This document shows, one piece after another, positions 1-64,000 of a DNA stretch of 64,000 nt (its first letter is position 1; every line of letters begins with the position of its first letter). Under the pieces are notes generated by a model. The model ran no database searches, was not told the origin of the DNA, and was given only the letters and a program-made list of their open reading frames with translations. Origin of the DNA: Gallionella sp. (lineage in GTDB: Bacteria; Pseudomonadota; Gammaproteobacteria; Burkholderiales; Gallionellaceae); the NCBI GenBank assembly GCA_028689145.1, contig JAQTWT010000001.1, forward strand, positions 62,001 to 126,000. The letters run 5' to 3'. The position numbers and the translations under genes are program-made.

Positions 1-408
1 GATATTCCCTTTGACAAGGGGTTGCTCGGACATTCAGATGCCGACGTGCTGTTGCACGCGATCTGCGATGCGCTGCTCGGCGCGGCGGCGCTGGGCGACA
101 TCGGCAGGCATTTCGCCGATAGCGATGCAAAATTCAAGAACATCGACAGCCGCATCCTGTTGCGTGAAGTTGCGCACCTGATTCGTGAGCAGGGGTTTCG
201 TGTCGGCAATGTGGATGCCACCATCATCGCGCAGGCACCCAAAATGGCGCCGCATATCGCGCAGATGGTGGCGCATATCGCCGCTGACCTGCGCGTGGAG
301 AAGAGTGCCGTCAACGTGAAAGCAACCACCACCGAGCAACTTGGCTACACCGGACGCGGCGAGGGCATCGCGGCTCAGGCGGTGGCATTGCTGCTGGTTG
401 ATAATTGA
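1..408 (+). CDS. ispF: 2-C-methyl-D-erythritol 2,4-cyclodiphosphate synthase, 5'-truncated by window edge
   Basis: Frame open from base 1 ([38 protein letters not shown]), typical IspF motifs. Confidence 0.95.
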
Positions 409-1088
409 TGCGCGTACTGGCACTGGATACCTCCACCGAATATTGCTCGGTCGCACTATGGCAGGATGGCACGATTACGGAGCATTGCGAGCTGGTCGGT
501 CAGAAGCATTCCGAGGTGTTGATGGACATGCTCGACACGCTGCTACGCGAAACAGGGGTGAAGCTCGCGCAACTCGACGGCATCGCATTCGGCATGGGAC
601 CGGGTTCGTTCACCGGGGTGCGCATCGCCTGCGGGGTGGTTCAGGGGCTGGCGCTCGGCGCGAGCCTGCCGGTGGTTGGCGTGTGCACTCTGGAAGCATT
701 GGCGGCGGCTTGCGGCAAACCGCGCGTGATTGCCGCGCTGGATGCGCGCATGGGTGAGATATATCATGCCGCGTATGCACAGCAGGATGGCGCATGGGTG
801 GCAGTGAGCGAACCGCGCTTGTGCAAACCTGACGAGGCACCGCCGCTACCGGGCAATGACTGGTTCGGCGCGGGCAGCGGTTTTGCCGCGCACGGCAAGG
901 CGCTGGATGAGCGATATGCCGGACAGTTACAGGGCGTGGATGGCGCTGCCGTACCGCAAGCAGCGGCGATAGCCGCGCTTGGCGCTGCACAATTCTCGCT
1001 CGGGCGCGGCACGGATGCCGCGGAAGCGTTGCCGCTGTATCTGCGCGACAAGGTGGCCCTTAAAACCCACGAACGGGAAGCGCGTTGA
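408..1088 (+). CDS. tsaB: tRNA threonylcarbamoyladenosine biosynthesis protein TsaB
   Basis: [17 protein letters not shown]...GMGPGSFTGVRIACGVVQGLA motifs; follows ispF. Confidence 0.93.
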   Translation: MRVLALDTSTEYCSVALWQDGTITEHCELVGQKHSEVLMDMLDTLLRETGVKLAQLDGIAFGMGPGSFTGVRIACGVVQGLALGASLPVVGVCTLEALAAACGKPRVIAALDARMGEIYHAAYAQQDGAWVAVSEPRLCKPDEAPPLPGNDWFGAGSGFAAHGKALDERYAGQLQGVDGAAVPQAAAIAALGAAQFSLGRGTDAAEALPLYLRDKVALKTHEREAR

Positions 1089-1576
1089 TACGCGCGATGA
1101 CACCGGATGATGTGGATGCGGTGCTGGCCATCGAGCAAGCGGTGCAGGCCTATCCGTGGACGCGCGGAAATTTCAGCGATGCGCTGGCCTGCGGCTATGT
1201 GTGCAGCGTATATGCAGACAACGACGAAATATGCGGCTATGCGGTGATGATGCCGACTGCGGACGATGCAGAATTGCTCAATATCGGCGTAGCGGCAACG
1301 CGGCAACGCAAAGGTACGGGACGCGCCATATTGAATGAGATGCTGGAATATGCGCGCAGCAGGAAAATGCACAAAATATTCCTCGAAGTGCGCCCGTCCA
1401 ATGTCGCCGCCATCGCCCTGTATCGCTGCACCGGTTTCAGCCAGATCGGCATACGGCGCGCTTATTACCGTAATACGAACAGTAACGAAGATGCCGTTAC
1501 AATGGCGTGCGAATTGACTCAACATTCCTCTCTCCCGCGAGCGGGAGAGAGGCTAGGAGAGAGGGCAAATGGATAG
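1085..1576 (+). CDS. rimI: ribosomal protein S18-alanine N-acetyltransferase; C-terminal ~16 aa encoded by an intergenic-type repeat
   Basis: GNAT motifs (NIGVAATRQRKGTGRAILNEML, EVRPSNVAAIALYRCTGF); adjacent to tsaB. Confidence 0.9.
   Translation: MIRAMTPDDVDAVLAIEQAVQAYPWTRGNFSDALACGYVCSVYADNDEICGYAVMMPTADDAELLNIGVAATRQRKGTGRAILNEMLEYARSRKMHKIFLEVRPSNVAAIALYRCTGFSQIGIRRAYYRNTNSNEDAVTMACELTQHSSLPRAGERLGERANG
1527..1565. repeat. CTCTCCCGC-GCGGGAGAG palindromic repeat overlapping the 3' end of rimI
   Basis: cctctctcccgcgagcgggagagaggctaggagagaggg; same family at 32127 and 33871. Confidence 0.8.
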
Positions 1577-2336
1577 GAACGAAGCGGTACTGCGCGAATT
1601 GAACCTGTATCCGCAATGGGTACGGCGGAATCAGCCTGCGCCGGTTGCGAAGGAACAGCCTACACCTGAAAAACTTCTGGCCGTTCGCCCTGAGCCTGTC
1701 GAAGCAAGTAGGTTGGGTGGAGGCAAAGCCGATACCCAACAATCAGCGATGGGTATCGCTACGCTCAACCCATCCTACACAGGTTCACTGAATTGGAACG
1801 AATTGAAACAACAGGTGCGCGATTGCACTGCCTGCAAGCTGCGTGCCGGTTGCACGCAGACGGTGTTCGGCACAGGCGACGAACAAGCCGAGTGGCTGTT
1901 CGTCGGCGAAGGCCCGGGGGCGGACGAAGATGCACAGGGCGAGCCGTTCGTCGGGCAGGCGGGCAAGCTGCTCGACAACATGCTGCAGGCAATTAAACTC
2001 CGGCGCGGCAAAAATGTTTATATCGCCAATATCGTCAAATGCCGTCCGCCCGGCAACCGCACGCCGGAAGCCGACGAGATCGCGACCTGTCTGCCGTATC
2101 TGCAACGCCAGATCAAATTGATCAAACCCAAGCTCATCGTCGCACTGGGCAAAACTGCCGCCACCGCGCTGCTGGGGCGCGACGCGACGCTGGGCTCGTT
2201 GCGCGGCACATTGCACGACTACCTGGGCACGCCGCTGCTGATCACCTACCACCCGGCCTATTTGCTGCGCAGCCCGATGGAGAAAGCCAAGGCCTGGCAG
2301 GATTTGTGTCTGGCTGTGAGTACGATGGACAGGTAG
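1569..2336 (+). CDS. uracil-DNA glycosylase, family 4 type, with repeat-encoded N-terminal linker
   Basis: [79 protein letters not shown]. Confidence 0.93.
1683..1778. repeat. GTTCGCCCTGAGCCTGTCGAAG motif plus GTAGGTTGGGT...CAACCCATCCTAC palindromic element inside the UDG ORF
   Basis: Inverted arms gtaggttgggt (1708) / caacccatcctac (ends 1778). Confidence 0.8.
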
Positions 2337-2345
2337 GGCTATAAT

Positions 2346-2530
2346 CCCTAACGGGCATGGCAAGTTGCCGCCCCTGATAATGAAACATGCCGTGCCCGTT
2401 TCCCCCTATCCAACTTTCCCCCGCAAGCGGGATAACCAATGACTTGGTTGGCGTTGTTTGCTAACCTAGTCGGATGGCTAGTTGTTTCACCCAGAAAGGG
2501 CAAACGAATCGCTACGCGAGTTTCACGTTA
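2346..2530. repeat. modular intergenic repeat, copy A
   Basis: Outer parts match the reverse complement of 15807-15928; central part matches the reverse complement of 16521-16655. Confidence 0.85.
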
Positions 2531-2562
2531 ATTGAGCGCATTTCAACGCATCAGATCAAATC

Positions 2563-3810
2563 ATGCCAAACCTGCTTCGCGGTAAATTCAATTGGTTGGC
2601 GGCTATCTCGGTAGCGGCGGCTGTGCTGGTCAGCGCATTGCTGTACACCCAATACGGGCAAACCAAACCGGGTATCAAAATTGGCGTGCTGCATTCGCTG
2701 ACCGGTACGATGGCGGCCAGCGAAACCCCGCTGGTGGATGCGCTGCGGCTGGCGGTGGAAGAAGCGAACCAGTCGGGAGGATTGAACGGCCAGCAGATCG
2801 AAATGATTGTTGAGGACTGCCGTTCCGATGCCGCGTACTGCGCACAACAGGCCGAGAAGTTAATCATGCAAGATAAAGTGCAGGCCTTGTTCGGTTGCTG
2901 GACATCCGCCTGCCGCAAGGCGGTCAAAAGCGTCGTCGGGAAGCACCATCACCTGCTGTTCTACCCGCTGCAGTATGAAGGGCTGGAACAATCGCCCGAC
3001 ATCATCTACACCGGCGCGGCACCCAACCAGCAAATCATTCCGATGGCATTATGGGCATTGCAGCATCAGGGCAAACGCTTTTTCCTGATCGGTTCGGATT
3101 ATATCTTTCCGCGCACCGCCAACCTGATGGTCAAGGACGTGTTGCTGGCGCAAGGCGGAAAACTGCTTGGCGAGCATTATGTACCGCTGGGTGCCAGCAA
3201 TATGACTAATATAGTGAAGGAAATTGCCGCGCAGCGTCCCGATTTTGTATTGAACACCCTGAACGGCGACAGCAACCTGCACTTCTTTCGCGCGCTGCAC
3301 AATGCGGGCATCAGCGCGGCAAACGTGCCGGTGTTTTCCACCAGTGTCGCGGAAACCGGATTAGCCGCAATAGGCGTTGACCTGACAAACGGGCATTACG
3401 CGGCGTGGAATTACTTTCAGAGTCTGGATAATGCCGTTAACAATGCCTTTGTCGCGCGTTTTAAACGGCGCTTCGGCAAGGATCGCGTGCTGGACGACCC
3501 GATGGAGGCTTCCTATATCGGTGTGAAGCTTTGGGTGGATACGGTTCGCAGTCAGGGCTCAACCGATCTGGCGCTAATCAAGACCACACTGGCGCAGCAG
3601 ACCCTGCTTGCCCCGGAGGGGATTGTGGCGGTTGATTACGACACCCGGCATCTGTGGAAGAAGGCGTATATCGGCAAAGCACGCGCCGACGGACAGTTTG
3701 AAATCGTCTGGCAATCCGAACAACCAATCCACCCCGCACCGTTCCCGTTTTACCGCAGCCGTGCGGAATGGCTGGCGATGCAGCAAACGCTGCCGGGAGT
3801 GCAGCCATGA
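2563..3810 (+). CDS. periplasmic substrate-binding protein, urea/amide (UrtA/AmiC/FmdD-like) family
   Basis: [52 protein letters not shown]...; N-terminal hydrophobic segment. Confidence 0.87.
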
Positions 3811-6800
3811 ACCTGAGTTCGGGCATAAAAGGTATATCTCTCGCATGGCGCATGGTGCTATGGTTCATCGTCATTGCGCTGCTGCCGTTGGCCTTGTTCG
3901 GTTATTTCAGTTTGAAACAAAACGAAGACTCATTGCGCATCGAGACACTGGGCAGAATGTCGCGTTTGGCAGACAAGAAAACGCTGGAAATCAAAACTTA
4001 TCTGGCTGAACGGCGGCAAGATGTGCAGTTATTGGCACGCAGCAATCTGGCGGATCAGGCTATTTTGGAGTTATCCCGCGCCTACCGGCTTCATCATCCT
4101 AACTCGGCGGCATACCGCAAGACAACAGAACGGTTTGACAAGAATTTGGGTGCTTATATCGGCGATGGCGAAAATTCGCTGTTTTACGACGTATTCCTGA
4201 TCACGCCGCTGGGCGAAATTATTTACACCAACAAGCATGAGCCTGATTTCCAGACCAATCTGATCAACGGTCCTTATCACGATTCACAGCTGGCCAAGCT
4301 ATTCCGCGAATCGCGCATGACTCTGGAAAGCGGAATTTCCGATTTTGAGTATTATGCGCCTTCCAACGCGCCCGCCGCATTTGTCAGCGCGCCGATCCTG
4401 CGCGATGGCGAATTGCTCGGGGTCCTTGCCTTCCAGCTTGATGCGCAGCGAATCTATCAGGTAGCGACGGACAGCACCGGTTTGGGTGTAACCGGAGAAA
4501 CCGTACTCGCAAAACCAATCAGCATTGACACAGCGGTGTTCATTGCACCACTCAGGCGCGACCCGCAAGCCGCCATGCAGCGCAAGCTAGACTTGAATTC
4601 GAGCGCGGTTCCGATGCGCAAGGCATTGACAGGACAACGCGGCAGCGGCGTAGAAATAGACTACAGCGGCAAGCAAGTCGTAGCCGCATGGCGCTACCTG
4701 CCGGAGTTGCGCTGGGGAATGGTGGTCAAGATGGATGCCGACGAGGCATTCGCACCCATTTATCAGCAACGCAAAGCCCTCTTGAATGTATTGCTGGCAT
4801 TGGCCGTATTGGGCGGCTCTATCGCGTTTTATGTTGGCCGCAGAATGGTCATGCGGCTCAAGAATTTCACGCAGAATGCCGACAAAATTGCCCAGGGCGA
4901 CTTGAGCACACGTGTCAACGAATCCGGCGCGGATGAGATCAGTGCGCTGGCACGTTCATTCAACAGCATGACCGGAAGCCTGCAGACGCTGTACCGCACG
5001 CTGGAATATCGCATCGATGAGCGCACCCGCGACCTGCATGTGAGCAATAAGCTGTTGCAACAGGAAATCGTCGAGCGCGAGCAAATCGACAGGGCGTTGC
5101 AGGAAAGCCGGCAACAGGCATTGAACGCCCTCGAAGAATTACGCCACCAGAAATTTGCGTTGGATCAACACGCCATCGTTGCAACGACCGATGTGCGGGG
5201 GACGATCACCTACGTTAACGAGAAATTCTGCGAAATCAGCGGTTACTCGCAGCAGGAGTTGATCGGCCAGAATCACCGCATACTCAATTCCGGCACACAC
5301 CCGGCAGATTTTTTTCCAGGCATGTATCGCACCATTGCCGCGGGAAAGGTGTGGCATGGCGAAATATGCAACCGCGCCAAGGGAGGTAATCTGTACTGGG
5401 TGTTGACGACTATCGTTCCTTATCTGGACAACAACGGCAAACCGGCGCAATACATTGCAATTCGTACCGACATCACAGAACGCAAGAAATATGAACATAT
5501 CTTGCAGATGCACAAAAAAGTGCTTGATGTTACCCAGGATGGCTTCTGGATGACTGATAGGCAGGGTAATTTGCAGATAGTGAACCAGGCTTATGCCGAT
5601 ATTTCCGGCTATTCCATGGAGGAACTGGTGCATATGCATATCAGCCAGCTGGAAGCCAAAGAAAAATCCACCGATGAAGTCAATGCGCATATCGACAAAA
5701 TTATTGCCCGTGGCTCGGAACAGTTTGAGACCCGTCATCGCCACAAAGACGGGCATGAGATAGACATCGAAATCACCGCCAGTTTTTTACCGGAATCGCA
5801 GCAGTTTGCCGTATTCGCGCGCGACATTACCGAGCGCAAAAAGGCCGAAGATGCATTGCGCGTGGCGGCGGCAACCTTTGAGACCCATGAAGCGATTTTG
5901 ATCACCGATACCAACGCGAATATCATCCGCGTCAACCAGGCGTTTCAGGATATCACCGGCTTTAGCTCTGAAGAGGTGCTCGGCAAAAATCCGCGCATTC
6001 TCAATTCCGGCCGACAAGACAAGGCTTTCTATGCGGCAATGTGGCAGCAGTTGCTGAATACCGGTTCCTGGTCCGGTGAGATGTGGGACCGGCGCAAGAG
6101 CGGACAGGTTTATCCGAAATGGCTAACCATCACTGCCGTAAAAAATGAACAGGGCGAAACCACCGGATATGTCGCCATTTTCAGCGACATCACCGCGCGC
6201 AAGCAGGCGGAGGAAGAAATCCACAATCTGGCGTTCTATGACGCACTGACCAAATTGCCCAACCGGCGTTTGCTGCTGGATCGTTTCCGCCTGGCGCTAT
6301 CGGTGTCGGCACGCAGCCAACATTACGGCGCGGTGCTGTTCCTCGACATGGACAAGTTCAAGACGCTCAACGACACGCTGGGACACGATTATGGCGACCT
6401 ATTGCTGATCGAGGTAGCGGCACGCATCCAGTCCTGTGTGCGCGAGGTGGATACTGTAGCGCGGCTCGGCGGCGATGAGTTTGTAGTACTGCTTGAGGAG
6501 GTCGATAGTGACGCGGAACAGGCCTCGCAGAAAGTCGCTTTGATCGCCGAGAAAATACGCACTGTCCTGTCCGCAGCTTACCAAATCAAGAAGCACGAGC
6601 ATCACAGTTCGCCGAGTATCGGCGTATGCCTGTATCGCGGCAATACGGAATCGGTGGATGCCTTGCTTAAACACGCCGATCTGGCAATGTATCAAGCCAA
6701 GGATTCGGGCAGAAATGCGGTGCGCTTCTTCGACCCCGCCATGCAGCACGCAGTGGAAACTCGCGCCGCGCTGGAAGCCGATTTGCGCCATGCCGTTCCC

Positions 6801-7532
6801 GACTATCAATTGCGTTTGTATTACCAGATTCAGGTGGATAACGAACATCGCCCGCTGGGCGCGGAAGCACTGGTGCGCTGGGCGCATCCAAAGCGCGGCA
6901 TGGTTTCTCCCGCACAATTCATCCCCGTCGCGGAAGAGAGCTCGCTGATTCTGGAGGTGGGGCATTGGGTACTCGAAACCGCCTGCCATCAGCTGGCGCA
7001 ATGGAGCAAACGCGAACAAACACGCGATCTGGTGCTGGCCGTCAACGTCAGCGCGCAGCAATTCAGCAAGCACGACTTTGTGGAAAATGTGGCCGCAGTA
7101 ATTCGTGTGCATCAGGTCGATGCAACACGCCTGAAACTGGAGCTTACCGAAAGCGTGGTATTGACCGATGTCGCCGATATCGTGGCGAAAATGCACGCGC
7201 TAAAAGCCCTCGGAATCAAATTATCACTGGACGATTTCGGCACCGGTTATTCGTCGCTGTCCTATTTGAAACAGCTGCCGCTGGACCAACTCAAAGTAGA
7301 CCAGAGCTTCGTGCGTGATATAGCCACCGACCCCAACGATGCGGTAATGGTGCAAACCATCATCGGCATGGCAAAAAACTTCCATTTAAACGTAATCGCC
7401 GAAGGTGTTGAAACTACAGCACAGCTGGATTTCCTCAAGCAAAACGGCTGCATGGCGTATCAGGGTTATCTGTTCGGCAGACCGGTACCGATTGAAGAGT
7501 TTGAAGCATTGCTGGGTGAGGGCAACTCATGA
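3807..7532 (+). CDS. membrane-anchored cache/HAMP/multi-PAS diguanylate cyclase/phosphodiesterase (GGDEF-EAL)
   Basis: TM segments, HAMP, three PAS-type repeats, [37 protein letters not shown]; start overlaps the upstream SBP stop. Confidence 0.93.
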
Positions 7533-7536
7533 ATTA

Positions 7537-7583
7537 CCCCTACACCCTAATTAAACCGTAGGGGCGATTCACGAATCGCCCGT
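7537..7583. repeat. CCCCTAC...GTAGGGGCGATTCACGAATCGCCC palindromic element between convergent genes
   Basis: cccctac/gtagggg inverted pair followed by gggcgattcacgaatcgccc. Confidence 0.7.
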
Positions 7584-7596
7584 TTGGAATTTGTTC

Positions 7597-8814
7597 CTAC
7601 CTGTCCTGGTCGTGTCCGTGTCTTTTGTACAGCGCTGCCATGATGCCGGACAACAACAAACCGAATACCAGAATGATGAAGTAAATGCTGAAATCGAGTT
7701 TCTGCATCACGGCATACAGCCCCAGCATGACAAATATACTCAGATTCTCGTTGAAATTTTGTACTGCGATTGAGCGCCCTGCTCCCATCAGCAGGTGGCC
7801 GCGATGTTGCAGCAACGCGTTCATCGGCACCACGAAATAGCCGCCCATCGCGCCTATCGCAATCAGCAGCAAAATTGCCAGCGTGCTGTTGGTGACGGGA
7901 ATCAACATCAGCACGGTGACCCCCATCGCGATACCAACCGGCAAGACCTTCACCGAATGCTCCAGCTTGATAAATTTCGCCGCCAGCACCGAGCCGATGG
8001 CGATACCGATTGCCACCCAGGCGGTAAGCTTGGCAGCTTCCCCTATGTCGTAATTCAGTGCAACGGCTGCCCAGCCGATGATCAACAGCCGCAGCGTCGC
8101 TCCCGCACCCCAGAACAGTGTGGTAACCGCCAGAGAAACCTGCCCGAGCGGATCTTTCCACAGCAGTTTGAAGCAGTGCCAGAAATCTCTGGTCAGAAAT
8201 ACCGGACTGCGGCTAAGTGCCTTGTGGTCGATCGCTACACGCGGGATATATAAGTTGAAGATCGCGGCAAGGATGTAGATCAGCACGATGAAAGCGATAG
8301 CCAGTTCCGCGATGCTGCCGACCAGCGGAATATCCAGTGTTTGCAGCAGCGGTCCGATAATTTTCGGGCTGATGAGCATGCCGCCCACCAGCGCGCCAAG
8401 CACGATGGCGGCAACCGTAAGCCCTTCCATCCAGCTATTCGCCTTGACCAGCTGACTGGGGGGGAGATATTCGGTGAGAATACCGTATTTTGCGGGCGAA
8501 TAAGCTGCGGCACCCAGACCGACCAAGCCGTAAGCAATCAATGGGTGAACGCCCACCAGCATGGCGATGCAACCGAACAGCTTGATAATATTGCTGATGA
8601 ACATCACCCGCCCTTTGGGCAATGAATCTGCAAAGGCACCAACGAACGGTGCCAGCACGATATATGAAACGATAAAACCCTGCTGCAATATCGGCGTATG
8701 CCAGGCTGGAGAGTTCAAATCCGCAAGCAAGGCGATCGCGGCGAACAGCAGTGCGTTATCGGCGAGCGCGGAGAGGAATTGCGCCGCAAGGATGATGTAA
8801 AAACCGAGATTCAT
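7597..8814 (-). CDS. lplT: lysophospholipid transporter LplT (MFS)
   Basis: MNLGFYIILAAQFLSALADNALLFAAIALL...; LplT-like MFS, multiple TM helices. Confidence 0.9.
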   Translation of the reverse strand: MNLGFYIILAAQFLSALADNALLFAAIALLADLNSPAWHTPILQQGFIVSYIVLAPFVGAFADSLPKGRVMFISNIIKLFGCIAMLVGVHPLIAYGLVGLGAAAYSPAKYGILTEYLPPSQLVKANSWMEGLTVAAIVLGALVGGMLISPKIIGPLLQTLDIPLVGSIAELAIAFIVLIYILAAIFNLYIPRVAIDHKALSRSPVFLTRDFWHCFKLLWKDPLGQVSLAVTTLFWGAGATLRLLIIGWAAVALNYDIGEAAKLTAWVAIGIAIGSVLAAKFIKLEHSVKVLPVGIAMGVTVLMLIPVTNSTLAILLLIAIGAMGGYFVVPMNALLQHRGHLLMGAGRSIAVQNFNENLSIFVMLGLYAVMQKLDFSIYFIILVFGLLLSGIMAALYKRHGHDQDR

Positions 8815-8925
8815 TCAACCAGAGTAACAACGGGGATTATTTTTGGCAGGCTGTTTTATATCACGAAAGCACAGCCCCTGCTATCATTCGTGCCTATCAA
8901 AAATTCTTGCGTCTAGACAACTTTC

Positions 8926-9987
8926 ATGCATCGCCCCATACAAGCCCATATCAATTTGAGCGCACTGGAGAACAACCTTCAGGCGGCTCGCCGCCGCACA
9001 GCCGCGCGCATCATGGCGGTAATCAAAGCGAACGGTTACGGGCACGGCTTGAGCAGAGTCGCCGAGGCATTATCCGCCGCGGACGGTTTTGCGCTGCTGG
9101 ACATTCAGGATGCGGTGCAATTGCGCGAGGCGGGCTTCCGCCAGCAGATATTGCTGCTGGAAGGATTCTTCGACGCGGAAGATCTGGCGCTGGCCGCCGA
9201 ATATGATTTGGCATGTGTAATCCACAGCGCGGAACAGCTTGCGTTGCTGGATGCCTACCCGAAACGCAACACGCTGGATGTCTGGCTTAAAGTCAACAGC
9301 GGCATGAATCGTCTGGGTTTTACGCCGCCGCAAGTGGCGCAGGTGATGGAACAACTGCGCCGCCATCGCGCGGTACGCGAGATCACCCTGATGACCCATT
9401 TCGCCAATGCCGACGAGGCGCGCGGTGTGGCAGAACCGCTGGCGCTATTCACCCAACTGGCCGCATCGTATAAAATGCCGCGCAGTCTGGCGAATTCGGC
9501 GGCACTGTTGCGCTATCCCGAAACGCACGGCGACTGGGTGCGCCCCGGCCTGATGCTGTATGGCGCTTCGCCCTTCGCAGATGTCGGCGCGCAACAACTT
9601 GGACTGAAACCGGCGATGACCCTGCGCAGCCGCATCATCGCCGTGCAGGAATTGCGTGCCGGGGACGAGATCGGTTACGGCGCGCTATTCCGCGCCGAAC
9701 ACCCGATGCGTATCGGCATCGTCGCCTGCGGTTATGCCGACGGTTATCCGCGCCATGCGCCGAACGGCACGCCGATACTGGTGGACGGGCAACACACCCA
9801 AACGCTGGGGCGTGTCTCGATGGATATGCTGTTTGCGGACTTGAGCAAGCTACCGCAAGCCGGTGTAGGTAGCGCGGTGACACTGTGGGGTGACGGCCTG
9901 CCGATCGAAGAAGTGGCGCGTGCTGCCGGAACAGCCAGTTATGAATTGATGTGCGCATTGACCGCACGAGTACCGGTTGTAATTTGA
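8926..9987 (+). CDS. alr: alanine racemase
   Basis: IMAVIKANGYGHGLSRVAEAL PLP motif; VKVNSGMNRLGF-like; VSMDMLFADLS. Confidence 0.95.
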   Translation: MHRPIQAHINLSALENNLQAARRRTAARIMAVIKANGYGHGLSRVAEALSAADGFALLDIQDAVQLREAGFRQQILLLEGFFDAEDLALAAEYDLACVIHSAEQLALLDAYPKRNTLDVWLKVNSGMNRLGFTPPQVAQVMEQLRRHRAVREITLMTHFANADEARGVAEPLALFTQLAASYKMPRSLANSAALLRYPETHGDWVRPGLMLYGASPFADVGAQQLGLKPAMTLRSRIIAVQELRAGDEIGYGALFRAEHPMRIGIVACGYADGYPRHAPNGTPILVDGQHTQTLGRVSMDMLFADLSKLPQAGVGSAVTLWGDGLPIEEVARAAGTASYELMCALTARVPVVI

Positions 9988-10006
9988 ACTAACGGAGAAA
10001 ATAAAT

Positions 10007-10867
10007 ATGTTGGGTATTATCGGCGGCAGCGGCGTTTACAACATCGAGGGACTGGAGAACACCCGCTGGGTGAAGGCGACATCCTCATTCGGCGAACCGT
10101 CGGACGAGGTCTTGGTCGGCGAACTGGCGGGACAATCCATCGCCTTCCTGCCGCGCCATGGCAGAGGACACCGCATCCCGCCGTCAGACATCAACTTCCG
10201 CGCCAACATCGACGCGCTCAAACGCCTCGGCGTGACGGACATTGTTTCGGTCAGCGCGGTGGGTTCGTTGCGCGAACATCTGGCCCCCGGCACTTTCGTC
10301 ATCGTCGACCAGTTCATCGACCGCACCTTCGCACGCGAAAAGAGTTTCTTCGGCAACGGACTGGTCGCGCATGTCTCGATGGCTCATCCGGTGTGCCACC
10401 GTCTCGGTGACCATCTGTTTGCGGCGGCGCAGCAGATCGAGATTCCGGTGTTGCGCGGCGGCACCTATCTGGTGATGGAGGGGCCGCAATTCTCCAGCCT
10501 CGCGGAATCGGAACTGTACCGCTCGTGGAATTGCGACGTGATCGGCATGACCAACATGCCGGAAGCCAAGCTCGCGCGCGAAGCCGAGATCTGCTACGCC
10601 ACCGTCGCGATGGTGACAGATTACGACTGCTGGCATCCCAACCACGACAGCGTGACGGTGGACGCGATCGTGAAAGTGCTGCTGGCGAACGCCGACAAGG
10701 CGCGCGCGCTGGTAAAGAGCGTCGCGCCGCGCGTGCACGGCGATGCGGCAGGCTGTCAATGCGGCTGCCGCAGCGCGCTGCAATACGCCATCCTGACCGC
10801 ACCGGAAGCGCGCGATCCAGCGATGCTGCAAAAATTGTCCGCCGTAGCCGGGCGCATATTGAAATAA
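10007..10867 (+). CDS. mtnP: S-methyl-5'-thioadenosine phosphorylase
   Basis: LGIIGGSGVYNIEGLENTRWV; FLPRHGRGHRIPPSDINFRANI; GMTNMPEAKLAREAEICYATVAMVTDYDCWH. Confidence 0.93.
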   Translation: MLGIIGGSGVYNIEGLENTRWVKATSSFGEPSDEVLVGELAGQSIAFLPRHGRGHRIPPSDINFRANIDALKRLGVTDIVSVSAVGSLREHLAPGTFVIVDQFIDRTFAREKSFFGNGLVAHVSMAHPVCHRLGDHLFAAAQQIEIPVLRGGTYLVMEGPQFSSLAESELYRSWNCDVIGMTNMPEAKLAREAEICYATVAMVTDYDCWHPNHDSVTVDAIVKVLLANADKARALVKSVAPRVHGDAAGCQCGCRSALQYAILTAPEARDPAMLQKLSAVAGRILK

Positions 10868-10946
10868 CCGGAAAGTGGGAAGTAGGTAGTGGCAAGTGGG
10901 AAAACCGCTGCTCCACCCACTCCCCACTTCCTACTCACCACTAACC
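10868..10946. repeat. AAGTGGGAAGTAGGTAGTGG...CCACTTCCTACTCACCACT imperfect palindromic repeat
   Basis: Imperfect inverted arms between mtnP and apt. Confidence 0.65.
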
Positions 10947-10956
10947 AGGAGTTCTT

Positions 10957-11484
10957 ATGCCAATCAAATCCAGAATCCGCACCGTCCCGCACTACCCGAA
11001 ACAGGGCATCCAGTTCCGCGACATCACCACTTTGTTAAAAGACCCAATCGGGCTGCGCGCCACGATTCAGGAGATCGTCAGCCGCTACAAGAATGTCAAA
11101 ATAGACAAAGTAGCCGGCATCGAATCGCGCGGCTTCATCGTCGGCACACCGGTTGCTTACGAGCTTGGCCTTGGCTTCGTGCCGATCCGCAAGAAAGGCA
11201 AGCTGCCCGCCGCAACCATCGGGCGTGATTATGAATTGGAATATGGCACCGACCGCATCGAGATCCATACCGACGCGATCCAGAAAGGCGACCGCGTGCT
11301 GCTAGTGGACGACCTGATCGCCACCGGCGGAACCGCCGAAGCCGCCACCAAGCTGATCCAGGACATGGGCGGCATCGTGGTGGAGTGCTGCTTCGTGATC
11401 GACCTGCCGGACATCGGCGGACGCGCGCGGCTGGAAAAGCTGGGACACAAGGTGTTTGCGCTTTGCGAATTTGAAGGCGATTGA
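10957..11484 (+). CDS. apt: adenine phosphoribosyltransferase
   Basis: IRTVPHYPKQGIQFRDITTLLKDP; VLLVDDLIATGGTAEAATKLI PRPP loop. Confidence 0.95.
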   Translation: MPIKSRIRTVPHYPKQGIQFRDITTLLKDPIGLRATIQEIVSRYKNVKIDKVAGIESRGFIVGTPVAYELGLGFVPIRKKGKLPAATIGRDYELEYGTDRIEIHTDAIQKGDRVLLVDDLIATGGTAEAATKLIQDMGGIVVECCFVIDLPDIGGRARLEKLGHKVFALCEFEGD

Positions 11485-11485
11485 T

Positions 11486-11556
11486 GTAGGGGCGTGATTC
11501 ATCGCGCCCTTTTCGAACACGAGAACAAATCAGGGTGCGATGAATCGCACCCCTAC
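11486..11556. repeat. GTAG...CTAC palindromic element (gtaggggcgtgattcatcgcgccc / gggtgcgatgaatcgcacccctac)
   Basis: Two convergent hairpin-like arms starting GTAG and ending CTAC. Confidence 0.85.
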
Positions 11557-11567
11557 GGAACTATCCA

Positions 11568-12644
<1,077 letters not shown>

Positions 12645-12659
12645 TGGTTGTGGGCAGGT

Positions 12660-12715
12660 GTAGCGTGCGCTGTGCGCACGACCCTCGGCTTGATCGTGCG
12701 CACAGCGCACGCTAC
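12660..12715. repeat. GTAGCGTGCGCTGTGCGCAC...GTGCGCACAGCGCACGCTAC palindromic element
   Basis: Near-perfect 20-bp inverted arms starting GTAG and ending CTAC. Confidence 0.9.
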
Positions 12716-12747
12716 GTTTACTAAATTTATAAATATCAGGAACCGCA

Positions 12748-14715
12748 ATGGAAAATCTTTGGAACGATACGGAAGCAGGCAAGCATCAGGGACTCTTGGC
12801 GGAGCGCGTTTATTCGTCGCGTTTGCTCGGCGCTAATCCGGCGCTGGTGCTGCATGGCGGCGGCAACACCTCGGTCAAGGGGGTGTGGAAAAACATCTTT
12901 GGCGAAGACGAGGCGACGCTGTTCGTAAAGGGCAGTGGCTCCGACCTGATCTCGATTGAAGCCAAGGATTTCGTGCCGGTACGTCTCGACGCGATGCTGA
13001 AATTGTCGCGCCTGGAAACATTATCCGACATGGACATGGCGCGCGAACTCAAGCTGGCGACGCTCGATCCGACCTCTCCCGCGCCGTCGGTAGAAGCCAT
13101 TCTGCACGCGCTGATCCCGCATCGTTTCGTCGACCATACCCATGCCGACGACATCGTGACGATCACCAACACCGCATCGGGCGAGGCGCGCATCCGCGAG
13201 ATATTCGGCGACGATGTGATCGTGCTGCCTTTTGTGATGCCCGGATTTGATCTGGCGAAATTATGCGCCGAGGTATTTCCCGCGCAAGCCACGCCGCGCA
13301 CTATCGGCATGGTGCTGATGAACCACGGTATCTTCAGCTTCGGCGACACCGCAAAACAATCCTACGAGCGGATGATCGAACTGGTCGGCCGTGCCGAGGC
13401 TTATCTGGCAAAAAATGCAGCCTTGGCAGCGCCAGCCAACATTGCACCAAGCGCCGACTGGTCGGCGTTGCCCGCGTTGCGAAAAAATGTTTCCAATGCG
13501 GCCGGTTTCCCGATGCTATTGCGCAGCCACACCAGCAACAGCACGCTGGCTTTTGCGCGCCATCCCGAGGTTGCAAGTATTTCGCAACGCGGCCCGGCCA
13601 CGCCGGATCACATCATCCGCACCAAGCGCGTGGCAATGCTCGGGCGCGATGTCGGGGCTTATGCGCAGGCTTACCGGAATTATTTTGAGGCTAATTCAAA
13701 ATTATCCAAGCTGCCTTTAACCATGCTCGACCCCGCCCCGCGCGTCATCATTGATCCGGAATTCGGACTGATTTCGGCAGGCCGCTCGGCACGCGATGCG
13801 CAAATCGTCGAAGACATTTATCTGCGCACCCAGAACATCGTGCTGCGCGCCGAAATGCTTGGCGGCTTTCAGGCCTTGGGCGCAGCGGAATTGTTCAACA
13901 TGGAATACTGGGATCTCGAACAAGCCAAGCTGAAAAAATCCGGCCCGCCCAAAGCCTTTGCCGGAGAAGTCGCGCTGGTGACCGGCGCCGCATCCGGCAT
14001 CGGCAAAGCCTGCGCGCAGGCGTTCCTGAACCGCGGCGCAGCGGTGGTGGGCGTGGACATCAATCCAGAAGTTGAATCGTTGTACGGCAAGCGCGAAGAC
14101 TATCTCGGCATTAGCGCGGACCTGACTTCGCTGGAAGCCATCAAGGGAATACTGGAGCAAACCATTCGCCGCTATGGTGGTCTCGATATGCTGGTGCTGA
14201 ATGCCGGGATATTCCCCGGCGGCAAGAAGATCGAGGCGCTCGCGGACGAACTGTGGCACAAGGTCATGTCGATCAATCTGGATTCCAATCTAGCGATCAT
14301 GCGCGAAGCCCACCCGCTACTGAAAGCGGCACCGAAGTACGGCCGGGTAGTGGTGATCGGCTCGAAGAACGTCCCGGCCCCTGGCCCCGGTGCGGCGGCC
14401 TACTCCGCGTCAAAGGCAGCGCTGACGCAACTCGCCCGCGTCGCGGCGCTGGAGTGGGGCAACGACTCGATCCGGATCAATCTGGTTCACCCGAATGCGG
14501 TGTTCGACACCGGCATCTGGACAGAAGAAGTGTTGCTACAACGCGCCACCCATTACGGCATGACGGTCGACGAGTACAAACGCAACAACGTGCTGCACGA
14601 GGAAGTCAGCAGCAAGGATGTGGCGGAACTGACTGCGGAAATGTGCGGCGTGCTGTTCTCAAAGATTACCGGGGCGCAGGTTCCGATCGATGGCGGCAAC
14701 GACCGGGTGATTTAA
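12748..14715 (+). CDS. bifunctional class II aldolase / short-chain dehydrogenase (RhaD-type aldolase-SDR fusion)
   Basis: N-term class II aldolase (PHRFVDHTHADDIVTITN; MNHGIFSFGDT); C-term SDR (ALVTGAASGIGKACAQAF; YSASKAALTQLARVAALEW). Confidence 0.92.
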   Translation: MENLWNDTEAGKHQGLLAERVYSSRLLGANPALVLHGGGNTSVKGVWKNIFGEDEATLFVKGSGSDLISIEAKDFVPVRLDAMLKLSRLETLSDMDMARELKLATLDPTSPAPSVEAILHALIPHRFVDHTHADDIVTITNTASGEARIREIFGDDVIVLPFVMPGFDLAKLCAEVFPAQATPRTIGMVLMNHGIFSFGDTAKQSYERMIELVGRAEAYLAKNAALAAPANIAPSADWSALPALRKNVSNAAGFPMLLRSHTSNSTLAFARHPEVASISQRGPATPDHIIRTKRVAMLGRDVGAYAQAYRNYFEANSKLSKLPLTMLDPAPRVIIDPEFGLISAGRSARDAQIVEDIYLRTQNIVLRAEMLGGFQALGAAELFNMEYWDLEQAKLKKSGPPKAFAGEVALVTGAASGIGKACAQAFLNRGAAVVGVDINPEVESLYGKREDYLGISADLTSLEAIKGILEQTIRRYGGLDMLVLNAGIFPGGKKIEALADELWHKVMSINLDSNLAIMREAHPLLKAAPKYGRVVVIGSKNVPAPGPGAAAYSASKAALTQLARVAALEWGNDSIRINLVHPNAVFDTGIWTEEVLLQRATHYGMTVDEYKRNNVLHEEVSSKDVAELTAEMCGVLFSKITGAQVPIDGGNDRVI

Positions 14716-14772
14716 AAATCCAGATTTGCGAGCATCCGCTTCGCGGCTTGCCTGCTTACCCCACTTCATCCC

Positions 14773-14800
14773 GTACGGGCGATTCATGAATCGCCCGTAC
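14773..14800. repeat. perfect 28-bp palindrome GTACGGGCGATTCATGAATCGCCCGTAC
   Basis: Read directly. Confidence 0.85.
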
Positions 14801-14903
14801 CGCGTTGCGGAAATAATTTCCGCGCCTTGCATTTGGGCGAACTCTGAATTTTTAGCGGCTCCCTCAACTTGGCCGGGATTTGCACCCCGGTCTGTTTGAA
14901 ACA

Positions 14904-15149
14904 TCAAAGCTTCTCGTGGCTGCCGTCGCACAATGCGCCGTTGGCACTGTGCTTGCAACCGCAGAAATAAACGCTGCCGGACTCGGTTGCCGTGTATTCG
15001 ATCGGGGTAAAACTGCTACCCTCGTGGCTGCCGTCGCAGAACGGCTGGATGTCGCTCTGACCGCACGAACACCACCGATAAGTCTTGCCGGCTTCGACCT
15101 CCACGACAAACGGTGATTTCTGTGCAATGACGGGTTGTTGGTCAGACAT
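14904..15149 (-). CDS. tandem CDGSH-type iron-sulfur protein
   Basis: Two motifs: CSCGQSDIQPFCDGSH and CGCKHSANGALCDGSH. Confidence 0.92.
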   Translation of the reverse strand: MSDQQPVIAQKSPFVVEVEAGKTYRWCSCGQSDIQPFCDGSHEGSSFTPIEYTATESGSVYFCGCKHSANGALCDGSHEKL

Positions 15150-15181
15150 GATGAATTCCTTTCGTAAGAGAAAGACGAAAC

Positions 15182-15205
15182 GCCTTCCCGCTTCGACGGG
15201 AAGGC
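15182..15205 (-). terminator. hairpin downstream of YceI gene
   Basis: gccttcccgcttcgacgggaaggc stem-loop immediately after the stop (minus strand). Confidence 0.55.
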
Positions 15206-15211
15206 ACCCGC

Positions 15212-15778
15212 TTATTCCTTGATCGCCTCAACTGGGATCGTCAGAGTCACCTCGTCGCCGACATAAGGGACATGCTTGCTGACATTGAAATCGGAACGCT
15301 TGATCTTTGCTGTGGCGTTGGCTCCGCAGGCATCTTTCTTGAGCATCGGGTGCGGCATGCAGTGGAACGAAGTCACCGTGAGCGTTAGCGGCTTGGTCAC
15401 CCCCTTGATGGTCAGATCACCCGCGACACCGGTTAATTTATCACCGTCAAATTTCAGTTTTTTGGATTTGAAAGTGATGGTGGGGTATTTGGCGGTATCG
15501 AACAAATCCTCGCCCTGAATATGTTCGTTGAACAGCGGGAAACCGGTATTTACCGATGTGGTGTCGATCACCACATCGACAGAGCCGCTTTTTGCGGCGC
15601 GGTCTATGACGATAGTGCCGCTGGTCTTGTCAAACCGGCTGACCTGATTGGAATAGCCCAGATGGTTGTATTCGAAACGCGGGTAGGTATGCGAATTCTG
15701 AATGACGTAGGTTTCAGGTGCGGCAAAAGCGGCAGTGGACAGTGAAGCGGCAATGGCGAGACTGACGAGCTGTTTCAT
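15212..15778 (-). CDS. YceI family periplasmic protein
   Basis: Signal peptide; YVIQNSHTYPRFEYNHLGYSNQVSRFDKTSGTI; DLTIKGVTKPLTLTV. Confidence 0.93.
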   Translation of the reverse strand: MKQLVSLAIAASLSTAAFAAPETYVIQNSHTYPRFEYNHLGYSNQVSRFDKTSGTIVIDRAAKSGSVDVVIDTTSVNTGFPLFNEHIQGEDLFDTAKYPTITFKSKKLKFDGDKLTGVAGDLTIKGVTKPLTLTVTSFHCMPHPMLKKDACGANATAKIKRSDFNVSKHVPYVGDEVTLTIPVEAIKE

Positions 15779-15806
15779 GACATTTCTCCTTGGTGGTTGG
15801 TTAACG

Positions 15807-15928
15807 TAAAACTTGCGTAGCGATTCGTTTGCCCTTTCTCCCGCTTGCGGGGGAAAGTTGGATAGGGGGAAACGGGCATGGCGGGTTTCATTATCAGGGG
15901 TGGCAACTTGCCATGCCCGTTAAGGTAA
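15807..15928. repeat. modular intergenic repeat, copy B (inverted, lacks central module)
   Basis: Reverse complement matches both outer parts of 2346-2530. Confidence 0.85.
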
Positions 15929-15930
15929 AG

Positions 15931-16503
15931 CTATTTCTTAATGGGTGCTGCCGCATTGGTCACGATGTGAAACACGATCCGCACTTCGTCGGCTACCGTG
16001 CCGACATCCGCCCACAGGCCTTCGCCGATGGCGTAATCCAGACGCTTCAGGGTGAATGCACCGTCAAATATGCCTATCTTGCCTTCCTGCCTAAAAGCAA
16101 AGGGGGCGGCGACATCAAGCGTCCTGCCCTTGATGGTCAGTTTGCCTGACGTTTCATAGCGGTTTCCGCCCAGCGCTTTGACACTACCGGAAACGAATCG
16201 GGCTGCAGGGTACGCTTTGGTATTGAACCAGAGTTTTCCGGCCACTTCATCGTCGCCCTCGCCGGAGCCGGTATCAATGCTGGCCAGATCGACTTCCAGT
16301 TTGGCCTGTGCGGCATTGATTCTGGCGGGGTCGAACGTCAGCTGCGCCGTAAATTTGCGGAACTTGCCTTCCAGCGGCACGCCCATTTGCTTGTACGCGA
16401 AGGTCATCATACTGCTGTTAAGCTGTACCTGATTAAATTCGACTGCGTGAGCGCTGCCAATGGCACCGGCAAGCAACAGCGGCAAAATCAATAATTTCTT
16501 CAT
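15931..16503 (-). CDS. YceI family periplasmic protein
   Basis: MKKLLILPLLLAGAIGSAHA signal peptide; QLTFDPARINAAQAKLEVDLASIDTGSGEGDDEVAGKLWFNTKAYP. Confidence 0.9.
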   Translation of the reverse strand: MKKLLILPLLLAGAIGSAHAVEFNQVQLNSSMMTFAYKQMGVPLEGKFRKFTAQLTFDPARINAAQAKLEVDLASIDTGSGEGDDEVAGKLWFNTKAYPAARFVSGSVKALGGNRYETSGKLTIKGRTLDVAAPFAFRQEGKIGIFDGAFTLKRLDYAIGEGLWADVGTVADEVRIVFHIVTNAAAPIKK

Positions 16504-16520
16504 AGTTAAACTCCCTTGCC

Positions 16521-16655
16521 TGACGGGCATGCCCGTCCCCTCTCCTCAATCCTCTGATAAAACAACTAGCCATTCGACTAGGCTGGCAAAAAACGCCATC
16601 CAAGTCGCTGGTTATCCCGTTCACGTGAGAGGAAGCGAACGAACGCTACGCGCGT
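16521..16655. repeat. modular intergenic repeat, copy C (central module)
   Basis: Reverse complement ataaccagcgacttggatggcgtttttt...cctagtcgaatggctagttgttt matches the centre of 2346-2530. Confidence 0.75.
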
Positions 16656-16656
16656 T

Positions 16657-17193
16657 TTATATTCTCGGCAACATGCGGCGCAGCGTGGCATCACGCTCGA
16701 TAAAGTGATGTTTGAGAGCTGCAGCCGCGTGCATGCCGACCAGCGCCAGCAGCCCGAAATTCAGCATTTCGTGAACTTCGGTCAGCAACTCGCCCAGCAC
16801 CTTATCCTTACCCACCAGATCGGGCAACTGCACCAGCCCCAAATAAACTACCGGAAAGCCCTTGGCGGAACTCATCAGCCAGCCGGATAACGGAATCGCA
16901 AACAGCAGCAAGTAAAGCAGCAGATGCACGCCGTGCGCGACGCGCTGCTGCCACAGCGGGATGGTTTCCGGTAATGGCGGCGGAGTATGCGTCGCACGCC
17001 ATGCCAGCCGCGCCACGGTCAGCAGGAAGATCGTAACCCCCAGCCATTTGTGATAACTGATCAGCTGCAGCTTGAGCGGCGAGAGCGCCAGCCCGTGCAT
17101 GTACACACCGAGCGGGAATGTGATCAGGACGAGCCCTGCCGTCATCCAGTGCAGCGAGATCGCCGTTGCGGAATAGCGGGTAGCGGGATTCAT
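16657..17193 (-). CDS. cytochrome b561
   Basis: MNPATRYSATAISLHWMTAGLVLITFPLGVYMHG; LISYHKWLGVTIFLLTVARL; GMHAAAALKHHFIERDATLRRML. Confidence 0.92.
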   Translation of the reverse strand: MNPATRYSATAISLHWMTAGLVLITFPLGVYMHGLALSPLKLQLISYHKWLGVTIFLLTVARLAWRATHTPPPLPETIPLWQQRVAHGVHLLLYLLLFAIPLSGWLMSSAKGFPVVYLGLVQLPDLVGKDKVLGELLTEVHEMLNFGLLALVGMHAAAALKHHFIERDATLRRMLPRI

Positions 17194-17406
17194 GGGTTCT
17201 CCTTTGCTTCGCTGTGTGCGGCGTTGAACTCCACGCACAAATGGCACGGGCTATCAGTCATCCCGACCCGTTCCGCCGATGATAACTGCAAAAAACGTGT
17301 TTCATCTGAAACTTTATAGTTCCAACTAAAACCAAAGTCAAATAGCTGTTGCAATCCCGTCAAGCGTGCAAACCGGGAGGGCTCAGACAAACCGTAAATG
17401 CAAAAA

Positions 17407-17432
17407 GGGCATCACCAATCACGCGATGCCCT
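17407..17432 (-). terminator. intrinsic terminator of purA
   Basis: gggcatc...gatgccc stem followed on the minus strand by a T-run (aaaaa at 17402-17406 on +). Confidence 0.75.
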
Positions 17433-17457
17433 TCCACTGTTTATTTTTGCCGCGGTA

Positions 17458-18795
<1,338 letters not shown>

Positions 18796-18820
18796 CTAAA
18801 ATATAAACCTTAAAGCAGCC

Positions 18821-18937
18821 ATCCGCAGATTACGCAGATTAAAACTAATAGCATTGGGTTGCCGACGCACCTTCTGTACCCTCTAAACTCACTCACAACC
18901 GCCTAAAAATCTGCGTTAATCCGTGTAATCTGCGGAT
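18821..18937. repeat. palindromic repeat ATCCGCAGATTACGCAGATT...AATCTGCGTTAATCCGTGTAATCTGCGGAT
   Basis: Inverted arms in the purA-hisZ intergenic region. Confidence 0.85.
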
Positions 18938-18957
18938 AGGCTCTGGTTTTAGGATAC

Positions 18958-20118
18958 CTATCTAAGCGCGACAATCTGCCAGACCCCGTCACGCAATACC
19001 AGTTCGCGGTCGCACTGCAACTCGCCGCGCAAAGCGGCATCGCCAAGCAGATCCACCACTACCGATTCACCCGATGCGCGCAGTTGCGCAATCTTGTCGC
19101 GCAGTGCCTGATCGTCGAGATGCGGTGCGCATATTCCGAGTTTTACGGCTTGCTCTGGCAGCAGGCGATACAGTTGGCGCAAATCCATACTAAATCCTGT
19201 GGCGGCGCGCGCGCGCCCGAAGCTCTTGCCGAGATCGTCATAGCGCCCGCCCAACGCGATGGCATCATGGCTGCCCGCATGGTAGGCGGCAAACACCATG
19301 CCGCTGTGATAGTGGTAGCCGCGTAAATCGGCAAGATCGATTCCCACGCCGGCGACCAGCGGTTGCAATTGCGTGGCGGCAGTTTGCAAGGCATCCAGCG
19401 CGGCGCGAATTTCCGCGTAGTCCGGCAACAGGCCGCGCGCACGTGCCAATACCGCGGCGCAGTCGCCATACAGTGACGGCAATACCAGCAAGGCATCGCG
19501 CAAGGATTTATCCAGCGGCTGCGTCAATGCCTGCAAAGCCGCGCTATCCTTGCTTTGCAACGCGGCAAACAGTTCACTTTCAAGCTCCCTGTCGAGCTTG
19601 GCATGCTGCACCAGCGCGCGGAATACCGCGACATGACCGAGATCTAGATGCACCTCCTGAATGCCCAGCAAACCCAGCGATTGCAACATCAGCCGCTGAA
19701 TCTCCAGATCGCTTTCCAGTCCGCCGTGTCCGTACAGTTCGGCACCGATCTGCAACAGTTCGCGGGTGCGGGTCAGTCCGGCCGGCTGGGTGTGCAGCAC
19801 ACTGCCGGCATAACACAGCCGCGTTACACCCTGCCGGTTGAGCAGGTGCGCGTCGATGCGCGCCACTTGCGGCGTGATGTCGGCGCGCAATGCCAGCGTG
19901 CGCCCACTCAATTGATCCACCAATTTAAACGTGCGCAAATCCATATCGTGGCTGCCGTCGATCAGCAGCGACTCGGCATATTCCAGCAACGGCGGGGCAA
20001 CCAATTGATAACCGGACTTGCGCAACAGATCGAGGAATTGCGCGCGCATTTGTTCGACGCGCCATGCCTCGTCGGGCAGCATGTCTTGAATATATTCCGG
20101 GAGTAACCAGTTTGGCAT
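18958..20118 (-). CDS. hisZ: ATP phosphoribosyltransferase regulatory subunit HisZ
   Basis: MPNWLLPEYIQDMLPDEAWRVEQMRAQFLDLL; HisRS-like core; adjacent to purA and hflC. Confidence 0.92.
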   Translation of the reverse strand: MPNWLLPEYIQDMLPDEAWRVEQMRAQFLDLLRKSGYQLVAPPLLEYAESLLIDGSHDMDLRTFKLVDQLSGRTLALRADITPQVARIDAHLLNRQGVTRLCYAGSVLHTQPAGLTRTRELLQIGAELYGHGGLESDLEIQRLMLQSLGLLGIQEVHLDLGHVAVFRALVQHAKLDRELESELFAALQSKDSAALQALTQPLDKSLRDALLVLPSLYGDCAAVLARARGLLPDYAEIRAALDALQTAATQLQPLVAGVGIDLADLRGYHYHSGMVFAAYHAGSHDAIALGGRYDDLGKSFGRARAATGFSMDLRQLYRLLPEQAVKLGICAPHLDDQALRDKIAQLRASGESVVVDLLGDAALRGELQCDRELVLRDGVWQIVALR

Positions 20119-20152
20119 TACATAACCTCTAAGCCGGGCGAGCCGGAGCCTC

Positions 20153-20225
20153 GTAGGGTGGGCACGTTTTTTGTGCCCACCGTTCTTCCGCGTGGACAAA
20201 CAATGAAACCGTTTGCCCACCCTAC
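20153..20225. repeat. GTAGGGTGGGCACGTTTTTTGTGCCCACC...GCCCACCCTAC element
   Basis: GTAG...CTAC bounded, two inverted arms. Confidence 0.85.
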
Positions 20226-20238
20226 AAAACAGCACTAA

Positions 20239-20424
20239 TCATTTAACCAGATACAGCAGCAACAATCCGGACAGCATCGAGGTGATACCGACGAAGCGCA
20301 ACTGCCCGTCGGTCAGCGAAACCATTTTGCGAAAGGTTTCGCGCCACAAATCGGGAAACAAAAAGGGCAGTAAACCTTCAATCACCAGCATCATCGCCAA
20401 TCCGATCAGCCAGTAATCCAGCAC
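20239..20424 (-). CDS. DUF2065 (YjeT-like) small membrane protein
   Basis: 61 aa, two hydrophobic helices, follows hflC. Confidence 0.82.
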   Translation of the reverse strand: MLDYWLIGLAMMLVIEGLLPFLFPDLWRETFRKMVSLTDGQLRFVGITSMLSGLLLLYLVK

Positions 20425-21302
20425 TACTTACCGCCTTTACCCGAGTTTTTCAAATATTTGAAGAATGACGAACTCGGGTCCAGCACCATTACATCGCTCT
20501 TGTTCTTGAAGCTCTGCTTGTAGGCTTCCAGGCTGCGGTAGAACGAATAGAACTCCGAGTTGCGACCGAATGCGGCAGCGTACAAAGCGGAAGCCTTGGC
20601 ATCGCCTTCACCCTTGGTTTTCTGCGCGGTGCGGTAAGCTTCGGCCAGGATCACTTCGCGCTGCCGGTCGGCATCGGCCTTGATCTTTTCGCCTTCTGCC
20701 GCACCGGAAGCGCGCAGCTCATTCGCCACACGCTTGCGTTCCGCATCCATGCGGCGATATACCGACTCGCTGATTTCCATCGGGAAATCGACACGCTTCA
20801 GGCGCACGTCCAGCACTTGCACGCCGATCTTGCGCGCATCGCTATCGGTTTTTTCGCGCAGTACGTTCATGATCTTTTCGCGCTCGCCGGACACCACTTC
20901 ATGAATGGTGCGCTTGCCGAATTCCTCGCGCATGCTGGAATTCACCGTCTGCAACAAACGCGTTCTGGCGCGGACTTCATCACCGCCCACGCTGATGTAA
21001 TACTGCTTCACATCGACGATGCGCCACTTGACGAAAGAATCCACCAGCACATTCTTCTTTTCCGCGGTAATGAAGCGTTCCGGTTCCACGGTATCCAGCG
21101 TGAGAATGCGCGCATCAAAGTAGCGCACGTTCTGCATCAGCGGCACCTTGAAATACAGGCCCGGTTCGGTTTTGACGCTAACCACTTCACCCAGCTGAAA
21201 CACGATCGCGTCCTGGCGTTGATCCACCACGAACATGCTCATACTCAACAGAATCAGCGCGCCAGCCGCGCCTACCAATATATTGCTGATAGTCTTGTTC
21301 AT
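20424..21302 (-). CDS. hflC: protease modulator HflC
   Basis: SPFH domain; VDQRQDAIVFQLGEVVSVKTEPGLYFKVP. Confidence 0.96.
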   Translation of the reverse strand: MNKTISNILVGAAGALILLSMSMFVVDQRQDAIVFQLGEVVSVKTEPGLYFKVPLMQNVRYFDARILTLDTVEPERFITAEKKNVLVDSFVKWRIVDVKQYYISVGGDEVRARTRLLQTVNSSMREEFGKRTIHEVVSGEREKIMNVLREKTDSDARKIGVQVLDVRLKRVDFPMEISESVYRRMDAERKRVANELRASGAAEGEKIKADADRQREVILAEAYRTAQKTKGEGDAKASALYAAAFGRNSEFYSFYRSLEAYKQSFKNKSDVMVLDPSSSFFKYLKNSGKGGK

Positions 21303-22501
21303 GGGCGTGCCTCCCTGTTACGGCCAAGCAACGAATCGCGTGCGCGCTGTGCTGCGGTGTTATCGCTCGACTGCGAAGTGACGGGTGCTGCAGCGGGGGC
21401 AGTAGCCGGAGTCTCCGCGGTCGCACCGGTGGCGCGCGAAGTTTCCATCAGCTTGTCCAGCGGCAGATACAACAAACTGTTGCCGTTCTTCTGGTCAACC
21501 ATCACTTTACTGATATTGCCCATCACTTGCTGCATCATGTCCAGATACATGCGCTCGCGCGTGACGCCCGGCGCTTTTTCATATTCGACCAGAATCTGTT
21601 TGAAGCGGCTGGCATCACCCTCGGCATTGGCGATCACGCTTTGCTTGTAGCCTTCCGATTCCTGTATCAGACGCGCAGCCGTACCGCTTGCGCGCGGGAT
21701 AACATCGTTTGCGTAAGCCTGACCTTCGTTCTTTTGCCGCTCGCGATCCTGCCCGGCTTTGACAGCATCGTCAAAAGCGGCCTGAACCTGCTCCGGCGGC
21801 TGCGCGTTCTGCATGGTCAACTTGCTGATCAGGATGCCCGACTTGTAACGGTCCAGAATCTCCTGCATCAGTTTGGTTGCCGCCGCAGCCACTTGCTCGC
21901 GTCCCTCGTACAAAACAAAGTCCATCTTGTTTTTGCCCACAACTTCGCGAATGGCAGTTTCCGCCGCTTGGCGCACGTTTTCGTCGGGCATGCGGTTATT
22001 GAACAGGTAATCGGCCGGATCGTTCAGAAAGTACTGCACCGCAAACTGGATGTCGATGATATTTTCATCATCGGTCAGCATCAGCGATTCTTTCAGCATT
22101 TTATTTTTGACGTTGTCGCGATAGCCGACTTCCACCGTTCTGACTTGGCTCAAATTGACGATTTCCACGCTTTCGACCGGGAACGGCAAATGCCAACGCG
22201 GACCTGACTCGGTAACTTCGATCTTCTTGCCGAAACGCAACACCACGCCGCGCTGGCTGGCATCCACGATATAAAATCCGCTGCCCAGCCAGATCAACAC
22301 GGCAATCACCGCGATCAAGCCCAAGCCGCCGCCGAAACCTTGCATCGGCGCACCTCCGCCGGATGAGCCCGATCCGCCTTTGCCGCCGCCCATAATGGCC
22401 GCGACTTTTTCATTCAGCTTGCGCAGCAACTCTTCCAAGTCTGGCGGGCCGCCGTTACCGTTACCTTTGTTATTTCCCCATTGAGGGTCATTCATTCCCA
22501 T
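21299..22501 (-). CDS. hflK: FtsH protease activity modulator HflK
   Basis: Gly-rich N-term, VDASQRGVVLRFGKKIEVTESGPRWHLPFPVESVEIVNL. Confidence 0.96.
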   Translation of the reverse strand: MGMNDPQWGNNKGNGNGGPPDLEELLRKLNEKVAAIMGGGKGGSGSSGGGAPMQGFGGGLGLIAVIAVLIWLGSGFYIVDASQRGVVLRFGKKIEVTESGPRWHLPFPVESVEIVNLSQVRTVEVGYRDNVKNKMLKESLMLTDDENIIDIQFAVQYFLNDPADYLFNNRMPDENVRQAAETAIREVVGKNKMDFVLYEGREQVAAAATKLMQEILDRYKSGILISKLTMQNAQPPEQVQAAFDDAVKAGQDRERQKNEGQAYANDVIPRASGTAARLIQESEGYKQSVIANAEGDASRFKQILVEYEKAPGVTRERMYLDMMQQVMGNISKVMVDQKNGNSLLYLPLDKLMETSRATGATAETPATAPAAAPVTSQSSDNTAAQRARDSLLGRNREARP

Positions 22502-22533
22502 TACGCATCCTTATCTAATTAGTTTCTTGCAAA

Positions 22534-22630
22534 GGAATTTCTAAAAATTCACATTTATCGGCTTCCGCCCGGTACTTTGCCGAAAATTCCACACCGGCTT
22601 CAGTAACCGTGAACTTTTAGAGACTCCCTC
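22534..22630. repeat. MITE-like element with terminal inverted repeats
   Basis: Left gaatttctaaaaattcac; right gtgaacttttagagactccc (inverted). Confidence 0.6.
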
Positions 22631-22634
22631 AGCC

Positions 22635-23747
22635 CTATTCAATTGCCGCCAATGCCTGACGCGCCGCCTGCGCTTCAGTCAACGCCAGCCGCAGGCCATC
22701 CAGTCCCGCTCCGCTTTGAGCGCTCAGAAAAACGCGAACGATTCTACCATATTCGTCACGCTGCACGCTTGGCGGCACATCCTGCAAGTCGATCTTGTTG
22801 AACACCAGAACCTGCGGAATATCCGCCGCATCGATCTCCGCCAGCACCTTGTTCACCTCGGCGATCTGGTCGTCGCGATTGGCATTGCTGGCATCCACCA
22901 CATGCAGCAACAGATCGGCCTGCACCGTCTCCTCCAGCGTGCTGCGAAACGCCGCAACCAGAGAGTGCGGCAAATGGCGGATGAACCCGACAGTATCCGA
23001 CACCACGATCTCGCCCTGTTCTTCGGTGAACATGCGGCGCGAGGTGGTGTCCAGCGTGGCGAACAACTGGTCGGCCACATAAACATCGGCGCGGGTCAGC
23101 CGGTTGAACAGCGTCGATTTGCCCGCGTTGGTATAACCGACGATGGATACCGACAGCACATCGGCGCGATTGCGCGCGCGGCGTTGCACGACCCGATGCT
23201 TCTTGAGTTTTTCCAGACGGTCTTTCAGCATATGGACACGCTTGTCCAGTTTACGCCGATCCAGCTCCAGCTTGGTTTCGCCGGGACCGCGCGCGCCAAC
23301 GGCGTGTTTCTGCTGCCCCATGTCCTGATTCATGCCGACCAGATGCGTGGCGAGATACTTGAGTTGCGCCAGCTCAACCTGAAACTTGCCCTCGTAGCTT
23401 TGCGCACGCTGCGCAAAAATATCCAGAATCAGCATGGTCCGGTCGATCACGCGGGTATTCAACTTGGCGGTCAAGTTGCGCATTTGCGCGGGTGAAAGAT
23501 CGTGATTGAAAATAACCAGCGGTGCTTCCAGCTGCTCCACGATCTCGGCTATCTGCTGGACCTTGCCGCTACCCGCAAACAATGCCGCATCGGGGCGCTG
23601 GCGTTTGGCTTCGATGACGGCCAGTGTGCGCACCCCGGCCGTCTCGGCCAGCAGGCGCAATTCCTGCAAACTCTCGTTATGATCGTAAGTGCCGAAGTCG
23701 ATACTGACCAGTATTGCGGCCTGTGTATCGGCGGATGTTTGCTGCAT
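22635..23747 (-). CDS. hflX: GTPase HflX
   Basis: GPGETKLELDRRKLDKRVHMLKDRLEKLKKHR; VGYTNAGKSTLFNRLT; DTVGFIRHLPHSLVAAFRSTLEE. Confidence 0.96.
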   Translation of the reverse strand: MQQTSADTQAAILVSIDFGTYDHNESLQELRLLAETAGVRTLAVIEAKRQRPDAALFAGSGKVQQIAEIVEQLEAPLVIFNHDLSPAQMRNLTAKLNTRVIDRTMLILDIFAQRAQSYEGKFQVELAQLKYLATHLVGMNQDMGQQKHAVGARGPGETKLELDRRKLDKRVHMLKDRLEKLKKHRVVQRRARNRADVLSVSIVGYTNAGKSTLFNRLTRADVYVADQLFATLDTTSRRMFTEEQGEIVVSDTVGFIRHLPHSLVAAFRSTLEETVQADLLLHVVDASNANRDDQIAEVNKVLAEIDAADIPQVLVFNKIDLQDVPPSVQRDEYGRIVRVFLSAQSGAGLDGLRLALTEAQAARQALAAIE

Positions 23748-23986
23748 CAGTCGGCAGTCGCGTCGTCGTAAGGAATGCTCACTGCGCGGGCCGGAACGAT
23801 AGTGGAAATAGCGTGTTTGTAAACCATCTGCGTGATGGTGTTCTTCAGCAACACCACATACTGATCGAACGACTCGACATGGCCCTGCAATTTAATACCA
23901 TTCACCAGATAAATCGCGACCTGCACATGCTCTTTGCGCAGCGTATTGAGAAACGGATCTTGTAATTGTTGTCCTTTTGCGCTCAT
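23747..23986 (-). CDS. hfq: RNA chaperone Hfq
   Basis: [63 protein letters not shown]. Confidence 0.98.
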
Positions 23987-24110
23987 GTTATTGCTCTTAT
24001 CGGTTAAGGTCGGGTTGGCACTTTACTGGATTCCGGCGCGACTGTGAATATATTTGCATTGCGCGTAAGTTGAAAAATTGCCGGATTATCCGGAAAAACT
24101 CCGGTATTCC

Positions 24111-24138
24111 TTGACGTACCAGCCCATTTCGCTATAAT
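24111..24138 (+). promoter_or_regulatory. sigma-70 promoter for the rpsF operon
   Basis: TTGACG (24111-24116), 16 bp, TATAAT (24133-24138). Confidence 0.8.
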
Positions 24139-24277
24139 GCGCGCCCCTGTGAGGCCGATGTCCGGTTTCACATACCTTGCTCCACCGCCTCATAGTGTCA
24201 ATTTCACGTCCTTTTCGGAGGGTTGCGAACACACTGAACCAATTATGGCGGGGGGCTTTTAACCACAAGGAGATTTG

Positions 24278-24673
24278 ATGCGACATTACGAAATCGTGTT
24301 TATCGTGCATCCCGACCAGAGCGAGCAAGTGCCCGCGATGATCGAGCGCTACCGCACGCTGGTCACTTCCAAGGAAGGTCACGTTCACCGTCTGGAAGAC
24401 TGGGGCCGCCGCCAACTGGCATACCCGATCCAAAAGATCCACAAAGCACACTACGTGCTGATGAATATCGAATGCAACCAGGAAACTCTGGGCGAACTGG
24501 AGCACGCGTTCCGCTTCAATGATGCCGTGTTGCGCCACTTGACCGTCAAGACCAAGGCTGCCGTCACCGAACCGTCCGCGATGATGAAGGAAGAAAAATC
24601 CCGCTCCGTGTCGACCGACAGTGCACCAGCAGGCGTGGCGGTTCAGGCCGAAGAAAACCTGGCAGCTGTTTAA
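24278..24673 (+). CDS. rpsF: 30S ribosomal protein S6
   Basis: [56 protein letters not shown]. Confidence 0.97.
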
Positions 24674-24682
24674 CATTGGCAA

Positions 24683-24979
24683 TTGGCGCGTAACCAGATT
24701 GTCATCAGCGGCGAGATAATCGCGCTGGAAAGTTTGCGGCATACCCCCGGCGGGGTGGCGAGAGTGGATTTGACGTTAAGCCACAACTCGCAACAGCCCG
24801 AAGCAGATGGTGTAAGGCAGGTGCAGTGCGAAATAAAAGCGCTGGCATTTGCCGGGGCGGCTGAAAAAGTCGCCCGGTTTGCAGTAGGACAGTCCGTCAA
24901 GGTGCGTGGATTTTTAGCGCAGCAAAGTATCCGCAGCAGACAGTTGGTTTTGCATATCAATGACATAATTTTGGAATAA
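24683..24979 (+). CDS. priB: primosomal replication protein N (PriB)
   Basis: OB-fold protein between rpsF and rpsR; NQIVISGEIIALESLRHTPGGVARVDLTLSHNS. Confidence 0.9.
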   Translation: MARNQIVISGEIIALESLRHTPGGVARVDLTLSHNSQQPEADGVRQVQCEIKALAFAGAAEKVARFAVGQSVKVRGFLAQQSIRSRQLVLHINDIILE

Positions 24980-24988
24980 GGAAACATC

Positions 24989-25261
24989 ATGGCCCGTCCA
25001 GACAAAAAGAAAGATGACAAGAACAAACGTTCTTCCCGCAACAATCTGTTCAAGCGCCGCAAGTTCTGCCGCTTCACAGTCGAGAAGATCGCCGAAGTGG
25101 ATTACAAGGACATCAACATCCTCAAGGAATTCATCTCCGAAAACGGCAAACTGATCCCGGCGCGTATCACCGGCACCAAGACGCGTTTTCAGCGTCAATT
25201 GAGCACAGCCGTCAAGCGCGCGCGCTTCCTGGCTTTGATGCCTTACACTGATTTGCATTAA
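24989..25261 (+). CDS. rpsR: 30S ribosomal protein S18
   Basis: [64 protein letters not shown]. Confidence 0.98.
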
Positions 25262-25272
25262 GGAGCGAAGTC

Positions 25273-25722
25273 ATGCAAATAATTTTGATGGAAAAAGTAA
25301 TCAACGTTGGTCAATTGGGCGACGTGGTCAAAGTCAAGAACGGCTACGCACGCAATTTTCTGATCCCGCAAGGCAAGGCAAAGCGTGCCACTGCAGCCAA
25401 CATGGCCGAGTTTGAAGCGCGCCGTGCCGACATCGAAGCGGCCGACAAAGCCAAGCTGGCCGATGCGCAAGCACGCGGCGAAAAGCTGGCCGGTTTGACC
25501 GTACAGATCGTGCAAAAAGCCGGCGTGGACGGCAAACTGTTCGGTTCCGTGACTAATGCCGACATCGCAACCGCTTTGGCAGCACAGGGTTTCACGGTAG
25601 AGAAGTCGCAAGTGCGTATGGCGGAAGGTCACCTCAAGCAAATCGGCGATCATCCTGTCAGCATCGCGCTGCATACCGATGTGGCAGTCGGCATCACTGT
25701 CTCGGTACTCGGCGAACACTAA
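25273..25722 (+). CDS. rplI: 50S ribosomal protein L9
   Basis: [40 protein letters not shown]. Confidence 0.98.
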
Positions 25723-25757
25723 TTCGCTGTTCTATCAAGGCAATGCAACAATGGTTT

Positions 25758-25816
25758 GTAGGGGCGCGATTTATCGCGCCCTTTTTACATTGGGGCGCGA
25801 TGAATCTCGCCCCTAC
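25758..25816. repeat. GTAG...CTAC palindromic element (gtaggggcgcgatttatcgcgccc / ggggcgcgatgaatctcgcccctac)
   Basis: Same layout as 11486-11556. Confidence 0.87.
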
Positions 25817-25875
25817 ATTTTCTGGCAACGGAGTAAAATGCCATCCGCCTAAACGTATTTGACCGATTTAACCCC

Positions 25876-27258
25876 ATGCAAAACTTTTCCACGCCGGACG
25901 CACAGCTTGAACAGATCAAATTGCCCCCGCATTCGGTAGAGGCGGAGCAATCGGTGCTGGGCGGTTTGCTGCTGGAAGCCAGCGCGCTGGACAAGATCGC
26001 CGACCTGATCACCGATGACGATTTTTACCGCCACGAGCATCGTCTGCTGTATCGCCAGATCGTGCGCCTGAGCGAACAGGCCAAACCGGTGGACGTGATC
26101 ACCGTGGCGGAAGCACTGGAAAATTCCGGCGAACTGGACAAAGTGGGCGGTTTGCCCTACTTGGGTAATCTGGCGCAAAACGTACCGTCCGCCGCCAATA
26201 TCCGCCGCTATGCCGAAATAGTGCGCGAGCGTTCCATCATGCGCAAGCTGGTGGAAGTTGGTACCGATATTGCCAGCAGTGCTTACAACCCGTCCGGACG
26301 CGATGCCGCGCAATTGCTCGACGAGGCGGAAGGCAAGGTACTCAAGATTGCCGAGGCGGGTTCACGCGGCCAGCAGGGCTTCATGGCAATGCCGCCGCTG
26401 CTGACCCAGGTGGTAGAGCGCATCGAAACGCTGTACGGGCGTGACAATCAAAGCGACGTGACCGGCACGGCTACCGGCTTCACCGATCTGGACACCATGA
26501 CTTCCGGCCTGCAGAAAGGCGATCTGGTCATCGTGGCGGGCCGCCCGAGTATGGGCAAGACCGCGTTCTCCATCAACATCGCCGAAAATGTGGCGCTGGA
26601 CAGCAAGCTGCCGGTGGCGATTTTCAGTATGGAAATGGGCGCATCGCAACTGGCGATGCGTATGCTCGGCTCGGTGGGAAAACTCAACCAGCACGATCTG
26701 CGCACCGGACGTTTGCAGGACGACGATTGGGGCCGGTTGACCCACGCCCTCGGCAGGCTCAATGACGCGCCGATCCATATCGACGAAAGCGCCGCGCTGT
26801 CCGCACTGGAAGTGCGCGCCCGTGCGCGCCGTCTGCATCGCCAACATGGCGGACTGGGTCTGATCGTATTGGACTACCTGCAATTGATGAGTTCCAGCTC
26901 GGGCAAAGCCAGCGAGAATCGCGCCACGGAAATCTCGGAAATCTCCCGCTCCCTGAAGTCGCTGGCAAAGGAATTGCAGGTGCCGGTGATCGCGCTGTCG
27001 CAGTTGAACCGCAGCCTGGAACAGCGCCCCAACAAACGCCCGGTGATGTCCGACCTGCGCGAATCCGGCGCTATCGAACAGGATGCCGACCTGATCCTGT
27101 TCATCTACCGCGACGAAGTCTACAACAGCGATTCCCCCGACAAGGGCAAAGCCGAAATCATCATCGGCAAACAGCGTAACGGCCCGATTGGCAAAGTCGA
27201 GCTGGCGTTCCGCGGCGAATACACACGCTTCGACAATCTGGCCTCCAGCGGTTATTGA
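25876..27258 (+). CDS. dnaB: replicative DNA helicase DnaB
   Basis: LPPHSVEAEQSVLGGLLLE; VAGRPSMGKTAFSINIAENVAL; LDYLQLMSS. Confidence 0.97.
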   Translation: MQNFSTPDAQLEQIKLPPHSVEAEQSVLGGLLLEASALDKIADLITDDDFYRHEHRLLYRQIVRLSEQAKPVDVITVAEALENSGELDKVGGLPYLGNLAQNVPSAANIRRYAEIVRERSIMRKLVEVGTDIASSAYNPSGRDAAQLLDEAEGKVLKIAEAGSRGQQGFMAMPPLLTQVVERIETLYGRDNQSDVTGTATGFTDLDTMTSGLQKGDLVIVAGRPSMGKTAFSINIAENVALDSKLPVAIFSMEMGASQLAMRMLGSVGKLNQHDLRTGRLQDDDWGRLTHALGRLNDAPIHIDESAALSALEVRARARRLHRQHGGLGLIVLDYLQLMSSSSGKASENRATEISEISRSLKSLAKELQVPVIALSQLNRSLEQRPNKRPVMSDLRESGAIEQDADLILFIYRDEVYNSDSPDKGKAEIIIGKQRNGPIGKVELAFRGEYTRFDNLASSGY

Positions 27259-27325
27259 TCCGCCGCTTGGCGCTATCTGACAAAACCAGCAAGTATTGAC
27301 TGAGCGGGAACGAAATCGGCATGAC

Positions 27326-27470
27326 CTAGTGTAGTGCGCCATTCTGTTTGGAACTTATACCAACGGTAAGCGCCGCATTGTAGGTCGGGTTTCAACCCGA
27401 CATGTCGGGCTAAATCCCGACCTACAAGGGTTTGAGCATAAGTATCGTTAATTGCAGCGCACTACACTAG
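27326..27470. repeat. nested palindromic element: outer CTAGTGTAGTGCGC/GCGCACTACACTAG around inner GTAGGTCGGGTTTCAACCCGACA...CCCGACCTAC
   Basis: 14-bp perfect outer inverted repeat; inner GTAG...CTAC unit at 27380-27425. Confidence 0.87.
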
Positions 27471-27507
27471 CTGCTCCGCCCCGCGCCGCTTGCCGTACAA
27501 TCCCCCC

Positions 27508-28485
27508 ATGCATAGCCCACCCTTTTCCGCCCTCACTCCCGATGCCGTGCTCGATGCGCTGGACAGCATCGGCCTGCACAGCGACGATCGTTTGCTGGCG
27601 CTCAACAGTTATGAAAACCGCGTCTATCAGGCGGGCATCGAAGACGGCCCACCGCTGGTCGCCAAGTTCTACCGTCCCGCGCGCTGGACGGGGGAAGCGA
27701 TTCTGGAAGAACATGCCTTTGTCGCGTTGCTGGCCGAACGCGAAATTCCGGTAGTGCCCGCGCTGGTGATCAACGACCGCACGCTGCACGCGTTCAACGG
27801 TTTTCGTTTCTCGGTGTTCGCCAAACACGGCGGGCGCGCGCCGGAGCTGGACAACCGCGACACACTGGAATGGATGGGGCGGTTCCTCGGGCGCATCCAT
27901 GCGGTCGGCGCGCTGGAGCCGTACCAACATCGCCCGACGCTGGACATCCACAGCTTCGGCATCGAACCGAGCGAATATCTGCTGGCGCATGATTTCATTC
28001 CGGCGGAACTGGTCGAGGTGTATCGCGGCGTGGTCGCGCAGGCGCTGGACGGGGTGCGGCGCTGTTTCGAGCGCGCCGGGACGGTGCGCAGTTTGCGCCT
28101 GCACGGCGACTGCCATGTCGGCAACGTGCTGTGGACGGATGAGGGCCCGCACTTCGTCGATTTCGACGACAGCCGCATGGGGCCGGCGATACAGGATCTG
28201 TGGATGCTGCTGTCCGGCGAGCGCGCCGAACAAACGCAACAACTCGGCGACCTGCTGGCGGGCTACGAGGATTTTTACGATTTCGACCCGCGCGAGCTGC
28301 ATCTGGTCGAGGCGCTGCGCACCTTGCGCCTGATTCACTACGCCGCATGGATCGCGCGGCGCTGGGATGATCCGGCCTTCCCCTCGGCGTTCCCATGGTT
28401 CAACACGCAACGCTACTGGCAGGACCGGATTCTGGAATTGCGCGAACAGATCGCGCTGATGGACGAACCGCCGCTGTGGGTATAG
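27508..28485 (+). CDS. srkA: stress response serine/threonine kinase (SrkA/YihE/RdoA family)
   Basis: DDRLLALNSYENRVYQAGIEDG; RLHGDCHVGNVLWTDEGPHFVDFDDSRMGPAIQDLWMLLSG. Confidence 0.92.
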   Translation: MHSPPFSALTPDAVLDALDSIGLHSDDRLLALNSYENRVYQAGIEDGPPLVAKFYRPARWTGEAILEEHAFVALLAEREIPVVPALVINDRTLHAFNGFRFSVFAKHGGRAPELDNRDTLEWMGRFLGRIHAVGALEPYQHRPTLDIHSFGIEPSEYLLAHDFIPAELVEVYRGVVAQALDGVRRCFERAGTVRSLRLHGDCHVGNVLWTDEGPHFVDFDDSRMGPAIQDLWMLLSGERAEQTQQLGDLLAGYEDFYDFDPRELHLVEALRTLRLIHYAAWIARRWDDPAFPSAFPWFNTQRYWQDRILELREQIALMDEPPLWV

Positions 28486-28571
28486 CGGTTAGCCAAGCCC
28501 GTAACATATACAATAATTTCAGATTACACGATACCCATGCAAACATGGAATTATGAAGAACTCTAAAAAGC

Positions 28572-28832
28572 TCATTTTTCAAAATCGTCAACAGCCTCTT
28601 GAGCTGCACGTGCAATCTCGTTTGAAGCGTTTGCCGCTTGCTCAGAAGCTTCATATGCAGTTCTTGCTGTTATTTCAGCATCTCTAACAACCTCAAGCGC
28701 TTCACGCGCCTTATCATGAGCTTCACGGGCTAGTTTATAGCTAGTCCAGTTTGTTCGCGCTGTTAGTTGTGCAGATAAAGCGGCTTGGTTTGCCGCGGCT
28801 GCAATTTTCTGAAGTTCATCAAGATTCGACAT
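28572..28832 (-). CDS. small Ala-rich predicted coiled-coil protein, unknown function
   Basis: 86 aa, Ala/charged-rich helical composition, no recognised family. Confidence 0.65.
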   Translation of the reverse strand: MSNLDELQKIAAAANQAALSAQLTARTNWTSYKLAREAHDKAREALEVVRDAEITARTAYEASEQAANASNEIARAAQEAVDDFEK

Positions 28833-28901
28833 AATTTCCTCTCTTTATTAAACCTGACTAACATGTGGTTTACTCTTTCATCCACATTGAGCATGTTAAA
28901 T

Positions 28902-28927
28902 ATTTCCCCCGGCTGAGCCGGAGGAAA
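28902..28927 (-). terminator. hairpin downstream of hsp20
   Basis: tttcccccggctgagccggaggaaa stem-loop. Confidence 0.45.
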
Positions 28928-28948
28928 GCTATATGCAATTTACGTGCA

Positions 28949-29371
28949 CTATTGAATAGTTAACCTTTTCGTTTTGGCTGCAATTCGTTTAGGCAAACGC
29001 AACTCTAATATGCCATTATTGTATTTCGCTTCAGCAGCAGCCTCTTCCACATCGCTGGCTAGCGTGAAAGAACGAGACAGCTTGCCGTAATAACGTTCGC
29101 TTCGCAGTATTTTCTCGCCTTCCTTAACTTCTTTTTCATTTTTGATTTCTGCGCTAATTGCAACCAGATTCCCATCAATAGTGACATGAATATCCTCTTT
29201 ATTTACGCCGGGTATTTCAGCGTGAACAAGATACGCCTTGTCGTCCTCACTTACATCAATCTTGACTTGGACTTCCTGCTGCCCATCAAAACGAACAGGG
29301 CGCATGAAAAAACCACGGAACAAATCGTCAAACGCATCATCTGCCGGGTTGTAGCGCAAGATATTAGCCAT
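28949..29371 (-). CDS. Hsp20/alpha-crystallin family small heat shock protein
   Basis: VKIDVSEDDKAYLVHAEIPGVNKEDIHVTIDGNLVAISAEIKNEKEVKEGEKILRSERYYGKLSRSFTL. Confidence 0.95.
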   Translation of the reverse strand: MANILRYNPADDAFDDLFRGFFMRPVRFDGQQEVQVKIDVSEDDKAYLVHAEIPGVNKEDIHVTIDGNLVAISAEIKNEKEVKEGEKILRSERYYGKLSRSFTLASDVEEAAAEAKYNNGILELRLPKRIAAKTKRLTIQ

Positions 29372-29635
29372 TTCATCCTCCTCGTAAAATATGGGACATC
29401 CCCGTACGGCGGAAATTTGGGACGGATTTTAGAATTTCAAGCACTACTAATGAAAACAACTAAAAGCATTAAATGCTATTTATATTCAAATAAATATGAT
29501 CTATAACGTTTTGTGATTTAGTGAAATTATGACTGATCGGCTTTAATCTATTTTTAGTCAGAATCAGCTTCTGGCTCACTCCTACACCTCACCTCGCGAT
29601 ACTCATAGCAAGATGTCAGTCGTTGACAATTCAAT

Positions 29636-30538
29636 TCAACAGATAAGACCTTTTGCCTCGGTCAGCAAAAAATCCTTGAACGCCAGCGCCGCGCTGCTCA
29701 GACGTTTGTGGCTGCGGTGCGCGACGAACCAGTGACGTTTTAGCGGGAAGTGTTCGACGTTGAGCATGGCGAGCCGCTTGGTTTCCAGTTCCAGTTCGAT
29801 GCTGTGCAGCGACAGGATGCCCAGTCCCATGCCAGCCTGCACCGCCTGCTTGATTGCTTCGTTGGTTTCCATTTCCATACTGATATGCGGCTGAATCTTA
29901 TGTTCCGCGAAGATGCGTTCCATCGCGCTGCGCGTGCCGGAACCGGCTTCGCGCGACAGGAAGGTTTCGCTGGCAAGCTGCGCGAGTTTGACGCGCTTGA
30001 GTTTGGCCAGCGGATGGTCGGGGGCGGCGATCACCACCAGCGGATTGTCCAAGAACTTTTGCGCGCTGAGGTCCAGCCCGTCCGGCGGCTGGCCCATGAT
30101 GGCGAGGTCGGTGCTGTTGTCGGCCAGTTGTTTCAACACCGCGTCGCGGTTGGCGACTTGCAGGATCACGTTGATGTTCGGATGGCGCTGGCAGAATTTC
30201 GCCAGCAGGCGCGGGGTGAAGTAATTGGCGGTGTTGACCACCGACAGCACCAGTTTGCCCTGCCCCAGCCCTTTCATTTCGTCGAACAGCGCTTCCATTT
30301 CGGCAAGCTGTTGCGCGATACTGCGACTGTAATGAAACAGCTCGCGCCCCGCTTCGGTGAGAAAAATCTTTTTGCCCATCTGCTCGAACAGCGGCAGGCC
30401 GATATGCCCTTCCAGTTGCTTGATCTGCATGGACACCGCCGGTTGCGATAGGTATAGTTCCTCGGCTGCGCGCGAGTAATTCAGGTGGCTAGCCACCTTC
30501 TCGAAGACCTGGAGCTGACGCAGGGTGAAATTGAGCAT
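29636..30538 (-). CDS. cbbR: LysR-type regulator, CbbR-like
   Basis: MLNFTLRQLQVFEKVASHLNYSRAAEELYLSQPAVSMQIKQLE; divergent from cbbM. Confidence 0.9.
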   Translation of the reverse strand: MLNFTLRQLQVFEKVASHLNYSRAAEELYLSQPAVSMQIKQLEGHIGLPLFEQMGKKIFLTEAGRELFHYSRSIAQQLAEMEALFDEMKGLGQGKLVLSVVNTANYFTPRLLAKFCQRHPNINVILQVANRDAVLKQLADNSTDLAIMGQPPDGLDLSAQKFLDNPLVVIAAPDHPLAKLKRVKLAQLASETFLSREAGSGTRSAMERIFAEHKIQPHISMEMETNEAIKQAVQAGMGLGILSLHSIELELETKRLAMLNVEHFPLKRHWFVAHRSHKRLSSAALAFKDFLLTEAKGLIC

Positions 30539-30670
30539 GGCAGGATTATAGCAAATCATAATCATTACTTATGGTATTTATAAAAACAATTGACTATCGT
30601 TTATATATTGATGCACCTATAGTGGCAACCGTTGCAAGTTAAACCAATCGTTCACACAGGAGATAAAGCT

Positions 30671-32050
30671 ATGGATCAATCGAATCGTTATGCGGATCTG
30701 AGTCTGAAAGAAGAAGACCTGATCAAGGGCGGCAATCACATTCTGGTTGCATACACCATGGAGCCTGCTGCGGGCACCGGTTATCTGGAAGCGGCCGCGC
30801 ATATCGCGGCGGAATCCTCCACCGGCACCAACGTGGAAGTGAGCACCACCGACGATTTCACCAAGGGCGTGGACGCGCTGGTGTACTTCATCGACGAAGC
30901 CAAGGGCATCATGAAGGTGGCTTACCCTAACGATCTGTTTGACCGCAACGTGACCGACGGGCGCGTGATGATCGTGTCATTCCTGACGCTGTGTATCGGC
31001 AACAATCAGGGCATGGGCGACATCGCGAATTTGCAGATGCAGGATTTCTACGTGCCGCCGCGCATGCTGCAACTGTTCGACGGCCCGGCCAAGGATATTT
31101 CCGACCTGTGGCGCATTCTCGGCCGCCCGGTCAAGGACGGCGGCTACATCTCCGGCACCATCATCAAACCGAAACTGGGCCTGCGCCCGGAACCGTTTGC
31201 CAAGGCGGCTTACCAGTTCTGGCTGGGCGGCGACTTCATCAAGAACGACGAGCCGCAAGGCAACCAGGTGTTCTGCCCGATCAAGAAAGTACTGCCGCTG
31301 GTTTACGATTCGCTCAAGCGCGCACAGGACGAAACCGGCCAGGCCAAATTGTTCTCGATGAACATCACCGCCGACGACCATTATGAAATGTGCGCCCGCG
31401 CCGATTTCGCGCTGGAAACCTTCGGCCCGGATGCGGACAAGGTGGCGTTCCTGGTGGACGGTTATGTCGGCGGCCCCGGCATGATTACCACGGCGCGCCG
31501 TCAATACCCGAGCCAGTACCTGCACTTCCACCGTGCCGGCCACGGTGCGGTGACTTCGCCTTCTTCCAAGCGGGGCTACACCGCGTTCGTGCTGGCCAAG
31601 ATGTCGCGTCTGCAGGGTGCTTCCGGCATCCACGTCGGCACCATGGGCTACGGCAAGATGGAAGGCGGCAAGGACGACCGCATCATCGCTTACATGATCG
31701 AACGCGATAGCTGCATGGGCCCGTTCTACCATCAGGAATGGTACGGCATGAAGCCGACCACCCCGATCATTTCCGGCGGCATGAATGCGCTGCGTCTGCC
31801 CGGCTTCTTCGAGAACCTCGGCCACGGCAACGTGATCAACACCGCAGGCGGCGGCTCTTACGGCCATATCGACTCCCCGGCTGCAGGCGCGATCTCGCTG
31901 CGTCAGGCTTACGATTGCTGGAAGTCCGGTTCCGATCCGATCCAGTACGCCAAGGAACACAAGGAATTTGCGCGCGCCTTCGAATCCTTCCCGAAAGATG
32001 CGGACAAGATATTCCCGGGCTGGCGCGAAAAGTTGGGCGTACACAAGTAA
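30671..32050 (+). CDS. cbbM: ribulose-1,5-bisphosphate carboxylase/oxygenase, form II
   Basis: [70 protein letters not shown]. Confidence 0.98.
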
Positions 32051-32079
32051 ATTCAGTCTGAATAGAAGCTGTGATAACG

Positions 32080-32104
32080 CGCCCCCACTTGCTGGGGGCG
32101 TTTT
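32080..32104 (+). terminator. intrinsic terminator after cbbM
   Basis: cgcccccacttgctgggggcg followed by tttt. Confidence 0.85.
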
Positions 32105-32126
32105 GTTCCAAAATCAAAACCTGATT

Positions 32127-32165
32127 CCCCTCGCCCGCTTGCGGGAGAGGGGCTAGGGGAGAGGG
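32127..32165. repeat. CTCGCCCGCTTGCGGGAGAGGGGCTAGGGGAGAGGG repeat upstream of cbbQ
   Basis: Same family as 1527-1565 and 33871-33987. Confidence 0.8.
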
Positions 32166-32171
32166 TTAGCC

Positions 32172-32975
32172 ATGACAGACAAAGACCAGTATAAGGTTCA
32201 TCAGCAGCCGTTCTACCAAGCGCAGGGCGACGAGGTCGCGCTGTATGAGGCGGCCTACACGGCTCGTCTGCCGGTGATGATCAAAGGCCCGACCGGCTGC
32301 GGCAAATCGCGCTTCATCGAATACATGGCGTGGAAACTGGACAAGCCGCTGATCACGGTGGCGTGCAACGAGGACATGACCGCCAGCGATCTGGTCGGGC
32401 GCTATCTGCTCGATGCCAACGGCACGCGCTGGCTGGACGGCCCACTGACTACCGCCGCGCGCATCGGCGCGATCTGCTATCTCGACGAAATCGTCGAGGC
32501 GCGTCAGGACACCACAGTGGTGATCCATCCGCTGACCGACCACCGGCGCACCTTGCCGCTGGACAAGAAGGGCGAACTGCTGGCGGCGCATCCCGATTTT
32601 CAGCTGGTGATTTCCTACAACCCCGGCTATCAAAGCCTGATGAAGGATTTGAAGCAGTCCACCAAACAGCGCTTCACCGCGTTCGATTTCGACTATCCGG
32701 CGGCCGATGTCGAAACAGAAATTCTGTGCAAGGAAACCGGCATGGACCAGGAGCTGTCGGCCAAACTGGTGAAGATCGGCGCGACGGCGCGCAACCTGAA
32801 AGGACACGGTCTGGACGAGGGCATCTCGACGCGCCTGCTGGTGTATGCGGCGACGCTGATCAAGGGCGGCGTTGCGCCGCGCGCGGCGTGCCGCATGGCG
32901 CTGGTGCGACCGATCACCGACGATGCGGACATCCGCGACACGCTGGATCACGCGATCGACGCGGTATTTGTGTAG
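32172..32975 (+). CDS. cbbQ: RuBisCO activation AAA+ ATPase CbbQ
   Basis: MIKGPTGCGKSRFIEYMAWKL Walker A; GAICYLDEIVEARQDTTVVIHPLTDHRRTLPL; between cbbM and cbbO. Confidence 0.95.
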   Translation: MTDKDQYKVHQQPFYQAQGDEVALYEAAYTARLPVMIKGPTGCGKSRFIEYMAWKLDKPLITVACNEDMTASDLVGRYLLDANGTRWLDGPLTTAARIGAICYLDEIVEARQDTTVVIHPLTDHRRTLPLDKKGELLAAHPDFQLVISYNPGYQSLMKDLKQSTKQRFTAFDFDYPAADVETEILCKETGMDQELSAKLVKIGATARNLKGHGLDEGISTRLLVYAATLIKGGVAPRAACRMALVRPITDDADIRDTLDHAIDAVFV

Positions 32976-33039
32976 GTGCGGATTTATCCGCACTGCGCTA
33001 TTCAGGCAACAATAATTGTGCGAATGAATTCGCACCTAC
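32972..33039. repeat. GTAG...CTAC element (gtaggtgcggatttatccgcac / gtgcgaatgaattcgcacctac)
   Basis: Two hairpin arms bounded by GTAG and CTAC; GTAG overlaps the cbbQ stop. Confidence 0.85.
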
Positions 33040-33074
33040 GCAGGTCGTAACCCACACTTTTTGTGCTGAAAATA

Positions 33075-35450
33075 ATGGAAACTGCAACCCTGCCCACCGA
33101 ACTGGCAACCTACTGGAAGCAGCTCGACTGCGGGTTCCCGCGCGTCGAGACGGTGTTTGCCGATTGCCTGCGCGAAGCATTGGCGACACTGTCGCGGCAG
33201 GGCGTGGATGACTATATCGAGCAGGCGCGTTTTCTCGGCAAGATGGGACGCGGAGCGGAACCGATTCTGATCTTTCTCGAAGAGTGGCCTGCCGTCGCAA
33301 AAATTCTGGGCGAAACCGCGCTGCCGGACATCATGGCGGCGATCCGGCGCATGTGGAAATCGCCCAACGGCAAGGCGATCACGCCGTTCCTGCAATCGCT
33401 ACCAACCACTGCAAGACGCTTGCATTCGGCAGAACAGTTGCGCGTTTATATCGACATCGTGCTGGATATGATGGAGCGCACCACCGGCTCGGTCCACGGC
33501 ATTCATCAGACCTTTCCCAGTCCGGGGCTGCCGGAAATATTCAAACAGGTTTCTGTGCTGCTCGGCCAACTTTCTCTGGCGGGACTGAAGAACTGGGTGG
33601 ATTACGGGGTGCGCCATTACGACGACCATCCCGACCGGCAGATCGACTATTTCAGCCTGCAATCGGCGGACAGCCGCGCGGTGTTGCAGCGCGAGCGGCA
33701 CGGCACGCTGCTGGTGGACAACGAGCGCAAGCTGGATATGTATCTGCGCGGGCTGTGGCAGGACGAGGACCATCTGATCCCTTATTCCGGCGCATTCGAT
33801 GAATTGCGCCAGCCGGTTCCGTATTACGACCAGTTGGGTATTCGTTTGCCGGATGCGTATGACGACTTCATCTCCCCTCTCCCGCTTGCGGGAGAGGGGC
33901 TGGGGGGAGAGGGTGCGCAAGGAAGCCCTCTCTCCAACTCTCTCCCGTTGAACGGGAGAGAGAGCAATCGTCTCCCTGCGGGAGAGATTATTATTTCTGG
34001 ATTGGACCGCTACCGCGCCGCGCTGGCGCATATCGCCGCGCATCGCCGCTGGACCACTGCGATTTTTGCCGACAATTTCAGCCCGTTCCAGCGCATGGCG
34101 GTGGAGTTCATCGAGGACAGCCGCGTGGAATATCTGGCGATGCGCGAGTATCCCGGCCTGCGACGCATCTTCATGACGCTGCATCCGGTCCCCGCCGAAG
34201 ACGCTTGCGATCCTGAGTTGGAATCCGGCGTGCGTCATCGTCTGGCAATGCTGTCGCGCGCGCTGCTTGATCCGGCGCATCCCTACCGAAATCCACACAT
34301 CATCGGGTGCGCGCAACGCTTCCATGAACTGATGCGACAAGGAGATGCCGGCACGCAAGAGATGGCCGATTTGGCGGTTTCGTTCGTCGCCAGAACTCGC
34401 CTGCAGAGTGACAACCTCGCCAAGATGCATTTCAAAGATACGGTGGTGGATTACCGCGACGACAACCGCCAGATGTGGAAATTCATCGAGCAGGGCGACG
34501 AGGAAGAAGCGTTCGACGAACCGCGCAAGATCGAACCGGGCGAGGAACTCAAAGGTTTGCCGCCGCGCCATTACCACGAGTGGGATTACCACAGCCAGAA
34601 CTACCGCCCGGACTGGGTGAGCGTGTACGAGGCGTTGCATCCGCAGGGCAATGCCGCGGACATCGACAGGCTGCTGGACAAGCATGCCGCGCTGGCCAAA
34701 CGGCTGAAGAAGCTGCTCGACCTGATCAAGCCGCAGGACAAGGTGCGTATCCGCTATCAGGAAGACGGCAGCGAGCTGGATCTGGATGTCGCGCTGCGTT
34801 CGCTGATCGACTACAAGAGCGGCGCGACACCCGATCCGCGCATCAACATGAGCCACCGAACCAGCGGGCGCAGCATCGCGGTGATGCTGTTGCTGGATTT
34901 GTCGGAATCGCTCAACGAAAAAGCGGCGGGCTGCGACCAGACCATTCTTGAACTGAGCCGGGAAGCGGTATCGCTGCTGGGCTGGGCAGTGGAAAAACTC
35001 GGCGACCCGTTCGCCATCGCCGGATTTCATTCCAACACCCGCCACGATGTGCGCTACCTGCATATCAAGGGTTACAGCGAGCCTTGGGACGACCAAGTCA
35101 AGGGTCGGCTGGCGGCAATACAGGCCGGTTATTCCACACGCATGGGCGCGGCGATGCGCCATGCCGCACATTATCTGGAGCAGCAACAAGCCGATAAGAA
35201 ACTGATGCTAATTCTCACCGACGGCGAACCGTCGGATGTGGACAGCAAGGACGGGCGATTGCTGATTGCGGATGCGCGGCAGGCAGTGATGGAACTGGAC
35301 CGGCAGGGCATTTACACCTATTGCATCAACCTTGATTCCAAGGCGGATGAATATGTCGCGGATATTTTCGGCAAGCAATACACCATCATCGACCGGGTGG
35401 AGCAGTTACCGGAAAAATTGCCGCAACTTTTTATTTCACTCACCAAATAA
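33075..35450 (+). CDS. cbbO: RuBisCO activation protein CbbO (VWA domain) with an in-frame repeat insertion
   Basis: C-terminal VWA with DLSES MIDAS; follows cbbQ; insert SPLPLAGEGLGGEGAQGSPLSNSLPLNGRESNRLPAGE. Confidence 0.94.
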   Translation: METATLPTELATYWKQLDCGFPRVETVFADCLREALATLSRQGVDDYIEQARFLGKMGRGAEPILIFLEEWPAVAKILGETALPDIMAAIRRMWKSPNGKAITPFLQSLPTTARRLHSAEQLRVYIDIVLDMMERTTGSVHGIHQTFPSPGLPEIFKQVSVLLGQLSLAGLKNWVDYGVRHYDDHPDRQIDYFSLQSADSRAVLQRERHGTLLVDNERKLDMYLRGLWQDEDHLIPYSGAFDELRQPVPYYDQLGIRLPDAYDDFISPLPLAGEGLGGEGAQGSPLSNSLPLNGRESNRLPAGEIIISGLDRYRAALAHIAAHRRWTTAIFADNFSPFQRMAVEFIEDSRVEYLAMREYPGLRRIFMTLHPVPAEDACDPELESGVRHRLAMLSRALLDPAHPYRNPHIIGCAQRFHELMRQGDAGTQEMADLAVSFVARTRLQSDNLAKMHFKDTVVDYRDDNRQMWKFIEQGDEEEAFDEPRKIEPGEELKGLPPRHYHEWDYHSQNYRPDWVSVYEALHPQGNAADIDRLLDKHAALAKRLKKLLDLIKPQDKVRIRYQEDGSELDLDVALRSLIDYKSGATPDPRINMSHRTSGRSIAVMLLLDLSESLNEKAAGCDQTILELSREAVSLLGWAVEKLGDPFAIAGFHSNTRHDVRYLHIKGYSEPWDDQVKGRLAAIQAGYSTRMGAAMRHAAHYLEQQQADKKLMLILTDGEPSDVDSKDGRLLIADARQAVMELDRQGIYTYCINLDSKADEYVADIFGKQYTIIDRVEQLPEKLPQLFISLTK
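33871..33987. repeat. CTCTCCCGC/GCGGGAGAG-type repeat inserted in frame in cbbO
   Basis: Three successive palindromic arms: ctcccgcttgcgggag, ctctcccgttgaacgggagag, tctccctgcgggaga. Confidence 0.9.
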
Positions 35451-35530
35451 CCCTAACTAAATAGCCATATAGAGCAAAGCAGAAAAGCGGTAAAATTGTA
35501 CAAATTGATAATCTTAAAAAGGAAGAAGCC

Positions 35531-36532
35531 ATGAGTAAGAGTTTGATCCAATTCATCATCGAAGAACAACGCACCATTCCGGGAGCAACCGGCGATTTCA
35601 CCGGCCTGATCAGCGATGTCGTGATCGCCTGCAAGCAGATCGCGCACGATGTAAACAAGGGTGCGCTGATCGGCGTGCTGGGCAGTGCGGGCAGCGAGAA
35701 TGTGCAGGGCGAAACCCAGAAGAAACTGGACATCATCACCAACGAAATCTTCATCAAATCGACCGAGTGGTCTGGCCACCTTGCCGCGATGGCTTCGGAA
35801 GAAATGGACGATGTTTATCACATTCCGGCCCGTTATCCGAAGGGCAAGTATTTGCTGGTGTTCGACCCGCTCGACGGCTCATCCAACATCGACGTAAATA
35901 TTTCCGTCGGCACGATCTTCTCGATCCTGCGCGCACCGAAAGGCATTGAGAACCCGACTGCGGCGGACTTTCTGCAACCCGGTACCACGCAGGCTTGCGC
36001 CGGTTATGCACTGTACGGACCTTCAACCATGCTGGTAATCACCAGCGGGCACGGCGTGAACGGTTTTACGCTGGATAGCGACATCGGCGAGTTCATGCTG
36101 ACCCATCCGAATATGACCATTCCGGCGGACACGCTGGAGTTCGCCATCAATGCCTCCAATGAGCGCTTCTGGGAAAAACCGGTGCAGCGTTACGTCGATG
36201 AGTGCATCGCGGGCAAGAACGGGCCGCGCGGCATCAACTTCAACATGCGCTGGATCGCGTCGATGGTGGCCGAAGTGCACCGTATCCTGATCCGCGGCGG
36301 CGTGTTCATGTACCCGAAGGACACCAAAGACCCGACCAAGGCCGGCAAGCTGCGCCTGCTGTACGAGGCGAACCCGATGTCCTTCATCGTGGAACAGGCT
36401 GGCGGCCTATCGTCCACGGGCTACGGGCGCATCATGGACATCAAGCCTTCCGAACTGCATCAGCGCGTGCCGGTGATCCTCGGTTCGAAGAACGAGGTCG
36501 AGCGTATCGTCGGTTATCACAAGGAGGCATAA
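35531..36532 (+). CDS. fbp: fructose-1,6-bisphosphatase class I
   Basis: [50 protein letters not shown]. Confidence 0.97.
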
Positions 36533-36536
36533 AAAC

Positions 36537-37031
36537 ATGGGCATCAAGCCACTGGTTTCCATCGTAATGGGCAGCGCGAACGACTGGGAGATCATGCAGC
36601 AGACCGCGCGCGCTTTGCAGGACTTCGGAGTGGCATTCGATGCACGAGTGATATCCGCGCATCGCTCACCTGACCTGCTGTTCGATTACATCAAGGAAAT
36701 CAGCGCGCAAGGCGTGCAGTGTTTCATCGCCGGAGCGGGCGGTGCCGCACACTTGGCCGGTGTAATCGCCGGGAAGACCACTCTGCCGGTGCTGGGCGTA
36801 CCGATCCCGTCCAAATATCTGAAGGGGATGGACTCGCTGCTGTCCATCGTGCAAATGCCCAAGGGCATCCCGGTGGCGACCTTTGCAATCGGCGAGGCGG
36901 GCGCGGCGAATGCCGGCCTGTTCGCCGTTGCGATGCTGGCGCTGAATGATGCGGAATTGGCGCAGAAGCTGTCTGACTACCGCAAGCAGCAGGCGGAACA
37001 GATCGCCGCCACCACGCTACCCACTTTGTAA
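36537..37031 (+). CDS. purE: N5-carboxyaminoimidazole ribonucleotide mutase
   Basis: [64 protein letters not shown]. Confidence 0.97.
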
Positions 37032-37044
37032 TCCGAGGTTTTCC

Positions 37045-37929
37045 ATGTCTGTTTTGCACGAATCCAATCTCACCAGCCTGAAGTTTCTGCACCGCGGCAA
37101 GGTGCGCGACCTGTATGAAGTGGATGCCGATCATCTGTTGATCGTGCAGACCGACAGGTTGTCCGCCTTCGACGTGATCCTGCCCGACCCGATCCCCGGC
37201 AAGGGCGAGGTGCTGACTGCCGTGTCGAACTTCTGGTTCAACAAGTTGGCTCATGTCATCCCGAATCACCTAACCGGCATCGCGCCGGAATCGGTGGTCA
37301 AGGGTGCAGAGGAACAGGCGCAAGTGCGCGGTCGTGCCTTCGTCACCAAAAAACTCAAGCCGCTGCCGATCGAGTCGATCGTGCGCGGCTATCTGGTCGG
37401 CTCCGGATGGAAGGATTATCAGAAGACCGGCGCGGTGTGCGGCATCGCCCTGCCTGCCGGATTGCGCGAGGCGGAAAAATTGCCGCAGCCGTTGTTCACC
37501 CCGTCCACCAAGGCGGCGGTCGGCGACCACGACGAGAATATTTCTTTTGCACAAGCTGCCGAATTGCTCGGTGAAGCACGCGCCAAAGAAGTACGCGATG
37601 CAACGCTGGCGCTGTACACCGAGGCGGCGAATTATGCGGCAAGCAAGGGCATCATCATCGCCGATACCAAATTCGAATTCGGTGTGGATACTGCGGGCAA
37701 GTTATATTTGATCGACGAGGCGCTTACGCCTGATTCTTCGCGCTTCTGGCCTGCAGATCAATACAGCGTCGGCTGCAATCCGCCCAGTTTCGACAAACAG
37801 TTTGTGCGCGACTGGCTGGAGTCGTCCGGCTGGAACAAGCAACCGCCCGCGCCGCATATCCCGCAAGAAGTGCTGCAAAAAACCGCCGACAAATACCATG
37901 AAGCAGCGCAACGCCTGACCGGTGCATGA
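37045..37929 (+). CDS. purC: SAICAR synthetase
   Basis: [61 protein letters not shown]. Confidence 0.97.
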
Positions 37930-38555
37930 GTTCGACCAAACAGCTCATTGAGGGCTTTGCACGCTTCCGCGAAAAACATTTTTCGCAGGATGATGCATTG
38001 TTCCGCGAATTGGTCGAACAGGGCCAGACACCGAAAACACTGGTGGTTGCCTGCTGCGATGCGCGCGTCGATCCGGCCCTGATTCTGGACTGCGCGCCGG
38101 GCGACCTGTTTGTGGTGCGCAACGTGGCCAATCTCGTTCCTCCCGCAGAAAACCAGGGGCATTACCACGGCACCAGCGCGGCGCTGGAATTTGGCGTGCG
38201 CAAACTGAATGTCGAACACATCGTCGTGCTGGGACATGCGCATTGCGGCGGCATCCATGCGCTAATGGCAGGTGACGTGCAAAAAGAAGACGCGTTCATT
38301 TCTGAATGGATGGGCATCGCCGATGCTGCACGGGAACAGGTAAACAGGGAATGTTTGGCTACCGACGATGCCGAGCGCCAGCGCGCCTGCGAACAGCAGG
38401 CGATACTGGTTTCACTGAATAATTTGATGACTTTCCCGTGGATACGCGGGCGTGTCGAACAAGGCACACTCGCGCTGCATGGCTGGTATTTTGATATCGA
38501 GCACGGCGAGTTGCTGGGCTACAATGCAACAGCCTGCCAATTTGAGGTGCTGTAG
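37926..38555 (+). CDS. can: beta-class carbonic anhydrase
   Basis: [31 protein letters not shown]; 4-nt overlap with purC. Confidence 0.95.
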
Positions 38556-38579
38556 GGGCGCAATCAATCGCGCCCCTAC
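38552..38579. repeat. GTAGGGGCGCAATCAATCGCGCCCCTAC single palindromic unit
   Basis: Starts GTAG, ends CTAC; follows the can stop. Confidence 0.85.
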
Positions 38580-38592
38580 AGTTACAACAAAA

Positions 38593-38958
38593 TCAAACCG
38601 AGAACGACGAACCGCAACCGCAAGTTGAGGTGGCAGTCGGGTTTTTGATGACGAACTGCGAACCTTCCAGACCTTCCTGATAGTCGATTTCCGCACCGAC
38701 CAGATACTGGAAACTCATCGGGTCAATCAGCAGTTGCACACCGTTTTTATTCAGCACGGTGTCATCCTCGTTGACCGCTTCATCGAAGGTAAAACCGTAC
38801 TGGAAACCCGCACAACCGCCGCCGCTTACGAATACGCGCAGTTTAAGTTCGGCGTTGCCTTCTTCCTCGATTAATTGCTTGACCTTGTTGGCCGCGTTGT
38901 CGGTAAAGATCAACGGATCCTGAGTTTCATTTGCCGATGTTTCTGTCACTGCGTTCAT
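38593..38958 (-). CDS. erpA: iron-sulfur cluster insertion protein ErpA
   Basis: [31 protein letters not shown]. Confidence 0.96.
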
Positions 38959-38977
38959 AACTAATCTCCTTAAAAAA

Positions 38978-39388
38978 CTACTCGCCGCTATTCAATTTGA
39001 ATGCCACCACTTTATCCTGTGCGGCAACGGCACTGTTATGTATCAGTCGTCCTTCGACGATGGCACCCAACTGTATCTCCAATGTTTTGTAATGCACATC
39101 GCCATTGACCCTGGCTTTTCCCTGTAGTTCCAGATATTCGGTGGCGGATACCGGACCGCTGATCGCGCCATTAACCACCAGATGGGTGACCGTTACTTCG
39201 CCGGTTACCTGCGCCTGCTCGCTCAGCACCAGCGTGCTCGGTTTACCCTGCGCGGCAATGACATTACCATTGACATGCCCGTCGATGCGCATTCCGCCGC
39301 TAAAACTTACATTGCCTTCAATGATGGTGCCGGCACCAATCAGGGAGTCAATGCGATTTTGCGGCTTGCTGTGTTTTTTTCCAAACAT
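38978..39388 (-). CDS. bactofilin (polymer-forming cytoskeletal family)
   Basis: [33 protein letters not shown] beta-helical repeats. Confidence 0.93.
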
Positions 39389-39414
39389 AATAATCCTCCT
39401 TGCGTCAGCTTTTT

Positions 39415-40152
39415 CTAGGAAAGCCCAATGCTTTGCCGTACCGCCGGTTCGCGGGCTCCCCGCTCAAATACCCGCACCTGTATGCTTTCCAGTTGAACAT
39501 CCTGCGGCAATTGGATGCTTTGTTCAATGCGCTGATAATACTTGAAATTGAGCTGAAATTGGGCATTCTCAGCGGCATTTTGCGGAAACATCTGCGTGGC
39601 TTTCACCCCGTTTTTGAGGACGGTAGCGACCAATTGGTAGCTGCCGTCAAACTCCTTGACGCGCTGCCCGCTTTGCACCAGCAACATGCGCAAGTGATAT
39701 TCGCCGGGCATTTTATCCCGCTCCAGCCTCAGGCGATGCACCCCCAATTCACCTTCTTTGCCACGCGTTGCGGTAAGATTTTGAAAAAACGCCAAATCAT
39801 CCTGAATACGGGCGTTTTCATCAGACAGATTTTTTAATTGTTTGGATATTTCCTGGGCACTAGCCTGTTCGATTTGAATTTGCCGCTCATATTGCGCGAC
39901 TTGATCACTCAGCTGTCTGTTTTCCAGTGTCAGCGTGGATACCTTCTCGCGGAGTTGGCTCAATTCCTCCTGAGTTTCCCCGCGATGGAATCCCGCCAAC
40001 TCCAAGCCGTTGCCGTACGCCCACCAAGCCAGCCCCAACGCGGCCAGCACGAAGGGTATTGTCATACTCCAGCGCAAATACCACGGGATATGCAGTCGTA
40101 CCGATAGCTTCGGTGCGGAAATGCCAAAACTGCGTTTAACGCGCCGCCACAT
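39415..40152 (-). CDS. membrane-anchored coiled-coil protein (DUF6776-like)
   Basis: Single TM near N-terminus, coiled coil REKVSTLTLENRQLSDQVAQYERQIQIEQ; between bactofilin and argC. Confidence 0.75.
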   Translation of the reverse strand: MWRRVKRSFGISAPKLSVRLHIPWYLRWSMTIPFVLAALGLAWWAYGNGLELAGFHRGETQEELSQLREKVSTLTLENRQLSDQVAQYERQIQIEQASAQEISKQLKNLSDENARIQDDLAFFQNLTATRGKEGELGVHRLRLERDKMPGEYHLRMLLVQSGQRVKEFDGSYQLVATVLKNGVKATQMFPQNAAENAQFQLNFKYYQRIEQSIQLPQDVQLESIQVRVFERGAREPAVRQSIGLS

Positions 40153-40153
40153 G

Positions 40154-41182
40154 TTACGGTAACAACGGCACGTTATTGAGCGCGGTATTTTCCGGCAACC
40201 CGAACATGATGTTCATATTTTGCACTGCCTGCCCAGCCGCGCCCTTGACCAGATTGTCAATTACCGACAGCACCACCACGGTATCGCCGCCCTGCGGCCT
40301 GTGCACTGCGATACGGCAACTGTTCGCGCCGCGCACCGAGCGGGTTTCCGGATGGCTTCCGACGGGCATCACATCCACAAATGGCTCGCCGGCATAACGC
40401 TGCTCGAACAATGCCTGCAGATCAATCTCGCGCGTCAGCCTGCCGTACAGCGTTGCATGAATGCCGCGGATCATCGGGGTAAGGTGCGGCACAAAGGTCA
40501 ATCCCACCTCGTTGCCGGTCACTCGCGCCAGCCCCTGCCTGATTTCCGGCAGGTGACGATGCCCGGCGACTCCGTAAGCCTTGAAACTATCGGAAGCTTC
40601 GGCGAACAGGGCGGGGATTTCCGCCTTGCGACCCGCGCCTGAAACTCCGGATTTGGCATCGGCAATCAAACTGCCCGTCTCGATCACGCCCGCCTCAAGC
40701 AGCGGGATGAAACCCAATTGCACCGCAGTCGGGTAACAACCGGGATTAGCCACCAGCCGCGCCGCTTTGATTTGCGCACGGTTCACTTCCGGCAAGCCGT
40801 ATACCGCCTCGCCGGCCAGATCCGGACACGCATGCGTCATGCCATACCATTTTTCCCACACAGCGATGTCCTGTAAACGAAAATCAGCGGCCAGATCGAT
40901 CACTTTTACGCCCGCATCCAGTAGCGCGCGCGCCTGCTGCATGGCTATACCGTTCGGGGTAGCAAAGAACACCAGATCGCACTGCTCCAGGTGTGCTTCA
41001 TCAGGATGGGTGAACGGCAAATCCACATAGCCGCGCAGGCTGGGGAACATTTGGTTGACCGGAGTGCCCGCATCGGCACGCGAAGTGATCGCCTGCAACG
41101 CTACCTGCGGGTGTGCCGCCAGCAAGCGCAGCAATTCGACACCGGTGTAACCTGTCCCGCCAACGATACCAACTTTAATCAT
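40154..41182 (-). CDS. argC: N-acetyl-gamma-glutamyl-phosphate reductase
   Basis: [53 protein letters not shown]. Confidence 0.97.
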
Positions 41183-41231
41183 CGTGAATTTTCCCTAACT
41201 AACGCCCTGCATCATACAACAAAACCCTAAA

Positions 41232-41259
41232 GCAAAAGCCGCCCGAAGGCGGCTTTTGC
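41232..41259 (-). terminator. terminator after rplM-rpsI
   Basis: gcaaaagccgcccgaaggcggcttttgc stem-loop between rpsI and argC. Confidence 0.8.
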
Positions 41260-41276
41260 GGAGCATACAAGCAGTA

Positions 41277-41669
41277 TTAACGCTTGGAGAACTGCTTCCT
41301 GCGGCGCGCCTTGCGCAGACCAACTTTTTTACGTTCCACTTCGCGTGCATCGCGGGTTACCAGACCGGCGTGCTTCAACACGGGTTTAAACGACGCATCG
41401 TAGTCGATCAATGCACGGGTAATACCGTGACGCACTGCACCGGCCTGACCGGATTCACCACCACCGGTGACATTCACCATGATATCGAACTTGGTCAGGG
41501 TTTCGGTCAATGTCAACGGCTGACGTACCACCATGCGACCGGTTTCGCGGGAGAAAAATACATCCACCGGCTTGTCGTTCACCACGATGTCGCCCTTGCC
41601 CGGTTTGATAAATACACGTGCCACCGCGCTCTTGCGACGACCGGTTCCGTAATTGTAATTAACGCTCAT
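41277..41669 (-). CDS. rpsI: 30S ribosomal protein S9
   Basis: [39 protein letters not shown]. Confidence 0.98.
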
Positions 41670-41671
41670 AT

Positions 41672-42115
41672 TTAAGCCTTCAACAGATTAACTGGTTTCG
41701 GTTGCTGTGCTTCATGCGGATGCGTCGCACCGGCATAAACCTTCATTTTACGCAACATCGCATAGCCCAACGGGCCTTTTGGCAACATGCCCTTGACGGC
41801 TTTTTCCAGCACACGGCTCGGGTGACGCGCCTGCAGCTTGGCAAAGTTGGTGGTGTACAAACCGCCCGGATAAGTCGTGTGGCGATGGTACAACTTGGCT
41901 TGCGTCTTGTTGCCGGTCACGCGCAACTTGTCCGCATTGACCACGACGACGAAATCGCCGGTATCCACATGCGGGGTATAAATTGCTTTATGCTTGCCAC
42001 GCAGACGCGAAGCAATCTGTGCTGCCAAACGGCCCAGCACTTGATCAGCTGCATCAACCAGAAGCCAGTCGTGCTGGACTTCCTCGGCTTTAGCGGAGAA
42101 TGTTTTCATAGCCAC
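41672..42115 (-). CDS. rplM: 50S ribosomal protein L13
   Basis: [59 protein letters not shown]. Confidence 0.98.
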
Positions 42116-42154
42116 TATTCCTAAAATTCTTTAAGTAAACCTCGAAGGGCGCGC

Positions 42155-42184
42155 ATTCTATTGCAGCCCGCCCGACCCTGTCAA
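42155..42184 (-). promoter_or_regulatory. sigma-70 promoter for rplM-rpsI
   Basis: Minus strand TTGACA (42184-42179), 18 bp, TAGAAT (42160-42155). Confidence 0.75.
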
Positions 42185-42353
42185 ATGCTATTTAGACGCG
42201 CCGCTTATCTTGGCCAGATAACCTGCGCCGATGAAGATGTAACACTGCTAACAATTAAGACGTTGCTGCCAAGTTTCCCGTTAATAAACCGATAAACTGA
42301 GCATAAAACCGATGCCTGATGCCTGATGCTTGCTAAAGAGAATAAATCAGGAA

Positions 42354-42830
42354 TCAGCCGCTCCCCAGCGATCTGCCGCTTCCCGGCGAGAAATTGGTTT
42401 GCCCGTCCGAACCGTATAAATTCGCCTTATTGACCGCATTGCTGAGTACGGAAAGCGATTTCTGGTTATGGCGCAGCTTCATCTGAATCAATTCGCCGTT
42501 GGTATTGTTGATTTGCTGCGCGCGCGCAGCCAATATGCGAATTTCCTGCCATGCAGCTAAACTTTCCACGCTGTGAGTTTCCAGCCACAATTGGACGGCT
42601 TCGGCGGACAATACCGGAATATTTTCCCGCAACAGACTGCGGCGCGACTCGGCCAGTTCGTTCAGATCGATGGCTTGGGCAGATTTCCGCTCGGAAAACT
42701 CAAGCAACTCGTTAATATTGTTTTCCACCAACAGGCTTTGCTCTTGCTCCAGCAGCTGAATAAATTTCAGTAATGCAGCATGCTCGGCGTTCAACGCGCC
42801 GAGCAATTTGGTAAGCAGATTTTGATTCAC
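42354..42830 (-). CDS. flgN: flagellar chaperone FlgN
   Basis: Helical 158-aa protein adjacent to flgM; LLKFIQLLEQEQSLLVENNINELLEFSERKS. Confidence 0.85.
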   Translation of the reverse strand: MNQNLLTKLLGALNAEHAALLKFIQLLEQEQSLLVENNINELLEFSERKSAQAIDLNELAESRRSLLRENIPVLSAEAVQLWLETHSVESLAAWQEIRILAARAQQINNTNGELIQMKLRHNQKSLSVLSNAVNKANLYGSDGQTNFSPGSGRSLGSG

Positions 42831-42868
42831 TTGCGAATCCGGTTGGATTTATTAATAACCGGCTATGT

Positions 42869-43183
42869 TCAAGCTTTGCCGCCGATCAACTCGCGCGCAG
42901 TCGCAATTAGCCGGTCGGCAACCACAGATGTGTTGACCTGAAAGCGGCCTTCACTGATGGCCTGCCTGATTTCCGCAACTTTGGCTGCATTCACAACAGG
43001 CGCACTGGCCATGCTGCTTTCCATGCTCTTCAGATGCGCCACTGTGGAGCCGAGCGAAACATTAGTACCTGCCAGTTTTTGCGGGTCGGATGCTTGGCCG
43101 GATTTATCCTTGCCGGTGGCGCGTGCAGCACCTTCGCCTGCCGAGCTAGCGGGTAGCGTATTGCCGGGTTTGTCAATTTTCAC
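42869..43183 (-). CDS. flgM: anti-sigma-28 factor FlgM
   Basis: MKIDKPGNTLPA...; VNAAKVAEIRQAISEGRFQVNTSVVADRLIATARELI. Confidence 0.93.
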   Translation of the reverse strand: MKIDKPGNTLPASSAGEGAARATGKDKSGQASDPQKLAGTNVSLGSTVAHLKSMESSMASAPVVNAAKVAEIRQAISEGRFQVNTSVVADRLIATARELIGGKA

Positions 43184-43230
43184 GGTATCCTCTCAATCTG
43201 GCGGTTCTTAAAATTTCGCCGTCATTGGTA

Positions 43231-43257
43231 ATATCGGCAAGATTTCTGAAAAATTTA
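43231..43257 (-). promoter_or_regulatory. sigma-28 (FliA) promoter for flgM-flgN
   Basis: Minus strand TAAA-N15-GCCGATAT. Confidence 0.85.
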
Positions 43258-43527
43258 GGGAAATATTACTTAATACTCCAAGTATAGATGAACTTCCCCG
43301 GTTCTTTGCATGCATTTGCATTCCATGCGCCCTGCTTCAACCGCAACGGCATCACCCGAGTTAACGGCATTATCAGGAGAATCTTGACATCCCAACCGGC
43401 AAATAAGCGCCAATTCTCCCTCCAGTTCGTCAAAACACCCTAATAAGGTACGCGTTAGATTGCAGCTCGACGAATACGAGTAGCATGCAGGGGCTGTGTT
43501 TTTACCGCGCCAAATTTCAATACAACT

Positions 43528-44976
43528 ATGCTCAAAACCTCCAAAAACACGCTGGATCCGTCCGACTGGCAAGATTTCCGACAGCAGGGACACCGGATGC
43601 TGGACGATATGCTGGACTATATTGAGCATCTGCGCGAGCGGCCGGTCTGGCAGCCCCTCCCACCGGAGGTGCGCGCCTCATTCCGCCAAACAATTGGCGA
43701 CGAGCCGCTTGATCTTGCCGCGGCGCATGACCTATTCATGCAGAATGTGCTGCCCTATGCCGTGGGCAACACCCACCCCGGCTTCATGGGCTGGGTTCAC
43801 GGCGGCGGCACTCCGGTCGGCATGCTGGCCGAGATGCTGTCCGCCGGATTAAACGCCAACCTCGGCGGACGCGATCAGGCACCCGTCGAACTGGAGCGGC
43901 AAATGGTGCAGTGGGTACGGGAACTGTTTGGTTTTCCGCAAACCGCCAGCGGCCTGTTCGTCACCGGCACGTCTATGGCGAACCTGATCGGCGTACTGAT
44001 CGCCCGCACTGCCGCACTGGGTATCGGCGTGCGTCAAAACGGGATGCCCAGCAAACCACGCCTGAGTGCATACACCTCCGCCAGCGCCCATATCAGCATT
44101 GCCCGCGCGATGGATATTGCCGGCATCGGCAGCGGCGCACTGCGCATGATTCCGGTGAATGACCTGCACCAGATGGATGTCGATGCGCTTGAACGCGCCA
44201 TCGCGGCAGACAAACAGGCGGGACTGACCCCGTTTTTCATCGCCGGAACGGCGGGTACCGTGGATGCGGGTGCCATCGACCCGCTTAACGTCCTCGCGGA
44301 AATTGCGCAGCGCGAAAACGTCTGGTTTCATGTTGACGGTGCGTATGGCGCGCTCGGCATGCTGGCAAAAGATATTGCACCGCGCCTGCATGGAATAGAG
44401 CGTGCCGACTCCATCGCTTTCGACTTTCACAAATGGGGACAAGTGCCGTATGACGCGGGATTCATTCTGGTGAAAGACGGCGCACTGCACCACAGCACAT
44501 TTGCCTCGCCGGCCGCGTACCTGAAACGGGAAACGCGCGGAATGGCGGCCGGTTCACCGTGGCCGTGCGACTTTGGCCCCGATCTGTCGCGCGGCTTCAG
44601 GGCGCTTAAAACCTGGTTCACCATCCAAGTGTACGGCGCGGAGAAACTAGGGCAAATCATTGCCAATACTTGCGCGTTGGCACAGCACCTGAAGCGACGC
44701 ATCGAAGCTGAGCCGATGCTGGAACTGCTCGCGCCGGTTGCGCTGAATATCGTATGCTTCCGTTACCGCAGCGCGGATGCCGACCGGGTGAATGCCGACA
44801 TTGCCGTTGCATTGCAGGAATCCGGAATTGCCGCACCGTCAACGACAACCATCAACGGACAACTCGCGCTCCGAGTCGCGATTGTCAATCATCGCACCCA
44901 TGCGGGCGACATTGATGCCTTGGTGGATGCAACCATAGCATTCGGTAAATCCATTAGCGGAAGGGAGCCTCTTTAA
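43528..44976 (+). CDS. PLP-dependent decarboxylase (group II, aromatic-L-amino-acid-decarboxylase-like)
   Basis: HVDGAYGALGMLA; DSIAFDFHKWGQVPYDAGFILVKD (PLP lysine). Confidence 0.92.
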   Translation: MLKTSKNTLDPSDWQDFRQQGHRMLDDMLDYIEHLRERPVWQPLPPEVRASFRQTIGDEPLDLAAAHDLFMQNVLPYAVGNTHPGFMGWVHGGGTPVGMLAEMLSAGLNANLGGRDQAPVELERQMVQWVRELFGFPQTASGLFVTGTSMANLIGVLIARTAALGIGVRQNGMPSKPRLSAYTSASAHISIARAMDIAGIGSGALRMIPVNDLHQMDVDALERAIAADKQAGLTPFFIAGTAGTVDAGAIDPLNVLAEIAQRENVWFHVDGAYGALGMLAKDIAPRLHGIERADSIAFDFHKWGQVPYDAGFILVKDGALHHSTFASPAAYLKRETRGMAAGSPWPCDFGPDLSRGFRALKTWFTIQVYGAEKLGQIIANTCALAQHLKRRIEAEPMLELLAPVALNIVCFRYRSADADRVNADIAVALQESGIAAPSTTTINGQLALRVAIVNHRTHAGDIDALVDATIAFGKSISGREPL

Positions 44977-45103
44977 ATTCAAAATCCTAAGCTAGGCAAG
45001 GCGCGAAGGAAATTTTAGCGCGCCGCATATGTTTGATATGTAAGCGTTAAAATTTCCTGAGCAACGCAGCATCGCGACGAAGTTTGGATTTATAGAGGTT
45101 CCC
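44963..45103. repeat. MITE-like palindromic element overlapping the decarboxylase 3' end
   Basis: TIR-like gggagcctctttaaattc / ggatttatagaggttccc; internal arms aggaaatttta / taaaatttcct. Confidence 0.7.
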
Positions 45104-45138
45104 TGAAATGCAAACCCTGTTTAACCTTGGAAAATATT

Positions 45139-46383
45139 GTGAATACCGATAACCCACAAACCATGCAGCCAACCGAAAACGATCAGATGATCGGCCTTGC
45201 CAAGCTGATGAGAATGGCCTACTCGGGCGTTGATCTGGCACCTTTGGGCACCCAATTGATCGGGCGTGCCGGAGCCAGCTCCAGCAGTACGGCTGCCAGC
45301 GCCAATGCCTTGATGGATCTATATACGGTTTTACTGCTCAGGGGCGAACGGGAGCTGGCATTATCGATGCAGGCGGCCGCATTGCGATTGCAGCAGATAT
45401 ATTCCGCTCCGACCGCCACCGCGCCAGTCGCCCTCAGGTTGCTGGCCGTGATGACACCGGGCGATCTGATGGCGAACACGCCGCTGGAATTTTTGCTGGA
45501 AGACTCCGATGTCGCCCTCGATATGCTCTATGTGGGCCGGGAACTCCCCTTGCCTCCCGCATTGCCCGAGCATGACGTGTTGTTCGTGTCCATCGCGGAA
45601 TCCGACCAGAACCTACCGCTGCTGGCTCAAATCGGGGAAGCCGTGCAGTCTTGGCCGCGTCCGGTACTCAATATGCCCGAGCGAATTGCATTGATGTCGC
45701 GCGACGCGGCTTGCACATTGCTCAAAGAAGTGCCCGGCATCGTCATGCCGAATACGCACCGCGTTGACCGACAGATTCTGGAACAAGTCGCCCGCGCAGA
45801 GCGGACGATTACCGGCATCCTTGGCGACGGCGACTTTCCGGTCATCGTTCGCCCGGTCGATTCGCACGCCGGACAAGGGCTGGACAAGATCGATAATCCG
45901 GCGGCCCTGGCGGACTATCTGCTGAACATGCCGAATAGCGAATTTTATGTTGCGCGTTTTGTCGATTACCGAAGCGAGGACGGCCAGTTCAGAAAATATC
46001 GTATCGTACTGATGGAAGGGCAAGCCTATATTTGCCATCTGGCAATCTCCGAACACTGGATGATCCATTACCTGAATGCGGGAATGGCCGACAGCGCGGA
46101 AAAGCGCGCTGAAGAAGCGCGCGTGATGGCGGATTTCGACAGCGGTTTCGCCCGCCGCCATGCGGAAGCGCTCCGCATCATCGGCGAACGTGTCGGACTC
46201 GACTATCTCGGCATCGATTGCGCGGAGACCACCGGCGGCGAATTGCTGATTTTCGAAATCGACAACAGCATGATCGTTCATGCCATCGACCCGGTCGATG
46301 TATTCCCGTACAAGCAAACGCAAATGCGCAAAGTGTTCGAGGCTTTCCGCCGGATGCTGGGAAATACCATGCAGGGTGCTTAA
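45139..46383 (+). CDS. ATP-grasp-like (RimK-type) protein, function unknown
   Basis: FPVIVRPVDSHAGQGLDKIDNPAALADYLLN; FYVARFVDYRSEDGQFRKYRIVLMEGQAYICHLAIS; GLDYLGIDCAETTGGELLIFEIDNSMIVHAID. Confidence 0.72.
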   Translation: MNTDNPQTMQPTENDQMIGLAKLMRMAYSGVDLAPLGTQLIGRAGASSSSTAASANALMDLYTVLLLRGERELALSMQAAALRLQQIYSAPTATAPVALRLLAVMTPGDLMANTPLEFLLEDSDVALDMLYVGRELPLPPALPEHDVLFVSIAESDQNLPLLAQIGEAVQSWPRPVLNMPERIALMSRDAACTLLKEVPGIVMPNTHRVDRQILEQVARAERTITGILGDGDFPVIVRPVDSHAGQGLDKIDNPAALADYLLNMPNSEFYVARFVDYRSEDGQFRKYRIVLMEGQAYICHLAISEHWMIHYLNAGMADSAEKRAEEARVMADFDSGFARRHAEALRIIGERVGLDYLGIDCAETTGGELLIFEIDNSMIVHAIDPVDVFPYKQTQMRKVFEAFRRMLGNTMQGA

Positions 46384-46508
46384 AAACTACTGCGAGACGA
46401 TGATGCTGCGTTGTAAACCGCCGAAAAATGCTCATTTACTTGGTGTAAATTCCGCTTTTTCGCCGGTTTACGCCTTGCCTGATCGCCTCTCGCTACGTTT
46501 TTCAACGC
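46384..46508. repeat. imperfect palindromic repeat between ATP-grasp and PLP-fold genes
   Basis: gtaaaccgccgaaaaatgctcatttac / gtgtaaattccgctttttcgccggtttac arms. Confidence 0.8.
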
Positions 46509-46546
46509 CCTGCCAGACCTGTGGTTGACCACGACACCCACCCCCA

Positions 46547-48097
46547 ATGCCCAATAACCAGCCACCCGATGCCCTGCCGCCCACCGAGCAACTGCTGACC
46601 TCGGGCGGGGATGCGCGCATCGCGCTTGATCCGTCCAGCGGACTGAACAAATACGGTTGCCCGCCGCTCCCCGACCCGGAGCTGCTGTCATTCGGTTCTT
46701 CCACGGCATCGGTTATTTCCACAGCCGGTTTCGCTGCCGCAAACCAGCTGCGCGAGAAATTGCTGCGCGCCATCGCTACAGAACCGCATGCAACCGTCTA
46801 TGCGCGCGAAACACAACGCATCCGCTCGGAATTACTCCGGCTGTGCGAACTATCCGATCTCGCCGGACTAGAAGTGGTACTGGCCACCTCTGGCACAGAC
46901 GCGCATCTGATTGCCGCACAGTATGCGGGAAGCGGCCAAGCCACCCCCACGTTAGTGCTGATGGTAGAGGCTAATGAAACGGGCAGCGGCGTGGCTGCAG
47001 CCTTGTCCGGCCACCAAGCGGATACCACAGGACAGCCCGATACTGCCGCTATTGACGCTCCCCGCATCGCAAACAGCAGCGCGCTTGAAGTCGTCTCCGT
47101 GCCGATCAGGCTTGCCGATGGAGCAGCGCGGTCGTTGGCTGACGTTGATAATCAGATCGAATCCTTGGCAAACGAAGCGGTTGCACTGGGACGACGGGTT
47201 TTATTAATCCTTGTCGATCAATCCAAGACCGGCTTAATCGCACCCAGTCCGGCCTGCGCTGCCAAACTGCATCACAGCCTTCCGGATAGCCTTGATATTC
47301 TGGTTGATGCCTGCCAGTTTCGCATCGCGCCGCCGACTTTGCGCGCCTATCTGGAACATGGCTTCATGGTCGCACTGACCGGGTCAAAGTTCGTCACCGG
47401 ACCGTCTTTTTCAGCCGCCCTGCTGCTCCCTTTATCAGCGGCACAACGACTCCGGCAGAGACCATTCCCCACGGCTTTGCAACCCTATTCATGCCGGGGA
47501 AATTGGCCGACGAACTGGGATAGCGCAGACGTACTGAACAGTGATGCAAATTTCGGGCTACTGCTGCGCTGGGAAGCCGCGCTGGAGGAAATGCGCAGAT
47601 TCCATGCGCTACCGCAAACCGCGATCGTCAATTTCATTCAATCCTTTGATCACGCCGTCCGGCAACATTTAACCAACGATCCCGCCTTTGAAATATTGCC
47701 GGTGCCGCAACTTGACCGCAGCCCATTGATAGAAAACAACAGATGGGATCATCTCCAGACGGTTTTTTCTTTTCTGCTTTATCACCCGAAAATCAGCTCC
47801 GGGCGAATGCCGCTGTGCCGCGAAGAAACCCTGCATGTCTATAAACAACTGCAAACCAATTTGGCGAAAATCGCCGCAAACCAGACAGGTGATATTGGAG
47901 CGTTACGCATTCAGCTTGGACAACCGGTTGCGTGCGGCAAACGTAACGGGATAGAGGTAAGCGCATTGCGCCTATGCGCCAGCGCGCGGCTGATTGCCGA
48001 TGCGGTCTCGGCGGATGACAAAGGAGTTGCCGCCACGATGGAACAGGCGTTGGCGGCGTTAAGCAAAGCGGCGTTGATCGCCGGGACGCTGGAATGA
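46547..48097 (+). CDS. PLP-dependent fold-type I enzyme (aminotransferase/cysteine-desulfurase-like), function unknown
   Basis: VVLATSGTDAHLIAAQYAG; LVDACQFRIAPPTLRAYLEHGFMVALTGSKFVTGPSFSAALLLP (candidate PLP Lys). Confidence 0.7.
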   Translation: MPNNQPPDALPPTEQLLTSGGDARIALDPSSGLNKYGCPPLPDPELLSFGSSTASVISTAGFAAANQLREKLLRAIATEPHATVYARETQRIRSELLRLCELSDLAGLEVVLATSGTDAHLIAAQYAGSGQATPTLVLMVEANETGSGVAAALSGHQADTTGQPDTAAIDAPRIANSSALEVVSVPIRLADGAARSLADVDNQIESLANEAVALGRRVLLILVDQSKTGLIAPSPACAAKLHHSLPDSLDILVDACQFRIAPPTLRAYLEHGFMVALTGSKFVTGPSFSAALLLPLSAAQRLRQRPFPTALQPYSCRGNWPTNWDSADVLNSDANFGLLLRWEAALEEMRRFHALPQTAIVNFIQSFDHAVRQHLTNDPAFEILPVPQLDRSPLIENNRWDHLQTVFSFLLYHPKISSGRMPLCREETLHVYKQLQTNLAKIAANQTGDIGALRIQLGQPVACGKRNGIEVSALRLCASARLIADAVSADDKGVAATMEQALAALSKAALIAGTLE

Positions 48098-48150
48098 AGA
48101 GGCCGCATGGCTGTGCAAAATCAAATGTGATGCTACCCCAGATGTTGAGT

Positions 48151-48803
48151 AAACTAATGTGAGCCCCTTTAGTTCGATTTCTCACCACCATTAAAGTAAA
48201 TTTCTCGAAAACGCCTACCCCACACAACCAATAACTTGGCTAAAGCAGCAAAACCAAACACAATCACCCCACCGTATGTTGCCATTCCTATTCTGCTATG
48301 CGAGATGAAATAATCGGTTCCGGGGCCTTCGAAGGGATCAAACTTAGACAAGAAAAGTATCTGAATTGCCAACAAGAACATGGCAACCATAAATACATAA
48401 CGTAACCAGAAGGGGGCATGGTGGGCTTTTATTTCTGCGAATTGATCTGTTTTACTGCCAATATCCAATGAAAAATAAATAATTGGCGTTAACATCCACA
48501 TGACAGAGAAGTAAAGCTGTAAAACTTGCGCCAGTTCATACTGTGCATTGATGTGATCTATCATGGGCACAATGCCAGCCATGACGCTCACAATGGTTCT
48601 CGCCACCGTGTAACGCAACACATCGACTGGTGAAAACAGGGCTATTGCCAATCCCACGAGTATCGGAATCCAAAACAAACGGCGCCTGTATTCAACAAAA
48701 ATCAACTGGATCAGGTTCGGCATCAATTTATTCATCCTATTGCCCTCCCTTTAAACACCGCATCGGTTGCCGAACTAAAGGGTTCAGCTTCACATTAAGT
48801 TTT
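48151..48803. repeat. inverted repeats flanking the hypothetical membrane protein gene
   Basis: Left aaactaatgtgagcccctttagttcg (48151-48176); right cgaactaaagggttcagcttcacattaagttt (48771-48803). Confidence 0.7.
48169..48735 (-). CDS. hypothetical membrane protein, several TM helices
   Basis: 188-aa hydrophobic protein; no recognised family. Confidence 0.7.
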   Translation of the reverse strand: MNKLMPNLIQLIFVEYRRRLFWIPILVGLAIALFSPVDVLRYTVARTIVSVMAGIVPMIDHINAQYELAQVLQLYFSVMWMLTPIIYFSLDIGSKTDQFAEIKAHHAPFWLRYVFMVAMFLLAIQILFLSKFDPFEGPGTDYFISHSRIGMATYGGVIVFGFAALAKLLVVWGRRFREIYFNGGEKSN

Positions 48804-48901
48804 TTTTCCATTTCACATCTCCTAACTAAAAGAACTAAAAGGGGCAGCCTGAGCTAACCCCTTTAGTAGTCTCAAGCATTGCGCCCGGTTTGTTTTACTG
48901 C

Positions 48902-49696
48902 TTACGGCAACGTCCTCGCGACACGAAATCCGAAGCTGCTGCTGCGGAACTCCGCCCGCGCCCCGATCCTGAAAGCCGCGCGCACGAACGGTGCTTCAAA
49001 GTTCCACGAACCGCCGCGCAGCATCCGTTCCACTCCATCTCCCAGCCATGCGCTACCATCCGCCGGAGCGCCGTTGTAACTTTCATGGTTGCTATCCTCC
49101 ACCCATTCCCACACGTTGCCGCTCATATCGTGCAAACAAAAAGCGTTGGCCTGCTTGGTTGCCACCGGATTGGTCGTCTTGCCGCTAGTACCCGGCGGAA
49201 CTGCATACGCGCCATACCACGCCACGCTGCCCGCGTCATCGCTGCCGCAATATTCCTGCTGCCCACCGGCGCGACAAGCATATTCCCATTCGGATTCACT
49301 TGGCAGGCGATATTGCTTGCCGGACTTGGCATTGAGCTTGCGGATGAATTCGTGGGCATCATTCCAGCTCACCTGCTCCACCGGGCAGTTGTCGCCGCAA
49401 TCTTTAAAGTAGCCGGGATTGTTACCCATCACCGCTCTCCATTGCGCCTGGGTAACTTCGGTTTTGCCCAGCTCAAAAGGTTTGGCGATGGTGACGCGAT
49501 GCGAGGGATTGAAACCCATCTCGAAACTGCCTGCCGGAATGACTGCCATTTCGATACTGCCCGCAGTGTCGCGAAACGACTTGCCATTTTGTTCAACCGG
49601 ATGAGCGATTGTCCCCGTTGAACATGCGGCTTGCGCGGTCGCAGGTAACGACATGAAGCAGAGTGCCGTGATAATGCCGAATGCCAGACGCGTCAT
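48902..49696 (-). CDS. secreted FGE-sulfatase/SUMF1-fold protein
   Basis: Signal peptide MMTRLAFGIITALCFMSLPATAQA; LGKTEVTQAQWRAVMG; YRLPSESEWEYACRAG; MSGNVWEWVED; RMLRGGSWNFEAPFVRAAFR. Confidence 0.9.
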   Translation of the reverse strand: MTRLAFGIITALCFMSLPATAQAACSTGTIAHPVEQNGKSFRDTAGSIEMAVIPAGSFEMGFNPSHRVTIAKPFELGKTEVTQAQWRAVMGNNPGYFKDCGDNCPVEQVSWNDAHEFIRKLNAKSGKQYRLPSESEWEYACRAGGQQEYCGSDDAGSVAWYGAYAVPPGTSGKTTNPVATKQANAFCLHDMSGNVWEWVEDSNHESYNGAPADGSAWLGDGVERMLRGGSWNFEAPFVRAAFRIGARAEFRSSSFGFRVARTLP

Positions 49697-49715
49697 CATT
49701 ACCGGCAACTCAGCA

Positions 49716-50402
49716 TTACGGCCTGATCTCCACCATGCCGTCCGGCCCGGCAATGCCGCCCAGTGTGCGGCCCGAGCGGGTGCGAACCTGAACCTGCTGA
49801 CCTTCGCTGGCATTGTTCAGCGCAACGCCTTCGTTGCGTACGCTGAAACCGTTGCCGCGCAGAATCAGTTGCACCGACTGGCCTTGCACGATGCTGTAGG
49901 GGGCGCGCAACATGGCTTCGCGCAATACCTGCCCGGTGTTAATACCGTAGCGCAGTACCTTGCCCACCACTTGTTTAACATCGGTAAGCCCGCCCGCCTG
50001 GGTAGTTTCGGTCGTCTGCGTGGCAATATCTTCCTCGCGCAGGGTATGCCCGAGCGGCAACGACCTTGCACTGATCAGCAGGTTGCTGTTGACCCTGATT
50101 TGCACGGGCACAGAAATACGCCATCCCCGCGCTTCATTACAGCGCACCCCGACGGCGGTTCTCCCGATCAGTTTACCGCCGGCGGGTAGAAAGGCTTCGA
50201 GTTTGCCGCATTCGGGCAGCGAGATGCGGCGGTCAATCTCCCCCACCGAGAAGGTGACCTTACCGGGCAGATCGGCGGTTTGCTGTTGCACGAAGGCCGC
50301 AATCACCTCCCGTACCAGCGCATGATCCTGTGTCCCGGCAAGCGCCGATGCTGCGGCCTGCAGCAGCAAGCACATCCATAAAAGTTTTTTCATGGGAGGC
50401 AT
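49716..50402 (-). CDS. flgA: flagellar basal body P-ring formation protein FlgA
   Basis: SAF-type C-term: LRYGINTGQVLREAMLRAPYSIVQGQSVQLILRGNGFSVRNEGVALNNASEGQQVQVRTRSGRTLGGI. Confidence 0.94.
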   Translation of the reverse strand: MPPMKKLLWMCLLLQAAASALAGTQDHALVREVIAAFVQQQTADLPGKVTFSVGEIDRRISLPECGKLEAFLPAGGKLIGRTAVGVRCNEARGWRISVPVQIRVNSNLLISARSLPLGHTLREEDIATQTTETTQAGGLTDVKQVVGKVLRYGINTGQVLREAMLRAPYSIVQGQSVQLILRGNGFSVRNEGVALNNASEGQQVQVRTRSGRTLGGIAGPDGMVEIRP

Positions 50403-50555
50403 TGTGCGTGCTGCAGGCTATTAAGGGAAGCAATAGATAAGCCCGAATTAAGGGGTAAAACCGCCACTAATCCGCAAATAACATAGCTTTCAGCCGGTCT
50501 AGGATGTTAGCCATGTTAATTGGTAATAAATGTCAGCAGATAAATAGGGGGCGGC

Positions 50556-50960
50556 ATGGTCAATAAATTGGACAATTTACTGAACTTCCATCAAACCGCG
50601 TTGAATTTGCGCGCGGCGCGTCAGGAGTTGCTGGCCTCGAATATCGCTAATGCCGACACGCCAAACTATAAAGCCAAGGATATTGATTTTGCCAGTGCTT
50701 TGCAGAATGCGCTGGCCGGCACATCACCGGAATTACCGGTCGTACAAACCTCCCCGATGCACTTCGGCGGAAATACCGGCGACACGATTCTGGGTTCGCC
50801 GGTGAGGTATCGCGTACCTGTCCAGCCCAGCGCTGACGGCAACACCGTCGATATGGATGTGGAGCGCGCGCAATTTGTCGACAACGCATTGCGTTACGAG
50901 GCCAGCGTGAATTTTGCCGGCGGCAAGCTTAAGGACATGCTGGCGGTAATACAGGGATAG
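50556..50960 (+). CDS. flgB: flagellar basal body rod protein FlgB
   Basis: LRAARQELLASNIANADTPNYKAKDIDFASAL. Confidence 0.96.
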   Translation: MVNKLDNLLNFHQTALNLRAARQELLASNIANADTPNYKAKDIDFASALQNALAGTSPELPVVQTSPMHFGGNTGDTILGSPVRYRVPVQPSADGNTVDMDVERAQFVDNALRYEASVNFAGGKLKDMLAVIQG

Positions 50961-51115
50961 CAAGCTTGGGGCAAGTCTGGCGCAGCCCCTGCAGTTTGAA
51001 AGTTGGTTTAATTTTGTATGGTAGCGCACAGAGTTAAATGTTCGGAAGTGGCATAAAGGCAGGCAGGCTGGAATAGATATATTCGGTTTGCGAAGCGAAA
51101 AACAAGGAGGTAGAT

Positions 51116-51520
51116 ATGTCTCTGTTTAACATATTCAATGTAGCAGGCTCCGGAATGGCCGCGCAATCGCAACGCCTGAACGTGGTCGCGAGTAATCTGG
51201 CGAATGCCGACAGCACCACCAGCGCCAACGGGCAACCCTATCGCGCAAAGCAAGTGGTGTTCAGCACGGTGCCGGTGGATGGCAGCGGCGCACAGGGGGT
51301 AAAAGTGGCTGCGGTAGTTGAGGACGGTTCCCCGATGAAACTAATCTACGACCCAAAGCATCCAATGGCCAACGAACAGGGCTATGTGGCGATGCCGAAT
51401 GTAAATGTGGTGGATGAGATGGTGAATATGATCTCTGCATCACGCTCTTATCAAAACAACGTCGATGTGATGAATACCTCCAAAACGCTGTTACTTAAAA
51501 CTTTAACCATCGGCCAGTAA
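51116..51520 (+). CDS. flgC: flagellar basal body rod protein FlgC
   Basis: [69 protein letters not shown]. Confidence 0.97.
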
Positions 51521-51549
51521 TAATCGGCTCGCAATAAAAGGAAATTACC

Positions 51550-52212
51550 ATGCCTATCACACAAACCAGCAATACCACCTCGACAACCAATGCCGCCGCC
51601 GCTACTTCGGCCTCCAGCACAGCAGCCAGCACACAGGATAGATTTCTGAAGCTTCTGGTTACGCAGATGAAGAATCAGGATCCGCTCAACCCGATGGACA
51701 ACGCGCAGGTCACTTCGCAAATGGCGCAGCTCAGCACGGTATCCGGCATCGACAAGCTGAATGTCACTTTGCAGGCCTTGAGTGACAGCATGACTTCCAA
51801 CCAGTCGCTGCAAGCGGCCAGCATGATCGGGCACGGTGTATTGGTGCCGGGTAACGGTGTCGATCTGGCAAACGGTAGCGCCTACGGCGGCTTTGAATTA
51901 ACGCAAAGCGCTGACAATGTAACGATTTCGATCAAGAACAAAGCGGGTGCTTTGATTCGCAGTATTGATCTGGGCGATCAACCGGCAGGGATGGGGCACT
52001 GGCAATGGGATGGCAAGGATAACAACGGTGCAGCGGTAGCGGATGGCAGTTATACCTTTGCCGCCAGCGCACTTCAAGACGGCAGCAGAGCCGATGCAAC
52101 AGGACTGCAATTCGGTATGGTCAATAGCGTATCCCAAGGCAAACAAGGCGTAACTTTGAGCGTTGGGCAACTGGATGGCATTGCGATGTCGCAAGTCAAA
52201 CAGATACTCTAA
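51550..52212 (+). CDS. flgD: flagellar hook capping protein FlgD
   Basis: DRFLKLLVTQMKNQDPLNPMDNAQVTSQMAQLSTVSGIDKLN. Confidence 0.96.
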   Translation: MPITQTSNTTSTTNAAAATSASSTAASTQDRFLKLLVTQMKNQDPLNPMDNAQVTSQMAQLSTVSGIDKLNVTLQALSDSMTSNQSLQAASMIGHGVLVPGNGVDLANGSAYGGFELTQSADNVTISIKNKAGALIRSIDLGDQPAGMGHWQWDGKDNNGAAVADGSYTFAASALQDGSRADATGLQFGMVNSVSQGKQGVTLSVGQLDGIAMSQVKQIL

Positions 52213-52348
52213 CCGGATCAAGTTACAGTGAACCTCTAAAGAAAATCAAGCATTCCGTGATCATCGGCAGAAACTTGACTGGGGCGATACGGAATAAAAC
52301 AAACCGCAAGGCACTTGCCTTCGGTCAGTCTGATACAAGGAGAACATC

Positions 52349-53809
52349 ATGAGCTTTCAGCAAGGATTAAGCGGCCTAAATTCATCGGCCAAACAACTGG
52401 ATTCGATCGGCAATAACGTGGCGAATGCCAGTACCGTCGGTTTTAAGCAATCCCAGACGCAATTTGCCGATGCCTATGCTGCCTCTCTTTCCGGCGGCGG
52501 CTCGCTGCAAACCGGCTCAGGTAGCAGGGTGGCGGCGATTGCGCAGCAGTTCTCCCAGGGAACCGTCTCCACCACCAACAATCCGCTGGATACCGCCATC
52601 AGCGGTGCCGGTTTTTTCCGTTTAACCGATCCGAATGGCGCTATTTTTTACAGCCGCAACGGGCAGTTTCATGAAGATAAGAATGGCTATATCGTCAACA
52701 GTCTAGGACATAATGTAACCGGTTACGAGGCGGTCGGCGGGGTGGTTTCGCAAGTTCAGCCGCCGGTAGCGTTGCAAATCAGCGCCCTAGATAAAAGCAA
52801 TCCACCTAAAGTCACCAGCACTGCCACAGTGGGGGTCAATCTCAGCTCCACTGAACTGGGAATTAGCAATACAGCAACACCTTTTAATCCATTAACCTCA
52901 ACGACCTACAACAAATCTACCGCATTGGCGCTCTATGACAGCGCGGGGGCCAGCCATGTGGCATCGCTATATTTTCAAAGGCAGCCTCTCGCCGCCTTTA
53001 CTGTTGCCGCCGCTCCCGCCCCTACTACGACCACCGTATCGTTTGCCAGCACTGCAGGACTAGCTGTAGGCAATACTCTCACTTTACCCAATGGCGGCGG
53101 CGCGGGCGTACCTTCAACAGTAACGATTACCGCCCTTACTGCAACGACGGCGACCTATTCCCCTGCGACAGTAGCGGCAGTAGCAGCTGATTCAATTACC
53201 ACCAATGCAGGCTCTAACACATGGAACGTTTTTTTAACAGTCGATGGCACATCGGTGCCAAATGTGGCACCCGCAACGGCAATGACTACTATGGTTTTTG
53301 GTAACAGCGGTGCGTTAACCTCACCTGCCGCAGCAGTAACCACCGGCACCATGCCATGGACAGGCGGTGCCACTATTACCGTTGACCTTACCCAATCTAC
53401 GCAATATGCGGGCACTTTCAACGTAAACAGTCTGACTCAAAATGGTTATGCCGCCGGAACACTGAGCGGATATTCAACCGGCGCGGATGGCATCATTCTG
53501 GGGCGCTATACCAACGGACAAACTCAGGCGCTGGGACAAATGCTACTGACCAACTTCTCCAACCCGCAAGGCTTGCAACCGGTGGGGAACAATGAATGGG
53601 TGGAAACGGTTGCTGCCGGTATTTTAGGGCCGCTACCGCCAGGTACCAGCGGTCGAGGGGTGCTGCAATCCTCTGCTGTGGAAGATTCCAACGTGGATCT
53701 GACCGCCGAACTGGTAAATATGATTGTCGCGCAGCGTATGTATCAAGCCAATGCGCAAACGATCAAGGCGCAGGATCAAGTGCTGCAAACCATCGTGAAT
53801 TTGAAATAG
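52349..53809 (+). CDS. flgE: flagellar hook protein FlgE
   Basis: MSFQQGLSGLNSSAKQLDSIGNNVANASTVGFKQSQTQFADAYA; VDLTAELVNMIVAQRMYQANAQTIKAQDQVLQTIVNLK. Confidence 0.96.
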   Translation: MSFQQGLSGLNSSAKQLDSIGNNVANASTVGFKQSQTQFADAYAASLSGGGSLQTGSGSRVAAIAQQFSQGTVSTTNNPLDTAISGAGFFRLTDPNGAIFYSRNGQFHEDKNGYIVNSLGHNVTGYEAVGGVVSQVQPPVALQISALDKSNPPKVTSTATVGVNLSSTELGISNTATPFNPLTSTTYNKSTALALYDSAGASHVASLYFQRQPLAAFTVAAAPAPTTTTVSFASTAGLAVGNTLTLPNGGGAGVPSTVTITALTATTATYSPATVAAVAADSITTNAGSNTWNVFLTVDGTSVPNVAPATAMTTMVFGNSGALTSPAAAVTTGTMPWTGGATITVDLTQSTQYAGTFNVNSLTQNGYAAGTLSGYSTGADGIILGRYTNGQTQALGQMLLTNFSNPQGLQPVGNNEWVETVAAGILGPLPPGTSGRGVLQSSAVEDSNVDLTAELVNMIVAQRMYQANAQTIKAQDQVLQTIVNLK

Positions 53810-53862
53810 CGCTTAACTAACAGGCGCGGCACGTTGCGCTGTTACATTTTCAGGAAAAAGCT

Positions 53863-54606
53863 ATGGACAAATTGATCTACACAGCCATGACCGGTGCGGC
53901 GCAGGTGCTGAACCAGCAGGCAGTGGTGTCGGAAAATCTGGCCAATGCGAATACTCCCGGGTTTCGTGCCGCCCTGAGCACCTTTCGTGCCGTGCCGCTG
54001 GTTGGAGAAGGCTTGCAAACCCGGACGTTTGTAGTGGATTCCACCCCCGGTTCAGACTTTACACCGGCAATCATGCAGCAAACTGGGCGGGCGCTTGATG
54101 TGGCGTTACCGGGAGCCGGATGGCTGGCAGTGATAGGGCCGGATGGCAAGGAAGCCTATACGCGCAACGGTAGCCTGCAAATCACACCGGGCGGGGTGTT
54201 GCAAACACGCAACGGCTTGGACGTGATGGGTGACGGCGGTGCCATCACGATACCTGCCGACACTGAAGTGACAATCGCCAGAGACGGCTCCATCTCGACA
54301 GTACCCAGCGGTACCGGGGCAACGGCTGTCGTGGCCGCGGGGCGCTTAAAATTGGTTAACCCCCCTCCCGAACAACTGGAGCGTGGCGGCGATGGATTGT
54401 TTCGTTTGAAGGACGGCACGACCGCGCCGGTAGATGCCAATGTAAGCGTGGTATCAGGCAGCCTGGAAGGCAGCAATGTCAATACGGTTGAAGCAATGGT
54501 GAATATGATTTCGTTGGCGCGGAAATTCGATATGCAGATGAAGATGCTGCAATCCGCGGATAACAACGCAAGACAGGCCAGCCAGATAATGAGCCTTACC
54601 GGTTAG
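53863..54606 (+). CDS. flgF: flagellar basal body rod protein FlgF
   Basis: [36 protein letters not shown]. Confidence 0.96.
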
Positions 54607-54659
54607 CGGGGGTCAGATGCACAGCACCCCCTGCGTTTATTTATAAGAGGATAGCAATC

Positions 54660-55442
54660 ATGATACGTTCTTTATGGATCGCAAAAACCGGTCTGGATGC
54701 CCAGCAAACCCAGATGGATGTGATTGCCAATAACTTGGCCAACGTCAGCACCACCGGTTTCAAACGTTCGCGTGCCGTATTCGAGGATCTGCTGTACCAG
54801 ACCATACGCCAGCCGGGTGCCCAATCTTCGCAACAAACCCAAATCCCATCAGGTTTGCAGATCGGCACGGGTGTTCGTCCGATCGCCGCCGAACGCATTC
54901 ATACCCAGGGTAATTTGCAACTCACCGGCAACCAGTTGGATGTGGCGGTTCAGGGGGCGGGGTTTTTCCAGATATTGATGCCGGATGGCACGACAGCCTA
55001 CACACGGGACGGCTCGTTCCAGATGGATAGCCAAGGGCAGTTGGTAACCGCCAGCGGCTTTGCCGTGCAACCAGCTATCACAATCCCCGCCACCTCCACC
55101 GGAGTTACCATTGGCCGTGATGGCATTGTTACCGTAACACAAGCAGGTGTGACTGCACCGGTGCAAGTTGGCAGCCTGCAACTGGCGACGTTTATCAATC
55201 CGGCCGGTCTGCAAAGCATGGGCGAAAATCTGTATCAGGAAACAGCTTCTTCGGGCACCCCCAGCACCAATGTACCGGGAACAAATGGCAGCGGTTCGCT
55301 GAGTCAATCCTATGTGGAAACTTCGAACGTAAACGTGGTGGAGGAATTGGTGAACATGATCCAAACCCAACGCGCTTATGAAATCAATTCCAAGGCCATT
55401 CAAACTTCAGATCAGATGCTGCAAAAATTATCGCAGATTTGA
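54660..55442 (+). CDS. flgG: flagellar basal body rod protein FlgG
   Basis: [47 protein letters not shown]. Confidence 0.98.
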
Positions 55443-55464
55443 TAAGTGAATCAAGGAGCCCGAA

Positions 55465-56265
55465 TTGAGCGTCTATCAACAAATAAAGAGTCGGGTACAA
55501 ACACGGCGCTTTGCGCCTTCAGTACGGAACTCCAGTAGCGGAACTCTCTTCTCCGTCTGCCTGTGTATTGCCATCAGCATACTGATGGCCGGCTGCGCCA
55601 CGACCCCGCCTACCGCCATCCATCAACCGATGACCGCTAAGCCAGTTGAAAAAAGGGTAGTCGCCCCGGCGGACGGGGCGATTTTCCATGCCGGTATTAA
55701 TGAACGCCCGTTGTTTGAAGACAAGCGCGCCCGGAATATAGGCGACATACTGACTATCAATATCGTTGAGAAAACCACCGGCAACCGGAAAAGCAGCGGC
55801 AGCTCCAGTTATTCGAATAGCGTCAATGCCAATATTCCGACTGTCACCACAAACATCCCGACCAATCTTATCGGCGGACGTGTCGGCAGTTTTCTCAACC
55901 GGCTGTTCTCCTTGACGGGTTCCGTGGTCGGCACAACTGAGAACACATCGGCCGATGCAAGCGCGGGAGCGGCCAGTGAGGATCTGACCGGAACAATTAG
56001 CGTAACAGTGATCGACGTATTGGCAAACGGCAATCTTCTGGTCAGCGGAGAAAAACAGGTATCACTGAACCTGAGTGACGAATTTATTCGTTTCTCCGGC
56101 GTGGTAAATCCGACTACAATTACCAACTTGAACGCTGTACAGTCCACTCAGGTTGCCGATGCCCATATTGAGTATAAAAAGGCCGGGGCGATGAGTGAAG
56201 TGATAAACGACACCCAGACGCTCGGTTTTCTGGGACGATTCTTTATGTCGGTGCTGCCGTTCTGA
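55465..56265 (+). CDS. flgH: flagellar L-ring lipoprotein FlgH
   Basis: Lipobox LMAGC; LFEDKRARNIGDILTINIVEKT; LGFLGRFFMSVLPF. Confidence 0.95.
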   Translation: MSVYQQIKSRVQTRRFAPSVRNSSSGTLFSVCLCIAISILMAGCATTPPTAIHQPMTAKPVEKRVVAPADGAIFHAGINERPLFEDKRARNIGDILTINIVEKTTGNRKSSGSSSYSNSVNANIPTVTTNIPTNLIGGRVGSFLNRLFSLTGSVVGTTENTSADASAGAASEDLTGTISVTVIDVLANGNLLVSGEKQVSLNLSDEFIRFSGVVNPTTITNLNAVQSTQVADAHIEYKKAGAMSEVINDTQTLGFLGRFFMSVLPF

Positions 56266-56359
56266 GGACATCCTGAATAAGGATAGAGATTTGATTGCCA
56301 TGTAGTTGTACCAAAAAACCATTCATAATTTATTGGTTTTCGAATCACAGGAAATAACA

Positions 56360-57514
56360 ATGAAACAGTTTTTTTCAGCACAGTTGACTCATGCGCCTAT
56401 CGTTTCCCGTATCGGAACGATTGTCGGTCTGTCTGTTTCATTGCTGCTGTTGTCTTCCTTCTGGAGTACCGCACACGCCGACCGAATCAAGGAGATGGCA
56501 AGTATTCAAGGGGTGCGTGACAATCAATTGACCGGTTATGGTCTGGTGGTCGGCTTGGACGGCACCGGCGACCAGACCACTCAAACACCGTTTACAGTAC
56601 AAAGTTTCATCAGTTACTTATCGCAACTGGGCGTAAATCTGCCGCAAGGAACCAGTTTGCAGCTCAAAAACGTCGCTGCGGTGTCGTTAACCGCCACATT
56701 GCCGGCCTTTGCCAGACCCGGCCAGCACATTGACGTGACGGTATCATCACCCGGTAACGCAAAAAGCCTGCGGGGCGGAACATTATTGATGTCATCGCTA
56801 AAGGGTGCTGATGGTCAAGTGTACGCAATGGCGCAAGGCAACGTGCTGGTTAGCGGTGCCGGTGCTTCGTCGGGCGGCGCCTCGGTACAGGTAAATCATC
56901 TGAATGTCGGTCGCATACCGGATGGCGCTCAAGTGGAACGCGCTGTGCCGACGTTACTGGGCCAGGGCGAGTTCATTCATCTGGAATTAAAAACGACAGA
57001 TTTCACCACCGTTGCGCGTATTGTCGAGGCCATCAACGGACAAATTGCGCCGGACATAGCTTCGGCTCTGGACGGACGCGTGATACAAGTCCGTGCCCCT
57101 GGGGGAAATGAGCGTGTGGCGTTTATTTCCAAGGTTGAAAATCTTGAAGTCAGCCCGGCACAGGGAAGCGCCAAAGTCATTATTAATGCCCGTACCGGTT
57201 CGATCGTAATGAACCAGGCCGTTTCTTTGGATACTTGCGCGGTGGCGCATGGTAACTTGACCGTAGTGATCAATACCGACAATGCGGTAAGCCAACCGAA
57301 TGAGCGCTCGGACGGGGTAACGGTGCAAACCGAGCAAACCACTATAGATGTGACAGCCGACAAGGGCAGCCTGATACAACTTAAACGAGGTGCCACCTTG
57401 AGCGAAGTGGTCAAAGCGCTTAATTCGATAGGCGCGACACCGCAGGACTTGCTGGCCATATTGCAGGCAATGAAATCGTCCGGGGCATTGCATGCCGAGC
57501 TGGAGATCATCTAA
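56360..57514 (+). CDS. flgI: flagellar P-ring protein FlgI
   Basis: RIKEMASIQGVRDNQLTGYGLVVGLDGTGDQTTQTPFTVQSF. Confidence 0.97.
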   Translation: MKQFFSAQLTHAPIVSRIGTIVGLSVSLLLLSSFWSTAHADRIKEMASIQGVRDNQLTGYGLVVGLDGTGDQTTQTPFTVQSFISYLSQLGVNLPQGTSLQLKNVAAVSLTATLPAFARPGQHIDVTVSSPGNAKSLRGGTLLMSSLKGADGQVYAMAQGNVLVSGAGASSGGASVQVNHLNVGRIPDGAQVERAVPTLLGQGEFIHLELKTTDFTTVARIVEAINGQIAPDIASALDGRVIQVRAPGGNERVAFISKVENLEVSPAQGSAKVIINARTGSIVMNQAVSLDTCAVAHGNLTVVINTDNAVSQPNERSDGVTVQTEQTTIDVTADKGSLIQLKRGATLSEVVKALNSIGATPQDLLAILQAMKSSGALHAELEII

Positions 57515-58371
57515 TGGCTAACCCGCTGGATATATCCTCAAAACTGGCTCTCGATGCGCAGAGCTTGGAGCGGTTGCGCGCCCAAGCCAAACAGTCTCCG
57601 GATCAGGCACTCAAGGCAGCGGCGCAGCAGTTTGAGTCGGTATTTCTTAACATGATGCTAAAAAGCATGCGAGAAGCCACACCGCAGGACGGTATGCTAG
57701 ACAGCGAACAGACCAAGATGTTTACAGGCATGCTGGATCAGCAATTGGCGCAAAGCATGGCGAGCCGTGGCGTGGGCCTGGCCGACATCATGGTCAAGCA
57801 ACTCAGCAGAGGGCAATTGACTGATGGCAAAGGGCAAAATATTGCTCCCCAATCCGCTATTACAGACACTCGCTCCGCTATAGCCGCATTGCCGTCCGCC
57901 TATAACGAAAATACCCAGCAGGATTTTGTGAACCGCATGATGCCGCACGCCATGCAAGCCAGCCAGACGACAGGAGTACCGCCGCAGCTGATGCTGGGAC
58001 AGGCTGCGCTGGAAAGCGGCTGGGGAAAACGCGAAATCCGCATGGCGGACGGCAGCAGCAGCTATAACCTATTTGGAATTAAGGCTAATGCCGACTGGAA
58101 TGGCAAGGTGGCCGAGGTGATGACCACCGAATACAAGAATGGCGTTCCCAGCAAGCAGGTAGAAAAATTTCGCGCGTATTCCTCATATGCCGATGCGTTC
58201 AAGGATTATGCCAGCATGCTGAGCAATAACCCGCGCTACGCAAATGTATTGCAACAGGGAGGTAATGCTGCGGGAATGGCCCAGGCGTTGCAAAAAGCCG
58301 GATATGCAACAGATCCGAAATATGCGGAAAAGCTGGTGAGCGTCATGGGCAGAATCAATTTGGCGGGCTAA
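57514..58371 (+). CDS. flgJ: peptidoglycan hydrolase FlgJ
   Basis: N-term rod-binding domain; C-term glucosaminidase QLMLGQAALESGWGKREIRMADGSSSYNLFGIKA. Confidence 0.96.
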   Translation: MANPLDISSKLALDAQSLERLRAQAKQSPDQALKAAAQQFESVFLNMMLKSMREATPQDGMLDSEQTKMFTGMLDQQLAQSMASRGVGLADIMVKQLSRGQLTDGKGQNIAPQSAITDTRSAIAALPSAYNENTQQDFVNRMMPHAMQASQTTGVPPQLMLGQAALESGWGKREIRMADGSSSYNLFGIKANADWNGKVAEVMTTEYKNGVPSKQVEKFRAYSSYADAFKDYASMLSNNPRYANVLQQGGNAAGMAQALQKAGYATDPKYAEKLVSVMGRINLAG

Positions 58372-58445
58372 TCGCTCTGACCGTGCCTTGAGTATTAATT
58401 CCCACTTTCGCAGAGAAGCGGGCTAAAGGCTTATTCGACACACCC

Positions 58446-58472
58446 TAAAGAGTTTTCAGGATGTGCCGATAA
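58446..58472 (+). promoter_or_regulatory. sigma-28 (FliA) promoter for flgKL
   Basis: TAAA-N15-GCCGATAA, full consensus, ~40 bp upstream of flgK. Confidence 0.92.
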
Positions 58473-58512
58473 CTCAGTACAGGATCGCCATCAGGCGAAC
58501 AAAGGAAATATC

Positions 58513-60471
58513 GTGGCAAACTTATTTGCATCGTCACTAAGTGGCATGAATGCTGCCCAGCTGGGCATAGCGACCACCGAACACAACATTGCCAATGCAA
58601 GCACTCCCGGGTTTTCGCGGCAACAAACTCTGCCGGCTGCACGGTTGAGTCAGCAGACCGGTTCAGGTTTTTTTGGGCAGGGCGTCGATGTACAGGGGGT
58701 AACGCGAATCTACGACCAATACCTGTCAGCTCAGGTTCTACAGGAACAAAGTCAAGCGACTTATCTTACTGCATACCACACTGCGCTCAAACAAATCGAT
58801 AATTTGGTGGCAGATCCGACTGCCGGCGCATCACCTGCAATGCAGAGCTTTTTTGACGCGATGAGTGCCGTTGCCAACAATCCCGAGTCTGTTCCGGCAC
58901 GTCAGACCATGCTCGGCAATGCGCAATTTGCCGTAAACCGGTTTCAAGCCATTGACCAGCGCATGACCGATATAGTCAACGGCCTTAACACGCAAATCAC
59001 CAACAGCGTCAACGCCGTCAACAGTTATGCCCAGCAAATTTCCGTCCTGAACGTCAGCATCAAGCGCGCTATTGCGGCAGTGCCGGTGCAACAACCCAAT
59101 GATCTGCTTGACCAGCGCGATCAGTTGATCACCAAATTGAATCAGGAAATCAAGACGACCATGCTGCAACAAGCGGATGGAACAGTCAGCATCTTTGTGG
59201 GTAACGGCCAGTCATTGGTGATCAATGATCAGGCAATGAGTTTGCAAGCCACCGCATCGTTAAGCGACCCGAGCAAATTGGATATTTCTTACCTGAGGAA
59301 TGGTCAGGCTCTCGCGATGCAGCAAAGCAGCATTCAGGGCGGCAATCTGGGCGCGTATCTCACTTTCCGCGACCAAAGCCTGGAGCCGACACGCAATGCA
59401 CTCGGACGTGTGGCACTTGGACTGGCGACCCGCATTAACCAGCAAAACAAACTGGGACAGGATTTAAACGGCGCATTGGGAGGAAATCTTTTAACAGCCG
59501 CTGTGCCGCGAGTCATCCAGAATACCAATAATGCTGCCGCATCAGGTGTTCCTACCGTCACTATTTCGGACGTATCCAAGCTGACCACCAGTGACTATCG
59601 GCTAACTTATAATAGTGCTGCGGCCGGTTATACCTTGCTGCGTTTGTCTGACAACACGGTGACCAATTACACAGCGGCTGCACTCGCGGCTGGTTCAACT
59701 GTAGATGGAATCACTATTACCGCGCCGGGTACTGTAACGGCCGGGGATAGCTTCATAATCCGTCCCACCGCAAACGGCGCGCGTGATATTGCCGTTGCAA
59801 CCAATGATCCGGCCAAAATTGCCGCGGCAGCGCCGATGCGAGGCACTGCCGCGACAACCAATACTGGAACCGGGAAAATTACTGCCGGGACTGTATCAAC
59901 AGTTCCGCTAAATGCCAGTATACGTAACAGTGTCACGATTAGTTTTATTGATGCGACGCACTTCACCGTTAATGACACTACTGCGCCGGCAGTTCTGGTC
60001 GGTGCTCCGGGTACGTTATACAGCCCGGCTGCCGGTGCGACATTGACTTACAACGGCTGGACAGTGCAGATTACCGGCACCCCCGTAACCGGCGATACCT
60101 TTAGTGTGGCATCAAACACTAACGCGGTAGGTGACAATCGCAACGCTCTGCTGATGTCCAGTTTGCAAACCAGTAATTTGCTGGGAGGTGATGCCACCAG
60201 CGCGGCGGGAGTCGGAACAACAAGTTTTCTGGGGGCATATGGCCAACTGGTTGGCGATGTTGGTGCAAAAACCAGCGAGCTGTCCGTAACCAGTCTGGCG
60301 CAAACCAATATGGCTGCTCAAACAGTTGCGGCACAACAGGCTGTTTCAGGGGTAAATCTGGACGAGGAAGCTGCTAATTTAATGCGTTATCAGAAAGCGT
60401 ATCAGGCAGCCGCCAAGGCAATGCAAATTGCCAACACCATGTTTGATGCAGTGCTGGCTATAGGAAGGTAG
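58513..60471 (+). CDS. flgK: flagellar hook-associated protein FlgK
   Basis: MANLFASSLSGMNAAQLGIATTEHNIANASTPGFSRQQ; GVNLDEEAANLMRYQKAYQAAAKAMQIANTMFDAVLAI. Confidence 0.97.
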   Translation: MANLFASSLSGMNAAQLGIATTEHNIANASTPGFSRQQTLPAARLSQQTGSGFFGQGVDVQGVTRIYDQYLSAQVLQEQSQATYLTAYHTALKQIDNLVADPTAGASPAMQSFFDAMSAVANNPESVPARQTMLGNAQFAVNRFQAIDQRMTDIVNGLNTQITNSVNAVNSYAQQISVLNVSIKRAIAAVPVQQPNDLLDQRDQLITKLNQEIKTTMLQQADGTVSIFVGNGQSLVINDQAMSLQATASLSDPSKLDISYLRNGQALAMQQSSIQGGNLGAYLTFRDQSLEPTRNALGRVALGLATRINQQNKLGQDLNGALGGNLLTAAVPRVIQNTNNAAASGVPTVTISDVSKLTTSDYRLTYNSAAAGYTLLRLSDNTVTNYTAAALAAGSTVDGITITAPGTVTAGDSFIIRPTANGARDIAVATNDPAKIAAAAPMRGTAATTNTGTGKITAGTVSTVPLNASIRNSVTISFIDATHFTVNDTTAPAVLVGAPGTLYSPAAGATLTYNGWTVQITGTPVTGDTFSVASNTNAVGDNRNALLMSSLQTSNLLGGDATSAAGVGTTSFLGAYGQLVGDVGAKTSELSVTSLAQTNMAAQTVAAQQAVSGVNLDEEAANLMRYQKAYQAAAKAMQIANTMFDAVLAIGR

Positions 60472-60478
60472 GTGTGTG

Positions 60479-61711
60479 ATGCGTATCAGTTCCAGTACCA
60501 TATACGACAGTAATCTGGCTTCGCTCGGGCAACAGCAAACCGCTTTATTAAAAACCCAACAACAGGTTGCTACGGGTCGGAGAATACAAAGCGCTTCGGA
60601 TGATCCGGTCGCTGCCGCACAAGCTATCAGCGTCAATCAGGCCGATGCGATCAATACGCAATACGGCGCGAACCGCACGGCGATGCGGCACACGGTATCT
60701 CTGGCGGAAAGCAATCTGCAAAACGTGACCTCCCTGATTCAGGATATTCAAACGGCTACCGTCAATGCCGGTAACGGCGGACTCTCGGACATTGACCGTC
60801 GCACCATTGCGACCGATTTAAGCGGCAGATTGCAGGAATTAGTCAGCTACGCAAACAGCACGGATGGTGCCGGCAATTATCTGTTTTCTGGCTTCCAGTC
60901 CAGAACTCAGCCTTTTGCAGATGTGGCAGGTGTAATGACCTACAACGGCGACGACGGGCAACGCCTGACGCAAGCCAATGCCTCGCGGCAAATTGCGTCC
61001 AGTGATTCGGGGGCAGATGTATTCATGCGGATTAAAAATGGCAACGGCACGTTTGTTACGAAACCCGCCGCCGCCAACACGGGCACAGGTATTATCAGCA
61101 CGGGTTCCGTATCCAATACCGCATCGTTGACGACCAATAGCTATAGCGTGGTATTTACTGTGACTCCCGGCGTGGGGGGCGCTCCGGATGTGACGACTTA
61201 TGCAGTAAATGATACGACTACACCCGCGGCAGTTTCCGCCGGCACCACATACGTGAGCGGACAAGCCATCAGTTTTGCCGGTATGCAATTCGACATTAAA
61301 GGCATACCTGCCAATGGCGATACATTTACGGTTACGCCAAGCACCAACGAAAGCATATTCAAAACCGTATCCGATTTGATTACCGCACTGAACGCGCCGG
61401 TGCCAACCTCTGCCAATGGTGGCACAACCGGCCTGACAAACACCCTGAGCCGCAGCCTGAAAAATCTGGACAATGCATTGAACAATGTCCTGTCGATCCG
61501 GTCAACGCTGGGTTTGCGCCTTCAAGAGCTTGATGCGCTACAGACTGCGGGGGACGACTTGGCTCTGCAATTCAAACAGACCTTGTCGCAACTGCAGGAT
61601 ATCGACCCCTATAAAGCATATAGCGATTTAACACAGCAAAATACCACGCTGCAGGCATCGCTAAAATCGTTTGCCGCAGTCTCAAATCTTTCCTTGTTCA
61701 ATTATATGTAA
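60479..61711 (+). CDS. flgL: flagellar hook-associated protein FlgL
   Basis: MRISSSTIYDSNLASLGQQQTALLKTQQQVATGRRIQSASDDPVAAAQA. Confidence 0.96.
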   Translation: MRISSSTIYDSNLASLGQQQTALLKTQQQVATGRRIQSASDDPVAAAQAISVNQADAINTQYGANRTAMRHTVSLAESNLQNVTSLIQDIQTATVNAGNGGLSDIDRRTIATDLSGRLQELVSYANSTDGAGNYLFSGFQSRTQPFADVAGVMTYNGDDGQRLTQANASRQIASSDSGADVFMRIKNGNGTFVTKPAAANTGTGIISTGSVSNTASLTTNSYSVVFTVTPGVGGAPDVTTYAVNDTTTPAAVSAGTTYVSGQAISFAGMQFDIKGIPANGDTFTVTPSTNESIFKTVSDLITALNAPVPTSANGGTTGLTNTLSRSLKNLDNALNNVLSIRSTLGLRLQELDALQTAGDDLALQFKQTLSQLQDIDPYKAYSDLTQQNTTLQASLKSFAAVSNLSLFNYM

Positions 61712-61761
61712 TCTGCTTCTTGTTAATAACAGTTGTTCGCAGATTGAGCGCAGTTGCCAAG

Positions 61762-62541
61762 TTATTGCTGCGGCTTGACCAGATTGAGCGTTGCGCCCAA
61801 TCCTTCCTGAGTCAGTCTATCCAGCATCGGAATAAAGTGCGGCATGGATAGAGCCAGCACCAGAAATCCAATCGCCAGCGTAATGGGAAAACCGATCGCG
61901 AACAGATTAAGCTGCGGTGCGGCACGGGTAAGTATCCCCAACGCGATATTGGTGATCAACAGAGCGGCCAGTATAGGCAGTGAAATCTGCAAGGCATAGG
62001 CAAAAATGCTTCCGCCCCAACTGGCTACTGCATAGAATCCCTGGCTTGGCATCATGTCACCGACAGGCAGCATCCGGAAACTTTCTGCCAAGGCTGTCAA
62101 CATGTACAAATGCCCGTTGATAGCCAGAAAGGCCAGTGCCGCAACCATCCCCAACCATTGGGCAATGATCGGCGAATGAACCGCATTCACAGGGTCATAA
62201 AAACTGGCGAATCCCAATCCCATCTGCAGTCCGGCTAATTCACCCGCCATTTCAACGGCAGTAAAGATCAGACGCATGGTGAATCCCATTGATACGCCGA
62301 TAATGATCTGTTGAATCATTATCAATAGCCCCTGCGGCGAACCGACGGAGACCGGCGGCATTGCACCAATGTTTGGCGCAATGATGATGGTAAGCAGTAC
62401 AGACAAACCGACTTTGACGCGCGCCGGTATTTGTTTGTTACCAAGTATCGGTGAACTGGCAATCATTGCCAGAATGCGCGTCAACGGAAAAACTAGCGCT
62501 GCAAGCCACATTTCTAGCTGCGCGCTGGTAATGCTGATCAC
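61762..62541 (-). CDS. fliR: flagellar biosynthesis protein FliR
   Basis: LAALVFPLTRILAMIASSPILGNKQIPARVKVGLSVLLT. Confidence 0.96.
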   Translation of the reverse strand: MISITSAQLEMWLAALVFPLTRILAMIASSPILGNKQIPARVKVGLSVLLTIIIAPNIGAMPPVSVGSPQGLLIMIQQIIIGVSMGFTMRLIFTAVEMAGELAGLQMGLGFASFYDPVNAVHSPIIAQWLGMVAALAFLAINGHLYMLTALAESFRMLPVGDMMPSQGFYAVASWGGSIFAYALQISLPILAALLITNIALGILTRAAPQLNLFAIGFPITLAIGFLVLALSMPHFIPMLDRLTQEGLGATLNLVKPQQ

Positions 62542-62564
62542 TAGACAGCCCTACTCATCAGCTG

Positions 62565-62834
62565 TCACCCGACCATCCAGGGGATATTTCCAAACAATCG
62601 CTGGATATAATCGACCATGGTATTGACCATCCACGGTCCGGCAAAAATCAGCACCAGAAACGTCCCCAGCAGTTTTGGAATGAACGACAAAGTCATTTCG
62701 TTGATTTGTGTGGCCGCTTGAAAAATGCTCACCACCAGACCAATCACCAGCGCGCTAAGCAATAGCGGCGCAGAAATCATCAGCGTCAATTCGATGGCTT
62801 GCTGCCCGATAGTAAGGACGGTTTCAGGGGTCAT
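62565..62834 (-). CDS. fliQ: flagellar biosynthesis protein FliQ
   Basis: MTPETVLTIGQQAIELTLMISAPLLLSALVIGLVVSIFQAATQINEMTLSFIPKL. Confidence 0.97.
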   Translation of the reverse strand: MTPETVLTIGQQAIELTLMISAPLLLSALVIGLVVSIFQAATQINEMTLSFIPKLLGTFLVLIFAGPWMVNTMVDYIQRLFGNIPWMVG

Positions 62835-62934
62835 AATGTAGCCGTTAGTAACAGTGTGTAGTCGTTAACTGGTGTAGGCGCTTTGCAATTTTTTGGCTTA
62901 ACCAAAAGCGAACGCCTAGCGGCCAGTGACTATT

Positions 62935-63744
62935 TCAAGTATAAAAACTTTGCGCCAAAGAACCGATGATCAAATTCCAGCCATCAGCCAACACGAACAG
63001 CATGATCTTGAACGGCAGCGAAATGATAGCCGGCGATACCATCATCATACCCATGGACATCAGCACGCTGGCCACTACCATATCGATGATAAGAAACGGG
63101 ATAAATACCACGAAGCCGATCTGAAAAGCCGTTTTTAATTCGCTGGTCACATAAGCGGGTACCAGAATGCGCAGCGGCACTTGTTCCGCATCTTGCAACG
63201 GTTCACTGTTGGAGATTCTCACGAACAGCGCCAGATCCGCCTCGCGTGTTTGGCGCAGCATAAAGGCTTTTAACGGCACGCTGCCTTTTTCAACCGCCTG
63301 CTGAAAATCAAGTTTGTTTTCGCTGAAAGGCAAATAGGCATCGGTATACATCTTGTCGAATACCGGTGACATGACAAAAAACGTGAGAAACAATGCCAGC
63401 CCGACCAGTACCTGATTGGGTGGCGAAGACGGTGTACCGATGGCAGAACGCAGCAAACTCAACACAATAATGATGCGCGTAAATCCGGTCATCATCAGCA
63501 GAATCGCCGGAAGAAAACTCAGCGAGGTTAGCAGCAACAGTGTTTGCAAGCTCAAACTATACGTCTGCCCTCCGCCGGGTGACGGCGTGCTGGTTACTGC
63601 AGGCAATCCAATTTCCGCATAAGCCTGCTGACTGATCAGCAGACAGAAAATCGACATCACCAGTAGATTCAGAAACGCTTTCCATCGTCCTTTGATCGAC
63701 AGAGGACGGGCTCTCTGCTTGCGTTTTATTGTTTGCTGAAACAC
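62935..63744 (-). CDS. fliP: flagellar biosynthesis protein FliP
   Basis: [84 protein letters not shown]. Confidence 0.97.
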
Positions 63745-63746
63745 GG

Positions 63747-64000
63747 TTATTTCTCTGCGGTTTTTTGTTTGCGCTTATTCAGAACGGATGCCAGAAGACC
63801 GGCAAATTTATTAGCCGGATACTGCGAACTGGCGCCAGAATTTTCAGCCAGAGATTCGCTGTCTGGCATCAAATGTAACTCGTTTTTCTGAAATGTATGC
63901 AACGTGCGAATTTGCCCTGGGCCGACACCGACCACCAGACAGGTATCATTCACCTCGACCAATACGATGCGCTCACGTTGCCCTATCGGCACAGCGCCCA
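63747..64000 (-). CDS. fliO: flagellar biosynthesis protein FliO, truncated by window edge
   Basis: Frame open to the window edge; [29 protein letters not shown]; precedes fliP. Confidence 0.87.

Follow-up and report, generated by a model that had tools for sequence, protein, structure and literature searches.

Palindromic repeats lie in frame within cbbO and other housekeeping genes of Gallionellaceae

The cbbO gene of the window (the whole stretch of 64,000 nucleotides that was analyzed) carries a block of hairpin-forming sequence within its reading frame. We consider it very probable (roughly 85%) that the palindromes in this block are proliferating, non-autonomous repeats tolerated in a permissive loop of CbbO, with successive elements replacing earlier ones and alleles being exchanged in addition. 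The repeat, here called family A, is present in many copies in the genome. Relatives carry unrelated families at the orthologous point, in frame and stop-free wherever the site was resolved, and family A also lies within MutS, PolA, and other housekeeping proteins. The proper level of the finding is the genome and the family, not cbbO.

RESULTS

A hairpin-rich segment extends the cbbO reading frame

The window carries a cbbM-type Rubisco gene followed by cbbQ and then cbbO. The cbbO product has a C-terminal VWA domain (residues 607-763, E = 2.3e-8), and this domain together with the adjoining cbbQ and Rubisco gene gives it the features of a CbbQO-type Rubisco activase subunit. The elements of the locus are listed below, with the strand given where one was assigned.

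30632..32050, forward strand, gene for the cbbM-type Rubisco large subunit
32128..32165, intergenic family A copy between cbbM and cbbQ
32172..32975, forward strand, cbbQ, encoding the MoxR AAA+ partner of CbbO
33063..35450, forward strand, cbbO open reading frame, 795 amino acids (GTG start at 33063, in-frame ATG at 33075, stop at 35450), with full-length Gallionellaceae relatives at 61-85% identity
33867..33998, forward strand, CbbO extension, family A palindromes with the predicted translation FISPLPLAGEGLGGEGAQGSPLSNSLPLNGRESNRLPAGEIIIS (net +117 nt, 39 codons, compared with insert-less relatives)
33874..33899, hairpin 1 of the insert, CCCCTCTCCCGC-TT-GCGGGAGAGGGG, the family A core (inverted repeat and RNA fold)
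33904..33936, second helix of the insert, GGGGGGAGAGGG with CCCTCTCTCC (RNA fold)
33938..33962, hairpin of the insert, CTCTCTCCCGTT-G-AACGGGAGAGAG (inverted repeat and RNA fold)
33971..33985, short hairpin at the 3' end of the insert, TCTCCC-TGC-GGGAGA (sequence and RNA fold)

In the cbbO of the window, 138 nt separate the RLPDxY and G(I/L)DRYR motifs. Relatives without the insert have 21-24 nt there, which leaves a surplus of 117 nt in the window, and the frame stays open without a stop through all 39 additional codons. A preliminary description had proposed such an in-frame block of CTCTCCC/GGGAGAG hairpins, with the identical length of 117 bp, a frame that runs on to the VWA domain, and a copy of the same repeat between genes upstream of cbbQ; all three points were borne out. 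It had also counted three palindromic arms. Their palindromy was reproduced but their number was not, as four helices were obtained in the fold, three of them simple hairpins. Two of the helices correspond to inverted repeats of 12 bp each with 100% complementarity (33874-33885/33888-33899 and 33938-33949/33951-33962), and the remaining two come from the fold. The predicted RNA fold of the insert has an energy of -76.5 kcal/mol (z = -6.3), and none of 200 shuffled sequences folded equally well.

Hairpins of this stability could reflect a role at the RNA level, such as a processing site, an attenuator, or a site of ribosome bypass or excision, which would leave the segment outside the protein. 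Palindromy is also kept in the insert of one relative (L017), in which the tip of the stem equivalent to 33938..33962 reads CACATTGTG instead and both sides of the stem are altered together. However, palindromy can also be preserved by correction through template switching or by exchange with copies elsewhere in the genome, and one of these may account for this two-sided change. In addition, a skipped segment would need neither a length divisible by three nor a stop-free frame, whereas both are seen in all resolved relatives, and no Rfam family matches the insert. We regard an RNA-level role as very unlikely. The only Rfam match obtained, an antizyme frameshift element at 32122-32168, scored below the gathering score, lies on the intergenic family A copy, and was taken as chance.

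The inserted residues are predicted to be mostly Gly, Pro, Ser, and Leu, and the earlier characterization of the insert as a low-complexity linker is fair as a description. In the AlphaFold2 model of the whole CbbO, the insert had a pLDDT of about 30, which suggests disorder. Modeling had also been proposed for locating the insert; residues 138-304 around it were equally low in confidence throughout, and its position therefore cannot be placed from the model of the window protein. The model of an insert-less relative (residues 1-402, mean pLDDT 77) did place the site, at a short turn just before helix 271-288 and adjoining the low-confidence stretch 211-263. Solved NorD structures were also considered as a guide but align with the VWA half only, and are uninformative on the insert site.

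Family A is a short, stop-poor repeat found throughout the genome

The heptamer CTCTCCC occurs 11 times in the window against 4 expected, a count reached in none of 100 shuffles. At ≤3 mismatches, the palindrome CCCTCTCCCGC-NN-GCGGGAGAGGG has 72 copies in its own 2.74 Mb genome, compared with 1 for a reversed-pattern control. Alignment of 53 copies defined a unit of about 38 nt, in which this palindrome is followed by TGGGG(A/T)GAGGG. A typical copy is open in five of the six frames; by our own reading, units with the tail GGGAGAGGG rather than GGGTGAGGG are open in all six. Family A is common in nearly all of the 26 genomes compared (4-153 copies; control, about 0). One further intergenic copy in the window was recorded as follows.

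1528..1551, intergenic family A copy with 2 mismatches and no long open reading frame across it, possibly the one that the preliminary description placed at the rimI end

No transposase tied to family A was found in the genome. An origin from a RAYT was considered and found no support, as the four genomic Y1_Tnp loci have no family A palindrome nearby. The hairpin ends of the 53 aligned copies bear neither a GTAG nor a CGTC tag, and a clean target-site duplication was not seen where filled and empty sites were compared. A subset of family A copies (L170, L171, L174, L177, L179, L180, L181, and L189) lies inside a longer element whose flanks are conserved and similar (..CTCGCGCAGCGATTCGTTTGCC-A-TTGGGGAGAGGGAAACGGGCATGGCGAG..); this element may be a MITE that measures about 85 bp and has A in the middle. 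This longer element is in frame in CysH (L179) and in an NADH dehydrogenase-like protein (L174).

Family A lies within many unrelated proteins

From single stretches around the copies, 54 distinct palindromes of the 72 were placed in the genome. Twenty-one of the 54 are internal to recognized proteins, 18 in number (CbbO and 17 others), and the rest are intergenic or in unverified open reading frames. The hosts are an RlmN-like methyltransferase, CbbO, Mfd, TilS, a YejF-like ABC protein (two palindromes), CobB, CobQ, TrhP, EarP, DNA polymerase I (two), MutS, FolC (two), an NADH dehydrogenase-like subunit, CysH, GlnE, a FadD-like ligase, RlmI, and RibD. Four more palindromes in two adhesin-like open reading frames are listed apart from the 21. 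Mpl, a 6-phosphogluconolactonase-like open reading frame, and a permease, in which the repeat lies at or before the N-terminal part, were left out of the internal count because their true start may be downstream of the repeat.

The hosts MutS and PolA were also compared across genomes. Inserts of varied sequence occupy one place in MutS in 14 of 25 genomes, with none in the other 11. For PolA, all 24 informative genomes show a variable linker, and that of the window's own genome contains its two family A palindromes. This linker, beside the 5'-3' exonuclease domain, is a gathering point for different repeats in nearly all Gallionellaceae genomes that were compared (the L165 open reading frame and L194-L219).

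Unrelated repeats occupy the same CbbO loop in relatives

The closest named sequences to the window belong to metagenome-assembled genomes of Gallionella and Candidatus Ferrigenium (Gallionellaceae). CbbO was surveyed in 158 Gallionellaceae genomes, mostly metagenome-assembled, of which 109 gave a strong match, together with named contigs. The site was resolved in 110 distinct CbbO sequences; only two NorD-like paralogues (L044 and L045) were unresolved, and every CbbO locus fetched for Gallionellaceae was resolved in one open frame. The short loop of 21-24 nt is the majority form (78 of 110) and includes Zetaproteobacteria and Methylophaga-like sequences. An insert conserved in distant taxa without repeat character, which the preliminary description had named as the contrary case, was not found in the alignment of homologues. 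Family A occupies the site in 14 sequences, with the 138-nt form in the window and four distinct relatives of the genus and other lengths in the rest, other genera included. The implied specificity to the strain or to cbbO does not hold in view of these four relatives and the 17 other proteins with A repeats.

Three sequences carry family B (palindrome GTAGGGTGCAC, GTAGGGTGCACTCCGTGCACC..GGTGCACGGAGTGCACCCTAC) at the site, and eight, two of them degenerate, carry family C (palindrome GTTCGACAGGCTCA, ACCGTTCGCCCTGAGCCTGTCGAAGG..GGTTCGACAGGCTCACCACGAACGG), among them Candidatus Ferrigenium bremense and straubiae. A composite, nested element, D, was found once (L022), and six sequences have short extensions with no recognized repeat. 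The 18 distinct extended lengths range from 36 to 213 nt; all are multiples of three and none contains a stop. By our own arithmetic, the chance of 18 of 18 multiples of three would be about 3e-9 if the lengths were independent, a figure that is overstated given that the alleles are related.

Metagenome-assembled genomes are exposed to assembly and binning artefacts, and repeats are known to mislead assembly. However, assemblies that were made independently in different projects share homologous inserts with ordinary divergence (L017/L051, L018, L023, and L050, and the C type in Candidatus Ferrigenium bremense and straubiae), always with the frame kept, and we consider an artefact extremely improbable. 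Two cbbO genes occur in one genome bin (G027; L023 and L120), of which only one has the 138-nt A insert; either the second copy is real or the bin is mixed.

Elements replace one another, and alleles are probably exchanged

A tree of CbbO was built from 110 rows with the insert excluded and a truncated sequence (L107) left out. On this quick tree, with 20 weakly supported forks, a minimum of 26 changes was obtained for six insert states and 15 for repeat versus no repeat. The flanks of an insert-less allele (L024) and an allele with a C insert (L054) are 94-95% identical. The B insert of L020 terminates in GCTGCGGGAGAAATCGTTATATCC, the sequence with which A inserts finish at their 3' end, and the A insert of L140 contains a stretch of 63 nt that is absent from L093; elements therefore replace each other or become nested. 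Of the 26 genomes compared, the three that carry B in CbbO also have the most matches to B (17, 44, and 41; 0-10 in the others), and family C is widespread among the compared genomes. An element of roughly 60 nt, GGGATAACCAGCGACTTGG..CTAGTCGAATGGCTAGTAGTTCCATC, is nested in family A inserts of CbbO (L022 and L140). The peptide of D and of this element (ITSDLA..SSSIRG) also lies inside A-like peptides of MutS (L231) and PolA (L210, L214, and L216).

The 3' flank of A alleles, ATATCTGG(A/G)TTGGACC, is common to different genera, suggesting that allele exchange by recombination also contributes. Taken further, new insertions could have been few, with a single ancient insertion carried from species to species, and diversified, chiefly through homologous recombination of cbbO. 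A alleles of other genera (L093, L094, and L140) match those of the window's genus in layout, frame, and 3' flank, and insert-less sister alleles are present, as this would predict. By contrast, B, C, and D are unrelated to A and do not descend from it by point change, and B is found in B-rich genomes. As a general account we find a single insertion possible but doubtful; it is probably true for part of the distribution of A and complements repeated insertion and replacement of proliferating repeats without displacing them.

The mean dN/dS was about 0.39 for the insert and about 0.12-0.13 for the flanks (our averages of pairwise values). Hairpin 1 is read as PLPLAGEG in CbbO of the window versus PSPASGRG in relatives, through a compensated -1/+1 pair. 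By these sequence comparisons, the insert residues are weakly constrained while the frame is kept.

A longer loop could nevertheless be adaptive, for example in coupling to the CbbQ ring or in specificity for form II Rubisco, with the palindromes serving as raw material. Repeated extension at one point (a minimum of 18 changes when non-repeat extensions are included) and the occurrence of extensions without repeats (L034, L070, L071, and L122) are compatible with selection for length. However, the short loop persists in 78 of 110 sequences, very close relatives among them; the extensions, which vary from 36 to 213 nt, have no peptide in common; and dN/dS is higher in the insert than in the flanks by a factor of about three. 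MutS and PolA are likewise patterned, which indicates permissiveness rather than a benefit specific to Rubisco. We judge a selected linker improbable, and an effect on Rubisco activation is an unlikely cause of the insert.

DISCUSSION

On the reading that we prefer, that of proliferating repeats tolerated in a permissive loop, the cbbO insert would be a composite of family A that landed in frame in a length-tolerant loop of CbbO and is translated as 39 extra residues. The protein would be left intact by an insertion of a multiple of three because family A is nearly stop-free in all six frames. Selection would then retain insertions in permissive loops only, later families B, C, and D would insert into or replace earlier elements at the same point, and insert-bearing and insert-less alleles would probably be swapped between species by recombination. 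We infer from sequence that the insert is actually translated and is neutral for activase function, and we infer likewise the mode of family A movement and the share of new insertion versus allele exchange.

The nearest known system is that of the Rickettsia palindromic elements (RPE; Ogata et al. 2000, 2002). As far as the accounts in PMC10969869 and PMC2996958 extend, these are in-frame palindromes in many unrelated housekeeping genes, and nearly half of the RPE copies in R. conorii are intragenic, typically in non-structured segments. Like RPE and the protein-coding palindromes of Wolbachia, family A is read in frame in recognized proteins, CbbO and 17 others, and like RPE it has copies within a single genome both inside genes that are unrelated to each other and in intergenic positions. 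It is set apart from RPE by description: RPE are about 150 bp, whereas the family A unit is about 38 nt with another sequence, although the composite cbbO insert reaches 117 nt.

GTAG- and CGTC-tagged REPs inside open reading frames are palindromes of 20-40 nt, intragenic in known proteins, with DNA repair genes among their hosts (PMC3733652). DNA polymerase I is a host both there and in Gallionellaceae; family A, however, has neither tag and no RAYT neighbor, and family B starts with GTAG, but with the GTAG paired in the stem. The same-site pattern has its closest precedent in recB, where two Xanthomonas species have different REPs at about the same position (PMC3733652). The same study speculates that repeats in repair genes create mutators; simple tolerance would be more economical, because MutS and PolA repeats are so widespread in Gallionellaceae. 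Family A also resembles the enterobacterial intragenic repeat units RU-1, RU-2, and RU-3 (PMC2759123) and other MITEs in being short, non-autonomous, open-framed, and within host genes. The RU units, likewise fused to host genes, are 103-168 bp; family A is shorter, and a target-site duplication was not seen at the sites compared. A search of the accessible literature for the family A sequence and for Gallionella with REP returned nothing relevant.

By analogy, the mode of action would be that of RPE and of REPs inside open reading frames, and the RPE-type mode is already known. Gallionellaceae also differ from the RPE system in their free-living hosts, which are iron oxidizers, and in the succession of several unrelated families in the same loop. 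Earlier descriptions treated protein-coding palindromes as peculiar to Rickettsia and few other bacteria; a review of 2024 goes no further than to call a similar process elsewhere conceivable (PMC10969869). The evidence leans, by a modest degree, toward an RPE-like process at the scale of Rickettsia in these free-living bacteria, in which stop-poor family A and unrelated families repeatedly enter, overwrite, and nest in loops of CbbO, MutS, and PolA, making selfish repeats a standing source of new loop sequence. With empty, filled, and overwritten alleles of one loop available for several essential proteins, the well-sampled Gallionellaceae allow direct tests of how repeat-derived peptides originate, how they are tolerated, and what becomes of them. 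Such inserts should not be taken as functional adaptations of Rubisco activase, nor repeat-derived peptides named as lineage-specific domains.

A second palindromic repeat, ended by GTAG (GTAGGTGCGAATTNATTCGCAC), was observed between cbbQ and cbbO at 32969-33042. Its GTAG end supplies the TAG stop codon of cbbQ (32973-32975), and on each strand of the genome it has 60-64 matches, against 0 for the control. A RAYT-like Y1_Tnp open reading frame (L047, G000:C2:55019-55291) has the GTAG repeat on both sides (C2:54841-54898 and C2:55391-55448), an arrangement that resembles a REPtron serving the GTAG family rather than family A.
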